Of a DNA stretch of 33,130 nt, positions 1 through 33,130 are shown piece after piece. Within the stretch, counting starts at the first letter, position 1; the number at the start of each line of letters is the position of its first letter. The notes under the pieces were generated by a model. The model did not search any database, was not told where the DNA came from, and saw only the letters and a program-made list of their open reading frames with translations. The DNA is from a virus, in the IMG/VR virus record IMGVR_UViG_3300014720_000105, positions 1 to 33,130 of that record, one strand, 5' to 3'. The position numbers and the translations under genes are program-made.

Positions 1-90
1 CATACTTGTTTCGGGAAAGTTATGGAAGGTGTTGATATTGTTGATAAAATCCAACAAGGAGACAAAATAAATTCTATCAGTATCATCTAA
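1..90 (+). CDS. Cyclophilin-type peptidyl-prolyl isomerase, C-terminal fragment
   Basis: The window opens inside a gene; the frame ending in TAA at 88-90 reads HTCFGKVMEGVDIVDKIQQG and continues to a short beta-strand tail. This matches the C-terminal part of cyclophilins (HTVFGRV-EGMDVVDKI-- pattern), which catalyse cis-trans isomerisation of prolyl bonds. Only 29 residues are visible, so the catalytic Arg and Phe residues further upstream cannot be checked. A rho-independent terminator follows directly. A chaperone-like prolyl isomerase in a phage could assist folding of virion proteins, but that role is inference. Confidence 0.75.
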   Translation, partial: HTCFGKVMEGVDIVDKIQQGDKINSISII

Positions 91-97
91 TAAAAAT

Positions 98-119
98 CCC
101 TCTGAAAAGAGGGTTTTTT
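98..119 (+). terminator. Rho-independent terminator after the cyclophilin gene
   Basis: CCCTC, a six-base loop and GAGGG are followed by six T. It separates the cyclophilin gene from the TATTTAT motif of the next gene. Confidence 0.85.
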
Positions 120-122
120 GTT

Positions 123-130
123 GTATTTAT
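123..130 (+). promoter_or_regulatory. TATTTAT motif (putative phage promoter)
   Basis: GTATTTAT ends 4 bases before the ATG at 135, right after a terminator. This is one of 22 such sites in the window. Confidence 0.6.
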
Positions 131-134
131 TTGT

Positions 135-842
135 ATGGGAAAAAAAATCAAACTAACTATCTCAGAACAAGATTTTGCCGATTTATTGGTCAGAAATGTT
201 TTTGGAGGTAAAGGAGAGGATATTGTTGGTAAACTTTTAGGAGATTTAAAAAAAGAAAAATCATCCGATAACGAATATGAAGCTTCCTCTACAGGAACAA
301 AGTCATCAACTAATACTGCTGGTGAATTCGCTCAATTGGATATGAATAATCCCGAAGATTTTGATGCGTATGAAAAAGTTGCAGATAAATTCATTTCTTC
401 AAGGTCATCAAATCTTTTAGGTATAAAAGGTTCTATGTTAGCAGATGCGGCGAAAAACGCTCAGAATAAATTTGGAAAATATGTTCCTGTAGAACTTTCT
501 TTGGCTCAACTTGCCGCAGAGGGAGGGTTTTCAAAAGACCCAAACTCGAGACCTATCAGAACAAAAAATCCTTATAATGTTGGCAATACTGATAGTGGAA
601 AGAATGTGTTTCACTCAAGTGTACAGAGTGGCATTCAAAGATATTATGATTTGATTGCAAAAGATTATTTGGTTGGGGACAAAACAGCATCAGACCTATT
701 AGATAATTTTGTTAATAAAAATGGATTGAGATACGCAACCGCAAAATACGAAGGTCCTGTTTCTCAGATAGCAAATCAAGTTAAAAACATGGGTCAACTC
801 ATATTCGCATCACTTAAAAAACCTGATTCAAATCTCACATAA
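135..842 (+). CDS. Tagged lysozyme/glucosaminidase-like protein
   Basis: The 235-aa protein has three parts. Residues 1-40 are a helical N-terminal segment starting MGKKIKLTISEQDFADLL with an I-S-E site at 9-11. Residues 41-65 are a Ser/Thr-rich linker. The C-terminal domain (about 80-230) contains LSLAQLAAEGGF with Glu129 and NPYNVGN at 145-151, resembling the lysozyme-like fold of GH73-type glucosaminidases (normally an A-x-x-E-T/S-G-W-G-style motif followed by N-x-F/Y-G/N). A peptidoglycan-cleaving virion enzyme is likely, though the motif is divergent. The ATG lies 4 bases after TATTTAT, with no Shine-Dalgarno. The stop overlaps the next ATG by one base. Confidence 0.6.
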   Translation: MGKKIKLTISEQDFADLLVRNVFGGKGEDIVGKLLGDLKKEKSSDNEYEASSTGTKSSTNTAGEFAQLDMNNPEDFDAYEKVADKFISSRSSNLLGIKGSMLADAAKNAQNKFGKYVPVELSLAQLAAEGGFSKDPNSRPIRTKNPYNVGNTDSGKNVFHSSVQSGIQRYYDLIAKDYLVGDKTASDLLDNFVNKNGLRYATAKYEGPVSQIANQVKNMGQLIFASLKKPDSNLT

Positions 843-1213
843 TGAAGTATATAATATCTGAATCTAAATTAGAAAAGACAATAACAAATTACTTGGACGT
901 TCTTTTCGATGTGGATAATATTCACTATACTGTACCTTATGAATATGATGACGAAACAGGTGAAGAGTATGATGATATGAACAGAATGGAGTTTTATATT
1001 GGTGATTACGAGAATGATGATACTTGTTTCAGATGGTATAACTGCGAATATTTTGATAAGGGTAGTTATGCAAGATATATATGTCCTACCGTAACTGTGG
1101 AGTATAAGTATGAAACAATTCTGAATGGATATTTCGGGGATATGTGGAAAGAACCATTTAGAAAATGGTTTATCCAAAATTTTGAAGAACCAGTTAAGAC
1201 GGTCGATAATTAA
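842..1213 (+). CDS. Tagged small acidic protein, paralogous to the next gene
   Basis: The product is 123 aa with unknown function. It opens with the tag-like MKYIISESKLEKTITNYL, including I-S-E at 5-7. The middle is acidic and aromatic-rich (several Asp-Asp and Tyr residues). The C-terminus has an FRKW-F-x-x-NFEEPVKTV segment also seen, in altered form, in the following gene (EWFEKNFELPLRTI), so the two look like a diverged tandem duplication. Translation is coupled to the upstream gene through a TAATG overlap. Confidence 0.7.
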   Translation: MKYIISESKLEKTITNYLDVLFDVDNIHYTVPYEYDDETGEEYDDMNRMEFYIGDYENDDTCFRWYNCEYFDKGSYARYICPTVTVEYKYETILNGYFGDMWKEPFRKWFIQNFEEPVKTVDN

Positions 1214-1216
1214 AAT

Positions 1217-1666
1217 ATGTTAGATATTCATCCAAAACTGAAAAAATTAGTTTTCCAAAAAATTACTGAGGATATATCCGATAAGGGAATATTCACAAAT
1301 GAAAGCGATTTTTGGATTATTGAAGAGGAAACTCGAGATTGGTTTTTGAAGGCAAATTCTAATGGGGAACTACACTACAATCAGAGTTTTTTTAAACCCT
1401 ACAAAAGTTTATTTTCGTTAGACCCAAAAATTTTATCCAATTTGATTGGGGAGTGGTTTGAAAAAAACTTTGAGTTACCTCTTAGAACAATTCATAGAAG
1501 GGGTGGGTCACAGGAATACTATATTTCAACATTCCTTAAGAAAAAAACGGGTATTTTGGAATACAATAATAGATACGGTTTTACGTACGGGTTCACCAAA
1601 AAATTTTTGACTTTAAAAAAAACGAAAGGGAAGGTTTTTGTAGAAGACTACTTACTTGTCGATTAA
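1217..1666 (+). CDS. Hypothetical protein, paralogue of the upstream gene
   Basis: The product is 149 aa and its function is not recognised. It lies 3 bases after the previous stop, so it is probably in the same operon. An I-T-E tripeptide is at 16-18 in a helical N-terminus, and residues around 87-100 contain the EWFEKNFELPLRTI block shared with the preceding protein. The C-terminus is Lys-rich with aromatic residues. It overlaps the convergent metallopeptidase gene by 15 bases. Confidence 0.65.
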   Translation: MLDIHPKLKKLVFQKITEDISDKGIFTNESDFWIIEEETRDWFLKANSNGELHYNQSFFKPYKSLFSLDPKILSNLIGEWFEKNFELPLRTIHRRGGSQEYYISTFLKKKTGILEYNNRYGFTYGFTKKFLTLKKTKGKVFVEDYLLVD

Positions 1667-2722
1667 CGAATAGACTTTAGCTATTTTTCTAATCATTTCA
1701 TCTGCAACATAATGGAATTGTTTTTCGTAATATTTGTAAAAATCTTCAGGTTTTTTGAACCTTAAGACTTTTTTAATGAAATTAGTAAACATTACTTGCT
1801 GTTCTCCTTGGAAACCAATTAGTTCGTCCAAAATTGATTGTTTCAACATATCCCTATAGTTCGAAATAGTTGTGTTTGTAATGTAATTGTAGGTTGCGGC
1901 TAAGACCTTTTTAACTTTGGTCTTATCTCTCATATTTGTTGGGTCTTCTCCAATTTTTTTAAGGAACTTATTTACTTGTTTTGGTTTTGCTAAAATATCC
2001 TGAACAAACTGTTCAAAGTTGAAGTTTTGTATTCTTTTGAAATTTTGGTAGGTTACGTGATTTTTTAAAAAATCCAAAAAATTCTTTTGTGAAATTTTAT
2101 TTGCTCTCAAAGCACTCAGAACCTCACTTGGTCGTACTAGACTTTCATTGGCGGATGTGAAATATATATCGTGGATAAACCTATCAATCGCATCAATACC
2201 TATACCAACTCCGACAGTACCCTGATAAATGGCTCTTTTTTCCATTTTATCAAATTCTTTTTTGTGATGGTCATAGGCGTGTTTAAGTTCGTGACTCAAA
2301 TTTTCCAAAATTTCGGCTTTGTTGGCTTCAAAAAAATTTGGTAATTCGTTATAGTCCCAATCTTTTGGAACCAGAATAAGAATTAGTATGTTAACAGTTT
2401 TACTTTTGATTGTCTGTAGTCTGAATTCCTCAGTTTTTTTTGATTGAGTTTGGACACTCATAGACATCAACTCAGGTTCGGTAATTTTTTTGTGAGGCTC
2501 AACACCAATTTTAACTCTGACGGTAGAAAAAGGGAAATCTGCAATTTGATATTCACCTCTCAAATCTTTTTGGGCACCTACACCTGGTGGTAAATCTTCT
2601 TTTTTGAGATTTTTGACCCAATTGAAAAGTTTTTTATAAATCTTTTCCGATGTCTCGTGAATATTTGAAGGAACCCCAACTGCTTCAGATAGTTTTTGTA
2701 TTTTGTTTAACTTTGTATTCAT
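1652..2722 (-). CDS. Zinc metallopeptidase-like protein (HELKH)
   Basis: The 356-aa protein contains SHELKHAYDHH at 143-153, an HExxH zinc site with His144, Glu145 and His148, predicted from gluzincin/zincin families to bind zinc and cut peptides. A third ligand could be the Glu of NESLVRPSE some 45 residues later. The N-terminus (MNTKLNKIQKLSEAVG) carries an L-S-E site at 11-13 like other tagged proteins here. The gene has TATTTAT 12 bases before the ATG. The rest is largely helical and of unknown role. Substrates could be host or virion proteins, which is inference. Confidence 0.65.
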   Translation of the reverse strand: MNTKLNKIQKLSEAVGVPSNIHETSEKIYKKLFNWVKNLKKEDLPPGVGAQKDLRGEYQIADFPFSTVRVKIGVEPHKKITEPELMSMSVQTQSKKTEEFRLQTIKSKTVNILILILVPKDWDYNELPNFFEANKAEILENLSHELKHAYDHHKKEFDKMEKRAIYQGTVGVGIGIDAIDRFIHDIYFTSANESLVRPSEVLSALRANKISQKNFLDFLKNHVTYQNFKRIQNFNFEQFVQDILAKPKQVNKFLKKIGEDPTNMRDKTKVKKVLAATYNYITNTTISNYRDMLKQSILDELIGFQGEQQVMFTNFIKKVLRFKKPEDFYKYYEKQFHYVADEMIRKIAKVYSLIDK

Positions 2723-2734
2723 GATTTATAATTC

Positions 2735-2741
2735 ATAAATA
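2735..2741 (-). promoter_or_regulatory. TATTTAT motif
   Basis: AGTATTTAT on the minus strand lies 12 bases upstream of the metallopeptidase ATG. Confidence 0.5.
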
Positions 2742-2746
2742 CTCTA

Positions 2747-3592
2747 TTAAAAATTAAACCCTGTACCCAACCAAAAGGTTTTTCTAATTGGGTCAACTTC
2801 TGCGTTCAAAGATAAAAATTTATAATCGTGAGTTACTCCAATACTTACTGTTACGTAGTCATCAACAAAATTCTTGAAGGAATACTTTCCGTTGTTTGAA
2901 AGTTGATAATACTCATCAAAAAATTGATAGTTTTCTGTCTCTCTTCCAACACCTAAAGATAAATTTACCCCAATATTTTTAAACTCTCTTCCCATACCCA
3001 AATACAGTGACCAACCCTTGGTTATGTCTTCCAATCTTCGGTCGTTCCAAGTTGAAGTTGCATTGAAAAAGTTAACATCAGGGTGTGTATAGAATTCTGA
3101 CCTATCATGAGATATTACTTTTGAAAACTGACTCTTAAAATAAATGGATTTACCAACTGTAATCCATCCACCAACTTGATTGTCCGTTGAAAAGTTGAGC
3201 CCAACTCTTGTTTTGTTTTTTCTACTTACGATTGTATCTCTTTTACCATCGGAATAGGTGTAAATTCTTGCTGGAGTTCTGTATCCCCATCTATCATAGA
3301 TATTCCAATCATAGTAATCTAAATATGAATAAGGAGCACCCCATCTGTTCCACCTATTCCAACCCCATGGATTACCGTAAATGGGTCTTTGATGGATAAT
3401 TACTTGCTTTTTTGGTGTCTGAGATTCGCGTCTAATCTCTTGCTTTTGGAAAACCTCATTTGTGGTTATTCTGCTTTGAGTATTATTTGATTGAGTTTGA
3501 CTTCCGTTTCTGATATTAGCTTTTTGGTCTTTCTCAGATTGAGAAAAAACGAAAATTGGTATAAAAAAGAGTATTGTGAGGAGATATTTCAT
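2747..3592 (-). CDS. Exported protein with probable outer-membrane beta-barrel domain
   Basis: The 281-aa protein has a clear signal peptide, MKYLLTILFFIPIFVFSQ, with cleavage probably near residue 18. A Gln/Asn/Ser-rich low-complexity stretch follows (20-65), then a Trp/Tyr/Arg-rich patch (GNPWGWNRWNRW). From about 125 to the C-terminus there are alternating amphipathic strands ending in WLGTGFNF, the aromatic C-terminal residue typical of outer-membrane barrels. It is not a standard phage structural gene. It may remodel the host surface, for example in superinfection exclusion, but this is inference. TATTTAT ends 4 bases before the ATG. Confidence 0.6.
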   Translation of the reverse strand: MKYLLTILFFIPIFVFSQSEKDQKANIRNGSQTQSNNTQSRITTNEVFQKQEIRRESQTPKKQVIIHQRPIYGNPWGWNRWNRWGAPYSYLDYYDWNIYDRWGYRTPARIYTYSDGKRDTIVSRKNKTRVGLNFSTDNQVGGWITVGKSIYFKSQFSKVISHDRSEFYTHPDVNFFNATSTWNDRRLEDITKGWSLYLGMGREFKNIGVNLSLGVGRETENYQFFDEYYQLSNNGKYSFKNFVDDYVTVSIGVTHDYKFLSLNAEVDPIRKTFWLGTGFNF

Positions 3593-3596
3593 AACA

Positions 3597-3603
3597 ATAA
3601 ATA
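3597..3603 (-). promoter_or_regulatory. TATTTAT motif
   Basis: ATATTTAT on the minus strand is followed by a 4-base spacer (TGTT) and the ATG of the exported protein. It is divergent from the plus-strand copy at 3624. Confidence 0.6.
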
Positions 3604-3623
3604 TTTCTTAATGAAAATTAGGA

Positions 3624-3630
3624 TATTTAT
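3624..3630 (+). promoter_or_regulatory. TATTTAT motif
   Basis: ATATTTAT lies 15 bases before the ATG at 3646 and forms a divergent pair with the copy at 3597-3603. Confidence 0.5.
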
Positions 3631-3645
3631 ATAGAAAATCAAACT

Positions 3646-4011
3646 ATGGCAATCTTAAACGTAAGAAATGAATCTAATAGATTTATAAAATTAGAGAATG
3701 ATACATTCATTCACAAACCATCAGGTGATACTGAAGACATAACAGTTGAAATTGTAGATGTTACGTCTGATAAAATTTTCAATGTATATTCAGACGAGGC
3801 TTGTGGTATATTTTTGGGGACCTTCAAACTTTTATTCAAGGCAAATGACGGTGTTTATTTAAATTTATCGGATATTGCTGGTAATAAACTAAAAGGTGAC
3901 TATGACTACGGTTCGAACTTAGAAGTTTCTTCAAATAGTGAAGAATTATTGTTGGATTGGGATTCATTGAATTCATCAACAATATTCAACGTGATTTTAT
4001 CAAACGCATAA
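3646..4011 (+). CDS. Hypothetical beta-rich protein
   Basis: The product is 121 aa with no recognised family. The sequence is rich in short hydrophobic strands (ITVEIVDVTS, FNVYSDEACGIFLGTFKLLF) with Gly/Asp turns, as in small beta-sandwich virion decoration proteins. There is no signal peptide or membrane segment. It ends in AACGCATAA, followed 5 bases later by a GTG start for the next gene. A structural role is a weak guess. Confidence 0.6.
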   Translation: MAILNVRNESNRFIKLENDTFIHKPSGDTEDITVEIVDVTSDKIFNVYSDEACGIFLGTFKLLFKANDGVYLNLSDIAGNKLKGDYDYGSNLEVSSNSEELLLDWDSLNSSTIFNVILSNA

Positions 4012-4016
4012 GACTT

Positions 4017-4301
4017 GTGAGAACAATTCTAATTACTAAAAAACAATATAAAAGGTTATTAGAAACGGGTTCGAACAGCGCTGCGATGGATTTGGACATT
4101 TATGTTCAACCTGTTCAATACGATACAAGCACAGGTAATGAAAATGTCGAAGATTCCTTGGATGAAATCATGGGAAAACTGAAAGAATTAAACTCCTTGT
4201 TCAAAGTTGGGAAAAAAGTCAAACAAGATACCAAAAACAAGATATTTTCAGTGGTAGATGAATTAAATTCAATCTACAACTCAACTAAAGAAGGAACATA
4301 A
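4017..4301 (+). CDS. Tagged small protein, GTG start
   Basis: The frame has no ATG until deep inside, but GTG at 4017 gives MRTILITKKQYKRLLE, which fits the N-terminal tag pattern of the window (compare MKIIITESQYTRLIE) and includes L-L-E at 14-16. The product is 94 aa with a hydrophilic middle and a Lys-rich helical C-terminus (LKELNSLFKVGKKVK). The last codons form the left arm of the terminator hairpin. The GTG choice rests on the tag similarity and on the 5-base gap after the previous stop. Confidence 0.6.
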   Translation: MRTILITKKQYKRLLETGSNSAAMDLDIYVQPVQYDTSTGNENVEDSLDEIMGKLKELNSLFKVGKKVKQDTKNKIFSVVDELNSIYNSTKEGT

Positions 4302-4326
4302 TTTACATTTTGTTCCTTCTTTTTAT
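4287..4326 (+). terminator. Strong rho-independent terminator
   Basis: AAAGAAGGAACA pairs with TGTTCCTTCTTT, followed by a T-rich run. The left arm is inside the coding sequence of the preceding gene. Confidence 0.9.
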
Positions 4327-4344
4327 TTTTTCAAAAACATCATC

Positions 4345-4539
4345 ATGCAAAGACTCACAAACGAACAAAAAGCCGAACTATATAACAGATATCTTTACCA
4401 ATATCAGAAAGTTCAAGAGGAAATAAGACAAATTAAGGCCAAAAACTTTGAGGTTTCCGAAAAAGACCAAAAAGAGATTGATAGATTAGAAATAATTGGT
4501 AAAAAAATCTTCAATGAAACTTCAAAACTTTATTTATAG
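4345..4539 (+). CDS. Small coiled-coil protein
   Basis: The product is 64 aa and almost entirely charged helix (KVQEEIRQIKAKNFEVSEKDQKEIDRLE), predicted coiled coil. The function is unknown. The start at 4345 follows an AT-rich stretch after the terminator. The 3' end overlaps the next gene by 26 bases. Confidence 0.55.
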   Translation: MQRLTNEQKAELYNRYLYQYQKVQEEIRQIKAKNFEVSEKDQKEIDRLEIIGKKIFNETSKLYL

Positions 4540-4765
4540 TTTTAAAATCCTGATTTTCGAATTATTCTTAAAAATTAGGGGGTTTTTTGTTAAAACGCCT
4601 ACACGTAAATTATCTTGGACTGTCGAGGATTTTCAAACTGCAAAAAAATGGTCAAAATCCCGTAAACATCCTTATTTGAAATTCAAAACACTTTGGGATT
4701 TTTGTGAAGACAGGTATGATTCTGTTTACACAATCCAAAATGTTAATAATTTCATTAAAATATGA
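4514..4765 (+). CDS. Small basic protein with hydrophobic N-terminus
   Basis: The ATG at 4514 gives 83 aa. Residues 5-27 (NFIYSFKILIFELFLKIRGFF) are hydrophobic and could be a membrane helix or buried helix. The rest is basic and aromatic (WTVEDFQTAKKWSKSRKHP). No family is recognised. Its stop overlaps the sulfotransferase-like start as ATGA, so the two are probably co-translated. Confidence 0.55.
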   Translation: MKLQNFIYSFKILIFELFLKIRGFFVKTPTRKLSWTVEDFQTAKKWSKSRKHPYLKFKTLWDFCEDRYDSVYTIQNVNNFIKI

Positions 4766-5463
4766 ATGTTTCAAATGAGAACAGAGTAATATGGCTTGCA
4801 CCTGAGAGAACTGGAAGTTCAATTACCAAAAAAATTTTTGAAAAGTATAATTTTTTTTCAATCACCAAGAAAAATGATTACAAATTGGTGAATTTTAGAA
4901 AAAATACCCATTCCCACGAAAATGATATATTAGAGGATTATTTGGACTACAGTGTAATCACAAATATTAGAAATCCCTACGACAGAGTTTTTGCTTGTTA
5001 TCAAAAATTCTATTTAGAAAAACCAATATTAAAAAATAATACAGAATTCAAAGGAAAGTTCTTAGGTTGGGTAAATGAAAATTTTTGGTCCTTGGGTCCA
5101 TACGTTTTTTTAAGTCCCCGATATGATGATGTTAGAAATTATTTCCAAAAATGGACTTTTGATACACAGACTGTTGATTTTTATATCAAAATGGAAAATC
5201 TACAAGAGGATATTATGAATCTTCCTTTCATTTCTAAAGATGATGAAGAAATTAATAGGATTTTGACCTTAATTTCTGAAAATCCATTCAGAAACGAAAG
5301 ACATCACTCCTTTCAAGATGTATATGATGAAAAAAGTGCTAAACTGATTTATGAGTTTTTCAAACCATGTTTTTATAAGTTTGATTATAGTCCTTTTTCT
5401 TTTACAAAAGAACATTTGTCGGATAACGATAAAATTACCTTTATACATAAACCTATGGACTAA
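4762..5463 (+). CDS. Sulfotransferase-family protein
   Basis: The 233-aa protein has both PAPS-binding signatures of cytosolic/Golgi-type sulfotransferases: a 5'-phosphosulfate loop WLAPERTGSSITKK at 11-24, and a 3'-phosphate motif NIRNPYDRVFACYQKF at 68-83. Members transfer sulfate from PAPS to sugars, lipids or proteins. In a phage it could modify host surface glycans or virion glycoproteins, which is inference. No signal peptide is present, so it should act in the cytoplasm. The start is by ATGA overlap with the preceding gene. Confidence 0.75.
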   Translation: MNVSNENRVIWLAPERTGSSITKKIFEKYNFFSITKKNDYKLVNFRKNTHSHENDILEDYLDYSVITNIRNPYDRVFACYQKFYLEKPILKNNTEFKGKFLGWVNENFWSLGPYVFLSPRYDDVRNYFQKWTFDTQTVDFYIKMENLQEDIMNLPFISKDDEEINRILTLISENPFRNERHHSFQDVYDEKSAKLIYEFFKPCFYKFDYSPFSFTKEHLSDNDKITFIHKPMD

Positions 5464-5484
5464 ATAATTTTGTAAAGATTGCAG

Positions 5485-5491
5485 TATTTAT
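5485..5491 (+). promoter_or_regulatory. TATTTAT motif
   Basis: GTATTTAT with a 4-base spacer (AGAC) before the ATG at 5496. Confidence 0.6.
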
Positions 5492-5495
5492 AGAC

Positions 5496-5993
5496 ATGGG
5501 TAAAAGATTTATTATAACTGAAGAGGAAAAACAAAGAATCAGACAAATTTATCAAGTTACTGAATCTGAAAAGTCTGAGGATAGAAAATTCTGCCACGCA
5601 GGAAACACAAAATCTTTGGAAGAGATTGTTGGTGCCGATGAAGATGATGATTATATCGAAGGAGTGAAACTAAGAAAAAATGGTATAAGAGGAATGGTCG
5701 ACAGACTTGAACTTTTGAAAACTTTAAGACTTCATCCTAAGGTTTCTGATGGTGGTGAGCACTTAGCTTATGAAATCATGAACCATTTAAAATCTTTCAA
5801 ACCTTACAACTATTTTGACGAAACAAAAAAAGAATGTTCGAAAGCAATGGACAAAATCATTGAACTTTACAAAGAAAACGAACATGGTGAAGAACTTGTA
5901 AAAGATATAGAAAAAGTTTATGGAATGCAACACGTTTCTCCAAGAGCAAAAGAGTTTTTAAAACACGGAATTGGAATGATTAAAGGTCAGTAA
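5496..5993 (+). CDS. Tagged hypothetical protein (FIITEEEKQRIRQIY)
   Basis: The 165-aa protein starts MGKRFIITEEEKQRIRQIYQ, one of the clearest examples of the shared N-terminal tag, with I-T-E at 7-9. The remainder is helical and charged, with one His/Cys pair near residue 33 (KFCHAG), and has no recognised fold. TATTTAT lies 4 bases upstream of the ATG. If the tag directs head packaging, this would be an injected protein of unknown activity. Confidence 0.7.
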   Translation: MGKRFIITEEEKQRIRQIYQVTESEKSEDRKFCHAGNTKSLEEIVGADEDDDYIEGVKLRKNGIRGMVDRLELLKTLRLHPKVSDGGEHLAYEIMNHLKSFKPYNYFDETKKECSKAMDKIIELYKENEHGEELVKDIEKVYGMQHVSPRAKEFLKHGIGMIKGQ

Positions 5994-6023
5994 TTGTTTT
6001 TATAAAATATTTTTAATAAAATT

Positions 6024-6050
6024 GTCCCTAAACACAGGGACTTTTTTTTT
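6024..6050 (+). terminator. Rho-independent terminator abutting a start codon
   Basis: GTCCCT, a six-base loop and AGGGAC are followed by nine T. The ATG of the next gene begins at the base directly after the T-run. Confidence 0.85.
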
Positions 6051-6437
6051 ATGTCGACTCAATCACACTTGGACAAAGTTAATTTAGAACCAAAGAGTAT
6101 TCCATACCCTACGCACGTAGGTGCCCCAAAGATTGAACCTACGGATTTAACTTCATTCAAAAGTCATGGTCTTAATAAAGTAGATAGGGTGATTAAGAGA
6201 CGATATCAAGAACTCGTTAAAGAAGCAGAAACCCTTCAAAATTCAATTCTTTTACAACAGGAGGTCTACGAGTCAAGATATAAATTTGAACCGATTATAG
6301 GGGAGATATACCACCTCTACGAAGAGACTGATGGTGGACGTACCTTGTCTTTGATTGCTCCTAATGAGTGGAACAAAAAACATTTATATTCGGTTGTTTT
6401 AAATTCAGATATGACGTGGACAAAATTAAACGCATAA
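6051..6437 (+). CDS. DUF2452-like protein
   Basis: The product is 128 aa. The region YKFEPIIGEIYHLYEETDGG (about 76-95) and the following SLIAPNEW match my memory of DUF2452, a small family common in Bacteroidota (EIGK-YYLYE---G--LSLI-P-EW). Its biochemical role is unknown. The N-terminal half has a long helix (VDRVIKRRYQELVKEAETLQ). The gene begins directly after a terminator T-tract, so it depends on read-through or on an unseen promoter. It ends in AACGCATAA like the gene at 3646. Confidence 0.65.
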   Translation: MSTQSHLDKVNLEPKSIPYPTHVGAPKIEPTDLTSFKSHGLNKVDRVIKRRYQELVKEAETLQNSILLQQEVYESRYKFEPIIGEIYHLYEETDGGRTLSLIAPNEWNKKHLYSVVLNSDMTWTKLNA

Positions 6438-6445
6438 AAAGATTG

Positions 6446-6688
6446 GTGGAAGATTCTTTGGAACTTTCCTATGGTGATAAATTATTGATTAACGAAATGA
6501 TTGTGTTACCAACACAAAAGTATGACCGAGAAAAAGACCAATGGTTACCTGATTCACATACCATTTTTTTATCAGTCAAAATAAAAGAAGGTAGTGATGA
6601 TTATCATAAATCAAATTACACAATTAACGAGGTAACCAATTTTTTGGAAAGTCTTTTGAACTTAGAGTGTTGTGTTGATTTTACCTAA
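6446..6688 (+). CDS. Hypothetical protein, GTG (or TTG) start
   Basis: No ATG opens this frame outside the upstream gene. GTG at 6446, 8 bases after the previous stop, gives 80 aa beginning with EDSLELSYGDKLLINEMIVL. TTG at 6443 is an alternative. The compact alpha/beta-looking protein has no recognised family. The arrangement (AACGCATAA, short gap, GTG) repeats that at 4011-4017, which favours translational coupling. Confidence 0.5.
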   Translation: MEDSLELSYGDKLLINEMIVLPTQKYDREKDQWLPDSHTIFLSVKIKEGSDDYHKSNYTINEVTNFLESLLNLECCVDFT

Positions 6689-6698
6689 ATTCGTCTAG

Positions 6699-6720
6699 AA
6701 CTAGTATTACTAGTTTTTTT
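6699..6720 (+). terminator. Rho-independent terminator
   Basis: AACTAGT, ATT and ACTAGTT are followed by a T-run, just after the stop at 6688. A second, purely AT hairpin (TTATTATTCT / AGAATAATAA) lies at about 6738-6760. Confidence 0.75.
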
Positions 6721-6820
6721 ATATTTTATAACTTTTATTATTATTCTATAAGAATAATAATTATTTCCATCCCGTCAGAAGGCCAAAAACAAAAAAAATA
6801 TTTTTTTATTGACTTTCATC

Positions 6821-6827
6821 TATTTAT
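6821..6827 (+). promoter_or_regulatory. TATTTAT motif
   Basis: CTATTTAT lies 17 bases upstream of the ATG at 6845. Confidence 0.45.
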
Positions 6828-6844
6828 AAATTAAAACGTCCCAA

Positions 6845-7165
6845 ATGGATTCATCAAATATTTTTACAGTTGTAATCACAATCGTGACTGTTTTAGGTTC
6901 CGCAAGTGCTTGGAGATTTTATGAAAAAAGAGCTATGAGAAAAGAAAGAGATGAAGAATTTATTCGTCATGACTGTAGAGATAGAATTTCAAAATTAGAG
7001 GCTTTGTTACAAGAAAGTTCAAGAGAAAAGGATGATATGAGAAAAACCATATTATTACTTACAGAAAAAGTTTCAGCCCTTACCGTTAAAGTAGAATTCC
7101 TCCAAAAAGAAAATAGTGAGTTATTGGACGAAATGAGAAAAAGGTCCGTTAAGAATCCCACCTAA
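6845..7165 (+). CDS. Membrane-anchored coiled-coil protein, spanin-like
   Basis: The product is 106 aa. Residues 5-24 (NIFTVVITIVTVLGSASAWR) form one N-terminal transmembrane helix. It is followed by a charged stretch and a long coiled coil (ISKLEALLQESSREKDDM onward to about 98) with heptad-like Leu/Val spacing. This is the layout of inner-membrane spanins (Rz-like) and some phage membrane accessory proteins. No outer-membrane lipoprotein partner is nested inside it. Spanin is an inference from topology. Confidence 0.5.
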   Translation: MDSSNIFTVVITIVTVLGSASAWRFYEKRAMRKERDEEFIRHDCRDRISKLEALLQESSREKDDMRKTILLLTEKVSALTVKVEFLQKENSELLDEMRKRSVKNPT

Positions 7166-7436
7166 CCATTGTTTTAATTGATTGGTCAGGAAAAAAATAT
7201 ATCATAGCATCTTGTATTAAAACATCCGCTAACTTTCTATCCATTACTTGTTCCGTAATTGTGTCCCCCAAAATTATAATTGCTTCGAATAGAATTGCAT
7301 TTTGAGCGTAAGATTCAGACATACTGTGGATTTTAATTTTTGTGCCAACACCATACATCTCCTCCACAGCTTCTTTTTGAAAATCATTAATGTAGGATTC
7401 TATTAGGCGAAAGAGTCTTCTTTTCTTATCTAACAT
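7149..7436 (-). CDS. Hypothetical protein
   Basis: The product is 95 aa and predominantly helical (KKRRLFRLIESYINDFQKEAV), with a hydrophobic central segment around residues 47-60. No family is recognised. It overlaps the convergent coiled-coil gene by 17 bases. No perfect TATTTAT precedes the ATG, only an AT-rich leader. Confidence 0.6.
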   Translation of the reverse strand: MLDKKRRLFRLIESYINDFQKEAVEEMYGVGTKIKIHSMSESYAQNAILFEAIIILGDTITEQVMDRKLADVLIQDAMIYFFPDQSIKTMVRWDS

Positions 7437-7471
7437 GATAAAAATGTAATTAATTTTTATAGGAACTAAAC

Positions 7472-7603
7472 TTAACGTCCTTGTCCTCTGTAAGCTTTCG
7501 GTCTTGGATTGTGTTTATTGTAAGATTTTTTTGCTAACCCACCTTTTCTTTTACCAAAAGAAATTTTTCTTGATACACTTGCTCCACCTTTTGCTTTTGC
7601 CAT
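7472..7603 (-). CDS. Small basic protein, 43 aa
   Basis: A 43-aa frame begins MAKAKGGASVSRKISFGKRK and ends NPRPKAYRGQGR. About a third of the residues are Lys or Arg and Gly is abundant, with no acidic residue, so it probably binds nucleic acid or an acidic protein. I have a recollection of similar short proteins in other Bacteroidota phages but cannot confirm it. TATTTAT lies 14 bases upstream of the ATG and is divergent from the promoter of the gene at 7642, which supports real expression. Confidence 0.8.
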   Translation of the reverse strand: MAKAKGGASVSRKISFGKRKGGLAKKSYNKHNPRPKAYRGQGR

Positions 7604-7617
7604 AGTTAGATTTTCAA

Positions 7618-7624
7618 ATAAATA
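7618..7624 (-). promoter_or_regulatory. TATTTAT motif
   Basis: CTATTTAT on the minus strand lies 14 bases before the ATG at 7603. It is one half of a divergent pair only 6 bases from the plus-strand copy. Confidence 0.5.
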
Positions 7625-7630
7625 GACCTA

Positions 7631-7637
7631 TATTTAT
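7631..7637 (+). promoter_or_regulatory. TATTTAT motif
   Basis: ATATTTAT with a 4-base spacer (GAAT) before the ATG at 7642. It decides between that ATG and the one at 7636, which lies inside the motif. Confidence 0.55.
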
Positions 7638-7641
7638 GAAT

Positions 7642-7938
7642 ATGCGTATCACCGAGCAAGAAAGAAAAGATATTTTATCAAAATATGAAAATGAAACCTC
7701 AGATGAACTTCTAACTTATCTGAAAAGACATTTTCCGACCCATAAAGTTGATATGCAGTGGATGAACAAACCTGCTATTTTTATTCAAATTGAAGATAAA
7801 ACAAAACCACTTCTTGGAAACAAAAAGTATCTTGTAGGAAAAATTTTCAATATGGTTGAAGAAGAGTGGATTGCTCTTGGGGAACAAAAAATAAGAAGAA
7901 CAATAAAAAAATATCTTGACGGAGTTATGAACTCTTAA
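7642..7938 (+). CDS. Tagged hypothetical protein (MRITEQERKDIL)
   Basis: I choose the ATG at 7642 because it sits 4 bases after TATTTAT and gives MRITEQERKDILSKYENE, a clean tag with I-T-E at 3-5. An ATG at 7636 would add MN and overlap the motif. The 98-aa product continues with a small alpha/beta-looking domain (FPTHKVDMQWMNKPAIFIQI) and a C-terminal basic helix (EQKIRRTIKKYLD). The function is unknown. It overlaps the convergent nuclease gene by 14 bases. Confidence 0.7.
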   Translation: MRITEQERKDILSKYENETSDELLTYLKRHFPTHKVDMQWMNKPAIFIQIEDKTKPLLGNKKYLVGKIFNMVEEEWIALGEQKIRRTIKKYLDGVMNS

Positions 7939-8566
7939 ATTTAAGACCAGTCAGCTTTTCAATCTCAGATAATTTTACTTCGTTGTTTTGAAACCCATCT
8001 GGTTTTGTGGTTGTGTTTTCAAACAAAAAAGATTTCCAAATATTTTCTTTTTTAATATAAATAACTTTCCAGCAATATTTTGGAACAGAAACAGAACCAA
8101 TTTTTTTAATTTCACCCACGTTACCGCACCAAACGCGAATTGAATCTGTTTTTTTCACTTCATCTCTAACAAAAGTTTCTAATGATTTCCAATCACCAGC
8201 ATTCAAACTGTGATACTGGGCAGACATGTTAGAGAAATAAAAACACTCATCTTGTACTTCTTGAGTTTGGCATAAGTTATCTGCTGCTGGCATCATGTGA
8301 CCCCTATCAAACCCACTTCCAACATAATCTTTCGCTAAATCAGTGTATTTTAAAATTTTTGGGTCAGGTTTGAAGTTATCTTTTCTTTTCAGTGGTGTTG
8401 GACAATCCACCATTTTTTTGGTGACCCACCATTCTACAACTATAGGGTACTTTTTTGATTTTGAAAAAACCGTACTATAGTTGGTGTGTTTAACTCTGAT
8501 TGTATCTTGAGAAAAAGATACAAATCCACTCAGACAAAAGATTGTAATTAATAAAAAGTTTTTCAT
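7925..8566 (-). CDS. Exported DNA/RNA non-specific endonuclease (NUC1/EndoG type)
   Basis: Starting at 8566 the protein is 213 aa with the signal peptide MKNFLLITIFCLSGFVSFSQ. This start lies 4 bases after TATTTAT, which rules out a longer 246-aa frame. The mature domain has the beta-beta-alpha-metal core: DRGHMMPAADN at 87-97 with His90 as predicted general base, followed by NMSAQ near 113 and an LNAGDWKSLE block that supplies the metal-binding Asn. These enzymes cut DNA and RNA without sequence preference. Export implies periplasmic or extracellular action, for example on DNA of incoming phages. That role is inference. Confidence 0.85.
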   Translation of the reverse strand: MKNFLLITIFCLSGFVSFSQDTIRVKHTNYSTVFSKSKKYPIVVEWWVTKKMVDCPTPLKRKDNFKPDPKILKYTDLAKDYVGSGFDRGHMMPAADNLCQTQEVQDECFYFSNMSAQYHSLNAGDWKSLETFVRDEVKKTDSIRVWCGNVGEIKKIGSVSVPKYCWKVIYIKKENIWKSFLFENTTTKPDGFQNNEVKLSEIEKLTGLKFKSS

Positions 8567-8570
8567 AAAA

Positions 8571-8577
8571 ATAAATA
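8571..8577 (-). promoter_or_regulatory. TATTTAT motif
   Basis: ATATTTAT on the minus strand with a 4-base spacer (TTTT) before the nuclease ATG. It fixes the signal-peptide start. Confidence 0.6.
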
Positions 8578-8687
8578 TTAAAAAAAATTTGACGGAATGA
8601 AAATCTCTGATTAAATTTGTATTGAGTTTGAAACTTACAGGCGATGAAAGATACTCGGTATTCAAACAAAAAAAAAGTTCTTACAAA

Positions 8688-8719
8688 TTTGGCGGTCTGA
8701 AAAAGATAACTTATCTTTG
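8688..8719 (+). promoter_or_regulatory. Bacteroidota-type promoter of tRNA-Phe
   Basis: TTTG (8688-8691), exactly 20 bases, then TATCTTTG (8712-8719). This fits the -33/-7 consensus TTG / TAnnTTTG of the Bacteroidota primary sigma factor. The tRNA starts 10 bases after the -7 element. Confidence 0.8.
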
Positions 8720-8729
8720 TAAGACAATT

Positions 8730-8817
8730 GGTTGAGGTAGCTCAGTTACTCTTCGGGGTTTAGGGTAGAGCAACGGGTGAAAACCGTGAGCCAGTGGTTC
8801 GACTCCACTCCCAACCA
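8730..8817 (+). tRNA. tRNA-Phe (GAA) with a hairpin insertion in the D-loop
   Basis: The acceptor arms GGTTGAG (8730-8736) and CCCAACC (8810-8816) pair with one A-C mismatch. The D-stem is GCTC (8740-8743) / GAGC (8768-8771). The anticodon stem ACGG/CCGT encloses GTGAAAA, with anticodon GAA at 8779-8781. The T-arm AGTGG-TTCGACT-CCACT is standard. No CCA is encoded. The D-loop is 24 nt: removing the 16 nt at 8748-8763 leaves the normal AGTTGGTA. The extra piece folds as ACTC-TTCG-GGGT, a UUCG-capped hairpin. Confidence 0.85.
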
Positions 8818-8821
8818 CAAA

Positions 8822-8850
8822 AAATTCAGATTTTTATCTGAATTTTTTGA
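8822..8850 (+). terminator. Rho-independent terminator after tRNA-Phe
   Basis: AAATTCAGAT, TTTT and ATCTGAATTT are followed by more T, four bases after the tRNA. Confidence 0.85.
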
Positions 8851-8856
8851 AAAGAT

Positions 8857-8888
8857 TTGGAAGGCATTAAAATCTTTCTTATCTTTGT
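8857..8888 (+). promoter_or_regulatory. Bacteroidota-type promoter of the structured RNA
   Basis: TTTG (8857-8860), 20 bases, TATCTTTG (8881-8888). An 18-base block, CTTATCTTTGTAAGACAA, is identical to that of the tRNA-Phe promoter, so the two appear to be duplicated strong promoters. Confidence 0.8.
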
Positions 8889-8893
8889 AAGAC

Positions 8894-9200
8894 AAATGGA
8901 CAGCGGAATGTTTTTTTTGTGGTGGTTACCCATACTCACCCAACCTTATTTCTTCTCCGCTTTATAAATTAGAAAAAAAGGTTAATCAAAACACGGGAGG
9001 TTTATACGGAAAGGTGAATCCAGTTTAATCCTTAATAAACTAAAAACCACAGCCCTTTTTGGATGTTTCGGGCGTTAAATTAGAAACAGAAGTTGTCCAC
9101 TTCCTCGGGTTTATCGGTCTCTCGCCCATTGTCCAAAAAAATTAGACCAAAATTATCTCGACGGAGATTAGGGGGACACGGCGGTGTCCCCTTTTTTTTT
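8894..9200 (+). ncRNA. Candidate structured non-coding RNA, about 305 nt
   Basis: This gene-free stretch starts just after a strong promoter and ends with GGGGACAC-ggcg-GTGTCCCC and a T-run (about 9174-9200). Complementary pieces suggest a compact fold: TGGACA (8898-8903) with TGTCCA (9130-9135) as closing stem, GCGG with CCGC, TGTGGT with ACCACA, GGGCG with CGCCC, and local hairpins GAAGT/ACTTC, AGTTTA/TAAACT and ATCTC/GAGAT. I checked by eye for RNase P RNA, tmRNA, 6S and SRP RNA signatures and found none. Overlapping short frames lack credible starts. It is probably an abundant RNA, given its promoter. Confidence 0.7.
9174..9200 (+). terminator. Strong terminator of the structured RNA
   Basis: Eight G/C-rich pairs (GGGGACAC / GTGTCCCC) around a GGCG loop, followed by ten T. 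Confidence 0.95.
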
Positions 9201-9212
9201 ATACACCCATTC

Positions 9213-9219
9213 TATTTAT
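9213..9219 (+). promoter_or_regulatory. TATTTAT motif
   Basis: CTATTTAT with a 4-base spacer (TGTT) before the ATG at 9224. Confidence 0.6.
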
Positions 9220-9223
9220 TGTT

Positions 9224-9790
9224 ATGGCGTGTAACTACTACGAAATTACCAATTATAACAATGTTGAAGAAGGATATTACAGATGGACTGGATGTACTGA
9301 AGGAATTATAAGTGTTTCCCCCTTGAACCCTTTAGATAGGGCTTATGTTTGTGCTGAAAATTTAATTCAGGAAGAATATAGTTCACCTTTGACCATTGAA
9401 AATCTTGGACCTTGTCCATCAGCAACCCCTACTGCTACACTAACACCATCCGTTACACCAACACTAACACCAACACCCACAGTCCATACACCAACTCCAA
9501 CCCCAACTTATACACCAACACCCACAGTTTCATCTACCCCAATTTTTATGGAAAGGTTAATTACTGGAGGTTGGTATCAAGACGTTTGCGAATCAATAGA
9601 TTATGGAACACCTAGCAACGTTACCATTTATTCTTATAAGCCTTTTCATTTGTTGAGACCTGGTGACCATGTGTTTGGAAATAAAGAACTGAACATCCCT
9701 CCGATAAATGCGAAGTTCACAATTACAGATGGTGCAACTTTTATTCAAGTTACAGGAACTCTTGTGATAAATTGGGGTCAGTGTGGATAA
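9224..9790 (+). CDS. Pro/Thr-rich linker protein, probable virion surface protein
   Basis: The product is 188 aa. Residues 1-63 form a Cys-containing domain, 64-105 a Pro/Thr-rich linker (TPTPTPTYTPTPT and similar), and 106-188 a beta-rich domain. PT-rich linkers are common between domains of phage fibres and decoration proteins. The linker is encoded partly by a 17-base direct repeat (9467-9483 and 9512-9528). Extended PT repeats are natural substrates for O-glycosylation and proline hydroxylation in other systems. The window also encodes glycosyltransferase-like and prolyl-hydroxylase-like proteins. Confidence 0.65.
   Translation: MACNYYEITNYNNVEEGYYRWTGCTEGIISVSPLNPLDRAYVCAENLIQEEYSSPLTIENLGPCPSATPTATLTPSVTPTLTPTPTVHTPTPTPTYTPTPTVSSTPIFMERLITGGWYQDVCESIDYGTPSNVTIYSYKPFHLLRPGDHVFGNKELNIPPINAKFTITDGATFIQVTGTLVINWGQCG
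9467..9528 (+). repeat. Direct repeat in PT-rich linker
   Basis: ACACCAACACCCACAGT occurs at 9467-9483 and 9512-9528, a 45-base period within the Pro/Thr coding stretch. Confidence 0.8.
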
Positions 9791-9872
9791 AAAATGATTT
9801 TTATAAATAAAAAAAAGGCAACAGCAAGACCAATTTGGGTACACGAACTGTGCAAGTTTAATAATTGAAAGA

Positions 9873-9879
9873 TATTTAT
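9873..9879 (+). promoter_or_regulatory. TATTTAT motif
   Basis: ATATTTAT lies 22 bases before the ATG at 9902. The spacer is filled by a perfect hairpin. Confidence 0.5.
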
Positions 9880-9898
9880 TGGTAAGTAAATTACCAAT
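9878..9898 (+). other. Hairpin between promoter motif and holin-like start
   Basis: ATTGGTAA-gtaaa-TTACCAAT is a perfect 8-bp inverted repeat ending 3 bases before the ATG. It could sequester the start or bind a regulator, which would suit a lysis-timing gene. Confidence 0.65.
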
Positions 9899-9901
9899 AC
9901 T

Positions 9902-10144
9902 ATGAAAAAATTTTTTACACAGTTGTTTAACGACAACAACTCAATCAATGAAAAAAGTGTCGTTGGATTTTTAGCTTTTGTTATGATGACTAGTTTTGCC
10001 ATTGCAGATATCATAACAGGTTCATTAGGTAAAGACCTTGTGATTAACGAGTTCATCTTCAATGCATTTCTTTGGTTAGTTCTTGGTTCTTTTGGAATCG
10101 GCTCAATAGACAAATGGATTAACAAAGGAAAACCCGAAGAGTAA
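9902..10144 (+). CDS. Holin-like small membrane protein
   Basis: The product is 80 aa with two hydrophobic helices, about residues 19-38 (SVVGFLAFVMMTSFAIADII) and 49-70 (EFIFNAFLWLVLGSFGIGSI). The N-terminus is basic (MKKFFTQLF) and the tail charged (KGKPEE). Length and topology fit class II holins and the small membrane proteins of Bacteroidota phages. It is not adjacent to the endolysin gene at 16230. A stem-loop sits immediately before its start and a terminator follows. Confidence 0.55.
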   Translation: MKKFFTQLFNDNNSINEKSVVGFLAFVMMTSFAIADIITGSLGKDLVINEFIFNAFLWLVLGSFGIGSIDKWINKGKPEE

Positions 10145-10151
10145 ATTAACT

Positions 10152-10180
10152 AATCCCCTTCCAAATGAAGGGGATTTTAA
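10152..10180 (+). terminator. Rho-independent terminator
   Basis: AATCCCCTTC, CAAAT, GAAGGGGATT, then TTAATTTT, shortly after the holin-like gene. Confidence 0.85.
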
Positions 10181-10191
10181 TTTTACATCGG

Positions 10192-10198
10192 TATTTAT
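10192..10198 (+). promoter_or_regulatory. TATTTAT motif
   Basis: GTATTTAT with a 5-base spacer (TGTTG) before the ATG at 10204. It marks the tag methionine as the start. Confidence 0.6.
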
Positions 10199-10203
10199 TG
10201 TTG

Positions 10204-11229
10204 ATGAAAATTATCATAACAGAATCACAGTATACCCGATTGATTGAAGTAGGTGGCCGAAAAAAAAATACTACTCAGGACTTCATTGATGCTTCAAAAA
10301 AAATACATGTCGACGACAATGGTAATCCAAAATACGATTACTCAGTGACTGACTATATTGGCATCGAAAATAAAGTTAAAATTATATGTCCCAAACACGG
10401 AGAATTTGAACAAAAGCCAAGAAAACATTTACAAGGTCAAGGATGTCCACAGTGTTGGTTAGAAAGAAACAAAACAGACCCCCAAGAATTTATACGACAA
10501 GCAAAAGAGGTACATGGAGATAAGTACGATTATAGTCAAACTGACTATAAAGATTCTCATTCGAAAATTAAAGTTATATGCCCCAAACACGGAGAATTTG
10601 AGGTTACTCCTCATAAACATTTACAAGGAATAGGTTGTAGAGAATGTTACTTGGATAGAAAACGTAGGTATTCAGATGAAGACCTTAACAAAGAAGCAAA
10701 AAAGTTCAAAACCGATGCGGAGTTCAGAAAAAATTCTCCGCTACATTATACTTCGGCGAGAAAATTGAACAAATCTGTACCAGGTTTTTGGGATTCAATA
10801 TCGTCCCATTTTGTTCCTGAAGATGAATCCGCAGGAGAAAAATTAGTTTCAAAAATTTTGGTTGAAAAAGGTTTAATTGACCCAAAATGTTTGGAATCAA
10901 GAAGATGTAAAAATCGTGAAGTAACGATTCCTGATTTGAAGGGTATAGGAGGTTCACCATTAAGATTAGATTTCTATATCCCTGAAATTAATACTGCAAT
11001 AGAATATGACGGTGAACAACATTTTAAACCAAGTTCAAAGTATGGATTGGAAAATTTCAAAATTACCCAGGTAAACGATAAATTAAAAGACGATTATTGT
11101 TTCAAGAAAGGAATAAAACTCATTAGAGTACATTATAGAGTACCTGCACAAAATATTGAAAATTTAATTTTCCAAGCCTTGGAAAACAATCAACCCTTAA
11201 CATTTATTGGGAACTATACAGGAAATTAA
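10204..11229 (+). CDS. Tagged zinc-finger / PD-(D/E)xK-like endonuclease
   Basis: I place the start at 10204, after TATTTAT, rather than 13 codons upstream. The 341-aa protein has three parts. The tag MKIIITESQYTRLIE contains I-T-E at 5-7 and L-I-E at 13-15. Two repeats of about 65 residues each end in ICPKHGEFE...HLQG.GC..C (62-84 and 126-148), zinc-finger-like modules seen next to phage homing nucleases. The C-terminal nuclease domain has LDFYIPEINTAIEYDGEQHF (255-274; Asp256, Glu267, Asp269). It should bind and cut DNA. The tag is unusual on such an enzyme. Confidence 0.75.
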   Translation: MKIIITESQYTRLIEVGGRKKNTTQDFIDASKKIHVDDNGNPKYDYSVTDYIGIENKVKIICPKHGEFEQKPRKHLQGQGCPQCWLERNKTDPQEFIRQAKEVHGDKYDYSQTDYKDSHSKIKVICPKHGEFEVTPHKHLQGIGCRECYLDRKRRYSDEDLNKEAKKFKTDAEFRKNSPLHYTSARKLNKSVPGFWDSISSHFVPEDESAGEKLVSKILVEKGLIDPKCLESRRCKNREVTIPDLKGIGGSPLRLDFYIPEINTAIEYDGEQHFKPSSKYGLENFKITQVNDKLKDDYCFKKGIKLIRVHYRVPAQNIENLIFQALENNQPLTFIGNYTGN

Positions 11230-11257
11230 ACATTCAAAGGTTTTTATTTATTTTCGG

Positions 11258-11264
11258 TATTTAT
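11258..11264 (+). promoter_or_regulatory. TATTTAT motif
   Basis: GTATTTAT with a 5-base spacer (TGTTA) before the ATG at 11270. The leader is nearly identical to that of the gene at 10204. Confidence 0.6.
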
Positions 11265-11269
11265 TGTTA

Positions 11270-12430
11270 ATGAATAAAGTAATTCGAAAATTCTTGGTAG
11301 AACAAGTAGAGAAGTATGATACCTATGAAATGTTAAGAAATTATCAAGGTCCTGATATTACTTTACGAGACATAGGCCGAAAATTGAAAGTTTTCGGTAA
11401 GATTACAAAAGCCGAGTACAACAAAGCCGTTTCACAATTCAAAAAAGAATATTATGCAACTTCTATTCTGGATTCGATAAGAACAAATCAGAAAATACAT
11501 GATTTGATTAAGTATTTAGGTACTAAAACCTATAATGACCTAATTAGGAGCAATAAAAAAATCATGCTCAAGAATAATAAAAACGTTAAGGTAGGACAAC
11601 CCGAAAGAAATTGGATTTTACAAAACGTGAGGGACCTTATTTTTTTCAAAAATAACATTCAGGATACTGGTCGAAAATTCGATTTTCCCGATAGAGAATA
11701 TAAATCTACTATAACGAACGAATGTAACAAGTTAATTAGACAGTTAGGTGCAAGAGATTTTTTTGGTTTTGTTGAGAAAGATGATTGGTCTATTTTGAAT
11801 AGAATTAACACAAATTATACTAATTGGATAAAATTAATTGCTAAAAGCGATGTTGCAGGATTATTGGTGGGAAATACTGTTAATGAAAAGGTAAAAAGTT
11901 ATTTTGAGGAAAGGCCGATTGACCAAGTGGTAGATTTGTCCGAGTTTGGTCCACAACAAAGCAATTTGATAAAACTGAAAGTACCCGAGTTGAGTTTAGC
12001 AGACGTAGATATAATATCATTACTGATTAGTGCCGATGATTCTGAATCTGATTATGATTACAATCGAATGGTTGAAAGGGTTAGAAAAACTACAGAAAAA
12101 GGTGAGTTGGCAGAAAGGGACTTCATAAGTGATTTATTGATGAATGGAATACCTGAGGGAAATATCAAAAGTTTTTCATCTTATGGAAATTTAGTTGATA
12201 TAACATTTCAATGTGACCTAATGGTCAAGTTTGATGATAAGTGGATACCAATCCAAATCAAAAGTTTCCAAGCAAAATATTCAAAATTACTTTCATACGA
12301 TATAGGTGGAATTTTGGTGTACCCTGCAGAGAAAAAAAGAGACTGCGGTAATTGGGTATACGATTCTGGTAAAGGATTACCAAAATCTTTTGATGAAGAT
12401 TTTCTTGGTGTTAAGTGTGATAATGAGTAA
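11270..12430 (+). CDS. Tagged large protein with possible PD-(D/E)xK nuclease C-terminus
   Basis: The start at 11270 gives 386 aa beginning MNKVIRKFLVEQVEKYDTYE with L-V-E at 9-11. Residues 20-260 are helical and charged without recognised motifs. The C-terminal 100 residues read KGELAERDFISDLLMNGIPE, then VDITFQCDLMVKFDDKWIPI followed by QIKSFQ. This resembles the restriction-endonuclease-like core (E, D, then Q/E-x-K), common in Holliday-junction resolvases and DNA repair nucleases. The Glu-to-Gln change at the third position also occurs in active family members. The exact substrate is unknown. Confidence 0.55.
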   Translation: MNKVIRKFLVEQVEKYDTYEMLRNYQGPDITLRDIGRKLKVFGKITKAEYNKAVSQFKKEYYATSILDSIRTNQKIHDLIKYLGTKTYNDLIRSNKKIMLKNNKNVKVGQPERNWILQNVRDLIFFKNNIQDTGRKFDFPDREYKSTITNECNKLIRQLGARDFFGFVEKDDWSILNRINTNYTNWIKLIAKSDVAGLLVGNTVNEKVKSYFEERPIDQVVDLSEFGPQQSNLIKLKVPELSLADVDIISLLISADDSESDYDYNRMVERVRKTTEKGELAERDFISDLLMNGIPEGNIKSFSSYGNLVDITFQCDLMVKFDDKWIPIQIKSFQAKYSKLLSYDIGGILVYPAEKKRDCGNWVYDSGKGLPKSFDEDFLGVKCDNE

Positions 12431-12439
12431 ATTTGCTTT

Positions 12440-12658
12440 ATGCCATTCGAAAAAAAACCCGAACCAAAACCAACAAAATACGAATACGTATTTGAAGATG
12501 ATGAATGTATCTCAATATGGAGATATAACAGCAAAATCACAACAAATGGTCCTGTAGAAGTTGAATATAAATACAAAAGGGGATACGTACACCCTGGGTC
12601 CAAGAAAAAAACAATCGGTCAACTTGCAAAAGAAGCTAAGAAGAAAGCTTCTGATTAA
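12440..12658 (+). CDS. Small Lys-rich protein
   Basis: The product is 72 aa: a basic, proline-containing N-terminus (MPFEKKPEPKPTKYEYVF), a central strand-rich part (CISIWRYN...VEVEYKYKRGYVHPG) and a Lys-rich helical tail. No family is recognised. It is 9 bases downstream of the tagged nuclease-like gene, so probably in the same transcript. It overlaps the convergent gene by 23 bases. Confidence 0.6.
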   Translation: MPFEKKPEPKPTKYEYVFEDDECISIWRYNSKITTNGPVEVEYKYKRGYVHPGSKKKTIGQLAKEAKKKASD

Positions 12659-13253
12659 TTAGATTTCTCAATTTCACCAAAGTATCTCTATCCAAATTAT
12701 CTAATAAGTCCTTGGTATTTTCAACAACCAATTTGTCCAAGATTGGTTTTTTTGTTTCATTCAATTCATTAACGTAAGTTATGTCGAAATTATCAGGTTC
12801 AAAATTATCTGATTCATGTTCGTCATAATTTCCTTGAAAATAATCAAAATTTCCTTCATTATAACTGTGCCTCAATGAATCTTTTACCCAATTTTTATGG
12901 TAAGATTCCCATCTAGTATTATATTTCTCAGTTAGTGTTGCGGACCCCCATATTTCATACCAAACCTTATAGTTATGTTTTCTTGGTATTGATAACCTTT
13001 CAATCGCTTCAGAGTTTGTTAGTTCATTATGTATAGAACTGAGTATTGTTTTTAGATTTTCTAATATAAAGGCTGCGATAAATTCCATATCGTCTTCATC
13101 AAAATTTTCTCCAATCCACCCTGTACTAGTTTTCAATTTACTCATATTATCATCAGTGTCGTCCCAAGGGTTTTTATAATAAAACTCATTTTCTATCAAT
13201 AATTTTGATACTGTAAGTAAAATTTTTAAGGGTTGTCTTGATAAAACACTCAT
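12636..13253 (-). CDS. Hypothetical acidic protein
   Basis: The product is 205 aa, acidic (several DDxD and NFD stretches) and helical, with an aromatic-rich middle (NYKVWYEIWGSATLTEKYN) and a C-terminal helix (LVKLRNLINQKLSS). No recognised domain, signal peptide or membrane helix. GTATTTAT ends 4 bases before the ATG, directly after the terminator of the gene behind it, so it is an independent transcription unit. Confidence 0.65.
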   Translation of the reverse strand: MSVLSRQPLKILLTVSKLLIENEFYYKNPWDDTDDNMSKLKTSTGWIGENFDEDDMEFIAAFILENLKTILSSIHNELTNSEAIERLSIPRKHNYKVWYEIWGSATLTEKYNTRWESYHKNWVKDSLRHSYNEGNFDYFQGNYDEHESDNFEPDNFDITYVNELNETKKPILDKLVVENTKDLLDNLDRDTLVKLRNLINQKLSS

Positions 13254-13257
13254 GTAT

Positions 13258-13264
13258 ATAAATA
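13258..13264 (-). promoter_or_regulatory. TATTTAT motif
   Basis: GTATTTAT on the minus strand with a 4-base spacer (ATAC) before the ATG at 13253. Confidence 0.6.
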
Positions 13265-13268
13265 CAAA

Positions 13269-13294
13269 AAAAGGTGAGATTTATCTCACCTTTT
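13269..13294 (-). terminator. Terminator of the minus-strand small-gene operon
   Basis: AAAAGGTGAGAT pairs with ATCTCACCTTTT around a very short loop, then T's on the minus strand. The right arm overlaps the stop codon of the gene ending at 13293. Confidence 0.85.
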
Positions 13295-13619
13295 AATTAT
13301 TCAACTTTTTTTCAAATGATTGAAGTATACCAATTATGTTATCACGTCCAACAGGGTTAGCAGAATGAACGTTATATGTAGGAATTGGAATCCCGTTCAT
13401 CCAACAGTATTCACATAACCATTTTGCACAGTCATACCCCGTTTTAGTATTTTCACCCAAGTCATGGTCAAAAGAAATTTCATCAGGAAGTCCGTTTTTT
13501 TCAATGAATTTTACAAACTCATCATAGTCTCTAACAATTGTCCAACCATCACTTTTCGGACTTCTTATGTCGTCTAAATATAACTTCAGCAATTGGGTTA
13601 TTTTTTTGTTCTCTTTCAT
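13293..13619 (-). CDS. Receiver-like domain protein (cyclic-phosphate-processing type)
   Basis: From ATG 13619 the product is 108 aa. It reads LKLYLDDIRSPKSDGW, then a helix, then ISFDHDLGENTKTGYDCAKW and a final strand-helix with TYNVHSANPVGRDNI. LDDxRxP plus FDHDLG is the pattern I know from the cREC/cyclic-phosphate-processing receiver-like family found in phages and linked by genome context to RNA end processing. The start is uncertain: ATG 13619 makes a 71-base overlap with the upstream gene, and a non-ATG start near the LKLYLDD segment would fit the usual family length. Confidence 0.65.
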   Translation of the reverse strand: MKENKKITQLLKLYLDDIRSPKSDGWTIVRDYDEFVKFIEKNGLPDEISFDHDLGENTKTGYDCAKWLCEYCWMNGIPIPTYNVHSANPVGRDNIIGILQSFEKKLNN

Positions 13620-13800
13620 AATCTTTTTGTCCAACCACTTGATAAGCTTCCAATAGTGACCACTGAGCAGTATCAATTAGTTTTCTAACTTTTTTTAATT
13701 TTTTAGTTAATGGATGACTTGATAGATGGGAATCAATCATACATGTTTGAACGTGTAGTCTATCCATTAATTCTAAATAATGACCGTCATTAATTTTCAT
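13549..13800 (-). CDS. Small helical protein
   Basis: The ATG at 13800 gives 83 aa beginning MKINDGHYLELMDRLHVQTC. It is strongly helical, with a His-rich early segment and a Lys-rich middle (LTKKLKKVRKLIDTAQWSLLEAY). The function is unknown. It overlaps the upstream gene end by 11 bases and the downstream receiver-like gene by 71 bases, typical of a compressed early operon. Confidence 0.6.
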   Translation of the reverse strand: MKINDGHYLELMDRLHVQTCMIDSHLSSHPLTKKLKKVRKLIDTAQWSLLEAYQVVGQKDYEREQKNNPIAEVIFRRHKKSEK

Positions 13801-14272
13801 TTTCAGAAATTTTTGCAATTATAGAATCATCTTTTTCAATTATCATAGTGTGAATACTACCTGCTCCAAAATTTAACTCAGAATCTGTAATCTCAGAATC
13901 CCAATATAAGTCCATAGAACTGAATTCTGACTCTTCTTCTTCAGTTAAGGGTTCTTCCCATTCGACATTAGTTACGTCAACGTTACCATCCGTAGTGGCC
14001 TCTACAGACAAATCAGGGAAATCCACATCTTGAAGTTCGCTTAACTCTTTGGATTCCAAAAGTTCAATTAGTTCTTGAACATTGAATTGTTCACAAGCAA
14101 GACTTGCACCTCTCCAATATGTTTCACTATCACAAGTAAATTTTTTACCATACTTTGAACCATTATGATAACAAATTTCAAGAAGAGATTTTCTATAAAG
14201 GTCTACAGTGACTTTCACAGAATCATCAGGATTCAACTTTTTGAGTTCTGAGATTACAGTTTCATTTTTCAT
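13790..14272 (-). CDS. Hypothetical acidic protein
   Basis: The product is 160 aa, strongly acidic in its second half (EWEEPLTEEEESEFSSMD). The N-terminal third is strand/helix mixed (DSVKVTVDLYRKSLLEICYH). No recognised domain. The start overlaps the upstream stop as ATGA, so it is co-translated with the phosphoesterase. It may be a DNA-mimic or a binding partner, but that is only suggested by charge. Confidence 0.6.
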   Translation of the reverse strand: MKNETVISELKKLNPDDSVKVTVDLYRKSLLEICYHNGSKYGKKFTCDSETYWRGASLACEQFNVQELIELLESKELSELQDVDFPDLSVEATTDGNVDVTNVEWEEPLTEEEESEFSSMDLYWDSEITDSELNFGAGSIHTMIIEKDDSIIAKISENEN

Positions 14273-14952
14273 GGGTAATCGATTTGTTTTGTTTCAGTAT
14301 CAAATAAAAGAGAAATTGGTTTATTCTCATGAGTATATCTTTCACCTAACACAGATGCATTTAAAAATTCTACACCGTTGAAACTTTTTTGTCCATAGGC
14401 ACAATGGATGTGACCGCAAACGTGGATTTTAGGTTGAATTTCCATGATTCTTTGGAACAAATCCTCACAACCAACTCTTTGACTATTTGGAACCCAATCC
14501 AGCATTCCATGTGCGGGACCGTGAGTGATTAAGATGTCGGTATTACCAGGAATCATAGCCCATTTTTCTGCGAGTTTTTCTCCTCTTGGCAGGTTGAATG
14601 CCCAATTGAAAAACTCAGGTTGCCACGGGCTACCATAAAACTTCACTCCTTCGATTTCAACACCACTATCGAAAAGATAATGAACACCTTTCTCTTTATA
14701 TTCGGGTGCAATATCACTAATCAATTCAAATCCCCAATCATGGTTACCTGCAATGAAAATCTTGTGAGTGTAATTAACATTAGAAAACCAATCTAAGAAA
14801 TTTTTGATTTCTCCTGTCTTACCCATCATACTGATATCACCCGCATGAACAAGTACGTCACCACTACCTAAGATATTGTTGTATGCCTTAGAGGTTAAGT
14901 ACTCATGTTTGTTATGAGTATCACTTATGAATGTTATTTTTATCGTTTTCAT
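14269..14952 (-). CDS. Calcineurin-like metallophosphoesterase
   Basis: The 227-aa protein has the full metallophosphoesterase motif set: DTH at 11-13, GD (VHAGDIS, Asp39), GNHD at 69-72, a later THGP, and a C-terminal GHIH. These residues bind two metal ions and hydrolyse phosphomono- or diesters. Phage members include RNA 2',3'-cyclic phosphatases and nucleotide hydrolases, and I cannot tell which applies. The gene is in an operon with a receiver-like cyclic-phosphate-processing protein, which hints at RNA end repair. Its 5' end overlaps a small membrane ORF by 32 bases. Confidence 0.85.
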   Translation of the reverse strand: MKTIKITFISDTHNKHEYLTSKAYNNILGSGDVLVHAGDISMMGKTGEIKNFLDWFSNVNYTHKIFIAGNHDWGFELISDIAPEYKEKGVHYLFDSGVEIEGVKFYGSPWQPEFFNWAFNLPRGEKLAEKWAMIPGNTDILITHGPAHGMLDWVPNSQRVGCEDLFQRIMEIQPKIHVCGHIHCAYGQKSFNGVEFLNASVLGERYTHENKPISLLFDTETKQIDYP

Positions 14953-15082
14953 CTTCGTCCCAATTTAAAAAATCCTCCCCTTTATAATCAGGGTAATTTC
15001 GATTCATATAATCAATTCCTCGAACCCAAAGGTAGGATATTATTGCAACAATCGTGTACATTAACAGATAAACTTTCCACAT
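14921..15082 (-). CDS. Small single-pass membrane protein, 53 aa
   Basis: The frame starts MWKVYLLMYTIVAIISYLWV, one strong membrane helix at residues 3-20. An acidic cytoplasmic-looking tail follows (LNWDEDENDKNN). It sits between two operon genes, 14 bases after the stop at 15097, and overlaps the phosphoesterase start by 32 bases in another frame. Filling the only gap in a tightly packed operon supports it being real. Confidence 0.7.
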   Translation of the reverse strand: MWKVYLLMYTIVAIISYLWVRGIDYMNRNYPDYKGEDFLNWDEDENDKNNIHK

Positions 15083-15096
15083 ATTTTAATTATTTT

Positions 15097-15696
15097 TTAA
15101 TCCCACCAATGTTTCATACCTGACCCATCAAACCACTTGTTCCAAAGGTCAGTTTTCATTTTTTCTTCTTCAGTTGCGTTATCCATCAACTTGGCATAAT
15201 CTTGATGATTTTGGCCCTTAAGAATAACAAACAATTCACTCCATTCATCCTCCTCCATTTTTGAGGATAAGTCAAAAACTTTTTTATTGTGTTCTTTATC
15301 TTCAGGAGTGTCCTCTTTATCTTCCCAAAATTCAACACCTCTTAACTCTCCAAGTTGTTCTTCGGCTTTAGTAATATAGTTTGATTCGTTTAAAGAATTG
15401 ATGATTTCGATAACCCTCTTAATTTTTTCAACCTTTTTGTTTTTGGTTTCTTCGATTTCAAATCCATGAAATTCAAGTGTGTGTGCTGTTTTTTCAAGGG
15501 ATTTGGACAGCATCATTAAGTTAAAAGTATAATCCCAAGACCTGAATCTCCAAAGCACCTTTCTGAAATACCAAACGTTTTCAAAAAACATAGGTATTTT
15601 ATATCTAAAAACTTCATAGGTTTTATACCACCAAGTTTGATGTCTTGCCATCACTTTCAATGACTTCCAAAAACTATCTGCAAATTTTATTTCCAT
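15097..15696 (-). CDS. Conserved-looking phage hypothetical protein
   Basis: The product is 199 aa. The N-terminal half is aromatic and basic (DSFWKSLKVMARHQTWWYKT, ENVWYFRKVLWRFRSWDY). The middle has a charged helix (ETKNKKVEKIKRVIEIIN) and the C-terminus is acidic, ending MKHWWD. I have a sense of having seen this Trp-rich layout in other large phages but cannot name a function. It overlaps the upstream 42-aa ORF end by 10 bases. Confidence 0.65.
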   Translation of the reverse strand: MEIKFADSFWKSLKVMARHQTWWYKTYEVFRYKIPMFFENVWYFRKVLWRFRSWDYTFNLMMLSKSLEKTAHTLEFHGFEIEETKNKKVEKIKRVIEIINSLNESNYITKAEEQLGELRGVEFWEDKEDTPEDKEHNKKVFDLSSKMEEDEWSELFVILKGQNHQDYAKLMDNATEEEKMKTDLWNKWFDGSGMKHWWD

Positions 15697-15815
15697 TTGT
15701 TTTGTTTTATTATTTCTATAATTTCTCTTGTTAATGTTCCTGCGGTTTTTGTACCATCATTTGACCATCTTATGATTGCGGTTTCAATAAATTGATAAAT
15801 TTCCTTTTCTTCCAT
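15687..15815 (-). CDS. Small helical protein, 42 aa, first gene of an early operon
   Basis: The frame starts MEEKEIYQFIETAIIRWSND and ends in a Lys/Ile-rich helix (TREIIEIIKQNKWK). Its ATG lies 4 bases after a TATATTTG -7 element and its end overlaps the next gene, so it appears to be the leader cistron of the run 15815 to 13293. No function is recognised. Confidence 0.7.
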   Translation of the reverse strand: MEEKEIYQFIETAIIRWSNDGTKTAGTLTREIIEIIKQNKWK

Positions 15816-15819
15816 AGTG

Positions 15820-15851
15820 CAAATATATTAAAAAAAATAAGACCCGACAAA
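15820..15851 (-). promoter_or_regulatory. Bacteroidota-type promoter embedded in a terminator
   Basis: On the minus strand TTTG (15851-15848), exactly 20 bases, TATATTTG (15827-15820), then 4 bases and the ATG at 15815. The -33 TTTG lies within the loop-side of the terminator hairpin of the gene behind. Confidence 0.8.
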
Positions 15852-15870
15852 TAAATCTGACGGGTCTTTT
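15828..15870 (-). terminator. Rho-independent terminator
   Basis: On the minus strand AAGACCCG-T-CA...TG-T-CGGGTCTT, then eight T. It ends the 76-aa gene at 15952. The 80 bases between hold a weak TGTAGA/TCTACA inverted repeat and nothing else recognised. Confidence 0.85.
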
Positions 15871-15951
15871 GGAAAAGGGATATATGAGAACACTCCAAAG
15901 AGTGATGTAGAGATAAATATATTAAATCTACAAAAAATATCAATTTGCAAC

Positions 15952-16182
15952 CTATTGAGGGAAAGAAAATTGAGATTCTTTATTCTTATAGCAGGCCCAA
16001 AACTCACTTTTAAGAACTGACCGTAAAGGATGATTAGGATTTTTTGATAAATGTTTTAATTCCCAAAGGAAATAACATTTCAACGCAGTATCTAGTTGGT
16101 CTTTTGACCTGACTGAGTTTACCATTCTTATAATCCAATTAATTTCTGATTTTGCCTTGTTGATGTCCATGATAAGTTCCAT
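15952..16182 (-). CDS. Small hypothetical protein
   Basis: The ATG at 16182 gives 76 aa (MELIMDINKAKSEINWIIRM at the start); a GTG 15 bases earlier and an ATG at 16170 are alternatives. It is helical with a Trp/Cys-containing C-terminus (SEFWACYKNKESQFSFPQ). No family is recognised. A TATCTTTG element lies 14 bases before the chosen ATG. Confidence 0.6.
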   Translation of the reverse strand: MELIMDINKAKSEINWIIRMVNSVRSKDQLDTALKCYFLWELKHLSKNPNHPLRSVLKSEFWACYKNKESQFSFPQ

Positions 16183-16196
16183 AAAATAAGTTTTCA

Positions 16197-16204
16197 CAAA
16201 GATA
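16197..16204 (-). promoter_or_regulatory. TAnnTTTG -7 element
   Basis: TATCTTTG on the minus strand, 14 bases before the ATG at 16182. The -33 region is only a T-run, so this is weaker than the four perfect examples. Confidence 0.5.
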
Positions 16205-16229
16205 CCAACAAAAAACTATCAAAAAAAAT

Positions 16230-17069
16230 TTAGGATAATAATTTGTAGTATTCTTTGAAATGTTTAAGTCTATCAGGTAAACCGATAGTTCCCCCGTTCA
16301 CACATTTTGTAACAGATGTTACAGTTGCATCAGACGCATCTACACATCTTTTCAAACAGTTCTTACTAAAAAACCAAGCAGCAGATAATAAAGGATATTT
16401 TGTTGAAACCAAGTCAGGATTTGAAATAACGTCTTCGTTAATTGCTTTACCGAATGCGGTATAATTATCTTTTCCTGTTAATTGTATGTATCCTCTACCT
16501 CTGAACTTAAATCCTTCACCTGTTGATTCAGCACCGTTACCCATTCTACCACCATAAACCTTACTTGCAATTTTTTGTGGGTTTCTTGCGTAGGATTCTG
16601 AAAGATTACCTGGAAAATACTTTGGAAATATATTTTTAAGACCTTGTGCAGAATAATTTAAGTTTTCTTGAGTGAGTTTGAATCCGCCCGATTCGTGGCC
16701 ACATTGTGCCAAGAAATGTGCCAACTTCAATGGGGTGTCGATACCAAACTTTGATGCCGTTTCAGGAATTTGAGAAATTACAGTATCAGGAATATGTCCT
16801 TTCAGGTTTTCCAACTTTAGATTACCACTTGAAACCACAGGTTGTGAAACTTGAGTAGGTTTTGCGGGTTCAGTAATCAAAACCGCCTGACCCATAATTT
16901 TTTGCCATGTTTGTTCACCAACAATACCGTCAGGGGTTAGACCGTTTTTTAACTGAAACGATTTCACCGCTTCCTCAGTTCCTCTACCAAAAATTCCATC
17001 TGAACCTAAACCTAATTTAGATTGGAGTTTTTTTACGTCTTCTCCTTTAGACCCAACTTTAAGTAGCAT
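16230..17069 (-). CDS. Endolysin: peptidoglycan-binding plus GH19 glycosidase
   Basis: The 279-aa protein has an N-terminal PG_binding_1 domain at 1-60 (VGSKGEDVKKLQSKLGLGSD, TPDGIVGEQTWQ), a Pro/Val linker (65-85) and a GH19 chitinase/lysozyme domain. The latter has FLAQCGHESGGF with catalytic Glu126 and FRGRGYIQLTG at 189-199. GH19 phage enzymes cut the GlcNAc/MurNAc glycan backbone. No signal peptide is present, so it needs the holin for release. GTATTTAT lies 17 bases upstream of the ATG. Confidence 0.92.
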   Translation of the reverse strand: MLLKVGSKGEDVKKLQSKLGLGSDGIFGRGTEEAVKSFQLKNGLTPDGIVGEQTWQKIMGQAVLITEPAKPTQVSQPVVSSGNLKLENLKGHIPDTVISQIPETASKFGIDTPLKLAHFLAQCGHESGGFKLTQENLNYSAQGLKNIFPKYFPGNLSESYARNPQKIASKVYGGRMGNGAESTGEGFKFRGRGYIQLTGKDNYTAFGKAINEDVISNPDLVSTKYPLLSAAWFFSKNCLKRCVDASDATVTSVTKCVNGGTIGLPDRLKHFKEYYKLLS

Positions 17070-17086
17070 AGTAATTTACTTTTTAT

Positions 17087-17093
17087 ATAAATA
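17087..17093 (-). promoter_or_regulatory. TATTTAT motif
   Basis: GTATTTAT on the minus strand, 17 bases before the endolysin ATG. Confidence 0.5.
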
Positions 17094-17097
17094 CTTT

Positions 17098-17463
17098 CTA
17101 CTGTGAGGAATGAGATAAGTTAACATCCCCCAAAACACAATATTTGATGTTTTGAGTTAAACTTGTTGTAACAAAATTTAATGTGAATGAGGTAACAGGA
17201 GTGATAGTACCAAAGTTATTTTTGTTTATCAAATCATAATTTGTCGAGGAAAACCAAAGAACCTCAGTAATTGGTCTGAAACCTGTAATGTGAGATGCTA
17301 CCAAATAAGCGTCTCCAAAATCTATAACACCATTTTTATTTACATCAGACGCTTTCCACTGTTTCGTACCCGTTAGAACCAAACCTAATGGTGTTACGGG
17401 TGGTGTCGAAATATATGAGCTCGACTTTGAGTGAGTAATCTGAATTTTGAATCGAATCTGCAA
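17098..17463 (-). pseudogene. Dockerin/EF-hand-like C-terminal fragment without its own start
   Basis: This frame has no ATG; only TTG at 17463 opens it. From about residue 35 it is coherent: WKASDVNKNGVIDFGDAYLV is an EF-hand-like calcium loop (D-x-N-x-N-G-x-I-D-x-x-D) of dockerin type. It is followed by a beta domain that ends in a second GDVN segment. It looks like the C-terminal part of a larger exported or virion protein. Its first ~30 codons overlap, in another frame, the end of the signal-peptide gene at 17345-17653. It is probably a remnant or one half of a frameshifted gene. Confidence 0.55.
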
Positions 17464-17653
17464 GTGTGTAGTCCATCTCTTGTAGACTCTCTAATATTAT
17501 GTTTTTTACTCCAAATGTTAGGTTACGGTTTTTTACCATAGGACCTATTTGAATTTTGTTTTCAATCGGATGTATATAAATCCTCTTTGGGTCTTGTTCG
17601 TGGATAGGAACAAAACATAACATGACTAGTATGAATGATAGAAAAATCTTCAT
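17345..17653 (-). pseudogene. Exported protein, 3'-truncated by frameshift or fusion
   Basis: Starting at 17653 the 102-aa product has the signal peptide MKIFLSFILVMLCFVPIHEQ. It then has IYIHPIENKIQIGPMVKNRN, a helix, and DYSLKVELIYFDTTRN, resembling the start of a small TolB/CsgG-like alpha/beta domain. The frame stops 15 residues later, where such a domain should continue. A single +1 shift near 17365-17390 would join it to the dockerin-like frame and give about 184 aa. TATTTAT lies 22 bases upstream. It could instead be a genuine short gene. Confidence 0.55.
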
Positions 17654-17675
17654 TTGATAAAGTATCTTGGTATCT

Positions 17676-17682
17676 ATAAATA
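17676..17682 (-). promoter_or_regulatory. TATTTAT motif
   Basis: GTATTTAT on the minus strand, 22 bases before the ATG at 17653, divergent from the PPK2 copy. Confidence 0.45.
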
Positions 17683-17703
17683 CAGATTTTTGGATTAAAA
17701 TAG

Positions 17704-17710
17704 TATTTAT
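17704..17710 (+). promoter_or_regulatory. TATTTAT motif
   Basis: GTATTTAT lies 16 bases before the PPK2 ATG at 17727. Confidence 0.5.
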
Positions 17711-17726
17711 TAATAAACAATTTTGG

Positions 17727-18833
17727 ATGTCTATATTAAATGAAGTTGGGAGAATACGTGCTGTTATGGGTTTCATATCAGAAGAGGAGAAGGTGAGTAA
17801 CCTTAAAATGAATGTTAACCTGAAAAGTTTTGTCGAAACTTTACAATTTCTTAAACTTTACAATAAGAAAATTGAAAAAATGTTGATGGATATTTCTGAT
17901 TATTCTAACAATCAGATTATTGATTTCGACATGATGAATAGAGGTCTAAGAAAAGTTTTGTTGAAAAAAGGTGATAGAAGTAAAAACGTTGAAGATTATT
18001 TAGGTAAAATTCTGACCTCCCTGAAATACAGGGAAAGGAGTGGATACGGAATAGAACCTGAAAGCGAAGATTACGAATTCGAAATAGAAGAGCCATCATT
18101 GATTCCGAAAAAAGTATTCAGAAAAGAACTATACGAACTTCAAGTTGAACTTCTCAAATTACAGGAATGGCTCAAAAAAACAAATAAGACAGTCATTATT
18201 GTTTTTGAAGGAAGGGATTCTGCGGGAAAAGGCTCTACAATTAAAAAGTTCATTGAGAATTTAAATCCAAGATACTATAACGTAATTGCTTTAGGTGTTC
18301 CTACACCAGAAGATAAGAAAGATTGGTGGGGTAGATATAGAAAACAAATCAAACCTGGAATGATTAACCTTTTCGACAGAAGTTGGTATAATAGAGGTTT
18401 GATAGAACCTGTGATGGGTTACGGTTCACCTGAAGAATATGAAGATTTTATGGAAAACGTTGAGGATTTCGAAAACGATTTAGTAAAAGACGGAGATTAT
18501 CTTTTCAAGTTGTGGTTTTCAATCGACAAGGGAACTCAATCAAGAAGATTTAAAATGAGACAACAATCTCCTTTAAAATATTGGAAGTATTCTCCAAACG
18601 ATTCGCAAATGCAAGATTTGTGGGATAGATTTACAGAGTTCAAAGAAAAGTTATTTGATAAAACGTCCACTCTTAATCATCCTTGGGTTATTATTGATGC
18701 TGAGGACAAAAGAGTTTCAGGTCTAAACGCTATCAGATATGTTTTACAAAATATCCCCTATGAGGGTAAGAACGAGGAAGTTCTTGATAAAGAATATCCT
18801 GAAGTACTAGCAGTATTAAAGCCAAATTCATAA
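17727..18833 (+). CDS. Tagged polyphosphate kinase 2 family protein
   Basis: From 17727 the protein is 368 aa. The PPK2 core has Walker A FEGRDSAGKGS (160-170), the Walker B/NLFDRSWYNRG block (214-224), and the lid region with RRFKMRQQSPLKYW; near the end is WVIIDAEDK. PPK2 enzymes use polyphosphate to phosphorylate NDPs or NMPs. The first ~128 residues are an extra helical region opening with MSILNEVGRIRAVMGF and an L-N-E site at 4-6, matching the window's tag. If packaged, it could recharge nucleotides from host polyphosphate early in infection. The chosen start lies after TATTTAT. Confidence 0.88.
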   Translation: MSILNEVGRIRAVMGFISEEEKVSNLKMNVNLKSFVETLQFLKLYNKKIEKMLMDISDYSNNQIIDFDMMNRGLRKVLLKKGDRSKNVEDYLGKILTSLKYRERSGYGIEPESEDYEFEIEEPSLIPKKVFRKELYELQVELLKLQEWLKKTNKTVIIVFEGRDSAGKGSTIKKFIENLNPRYYNVIALGVPTPEDKKDWWGRYRKQIKPGMINLFDRSWYNRGLIEPVMGYGSPEEYEDFMENVEDFENDLVKDGDYLFKLWFSIDKGTQSRRFKMRQQSPLKYWKYSPNDSQMQDLWDRFTEFKEKLFDKTSTLNHPWVIIDAEDKRVSGLNAIRYVLQNIPYEGKNEEVLDKEYPEVLAVLKPNS

Positions 18834-18836
18834 TTT

Positions 18837-19454
18837 ATGAAAAATTTAAGACAAATAATTAAAGAGGCTCTCGAAAAAGAAGTTAATGAAACTTTGGTTT
18901 TGAAAGAAAATGTTGAGGTGTCGGACGCACTTCAATACCATATGGACAATAATTTGTCCTTAACAGATAATGTTTTTAGAGTCTATTCTAAAGGTTACTT
19001 TGACCTCGTAAATGAGGTTAGAAAACTTTGGTCACAAGGTAAAATTCATTTAAATGAAGAAGATACTATGATGGTTGAAAGTAATTTAGGTGAAAGAGTA
19101 AAGATAGGTGAAGAAATTGTTTATTTGGACGCTCCTTTTGAATTAGATGAAGAAGAAGTTTTAGAAGAAGCAAAACACAGAGGAAAAAATGTAAAACTTG
19201 GTAAACCATTCAGAACACCTGGAGGACCGAAGAAATTTGCAGTATATGTGAAATCACCAGGTGGTGGTGTTAAAAAAGTGACTTTTGGTGACCCCAAACT
19301 GAAAGTAAGAAATAGAAATAAAGGGGCAGCCAAATCTTTCAGAGCTAGACACAGATGTGACCAAAAGAAAGATAGAACAACTGCAGGATACTGGTCTTGT
19401 AATGTCGGTAGATATGCCAAACAGTTGGGATTATCATCCTCAAACTCTTGGTAA
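18837..19454 (+). CDS. Tagged protein with basic, Cys-containing C-terminal domain
   Basis: The 205-aa protein begins MKNLRQIIKEALEKEVNETL (I-K-E at 8-10). It has an acidic middle (FELDEEEVLEEAKHRG) and a distinctive C-terminal domain: TPGGPKKFAVYVKSPGGGVK, GDPKLKVRNRNKGAAKSFRA, RHRCDQKKDR..GYWSCNVG. I associate the GD-x(n)-SFRARH-C...YWSC pattern with small proteins of large T4-like phages, but know no function. The gene is 3 bases behind PPK2. The Cys/His positions could hold a zinc ion. Confidence 0.65.
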   Translation: MKNLRQIIKEALEKEVNETLVLKENVEVSDALQYHMDNNLSLTDNVFRVYSKGYFDLVNEVRKLWSQGKIHLNEEDTMMVESNLGERVKIGEEIVYLDAPFELDEEEVLEEAKHRGKNVKLGKPFRTPGGPKKFAVYVKSPGGGVKKVTFGDPKLKVRNRNKGAAKSFRARHRCDQKKDRTTAGYWSCNVGRYAKQLGLSSSNSW

Positions 19455-19735
19455 TGAACACCGAAAGAATCCACCATTATTTACAAGGTTATCTTGATAA
19501 TATTGTGCTCCCAAGTTACAATGAAAATAGAAGTGAACCGATATCTCTGAACATTAATGATTTAAGACTCGGAAGTTACCAACCTCCAATATTCCATGTT
19601 TTCATTGATGTTACTCCAAAGAACACGCCCAAAATGTCTTTGTCGGGTATAGAAAAAAGAATAGTTGATTTTTTGAAAATATTTTCAATAAACTCTAAGG
19701 TAAAAATTCATTGGGACAAAAGACCATTATTTTAA
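19454..19735 (+). CDS. Hypothetical protein
   Basis: The product is 93 aa. The ATG at 19454 overlaps the preceding stop (TAATG). It has an early helix (ERIHHYLQGYLDNIVLP) and an alternating strand region (FHVFIDVTPKN) followed by a helix-strand end (IEKRIVDFLKIFSINSKVKI). It looks like a compact alpha/beta fold with no recognised family. Confidence 0.6.
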   Translation: MNTERIHHYLQGYLDNIVLPSYNENRSEPISLNINDLRLGSYQPPIFHVFIDVTPKNTPKMSLSGIEKRIVDFLKIFSINSKVKIHWDKRPLF

Positions 19736-19736
19736 T

Positions 19737-20003
19737 ATGGAATATCCATTTGAACAAATTGAAAAAGAAGGAAAATTGATAAGGATTTTCAGTCCTGACG
19801 TTGAATCGGAGGAATTGAAATGGCATCAAGACCTTAAAGACAGAAAGGTCACAGTAATCGATGGTGGTGATTGGAAATTTCAAATGGAAGATTCGTTGCC
19901 AACCAAATTGGAATCTGCGAAACAACTTTTTATTCCAAAACTTGTTTGGCATAGAGTTATAAAGGGAAAAGGTAATCTCGTTGTTGAAATAGAAGAACTA
20001 TGA
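19737..20003 (+). CDS. Small cupin-like protein
   Basis: The product is 88 aa with IFSPDVESEELKWHQDLKDR followed by VTVIDGGDWKFQMED and IPKLVWHRVIKGKGNLVVEI. Short paired strands with conserved-looking WH and WHR positions resemble small cupin domains, which often bind a metal through His residues. The enzymatic role, if any, is unknown. The start is 1 base after the upstream stop and the end overlaps the next ATG as ATGA. Confidence 0.55.
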   Translation: MEYPFEQIEKEGKLIRIFSPDVESEELKWHQDLKDRKVTVIDGGDWKFQMEDSLPTKLESAKQLFIPKLVWHRVIKGKGNLVVEIEEL

Positions 20004-20572
20004 AATTGAATTCTGAATTGATACCTCATGAAAATTTCCACAAAGGTTTTTGGTTACAAACGCCAAAGTGCCCGTGGTTTTTTTTCTATGAATCACCAAG
20101 AGAATTTGTTCTACCAAACAACAAAAATTTCTACAACACTTTAGATGAAGATTTAAAAGAAATAGTAATAGGATTACACAAAAAAAATATTTCCACAACG
20201 CCTTCATGTGCAGGACATATCAATAACGATGACCACTACGGAAAAATATTTAAAACTTTAGTCCATACCAAAAATAGAATAAAAAACGGTGGAGTTGAAC
20301 TATTGAATCCTGAAACAAATAGAAAATTCTTTTACGAAAACAAAAATTATAAATTACCTTATACCCATGATGAGTTCTTGAAAAAACTCAGGAAGTATCA
20401 AACTAAGGGTGTTTTGGGGATGGTTGATAAAGGAGAGATTTATGAAAAGCTGAAAGGTAAAGTACCAGTAAAAAAATCCGACAACGTAACCTTAATTTTA
20501 ACAGAAGGGAAAACAAAAAAAGATATTTCAAATAACTGGAAAGAACTGGAAAAAATTCTTAGAGACGTTTAG
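20000..20572 (+). CDS. Hypothetical protein with TTPSCAGH motif
   Basis: The product is 190 aa. Residues around 60-75 read GLHKKNISTTPSCAGHINND, whose Cys and His could bind metal or act catalytically. The rest is Lys-rich with helices at the C-terminus. I do not recognise a named family. It is the last gene of the PPK2 run and overlaps the convergent flavodoxin-like gene by 4 bases. Confidence 0.6.
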   Translation: MKLNSELIPHENFHKGFWLQTPKCPWFFFYESPREFVLPNNKNFYNTLDEDLKEIVIGLHKKNISTTPSCAGHINNDDHYGKIFKTLVHTKNRIKNGGVELLNPETNRKFFYENKNYKLPYTHDEFLKKLRKYQTKGVLGMVDKGEIYEKLKGKVPVKKSDNVTLILTEGKTKKDISNNWKELEKILRDV

Positions 20573-21336
20573 ATTAAGTCTCTTATATCAAATTTTTCAA
20601 CAAACTTAGGGAAGGCATCTTTGTAAGACCTTTGAGTTTCATCCGAAACCTTGTTAGTATACTGCCAGTTCCAATAAAAAGTATCGTTTGGTTTGAATCC
20701 ATAATAGAAATGAACTCTTTTTTGGGTATCAACAACATCAATACCTTTCCAGTTTTGACCTACACATATAAATCCACTTTGGATGTCTTTTATAATATTG
20801 GTTTCTCCCAATGTTGTATGTCTATTTTCTAACCAAGTAAGTCTTTCAATCAATTTTTGATAAAACATGTTTGCCTGACCCCATCTGACTGAAGAAAAGA
20901 AAATCACAGCATCGGATTCTAAAAGCTCTTTCGAAATTTTCCAAAGTTCATCGTCTTTGTTATTAAGACTCGCCCAACATCTATGCTCTCCTGACGGATT
21001 TTTTGTTTTGTCTTTGAGCATTGCTTTTTTCAAACCACAGGAGTTACCTTCGGCTCGAGACACATTACCCTCACAAGGGTATATTTTCAATTCTGGAACA
21101 TCTATAAGAACTGATTTGTCCCCGAGGTATTCATCAATAACCATTGCAAGAATTGTAGATTTTGGTATATCCATATTACCCAAATCCCAATTATATCTGT
21201 TTGAACAAGGCAGAAGGAGAACCTTATTAAATTTTTCAAGTTCTTCTATGGTTTTCTTCAGGGATTTTAAATTACCTGATGAACCATTTTTTTCGGTAAC
21301 ATTATATTTGTCTAAAATTTCGTTAAGTGTTCTCAT
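20569..21336 (-). CDS. NAD(P)H-dependent FMN reductase / flavodoxin-fold protein, tagged
   Basis: The product is 255 aa. The fold is suggested by KVLLLPCSNR at the first strand and ESDAVIFFSSVRWGQANMFY with the following helix QKLIERLTW. This is as in multimeric flavodoxin-like NAD(P)H:FMN oxidoreductases and iron-sulfur flavoproteins. Cys residues (PCEGNVSRAEGNSCG) could hold a cofactor or disulfide. The N-terminus MRTLNEILDKYNVTEKN resembles that of PPK2 (L-N-E at 4-6). TATTTAT lies 6 bases before the ATG. The substrate is unknown. Confidence 0.65.
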   Translation of the reverse strand: MRTLNEILDKYNVTEKNGSSGNLKSLKKTIEELEKFNKVLLLPCSNRYNWDLGNMDIPKSTILAMVIDEYLGDKSVLIDVPELKIYPCEGNVSRAEGNSCGLKKAMLKDKTKNPSGEHRCWASLNNKDDELWKISKELLESDAVIFFSSVRWGQANMFYQKLIERLTWLENRHTTLGETNIIKDIQSGFICVGQNWKGIDVVDTQKRVHFYYGFKPNDTFYWNWQYTNKVSDETQRSYKDAFPKFVEKFDIRDLI

Positions 21337-21342
21337 CTTATC

Positions 21343-21349
21343 ATAAATA
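21343..21349 (-). promoter_or_regulatory. TATTTAT motif
   Basis: AGTATTTAT on the minus strand with a 6-base spacer before the ATG at 21336. Confidence 0.6.
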
Positions 21350-21365
21350 CTAAGAGATACAAATT

Positions 21366-21390
21366 AAAAACCCACCGTTTTGGTGGGTCT
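21366..21390 (-). terminator. Rho-independent terminator
   Basis: ACCCACC-aaaac-GGTGGGT followed by T's on the minus strand, 6 bases after the stop of the 339-aa gene. Confidence 0.85.
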
Positions 21391-21395
21391 AATAT

Positions 21396-22415
21396 TTATC
21401 CTCTCATCGGAACTATCCGAGCTTCAACTTGTTCATATATTGGAGCCGCAGTCATAGTAACATTTCCCGTTTCATTATATCTTTCTGCGGCCTCTCTCAA
21501 AGCGGCGTTTGGTTGATTGGGAATGTCTTCAAATAACTGTTCCAAAGGCACTTGTATTGGGACCTCTCTATAGTCCACTTCCTTTTTCAGATGTTCGTAA
21601 GCCTCAATACACTCTTTGTGAACCAAATCTTGAATTTCATCCGAAGAAAGGTTTTTGTTAGTAAACTCGGAACTAAAAATTTTTCTAATTTTGGTAAACA
21701 TGTAATCTTCGATTTCCAAATCTAAGTAGTCAACACGATTATCAGAGGAGTTCCAAAAACTCATTTCTCTATCTGGTAGGCTTCTGTAACCTGCAAACTT
21801 ATAACCAGTCTTTTTATTAATGAAATAACATAGAATTCCGCCTCTCCAATATCTTTCAAAATAATTTTTTTCTGCTTGATATGTTGTACACCATCTTGTA
21901 CCTGTACCATACTTTGCAGATGCTTCAAAGGTCAAAGGTCTAACCGCAACCCAAATCTCATCTTCAAATTCTTTTATAACCTGACCCTCAAGTTCTTTGG
22001 TGAGTTCTTTCATTGACGCCAAAGTTATTGCACTTCTCATTTCATCGATGGTGGAATAAGAGGTAACATCATTATTTTCTATTTGATTTTTCTCCATGAA
22101 GTACATGAACTCTTTCAAAGTAAAGAAAATCTCACTAGGGAAATACTCAGTAAACATGTTATAGACGAACAATTGATTATCGGTCAAATCCATTGTGGAT
22201 ATTCCCTTGTTAATCAAACCAGATTCGTATCTCAATTTTACGTCCTTGAAGTCTTCACCAATAGAATTATGTTTCAGATTCAGTCTTTTTGCAAAAAGTT
22301 TACAAAATAATGGAGTGTATTTGTAGCTTTTTGAGGTATCCAAATTTGTTATCATATCCAAAAAGGACACATTCAATTCGGGATACTGTTTTTTTAATTC
22401 ATCTATTCGGGACAT
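21396..22415 (-). CDS. Large hypothetical protein with YGTGTRWCT motif
   Basis: The product is 339 aa. The first 110 residues are helical. A central part reads FEDEIWVAVRPLTFEASAKY, then GTGTRWCTTYQAEKNYFERY and GGILCYFINKKTGYKFAGYR. The G-x-G-T-x-W-C-T signature is one I recall from uncharacterised phage proteins; Trp and Cys there might form an active site. The C-terminus is acidic, then Ala-rich. I-D-E is at 4-6, but I count it as a weak tag. No TATTTAT motif precedes the start. Confidence 0.6.
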   Translation of the reverse strand: MSRIDELKKQYPELNVSFLDMITNLDTSKSYKYTPLFCKLFAKRLNLKHNSIGEDFKDVKLRYESGLINKGISTMDLTDNQLFVYNMFTEYFPSEIFFTLKEFMYFMEKNQIENNDVTSYSTIDEMRSAITLASMKELTKELEGQVIKEFEDEIWVAVRPLTFEASAKYGTGTRWCTTYQAEKNYFERYWRGGILCYFINKKTGYKFAGYRSLPDREMSFWNSSDNRVDYLDLEIEDYMFTKIRKIFSSEFTNKNLSSDEIQDLVHKECIEAYEHLKKEVDYREVPIQVPLEQLFEDIPNQPNAALREAAERYNETGNVTMTAAPIYEQVEARIVPMRG

Positions 22416-22465
22416 AACTATTTTTTTTAAAAGATAGAATATAAAAATTTACAAGTCAAAATAAA

Positions 22466-22491
22466 AAAGGTGGAAGTTATCCACCTTTTAT
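22466..22491 (-). terminator. Rho-independent terminator after tRNA-Ser
   Basis: AAAAGGTGGA-taact-TCCACCTTTT on the minus strand, directly after the tRNA 3' end. Confidence 0.85.
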
Positions 22492-22494
22492 CTG

Positions 22495-22577
22495 CGGAGA
22501 GGGAGGGAATCGAACCCCCAAAGCTTTTACACCCAGCTGATTTCAAGTCAGTGTCCTCGTCCATTCGGACCCTCTCC
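22495..22577 (-). tRNA. tRNA-Ser (UGA)
   Basis: The 83-nt minus-strand gene has the acceptor GGAGAGG pairing with CCTCTCC, a long variable arm (TGGGTGTAAAAGCTTT region), a T-arm with GGTTCGATTCC, and the anticodon loop CTTGAAA giving anticodon TGA. Four of five anticodon-stem pairs form (CTGA/TCAG); the outer A-C pair is mismatched. CCA is not encoded (GCA follows instead). It lies one base after the homing endonuclease stop and is probably processed from the same transcript. Confidence 0.88.
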
Positions 22578-22578
22578 A

Positions 22579-23295
22579 TTATTCATACAATCTTATAAAA
22601 CCCTTACCATATTTTTCAGTCACATACTTTAAATAGGGTTTCATTTGTTTCTCATACAAAATTATGAGATTATTTTCGAATTGTCTAATCTTTTCTTTAT
22701 TTTCTTCATCCATTTTTTCGAAACTTCTTCTACCTTTTATTTCATAAAAAGTTTCTAGTATTTTAAAATCTGGATGATATTTTCTTTTTTGGTTTTTATA
22801 TTCATATTCAAATCCCAAACGATTCCTTTCGAATTTAATATTGTGGTCTATATTGTAAATTACCCAAGCTAATTCCCAACTACTATCACACCAATATCCC
22901 TTGTACCAACCTTTCCTACCCCTACCACTCCCTTTTCTTAAACCTCCCGACGAAGGATTTTTTTTCATGGTTTCAGAAATCTTAATCCTTCTTTCTTTTT
23001 CTTTTTCAGGGGAAGAGGCAATTCCTTTGGCAACCCCTTTTAACGATTCACTAATTTTTTTTCTGTGTTCATCAGAATAGACCCCTAATTTTCCTTTATT
23101 CCAAGGTATTATTGGTAAAGTTCTCCCACTGAAAGACCAATATGGAATCCCTAAAAATTTCCCTTTCTTTTTTTCAGAATCTTTTTTTCTTTTCCCTTCA
23201 CATGTGTTAGGTGATTTTTCACAACAACCATTACCTGATTTGAAAAAAAATTTTGCTTCTTTTCCACACCCGTAAGAACATATTATTGGTTCCAT
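22579..23295 (-). CDS. Homing endonuclease with NUMOD3 motif
   Basis: The product is 238 aa. The N-terminus has a Cys-rich, zinc-finger-like stretch (CSYGCGKEAKFFFKSGNGCC). Residues 75-110 contain the DNA-binding NUMOD3-type motif HRKKISESLKG plus a second KISETMKK. The C-terminal half reads YWCDSSWELAWVIYNIDHNI then KYHPDFKILETFYEIKGRRS, a PD-(D/E)xK-like site (Asp...Glu-Ile-Lys). It is probably a free-standing selfish homing nuclease inserted beside tRNA-Ser. It has no N-terminal tag and no TATTTAT, in contrast to the nuclease at 10204. Confidence 0.8.
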   Translation of the reverse strand: MEPIICSYGCGKEAKFFFKSGNGCCEKSPNTCEGKRKKDSEKKKGKFLGIPYWSFSGRTLPIIPWNKGKLGVYSDEHRKKISESLKGVAKGIASSPEKEKERRIKISETMKKNPSSGGLRKGSGRGRKGWYKGYWCDSSWELAWVIYNIDHNIKFERNRLGFEYEYKNQKRKYHPDFKILETFYEIKGRRSFEKMDEENKEKIRQFENNLIILYEKQMKPYLKYVTEKYGKGFIRLYE

Positions 23296-23354
23296 TCTTC
23301 TAAATATCTATAAAAATGTGTAAAACAAGACACTTGGACTGAACCATTAATTTT

Positions 23355-23386
23355 TTTGTAAAGGTGGGGTAAAAATATTATATTTG
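23355..23386 (+). promoter_or_regulatory. Bacteroidota-type promoter
   Basis: TTTG (23355-23358), 20 bases, TATATTTG (23379-23386), then CAGT and the ATG at 23391. This is the same 4-base distance as the promoter at 15820. Confidence 0.8.
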
Positions 23387-23390
23387 CAGT

Positions 23391-23825
23391 ATGAAAACAT
23401 ATCTAACAACAATTTTATTACTGATTGGTCTAAATTCTTTTAGTCAAACAAGTGATGCTATGTGGGTTCCTGACCAAAAAACTGTTGTGGTAACATACAA
23501 CAGCGACATAAATGGTTTTGGTTTCTATATAGGAGGTTATCTTCTCACCTCTTTTCCTACACCTTACATTTATACAACTCCTGCAAGCAGATTTAACCGA
23601 TTAGGATTATCAGCAACAAACCATCAAGTTTCCCTGATGGCTGGCGGTTTTATTGAGTCTTTCAGAGACAGTATATCGGTCAAACCAGATATTTGGTTTA
23701 AAATTTATCCTTTAAGAATTTTGACGAAAACAAGACAGGGTTTGGATTTCACATTGGGAATAAATTACATGGAAGGTTTCAGGTATGGTGTAGGTTTATC
23801 AATACCATTTAGAGGTATTTATTAA
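23391..23825 (+). CDS. Exported beta-barrel-like outer membrane protein
   Basis: The 144-aa protein has the signal peptide MKTYLTTILLLIGLNSFSQ and a mature part made of alternating strands (GFGFYIGGYLLTSF, QVSLMAGGFIESF, FRYGVGLSIPFRG), ending in an aromatic residue, as in small 8-strand outer-membrane barrels. It is driven by a host-type promoter, so it is probably made early. An early phage-made surface protein would suit superinfection exclusion. That is inference. Confidence 0.6.
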   Translation: MKTYLTTILLLIGLNSFSQTSDAMWVPDQKTVVVTYNSDINGFGFYIGGYLLTSFPTPYIYTTPASRFNRLGLSATNHQVSLMAGGFIESFRDSISVKPDIWFKIYPLRILTKTRQGLDFTLGINYMEGFRYGVGLSIPFRGIY

Positions 23826-24412
23826 TGATGAAAAAACTTATTAAAGAAGATAAATTCGATGGTGTAGTTAGACAAATTGTTAGAGACATTATAACAATTG
23901 TAAAAAAAGAGAAGGACGGAGAGTATGGACTTCCTGAGGATTTGTATGAAGACCAAATGGAATATGATTTCCCATACATCGAAAATACTTTTTCAATCTT
24001 TTTACAATTATCATCTGACGAGTCTGTTGATGGATTTGACGTTGATGCTGACTACTATAAAGATGAGGATGTTATTTCTGTTGAAATCAAAACAAACCCA
24101 AGTTTTGGTCAAGATATCCTACAACCACTCATAGGAGAGTTGAATGAAGTTATTAGACATGAACTTGAGCACATGAAACAACATCAAAAAGGGTTTAAGT
24201 TTCCAAATAGAGAGCCAAAAAATCCCGAAAAATACTATACACAACAACACGAGTTGGAGGCACAAAGAGCTGGTTTTAAGAGAAGGTCAAGGGGTGAAAA
24301 AGTTGATTACGAGAGTTTGGTTAGGAAATGGTTCGACGACAATCTACATAAACACAGAATGAACAAAGACCAAGCCGAAAGAGTTATACAAAGAATCTTA
24401 CGAGAAAAATGA
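23825..24412 (+). CDS. Zinc metallopeptidase-like protein (HELEH)
   Basis: The 195-aa protein carries EVIRHELEHMKQH, with His112, Glu113 and His116 as HExxH zinc ligands and catalytic base. QQHELEAQRAG supplies a good third ligand (Glu145), giving a gluzincin-like set. The N-terminus MMKKLIKEDKFDGVVRQIVR resembles a weak tag (I-K-E at 6-8). Substrate unknown. The ATG overlaps the upstream stop by one base and a second ATG follows directly, so either may start translation. Confidence 0.7.
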   Translation: MMKKLIKEDKFDGVVRQIVRDIITIVKKEKDGEYGLPEDLYEDQMEYDFPYIENTFSIFLQLSSDESVDGFDVDADYYKDEDVISVEIKTNPSFGQDILQPLIGELNEVIRHELEHMKQHQKGFKFPNREPKNPEKYYTQQHELEAQRAGFKRRSRGEKVDYESLVRKWFDDNLHKHRMNKDQAERVIQRILREK

Positions 24413-25173
24413 ATGAGAACCTTACCATATTAAAGTTTTTGAAAAAATATTTTCAGTCGAATGTAATTGAAAAAGAAGGTTTTCTATTTGAATTCAAAGA
24501 AGTTGATATTCTTCAAGATTTTGAAAACGCCTATCGTTTCCTTGTAAATGTAATTTTGCCTGACCCAAATCAATCATACATTGCTCCAATTTTTGACCAA
24601 TTCACTCAGGAGATTATACGTGGAGCTTTTGATTTCTTGGGACAACATTTTTCATATTCTATCACAATTACAGTTGACGGTAAAGAATTATTTTCTGATA
24701 CATACATGTTCATCAAAAAAGAATCTTTAAAAAAAATAATTGAAAATTGTAATGAAAGATTTGATAGGATAGGAATTTCAGTAGACTTTGGTCAAGGTGA
24801 GAAGACCTTGGATATGAATTGTAGGTTTAGTTGGCAAAAAATACCATACGAGCTTCGCAACGAAAATTGTCTGTTCAATTTCGAATTGGAATTATTAAAT
24901 TTTGAACTTGACTCACAAAAAGTGGTTCCAAACCCTGAAAAAATTAATATAGTTGCAGGAACACTTTGGGGTATATTAGTAGACAGGGATTGGTTTACAC
25001 CTGTAATTGAAGACCTTATATATGAACAAATTATACCTGAAACTAAAATCGAAAAAATTGAAGATATCTACGCGGTCGCGGTTTTGAGGGTTAACAGAAT
25101 CAATGGAGAATTAGTAAAAGAAGAAGATAGGTTTGATAGTATCCAACCCGATGACTTTATTGAAGTTTCTTAA
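24409..25173 (+). CDS. Hypothetical protein
   Basis: The product is 254 aa and mixed alpha/beta: FLFEFKEVDILQDFENAYRF, then an immunoglobulin-like or beta-rich middle (YSITITVDGKELFSDTYMFI) and a C-terminal acidic strand region. No family is recognised and there is no signal peptide. The start overlaps the metallopeptidase stop as ATGA and the end overlaps the convergent gene by 17 bases. Confidence 0.6.
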   Translation: MNENLTILKFLKKYFQSNVIEKEGFLFEFKEVDILQDFENAYRFLVNVILPDPNQSYIAPIFDQFTQEIIRGAFDFLGQHFSYSITITVDGKELFSDTYMFIKKESLKKIIENCNERFDRIGISVDFGQGEKTLDMNCRFSWQKIPYELRNENCLFNFELELLNFELDSQKVVPNPEKINIVAGTLWGILVDRDWFTPVIEDLIYEQIIPETKIEKIEDIYAVAVLRVNRINGELVKEEDRFDSIQPDDFIEVS

Positions 25174-25780
25174 ATAACTTTCTGAATAAAGCAATTAACG
25201 CTTCACGAGAAATTAGAACAACACCCGACGCTATTAATCTTTCAGCAATCAAGATTGATGATTCAGTTATATTCGAAACACCAATTGCAATATCTCGAAT
25301 ATCCCCGATTATTGGAATTAAAAATGCGTATGAGACAATCTCAAGGACTTGACTTGTTATGATTTTTGTTGAACGTAAGAATTTAGTAAATGAATCCTTC
25401 AGTTGATATGCTTTTAGTAAAGCGTGGTCAAAATATTCTTCAAAACCCTGTTCTTTGATTGTTTTCAAAATTTTAAGAAGACCTCTTTTTTCCTCAAAAA
25501 AAACCAAAAAAGCAACACCCGATAATATAAGATATCTTTCACTTTCGGTTAACTGAAAATTACCTGATTTCAAAAATTCATTCAAAGGCATCACTAACCC
25601 TGCGATAGACGTACCCCAAGTTAGAAACATTTTAAGGTTAATGTCGTAGGTTTTCAAAACTTTACCAACCATATTGTTGGTAAACGCTTTCATCTTTTTC
25701 AATGAACTAGAGATATTATCATCATTTCTCTGTTCATTTAATATCAATTGAAGTTGTGATTGACTTATTAAAAATTCCAT
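25157..25780 (-). CDS. Tagged membrane-associated protein
   Basis: The 207-aa product begins MEFLISQSQLQLILNEQRND, a tag variant with L-N-E at 14-16. Hydrophobic segments follow at about 51-67 (MFLTWGTSIAGLVMPLN), 82-95 (YLILSGVAFLVFF) and 145-168 (VLEIVSYAFLIPIIGDIRDI), suggesting membrane helices. Basic C-terminus (ALFRKLFKKLQ). The function is unknown. TATTTAT lies 6 bases before the ATG, divergent from the next gene. Confidence 0.6.
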   Translation of the reverse strand: MEFLISQSQLQLILNEQRNDDNISSSLKKMKAFTNNMVGKVLKTYDINLKMFLTWGTSIAGLVMPLNEFLKSGNFQLTESERYLILSGVAFLVFFEEKRGLLKILKTIKEQGFEEYFDHALLKAYQLKDSFTKFLRSTKIITSQVLEIVSYAFLIPIIGDIRDIAIGVSNITESSILIAERLIASGVVLISREALIALFRKLFKKLQ

Positions 25781-25786
25781 ACGATT

Positions 25787-25793
25787 ATAAATA
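25787..25793 (-). promoter_or_regulatory. TATTTAT motif
   Basis: AGTATTTAT on the minus strand, 6 bases before the ATG at 25780. It forms a divergent pair with 25803-25809. Confidence 0.6.
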
Positions 25794-25802
25794 CTCCAGT
25801 AA

Positions 25803-25809
25803 TATTTAT
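25803..25809 (+). promoter_or_regulatory. TATTTAT motif
   Basis: ATATTTAT with a 4-base spacer (TATT) before the ATG at 25814. Confidence 0.6.
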
Positions 25810-25813
25810 TATT

Positions 25814-26434
25814 ATGAAAGGACCTTTGAATCCAGAATTAAACCCAAGTGACGTTATCATGTTATTACACATGGAAGGAGAAACATCTGTTCCTGCTGGA
25901 ACTATTGGTGTGGTGAAAAAAATAACTAGAGACCCATTCGAGTCTGCTGATGAAAACATTATTTCTGTTAAATGGGAAAATGGAAGCGTGTTAAATCTGA
26001 TAACATCTACTGATGCTTGGAAAAAAGTTTCAAGTGAGAATATTCAAGAACAGAATACTCGAGACCAAACTTGGAATTATATAATAGCTAATGCCGACAT
26101 TTTTGAAAATTTTGATTGGAGATGGTTGAGGGATTTTTTATATAAGATAAGAGAAAGTGGAATTATCAATATGTTTGCAGCATCACCATTATTATATGCT
26201 GGGAAAGAACATATAGATAGGTATTACGGCGAAGGAAGAGAAGACGACGAAGCCTTTCAAGCAGTTTTAGAAGATGCTGATGAAGCCAAGGATAAAATTA
26301 TCCAAGGTGTTATAAGTTACATGGAAAAAAACAATAAAGACTTGGACAACATTAATTTGGTCAATGGATATGCAAGAAATTTTTCACAAAAAATTGTTGG
26401 TCTTTACGTGGCATTATCTGCTCTGAATAGATAA
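25814..26434 (+). CDS. Hypothetical protein with SH3-like N-terminal domain
   Basis: The product is 206 aa. Residues 1-75 (LNPSDVIMLLHMEGETSVPA, GTIGVVKKITRD, IISVKWENGSVLNLI) form a small beta-barrel resembling DUF4314-like/KOW-SH3 folds. The rest is helical with an acidic stretch (EGREDDEAFQAVLEDADEAK). The function is unknown. It starts 4 bases after a TATTTAT motif and has no N-terminal tag, showing that the promoter motif and the tag are separable. Confidence 0.6.
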   Translation: MKGPLNPELNPSDVIMLLHMEGETSVPAGTIGVVKKITRDPFESADENIISVKWENGSVLNLITSTDAWKKVSSENIQEQNTRDQTWNYIIANADIFENFDWRWLRDFLYKIRESGIINMFAASPLLYAGKEHIDRYYGEGREDDEAFQAVLEDADEAKDKIIQGVISYMEKNNKDLDNINLVNGYARNFSQKIVGLYVALSALNR

Positions 26435-26436
26435 TA

Positions 26437-27534
26437 TTAATTACTTAGTGGTGCTTTGATTGATGGGTGGGAGTTATAGTTTACAACTTGGATTTGGTCG
26501 ACTTTGATATTTTCCCAATCGACAATATACCCATCCCTAAATTTAAAATCAAAATCTAACTTAATTGACGGTAATTCAAAAGAGGTCCTTTCAATTTGTT
26601 CTCTTGCTTGGTCAATATGATTTAGATAAAGATGCGTATCACCTAAATTTCCTATTAAATCCTCTGGAACCATATTTGTGAGTTTGCCGAGCAAAGTCAA
26701 CAATAATCCATAAGACGCGATATTGAACGGCAAACCTAAAAAGGTATCTACAGACCTTTGATTCCACATCAGAGAAATTGCTCTTGTTGGTGTCTTTTCA
26801 TAATATTCGTTATCAAAATCAGGTACTTCCGTTTCATTGTACTCCATACCTGTTTCGTAATTTTTTGAGAACCAATGATTATATCTTTCGTTATAGGTCA
26901 ACTCCCGTGTGTAGAGTTGAAATCCATAATGGCATGGAGGTAAAACCATATCATCTAACTCAGCAACATTCCAAGCATTTACCATCAATCTTCTTGAATC
27001 GGGTTCAGTTTTCAGTTGGTAAATTAAACGTTGAATTTGGTCATACCAAATTGAACCACGTCTATCACCATCATTCAAATCCATCCAACCTTGCCACTTT
27101 CTCCACTGTTTTCCATAGATTGGTCCTAAATCACCCCAATGTTTGACGAATCTTTCATCATCTTTAATTTTTGTAACGAAATCTTCTTTAGATAAATTGA
27201 AATGAGGGTGACCAGACATGGCGGTATTCAAATCAAACTCACGTTTTGATTGTTTTAAATAGTTTTTATATGCATCACCATCCCAAATGTGGCAATTATT
27301 ATCGACAAGAAATTTTATGTTAGTATCACCTCTTAAAAACCAAAGAAGTTCAGTCACCATCGTTTTCCAAGCCATTTTTTTGGTTGTGAGTAAAGGAAAA
27401 CCTTCTCTCATATTATGTCGGATTTGATAACCAAAAATTGACTTAGTTCCAGTACCCGTTCTATCTTTTTTTTCTACACCATTACGAAGAATGTGTAGTA
27501 GAAGGTCTTGATATTGTTTGTCTATGGAATTCAT
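26437..27534 (-). CDS. thyA: Thymidylate synthase
   Basis: The 365-aa protein is a ThyA: DRTGTGT at 24-30, LLTTKKMAWK, LWFLRGDTN, the active-site block MVLPPCHYGFQ with Cys201, then WNQRSVDTFLGLPFN and GDTHLYLNH. It methylates dUMP to dTMP using methylene-tetrahydrofolate. It is about 100 residues longer than the E. coli enzyme, with an insertion at about 209-252 and a second near 95-130, as in some phage and Bacteroidota enzymes. It is last in a four-gene operon and overlaps the Smr gene by 4 bases. Confidence 0.97.
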   Translation of the reverse strand: MNSIDKQYQDLLLHILRNGVEKKDRTGTGTKSIFGYQIRHNMREGFPLLTTKKMAWKTMVTELLWFLRGDTNIKFLVDNNCHIWDGDAYKNYLKQSKREFDLNTAMSGHPHFNLSKEDFVTKIKDDERFVKHWGDLGPIYGKQWRKWQGWMDLNDGDRRGSIWYDQIQRLIYQLKTEPDSRRLMVNAWNVAELDDMVLPPCHYGFQLYTRELTYNERYNHWFSKNYETGMEYNETEVPDFDNEYYEKTPTRAISLMWNQRSVDTFLGLPFNIASYGLLLTLLGKLTNMVPEDLIGNLGDTHLYLNHIDQAREQIERTSFELPSIKLDFDFKFRDGYIVDWENIKVDQIQVVNYNSHPSIKAPLSN

Positions 27535-27743
27535 GATAAAACTATTATTTCACCAGGGTTGTGGGCTGGTATATTATAGGTAAAATGATGTTTATTAAGA
27601 ATGTTAACTGTGAGATTCCTCATACGGTTTGAATCCCCTGTAATAATTCTAATAGGGAGTTCAGTGGAATGTAAGAGAACAAAGTTTTCTACTTTATCTC
27701 TAACATCCCGATGAAAAATCCCGTGCAAATCTAATTCTTTCAT
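27531..27743 (-). CDS. Small Smr-domain protein
   Basis: The 70-aa product is essentially a minimal Smr domain: LDLHGIFHRDVRDKVENFVL at the start, the strand IRIITGDSNRM, and a last strand NPGEIIVLS. Smr domains bind or nick DNA and RNA, for example in MutS2. The H-G motif of LDxHG is present, but the usual TGxGxHS is changed to TGDSNRM. It overlaps ThyA and the upstream gene by 4 bases each. Confidence 0.75.
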   Translation of the reverse strand: MKELDLHGIFHRDVRDKVENFVLLHSTELPIRIITGDSNRMRNLTVNILNKHHFTYNIPAHNPGEIIVLS

Positions 27744-27943
27744 TTTGGATTGTGTTGATTCTCAAACTCTTCAATGAGATAGTTTATGTTATCAGAGAGG
27801 TGATTTTGTTTTTTCAACCATTCCAAAACATCGTGAACACCCAACTTATAAGATTGGTGCATACAACTTTTGATTGCTCTTTCACTCAAAAAAGAACTAT
27901 GAGGTATTGTGTTTTCGTATATTTCTGTTAAACGATTGTCCAT
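27740..27943 (-). CDS. Small helical protein
   Basis: The product is 67 aa and helical, containing SSFLSERAIKSCMHQSYKLG and VLEWLKKQNHLSD. No family is recognised. It sits inside the ThyA operon, with an ATGA overlap to the Smr gene, so it is probably co-expressed with early nucleotide-metabolism functions. Confidence 0.6.
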   Translation of the reverse strand: MDNRLTEIYENTIPHSSFLSERAIKSCMHQSYKLGVHDVLEWLKKQNHLSDNINYLIEEFENQHNPK

Positions 27944-27947
27944 TTTT

Positions 27948-28163
27948 TTATTTTGAAATTACCATGTTTGTGTTGGAGATAGGAAGACGTAATACAGGCA
28001 TTGATTTTTCAAATTCATCTTTTTGCATTACTTCGTAATATCCTTCAAGTGGTTTTACTGTTGGAACTTGCCCTAAATTGTAGATAAGTTGTCCGTCCTT
28101 TGGAGTGGGACCTTCGTAGATTTTTACTGTTTTTGTTGTTGTGTTGAATACTAATGTTTGCAT
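27948..28163 (-). CDS. Small hypothetical protein, first gene of the ThyA operon
   Basis: The product is 71 aa. It is strand-rich, beginning MQTLVFNTTTKTVKIYEGPT and including KPLEGYYEVMQKDE. No family is recognised. It follows a TATCTTTG -7 element by 20 bases and precedes the next gene by 4 bases. Confidence 0.65.
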   Translation of the reverse strand: MQTLVFNTTTKTVKIYEGPTPKDGQLIYNLGQVPTVKPLEGYYEVMQKDEFEKSMPVLRLPISNTNMVISK

Positions 28164-28183
28164 GATATGATTTGTTTAGAATA

Positions 28184-28191
28184 CAAAGATA
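28184..28191 (-). promoter_or_regulatory. TAnnTTTG -7 element of the ThyA operon
   Basis: TATCTTTG on the minus strand upstream of the four-gene run ending in thyA. No clean -33 TTG at N20, only a GTTTT run. Confidence 0.6.
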
Positions 28192-28211
28192 GTAAAAAAA
28201 GGCATAAAAAA

Positions 28212-28281
28212 AACAGGTCAGTGTTTTGGGCGATAAGTAAATTACCAAGATACTTTATCAATAGAATTAAACCGACCTGTT
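28212..28281. other. Nested inverted repeat, possible structured element
   Basis: The outer arms are AACAGGTC (28212-28219) and GACCTGTT (28274-28281). Inside them GATAAGTA (28232-28239) and TACTTTATC (28251-28259) pair with one bulge. The element sits in the 198-base gap between the divergent thyA operon and the acidic-protein gene. It could be a small RNA, an operator or a replication element; the strand is undetermined. Confidence 0.55.
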
Positions 28282-28338
28282 CAACTAATTCTACACACAC
28301 CAATAACTAATGAAAATAGAAAAATCGAAATTATTTGG

Positions 28339-28345
28339 TATTTAT
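28339..28345 (+). promoter_or_regulatory. TATTTAT motif
   Basis: GTATTTAT lies 16 bases upstream of the ATG at 28362. Confidence 0.5.
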
Positions 28346-28361
28346 AGTAAATAATTCTTTT

Positions 28362-29573
28362 ATGAACGCATACTTTTTAGCAAGCAGATTGAGTCAAGAT
28401 GAAAAAAATGATATCTTGGCACAACACAGAACATTATACGACGGATACAGAACGATACAATCATCAGTATCTAACGAACAACCATTATATGTACAAGACT
28501 TTGCTAAGGATAAAGTCGGTGCTGTAGTGAATAATAAAGGCGTCGTAAAACCATATACAAATATGGGAATCAACGAACAAGTTCAAAAAGATGTTTGTGA
28601 TGAGTGCGGCTCAAGGGAAATGAGTGAAGGGGAATGTATGGAATTTGGTTGGAAAGGTGAAGTTGGCGCGATGGAAGAAGGTAAGGAACTTATGTGTTCC
28701 GAGTGTGGAAGTGAAATGTATGAGGGAGAATGTAATGAATGTGGATACAAAATGGAATCCTTAGAAGAAACAGGACATCTTGACGATATCTATAACGTTG
28801 AAGATTTGGGAAATGCAGAATTTGATTACGTACAAGGTGGTGGAAACAAATATGGTACATTTGAAAAAATGCACCACATGAAAGGAATAAAAAGTGAACA
28901 AGTAGAAGATGATTATGTCGACAATTTTGAAGACCCAGACAATGAGGATGATGAAGTCGTGGGAACTAATGACTTGGAAATCGATTCAAGTGAAATGTAT
29001 GAACAAGGTTATACTGGTGGTGGAAATGCTCCTGATATGGACATTAGTAATGTTGAACCACCCTATGATTTTGTAAGTAACGGACCAATGGATGTCTACC
29101 CTGAAGGAGAAATGGAAGAACAAGATTGTTTAGACTGTGACGACAATACAGAATACGAAACAATGGAATCTGCTTGGTCTGATGAGGTGGATGAACAAGA
29201 TATTTCAGGAGTACAAGGAATATATGGTGATATGGAACCAGCATTTGATTTTGACTCCAAAGGACCAGGAAGTTCAGGACCCTACCAAACATCAAGTTGG
29301 AATGAGGGTTTTGAAGATGAGACAGATTTGGATAGAATGGATTTGAATCCCGATGGTGAATCTGAAAATGACGACATTTACTGGGAAAAAGATTTGGAAC
29401 CAAATGAATTAGATTTGGATTTGACTAAATTTAATCCTGAAAATGCGTCTTGGGAGGAAATCAAAGCACACACTGGTAATTGGGATGAAATTGACGAGGA
29501 TTTGAAAGAGTCGTTTGAAATTCAAAAGAACAAGATTACAGAAATGATGGTTAGAATGAAAGTTATAAAATAA
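28362..29573 (+). CDS. Acidic protein with Cys-rich (zinc-ribbon-like) segment and tag-like start
   Basis: The start at 28362 gives 403 aa. The N-terminus MNAYFLASRLSQDEKNDILAQH resembles the tag family (SQDEKNDIL, compare TEQERKDIL) but lacks a strict [I/L]-x-E. Residues about 80-140 contain CDECGSREMSEGECME and CSECGSEMYEGECNECGY, pairs of CxxC suggestive of rubredoxin/zinc-ribbon knuckles. The rest is very rich in Asp, Glu, Gly and Met, ending EMMVRMKVIK. Low complexity and acidity suggest an internal head or scaffold-like protein. This is inference. Confidence 0.65.
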   Translation: MNAYFLASRLSQDEKNDILAQHRTLYDGYRTIQSSVSNEQPLYVQDFAKDKVGAVVNNKGVVKPYTNMGINEQVQKDVCDECGSREMSEGECMEFGWKGEVGAMEEGKELMCSECGSEMYEGECNECGYKMESLEETGHLDDIYNVEDLGNAEFDYVQGGGNKYGTFEKMHHMKGIKSEQVEDDYVDNFEDPDNEDDEVVGTNDLEIDSSEMYEQGYTGGGNAPDMDISNVEPPYDFVSNGPMDVYPEGEMEEQDCLDCDDNTEYETMESAWSDEVDEQDISGVQGIYGDMEPAFDFDSKGPGSSGPYQTSSWNEGFEDETDLDRMDLNPDGESENDDIYWEKDLEPNELDLDLTKFNPENASWEEIKAHTGNWDEIDEDLKESFEIQKNKITEMMVRMKVIK

Positions 29574-29575
29574 CA

Positions 29576-29602
29576 AAAACCCCTCACAAAGAGGGGTTTT
29601 TT
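29576..29602. terminator. Bidirectional terminator between convergent genes
   Basis: AAAACCCCTC-acaaa-GAGGGGTTTT, with A-run and T-run on the two sides. It serves the plus-strand acidic protein and overlaps the end of the convergent minus-strand gene. Confidence 0.9.
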
Positions 29603-30537
29603 ATTTCACGGAATTTATATTTTTTAATTTCATCATTAGAATATATTTCAACATCATCTTCATCATCACAATCGAACAAGAATAAAATTTTAACAACTTC
29701 ATTAATTTTGTAATTAGATTGAAAATCTTCGATATTTGTGAAATACAAAGGGTTTTCGGGTATAAAAATTTCAAACTCTTGTATTTTACGATTCAAATCA
29801 TTTGAATATTTTTCAGGAGACTTGTTAATGAATTTTAGTTTGAAAATGTAATCACATACAACATCATGGATATCTATATCACAAAAGAAACAAAATTTTC
29901 TATTAACCCTTTCGAACTTGTATTCTATAAACTTGTGTGAAAACGGGCATTTATAATGATTGGGCAGATTATCAATACTTTTTGTAAAATTCAAAATTTT
30001 GAAACCATTTTTTATACCTAAGTCATGTGTTTTTTTATTTAATTTAAAATTGAAAATTTCATGGAAAAAACCTTTTTTATTTTTTAATAAATGACTGAAA
30101 TTGGCTAAGACTGAGCCGAGTTCTGAGTGTTTTCTTTTTCTATCAAAATTACCTTCAAAAACATCACACAATAAAAAGTTTACGTCTTTCGCTTTAATAT
30201 CTACTTCATTCAAACTGGGTAAATCATATATCTCATAAGAAAAAGAAAAGAAAATTAAATCCTCGAAAGAACCATAGAGCTCTATTATGGTATTCAAAAT
30301 TGTAGTTGAAATTGATTTTTCATTTTCCAAATTGAGATTTGAAGGTTGTTCAACAACAAAGATTTTGATTTTAGAATCATTCTCAGAGTAATATTTTTTA
30401 ATTTTTTTCAAACTTTCTTCTGTTCCAAAAATTAGAAAATAATCTACGATATCGTATAACTTTTCAAACCTCAATTCGAAAACAGATTCATCACCAGACG
30501 AGAAGACAACATCGAACACTAATTTTTTTTTAGTCAT
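29584..30537 (-). CDS. Glycosyltransferase family 17-like protein
   Basis: The product is 317 aa. The N-terminal pattern VFDVVFSSGDESVFELRFEK then LYDIVDYFLIFGTEESLKK recalls GT17 (F-x-FNNELE-LE-RL-ELYDVVDYFVI-E). In typical members this is followed by a conserved SDxDE-like motif. Here the corresponding site is degenerate (FFSFSYEIYDLPSLNE), so activity is doubtful. It has a mid-protein CPFSH and a CFFCDIDIH cluster. GT17 enzymes add N-acetylglucosamine to glycans. Possible target: virion or host glycans. Confidence 0.5.
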   Translation of the reverse strand: MTKKKLVFDVVFSSGDESVFELRFEKLYDIVDYFLIFGTEESLKKIKKYYSENDSKIKIFVVEQPSNLNLENEKSISTTILNTIIELYGSFEDLIFFSFSYEIYDLPSLNEVDIKAKDVNFLLCDVFEGNFDRKRKHSELGSVLANFSHLLKNKKGFFHEIFNFKLNKKTHDLGIKNGFKILNFTKSIDNLPNHYKCPFSHKFIEYKFERVNRKFCFFCDIDIHDVVCDYIFKLKFINKSPEKYSNDLNRKIQEFEIFIPENPLYFTNIEDFQSNYKINEVVKILFLFDCDDEDDVEIYSNDEIKKYKFREIKNPSL

Positions 30538-30590
30538 ACTATTGAAAATATAGGTAAACCAAATTAAACTTGAAGTAATAAATCAAACAG

Positions 30591-31190
30591 ATGCCAAGTA
30601 ACAACAAATTCGTGCAAAACCAAAGAAATAATGTAAATCATTTCAATTACTATTATTTCACAGATGTGTTCACCAACCAAGAGATTGAAAAAATAATTGA
30701 AATTGGAGAATCCCAACCTAAAATAAAGGCAACTACAGTAGGTGAAGACGAAAGTCAACACGAGTCGGGATATAGAGTGAGCGATATTTCATGGTTATCG
30801 AATAACCCTAAAACAGACTGGATTTTTGAAAGAATCGCGGGTTTAGCAATTAAAGCAAATACTGAAATGTGGAACTTCGATATTTGGGATTTCCAAGATG
30901 ACCTTCAATATACTTCATACTATGGAAATGGTGGTCACTATGATTGGCATGCCGACCTTGGTGTTGGTATTTCTAATAGAAAATTGTCGGTTGTACTTCA
31001 GTTATCAGATTCTGATGAGTATGAGGGCGGTGATTTACAGATGAACACTGGTGGAAGTATCTTGAACGTACCTAGACAAAAAGGATTAATTTGTTTTTTC
31101 CCCTCATTCGTATTACATAGAGTAACACCCCTTTCCTCTGGATTGAGAAGGTCTTTGGTGACTTGGTTGTGTGGTGCAAACTTAAGATGA
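30591..31190 (+). CDS. 2-oxoglutarate/Fe(II) oxygenase, prolyl 4-hydroxylase-like
   Basis: The 199-aa protein has the complete metal and cosubstrate set: GGHYDWHADLG with His120 and Asp122, LLHR-type VLHRVTP with His176, and a basic residue 10 positions later (RRSLV, Arg186/187) for 2-oxoglutarate. The overall layout (YTSYYGNGGHYDWHAD, EGGDLQMN, LICFFPSFVLHRVTP) is that of P4Hc/PiuC-like enzymes common in T4-like phages. It should hydroxylate a protein side chain, possibly proline. The next gene overlaps by ATGA. Confidence 0.85.
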   Translation: MPSNNKFVQNQRNNVNHFNYYYFTDVFTNQEIEKIIEIGESQPKIKATTVGEDESQHESGYRVSDISWLSNNPKTDWIFERIAGLAIKANTEMWNFDIWDFQDDLQYTSYYGNGGHYDWHADLGVGISNRKLSVVLQLSDSDEYEGGDLQMNTGGSILNVPRQKGLICFFPSFVLHRVTPLSSGLRRSLVTWLCGANLR

Positions 31191-31606
31191 TTCAACACAA
31201 AATTATATCAACATCAGATTTCAGAAAAGTTGGATTGCAAAACGAATTTTGGCTTTGGTTTTTTAAATCGTCAAAGGAAAATTTAAGTTTAGCGATTCAA
31301 CCTTTAGATGGTGCTACAGATAAGTATGGTTTTCATGAATTTAGAGAATTAATGTCTAAACTTCCAATACCTGTGTTTCAGACACCAACAAAAGATGCGA
31401 TTGATTTTTTAATTTCTTTGGACCCCAATTTAGTTTTACAAAAAATTTACCAAAAATCTGAATTTGTACCTTTAATTCTTGGTTTTAATCATATGAGACT
31501 TGTAAGCTCAACACATCATCCTGAAAAATGTTTCTGTACTGAGGGAATTTTGAGTATTGTTGCTGAGATGAATGTAGATTTACTCTCCAAAATAGAATTG
31601 GATTAA
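31187..31606 (+). CDS. Hypothetical protein
   Basis: The ATG at 31187 overlaps the oxygenase stop (ATGA) and gives 139 aa. It starts MIQHKIISTSDFRKVGLQNE, with an aromatic patch (FWLWFFKSS) and PTKDAIDFLISLDPNLVLQK in the middle, ending in a Cys-containing segment (HHPEKCFCTEG). No family is recognised. Coupling with the oxygenase suggests a related role, perhaps as its substrate or partner. Confidence 0.6.
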   Translation: MIQHKIISTSDFRKVGLQNEFWLWFFKSSKENLSLAIQPLDGATDKYGFHEFRELMSKLPIPVFQTPTKDAIDFLISLDPNLVLQKIYQKSEFVPLILGFNHMRLVSSTHHPEKCFCTEGILSIVAEMNVDLLSKIELD

Positions 31607-32199
31607 CGTTCGGTGTTAAAAAAGAATACCTGAAACAATCTTCCGTCGTTCATATCTCTCCCAAAATAGTCTAAAGAAACGTGATAGTTGTCTGCTCTAT
31701 ACATAATCAGACGATTAAAAACATTTCCAACTCTATCAACAAGTTCCCACTTAGTATAATCTCTACAGTCAATACCAGGAGGTGCGGCTTCTTTATACCC
31801 TGGTTCATTCTCTCTTTTATAGTTATAGTGCATCCATCCTGTTGCTTTGTGACGGAAAATTCCAGTTCCTGAGCTTAATGGGGCGTCGGGTGTAAGGTAA
31901 CAAACGGCAGCCCAATCTGTTGTTGAGTCAGCGTGAATCCACGACCTATCCTCAGCAACTGTGTATTGAAATGAACCTGTATAGTTGTTTTCAGGGTCAT
32001 CACTACCCCAATATGTAATCTCACCTGCAAATGGGTAAAGAATATCTCTTAGTTTCTTTCTAAGTCCATCATTTAAAAATGACCTAGTTCTTTGACCAGG
32101 ATAATTTCCTCTAACTTTAAATTCTTGTTTTAATGCAAATTCTCTAACATCCATTGGGTTAGCGTAGAAGTCATCTATTGTAAGTGAATTGAATCTCAT
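31603..32199 (-). CDS. DUF6445-like putative 2OG-Fe(II) oxygenase
   Basis: The 198-aa protein starts MRFNSLTIDDFYANPMDVRE, followed by RSFLNDGLRKKL. It has SWIHADSTTDWAAVCYL (His89, Asp91), GTGIFRHKATG, RADNYHVS (His173) and GRLFQVFFFN (Arg187), the HxD...H...R arrangement of double-stranded beta-helix oxygenases. I recall such proteins as DUF6445, found in phages and marine bacteria. Substrate unknown. It converges with the gene above by 4 bases and has TATTTAT 28 bases upstream. Confidence 0.7.
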   Translation of the reverse strand: MRFNSLTIDDFYANPMDVREFALKQEFKVRGNYPGQRTRSFLNDGLRKKLRDILYPFAGEITYWGSDDPENNYTGSFQYTVAEDRSWIHADSTTDWAAVCYLTPDAPLSSGTGIFRHKATGWMHYNYKRENEPGYKEAAPPGIDCRDYTKWELVDRVGNVFNRLIMYRADNYHVSLDYFGRDMNDGRLFQVFFFNTER

Positions 32200-32227
32200 A
32201 AATTTTTGTCTTTAATAAAATCTAACC

Positions 32228-32234
32228 ATAAATA
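32228..32234 (-). promoter_or_regulatory. TATTTAT motif
   Basis: GTATTTAT on the minus strand, 28 bases before the ATG at 32199. This is the longest spacing in the set, so it is less certain. Confidence 0.35.
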
Positions 32235-32313
32235 CACAGAAAAAAAATGGTAAAAGAAAAAAATTGAAATGACTTTTACCTTACTTTCTAATATTTGTTA
32301 TATAAAATTACAT

Positions 32314-32613
32314 ATGGAAATTAAAGAAATTGTGTCCTACTTCATGAACCCTGATAGTAATATTATGGAGGTTTCTTTTAGGACGATAGAGGACAATGAA
32401 GAAGTTATCAGAGTAGACCAAATAGATTATTCAATAGTTGAAGAATATGGATTTGATTTAGTTACAGAATCTTTTGATTTTTTTGACGAAGATGAGGATG
32501 ACTCATTTGTCGATGAAGAAAAAGTTGAACTTGATGAGGATGAATTGATAACATTCTTGAATGAATATTATACAATCCACCCCGAGTCTTTACCAAGTCC
32601 TGAGTTTTATTAA
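32314..32613 (+). CDS. Small acidic protein
   Basis: The ATG at 32314 gives 99 aa. The product has a strand-rich first half (MEIKEIVSYFMNPDSNIMEV) and a highly acidic second half (FDFFDEDEDDSFVDEEKVEL). An ATG 45 bases upstream would add a hydrophobic piece but overlaps the AT-rich leader, so I prefer 32314. No family is recognised. It converges with the lipoprotein gene by 4 bases. Confidence 0.55.
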   Translation: MEIKEIVSYFMNPDSNIMEVSFRTIEDNEEVIRVDQIDYSIVEEYGFDLVTESFDFFDEDEDDSFVDEEKVELDEDELITFLNEYYTIHPESLPSPEFY

Positions 32614-33130
32614 GGACCAACTCTATTGAGAGAAAGAATTAATCTGTAGTGCGGACCATCTTTACCGTAGGGAGCGAAATCTAAACCAGACAACTGCAGA
32701 GTTTCGAGCAAGTCACTATCGACTTGGAAAGTAAGTCTTGCATATGAATTTCTATCTTTAGGTTTGTAATCAAATTGAATTTTTCCTGTGGTGTATGCAT
32801 CAAAACTATAAGGAACCCTCCAAAACATAATTTCATTTGGTGATTCACCATATTCCCACCTGTCCCTTTGACCATTTTGATGTCTGTTGTACCAAACCAT
32901 CCTTACTGTAGAATAATCGAAATGGATATAAAAATTATCCACTTTGATAGAATCAAATGGGTCTGGTAAGTACTGAGTAATAAATGTAGACCCTGATAAA
33001 AAAGTTGTGTCCTTTGTGGTCGCTTGAGAAGTTTGAATCAAGGTAACTTTGGAAACAACATACTTACCACTCAAAGTTAGGTCACTAACCTCAGTCACAT
33101 ACTTTTCACATGAAAAGAGAAATGGGAGTA
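32610..33130 (-). CDS. Exported lipoprotein, 5'-truncated by the window edge
   Basis: The frame is open beyond the nearest GTG (33098) to the window edge. Upstream residues read LPFLFSCEKYVTEVSDLTLS, in which LFSC is a lipobox with the lipidated Cys. The true start therefore lies outside the window. The mature part (about 165 residues visible) is beta-rich (GKYVVSKVTLIQTSQ, FYIHFDYSTVRMVWYN, GKIQFDYKPKDR), ending in LILSLNRVGP. It may be an outer-membrane-anchored phage protein acting on the host surface; the function is unknown. Confidence 0.7.
   Translation of the reverse strand, partial: LPFLFSCEKYVTEVSDLTLSGKYVVSKVTLIQTSQATTKDTTFLSGSTFITQYLPDPFDSIKVDNFYIHFDYSTVRMVWYNRHQNGQRDRWEYGESPNEIMFWRVPYSFDAYTTGKIQFDYKPKDRNSYARLTFQVDSDLLETLQLSGLDFAPYGKDGPHYRLILSLNRVGP

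Follow-up and report, generated by a model that had tools for sequence, protein, structure and literature searches.

A structured RNA family of about 300 nt beside a tRNA-Phe-like gene in large T4-like phages

What is encoded at 8898-9200 of a 33,130-nt viral stretch (IMG/VR record IMGVR_UViG_3300014720_000105, here called the window), between an Endonuclease_NS gene (7925-8581, opposite strand) and an ORF starting at 9224? An earlier, sequence-only reading had proposed a structured RNA with its own promoter and terminator, lying next to a tRNA. Using homologue searches, a covariance model, covariation statistics and locus comparison, we conclude that this segment almost certainly represents a real structured RNA family, because it is conserved in relatives and its shape is kept through paired mutations. 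That it is a stand-alone structured ncRNA gene is well supported. Table 1 collects the features.

Table 1. Features of the ncRNA locus in window coordinates
Feature	Position	Strand	Details
Structured ncRNA	8898..9200	+	~303 nt; homologues, covariance model R1, covariation
Bacteroidetes-type promoter of ncRNA	8856..8887	+	TTTG-N20-TATCTTTG; motif scan and 18-locus check
Intrinsic terminator	9172..9200	+	hairpin 9172-9191, stem GGGGACAC/GTGTCCCC, loop GGCG, U-run
tRNA-Phe(GAA)-like gene	8730..8817	+	extra D-loop hairpin; constant upstream neighbour of ncRNA
Promoter of tRNA-like gene	8688..8719	+	motif scan
Pseudoknot 1, 5′ strand AGCGGA	8902..8907	+	pairs with H1 loop 8956-8961 (TCCGCT)
Pseudoknot 2, 5′ strand GGACA	8898..8902	+	pairs with H5 loop TGTCC 9094-9098
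P1, 5′ strand TGTTT (tentative)	8909..8913	+	pairs with 9084-9088; 85.6% of cells paired
P2, 5′ strand GTGGT (tentative)	8919..8923	+	pairs with 9046-9050; TGGTT/AACCA in L212
Hairpin H1	8942..8983	+	8942-8946/8979-8983 and 8949-8953/8971-8975; loop is pseudoknot 1 partner; swap 0/5000
Conserved unpaired motif CACGGGAGGTTT	8992..9003	+	GGGCAG/GGGCGG in divergent members
Hairpin H2	9008..9021	+	strand table and model-fitted covariation
Hairpin H3	9022..9041	+	5/5 pairs changed on both sides
Hairpin H4 (GCCC/GGGC)	9052..9073	+	3/4 pairs changed on both sides
Hairpin H5, loop TGTCC 9094-9098	9089..9103	+	5/5 pairs changed on both sides; swap 0/5000
H-type pseudoknot	9107..9148	+	PK3 GGG 9107-9109/CCC 9125-9127; H6 GGTCT 9116-9120/AGACC 9144-9148
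Hairpin H7	9155..9168	+	stem ATCTC/GAGAT, loop GACG; swap test and model-fitted covariation

Boundaries and coding capacity of the gene

The Bacteroidetes housekeeping promoter consensus combines TTTG around -33 with TAnnTTTG at -7 (PMC7366714). The motif TTTG-N20-TATCTTTG occurs five times on the two strands of the 33-kb window, against 2.48 expected per window, and three of these occurrences (8588, 8688 and 8856) fall within one 300-nt stretch, each just 5′ of an RNA element. With G or A as its last base, the motif ends 4-12 nt 5′ of the ncRNA at all 18 loci checked. At the 3′ end the terminator is conserved, six of its eight stem pairs showing changes on both sides among relatives. As sequence features, the promoter and terminator proposed earlier are thus borne out. 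Transcription would begin a few nucleotides 5′ of 8898, the ncRNA itself would start at about GGACAGCGGA, and host RNA polymerase with its housekeeping sigma factor would be the transcribing enzyme.

We found no ORF of note in 8898-9200, and no frame stays open across members, in agreement with the sequence-only reading, which had seen no credible ORF. Stop-free stretches do occur in some members, reaching 102 codons in one of them (L094), and could be taken to mean that the segment is a short protein-coding gene that had escaped notice, or decayed sequence, and not an RNA gene; the lack of a shared frame, the constant length and substitutions that follow base pairs make this a negligible prospect.

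Whole-library Rfam 15 scans, covering the window, its relatives and a divergent member, brought no family to its cut-off at the ncRNA, so that the Rfam search that the earlier reading had called for yielded no known family; at E values up to 10, sub-threshold matches alone appeared. One of them, to the L20 leader, scored 25.9 bits against a cut-off of 58.7 and, lying well under it, was judged to be chance. Rfam and ARAGORN likewise returned no tmRNA, RNase P, 6S or SRP match in the window, as the absence of such signatures by eye had suggested.

Homologues and the covarying fold

At least 36 further IMG/VR contigs, including contigs of 317-321 kb, carry the same ~300-nt RNA. They yield 19 different full-length sequences, between 294 and 308 nt long (the shortest, L096 with 294 nt, is cut by the end of its stretch), and length is near-constant despite divergence. 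The first relatives came from a search with neighbouring proteins and carry ncRNA copies that are 79-86% identical; further contigs were collected with gapped DNA patterns on IMG/VR, and a 3′-motif pattern added two more that share one identical divergent copy. One viral pattern scan missed most members, another returned known contigs and no new ones, and in bacterial genome contigs 32 pattern matches looked chance-like, with no alignable member seen. The invariance of GGACAGCGG, CATACTCACC, TCTCCGCT and ACGGGAGGTTT, as well as that of CACGGGAGGTTT, is partly imposed by the search patterns, whereas the patterns that found L158-L160 and L212 did not require either strand of pseudoknot 1 or of pseudoknot 2.

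Covariance model R1 matched 24 of the 27 records searched, with one strong match in each except G028 (L160/L178), where three tandem ncRNA copies, each with its own promoter motif, follow tRNA-Phe. In L178 this triplicate spans 3684-4763, 3′ of a normal tRNA-Phe, and its copies 1 and 2 are without the 3′ part holding H6, H7 and the terminator. L212, which had been left out of the model, scored 160.5 bits (E 1.2e-47), and compensatory changes in it preserve the helices and pseudoknots. Weak matches in G009, G010, G011 and G013 (19.3 bits) were set aside, since on inspection only the terminator hairpin aligns well; W04 gave a weak match of 18.4 bits.

The terminase, of T4-like type, shares 25-28% identity with those of LR756508 and Flavobacterium phage immuto. 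We describe the ncRNA as a new family, known to date from a single clade of large T4-like phages; novelty was judged against Rfam 15 and open PMC text. The promoter type and the distant terminase similarity suggest that the hosts are probably Bacteroidetes. The window also encodes a phage polyphosphate kinase 2 (PPK2, 17700-18833, E 4e-69) and, on the minus strand, a thymidylate synthase (26437-27534) whose 365 aa exceed the 266 positions of the family profile, perhaps owing to an insert.

Folding energies of the single sequence are not significantly different from those of shuffles (z of -1.22 with the terminator and -0.04 without it), and the evidence for structure therefore comes from the homologues alone. 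When 18 sequences are aligned by MAFFT on sequence alone, 83.2% of cells are paired versus 75.0% in shuffles and 37 pairs are changed on both sides versus 24.8, with a covariation score of 0.297 versus 0.175; none of 500 shuffles reached these figures, and slid registers drop to 45-52% paired. The model-fitted alignment, which leans towards the structure, gives 85.5% of cells paired, 41 double-change pairs versus 27.1 in shuffles (0/500) and a score of 0.319 versus 0.167, with all slid registers far lower. An alignment-free test, in which strands are swapped between members, weakens H1 from -5.97 to -2.47 kcal/mol, H5 from -3.79 to -1.31 and H7 from -4.99 to -2.64 (0/5000 permutations for each), and gives no covariation signal for P1. 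A strand table drawn up by eye, biased by selection, agrees with the covariation. The compensatory changes that the earlier reading had proposed to look for in homologues are indeed there.

The resulting fold has three pseudoknots in addition to seven hairpins or helices and the terminator; two of the pseudoknots connect the 5′-terminal ten nucleotides with hairpin loops. Pseudoknot 1 covaries, reading AGAGGG/CCCTCT, AGAGAG/CTCTCT and AGAGGA/TCCTCT in L158, L159 and L212. The case for pseudoknot 2 rests on invariance of GGAC/GTCC in the aligned members and on one compensatory double change, AGACA/TGTCT, in a tandem paralogue (L178 copy 1). In L212, PK3 reads CGGC/GCCG and H6 GTTTAA/TTAAAC. Helices P1 and P2 are weakly supported. 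The closing stem proposed earlier between 8898-8903 and 9130-9135 is complementary in the window but is not conserved: relatives read TAGTC, AACCC or CAGTT on its 3′ side, and the conserved partner of GGACA is instead the H5 hairpin loop. A kissing contact between the H3 and H4 loops, seen by eye in the window (ATCC/GGAT), is lost in divergent members and was rejected.

The neighbouring tRNA and possible roles of the RNA

The tRNA noted earlier beside the ncRNA is real, but aberrant: it carries a D-loop insert, is missed by ARAGORN and reaches 25.2 bits in Rfam against a cut-off of 29. A further tRNA at 22495-22577 (minus strand) lies above the Rfam cut-off and is also absent from the ARAGORN output. 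The insert, which is frequent among the equivalent tRNAs of relatives, sits before the GG pair and, by eye, its pairing is kept while its sequence changes (ACTC-TTCG-GGGT in the window; TGTGAAG-CATGA-CTTCACA in L212, at 6609-6699; equivalents in L159, L121, L120 and L125). Some 80 nt, holding a terminator-like hairpin and the promoter motif, separate the tRNA end at 8817 from the ncRNA. Upstream of the tRNA lies a second conserved small RNA element (8626-8667), a hairpin GTTTGAA...TTCAAAC enclosing the core ACAGGCGATGAAAGATACTCGGTA and preceded by a promoter motif of its own (8588-8619). The element occurs in most relatives, where its stem covaries. It has no Rfam match, and its core is reminiscent of the GGCGATGAAGGACG motif of 23S rRNA.

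Every member for which the upstream region is available has a tRNA-Phe(GAA)-like gene ahead of the ncRNA. This adjacency is kept although G009, G014 and G028 have a normal tRNA-Phe in their main large tRNA array elsewhere, which makes the ncRNA-adjoining tRNA an extra copy there. The two might thus form a module in which the ncRNA holds, protects or displays the aberrant tRNA, or in which both act as decoys for host nucleases. We consider this improbable: no covariation between ncRNA and tRNA was seen, the partner tRNAs of L119, L124 and L178 are without the D-loop insert, and adjacency could reflect vertical inheritance of one locus. The bolder proposal that the ~300-nt RNA and the additional, D-loop-extended tRNA-Phe next to it constitute a dedicated machine of two RNAs in giant phages, separate from GOLLD and used by phages that carry GOLLD too, is similarly doubtful; if true, such a machine could, for instance, be a particle of RNA capturing or presenting a modified tRNA to control host or phage translation.

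Since the ncRNA ends in a terminator just 5′ of an ORF, it could also be a cis-acting leader or attenuator, whether a riboswitch, a T-box-like element or a protein-binding leader, controlling the gene at 9224 through that terminator. Its GGTGGTT is, by inspection, the complement of AACCACC, the 3′ end that the adjoining tRNA-Phe should have once CCA is added, a superficial likeness to the UGGU motif of T-box leaders near a tRNA. That pairing shows no covariation, however: the tRNAs of L119, L124 and L178 read TACCA while the ncRNA still reads GGTGGTT, which moreover has an internal partner in P2. Unlike a T-box, the ncRNA has no Rfam match and no constant regulated gene, and T-box-like tRNA pairing was dropped for its want of covariation. 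In a casual, unsystematic look, the terminator showed no alternative pairing that is conserved. Across the clade the locus is syntenic, yet the next gene 3′ of the ncRNA varies, being of the 9224 type in the window, L008, L094, L116 and L118 and of other types in L009, L097, L112, L119, L120 and L124; the constant downstream gene or pathway of a cis-leader or riboswitch is thus not found. That the immediate downstream gene differs while the ncRNA stays argues against a leader role, which we regard as unlikely.

The segment GGGAGGTTT suggests yet another role. GGAGG is complementary to CCUCC of the 16S anti-Shine-Dalgarno sequence, and the segment can pair there, so that the RNA might act as a decoy of the ribosome through GGGAGGU or, in a 6S-like manner, of host RNA polymerase. 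Because divergent members read GGGCAG or GGGCGG, this complementarity is not conserved; the fold has no long bubble helix of the 6S type, and no Rfam 6S match was obtained. Either form of decoy seems to us very unlikely.

We instead favour, with modest confidence in the statement as a whole, a stand-alone RNA gene whose product acts in trans as a scaffold. The 5′ decamer GGACAGCGGA would fold back and lock the H5 loop TGTCC and the H1 loop TCCGC. The resulting body would be compact, multibranched and resistant to exonucleases, and from it the conserved single-stranded segments CCCATACTCACC and CACGGGAGGTTT would be exposed as putative partner-binding sites. Its likeliest role may be that of a stable RNP or RNA-oligomer scaffold during infection, in the manner of GOLLD and ROOL, in preference to cis-regulation of the next gene. 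This suggestion draws on the promoter, the terminator, the varying downstream gene, the compact pseudoknotted fold and the GOLLD/ROOL analogy.

Comparison with known structured phage RNAs

Theta (HDV-like) ribozymes are likewise pseudoknotted phage RNAs tied to tRNAs, which they adjoin within about 5 nt (PMC10879173). The constant position beside a tRNA and the pseudoknotted fold could accordingly mark our ncRNA as a ribozyme or tRNA-processing RNA, theta/HDV-like or RNase P-like, serving the adjoining tRNA. It differs from theta ribozymes, however, in having its own promoter and terminator, in the terminator-like hairpin and wider spacing that set it off from the tRNA, and in size and pairing plan; with no match to a ribozyme or RNase P model in Rfam either, we hold such a function to be quite unlikely. 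What the locus does display is the set of features of a free-standing phage ncRNA gene: promoter and terminator sequences, no ORF and conserved structure.

The closest parallels are GOLLD (RF02032), likewise a large structured RNA of large phages near tRNA genes whose function is not known, and ROOL, likewise an ornate pseudoknotted phage RNA near tRNA islands; both form RNA-only cages (PMC12286853). The likeness to them drawn in the sequence-only reading is apt as an analogy, and the ncRNA is, as that reading noted, much shorter: about 300 nt, against a 416-position GOLLD model with many members above 800 nt and 659 nt for ROOL env-120 (PMC12286853). Kinship is another matter. Neither the window nor the ncRNA of relatives matched the GOLLD covariance model (criterion >150 bits), and the 317-321 kb contigs carry GOLLD and the ncRNA as separate loci about 70 kb apart (at 249 and 178 kb in G009), which excludes GOLLD membership; ROOL membership is unsupported, whole-library Rfam scans giving no ROOL match in window or relatives. 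Conversely, the 634/642-kb phages LR745206/LR756502 have the same promoter type and GOLLD, without the ~300-nt RNA. We also observed GOLLD in 634/642-kb huge phages and 317-321 kb phages (L003, 4835-5240; L004, 4740-5146; L188), where tRNA-like genes with this type of promoter lie close by.

Only a small number of structured RNAs have been described from phages, and GOLLD and ROOL are still without a function. A further family, much shorter, of constant size and with well-supported covariation, occurring in the same large phages and next to an unusual tRNA, provides a compact target for structural and genetic work, and its covariance model makes it searchable in other genomes. Its presence alongside GOLLD in the same contigs shows that two unrelated large structured RNAs can occur in a single phage.
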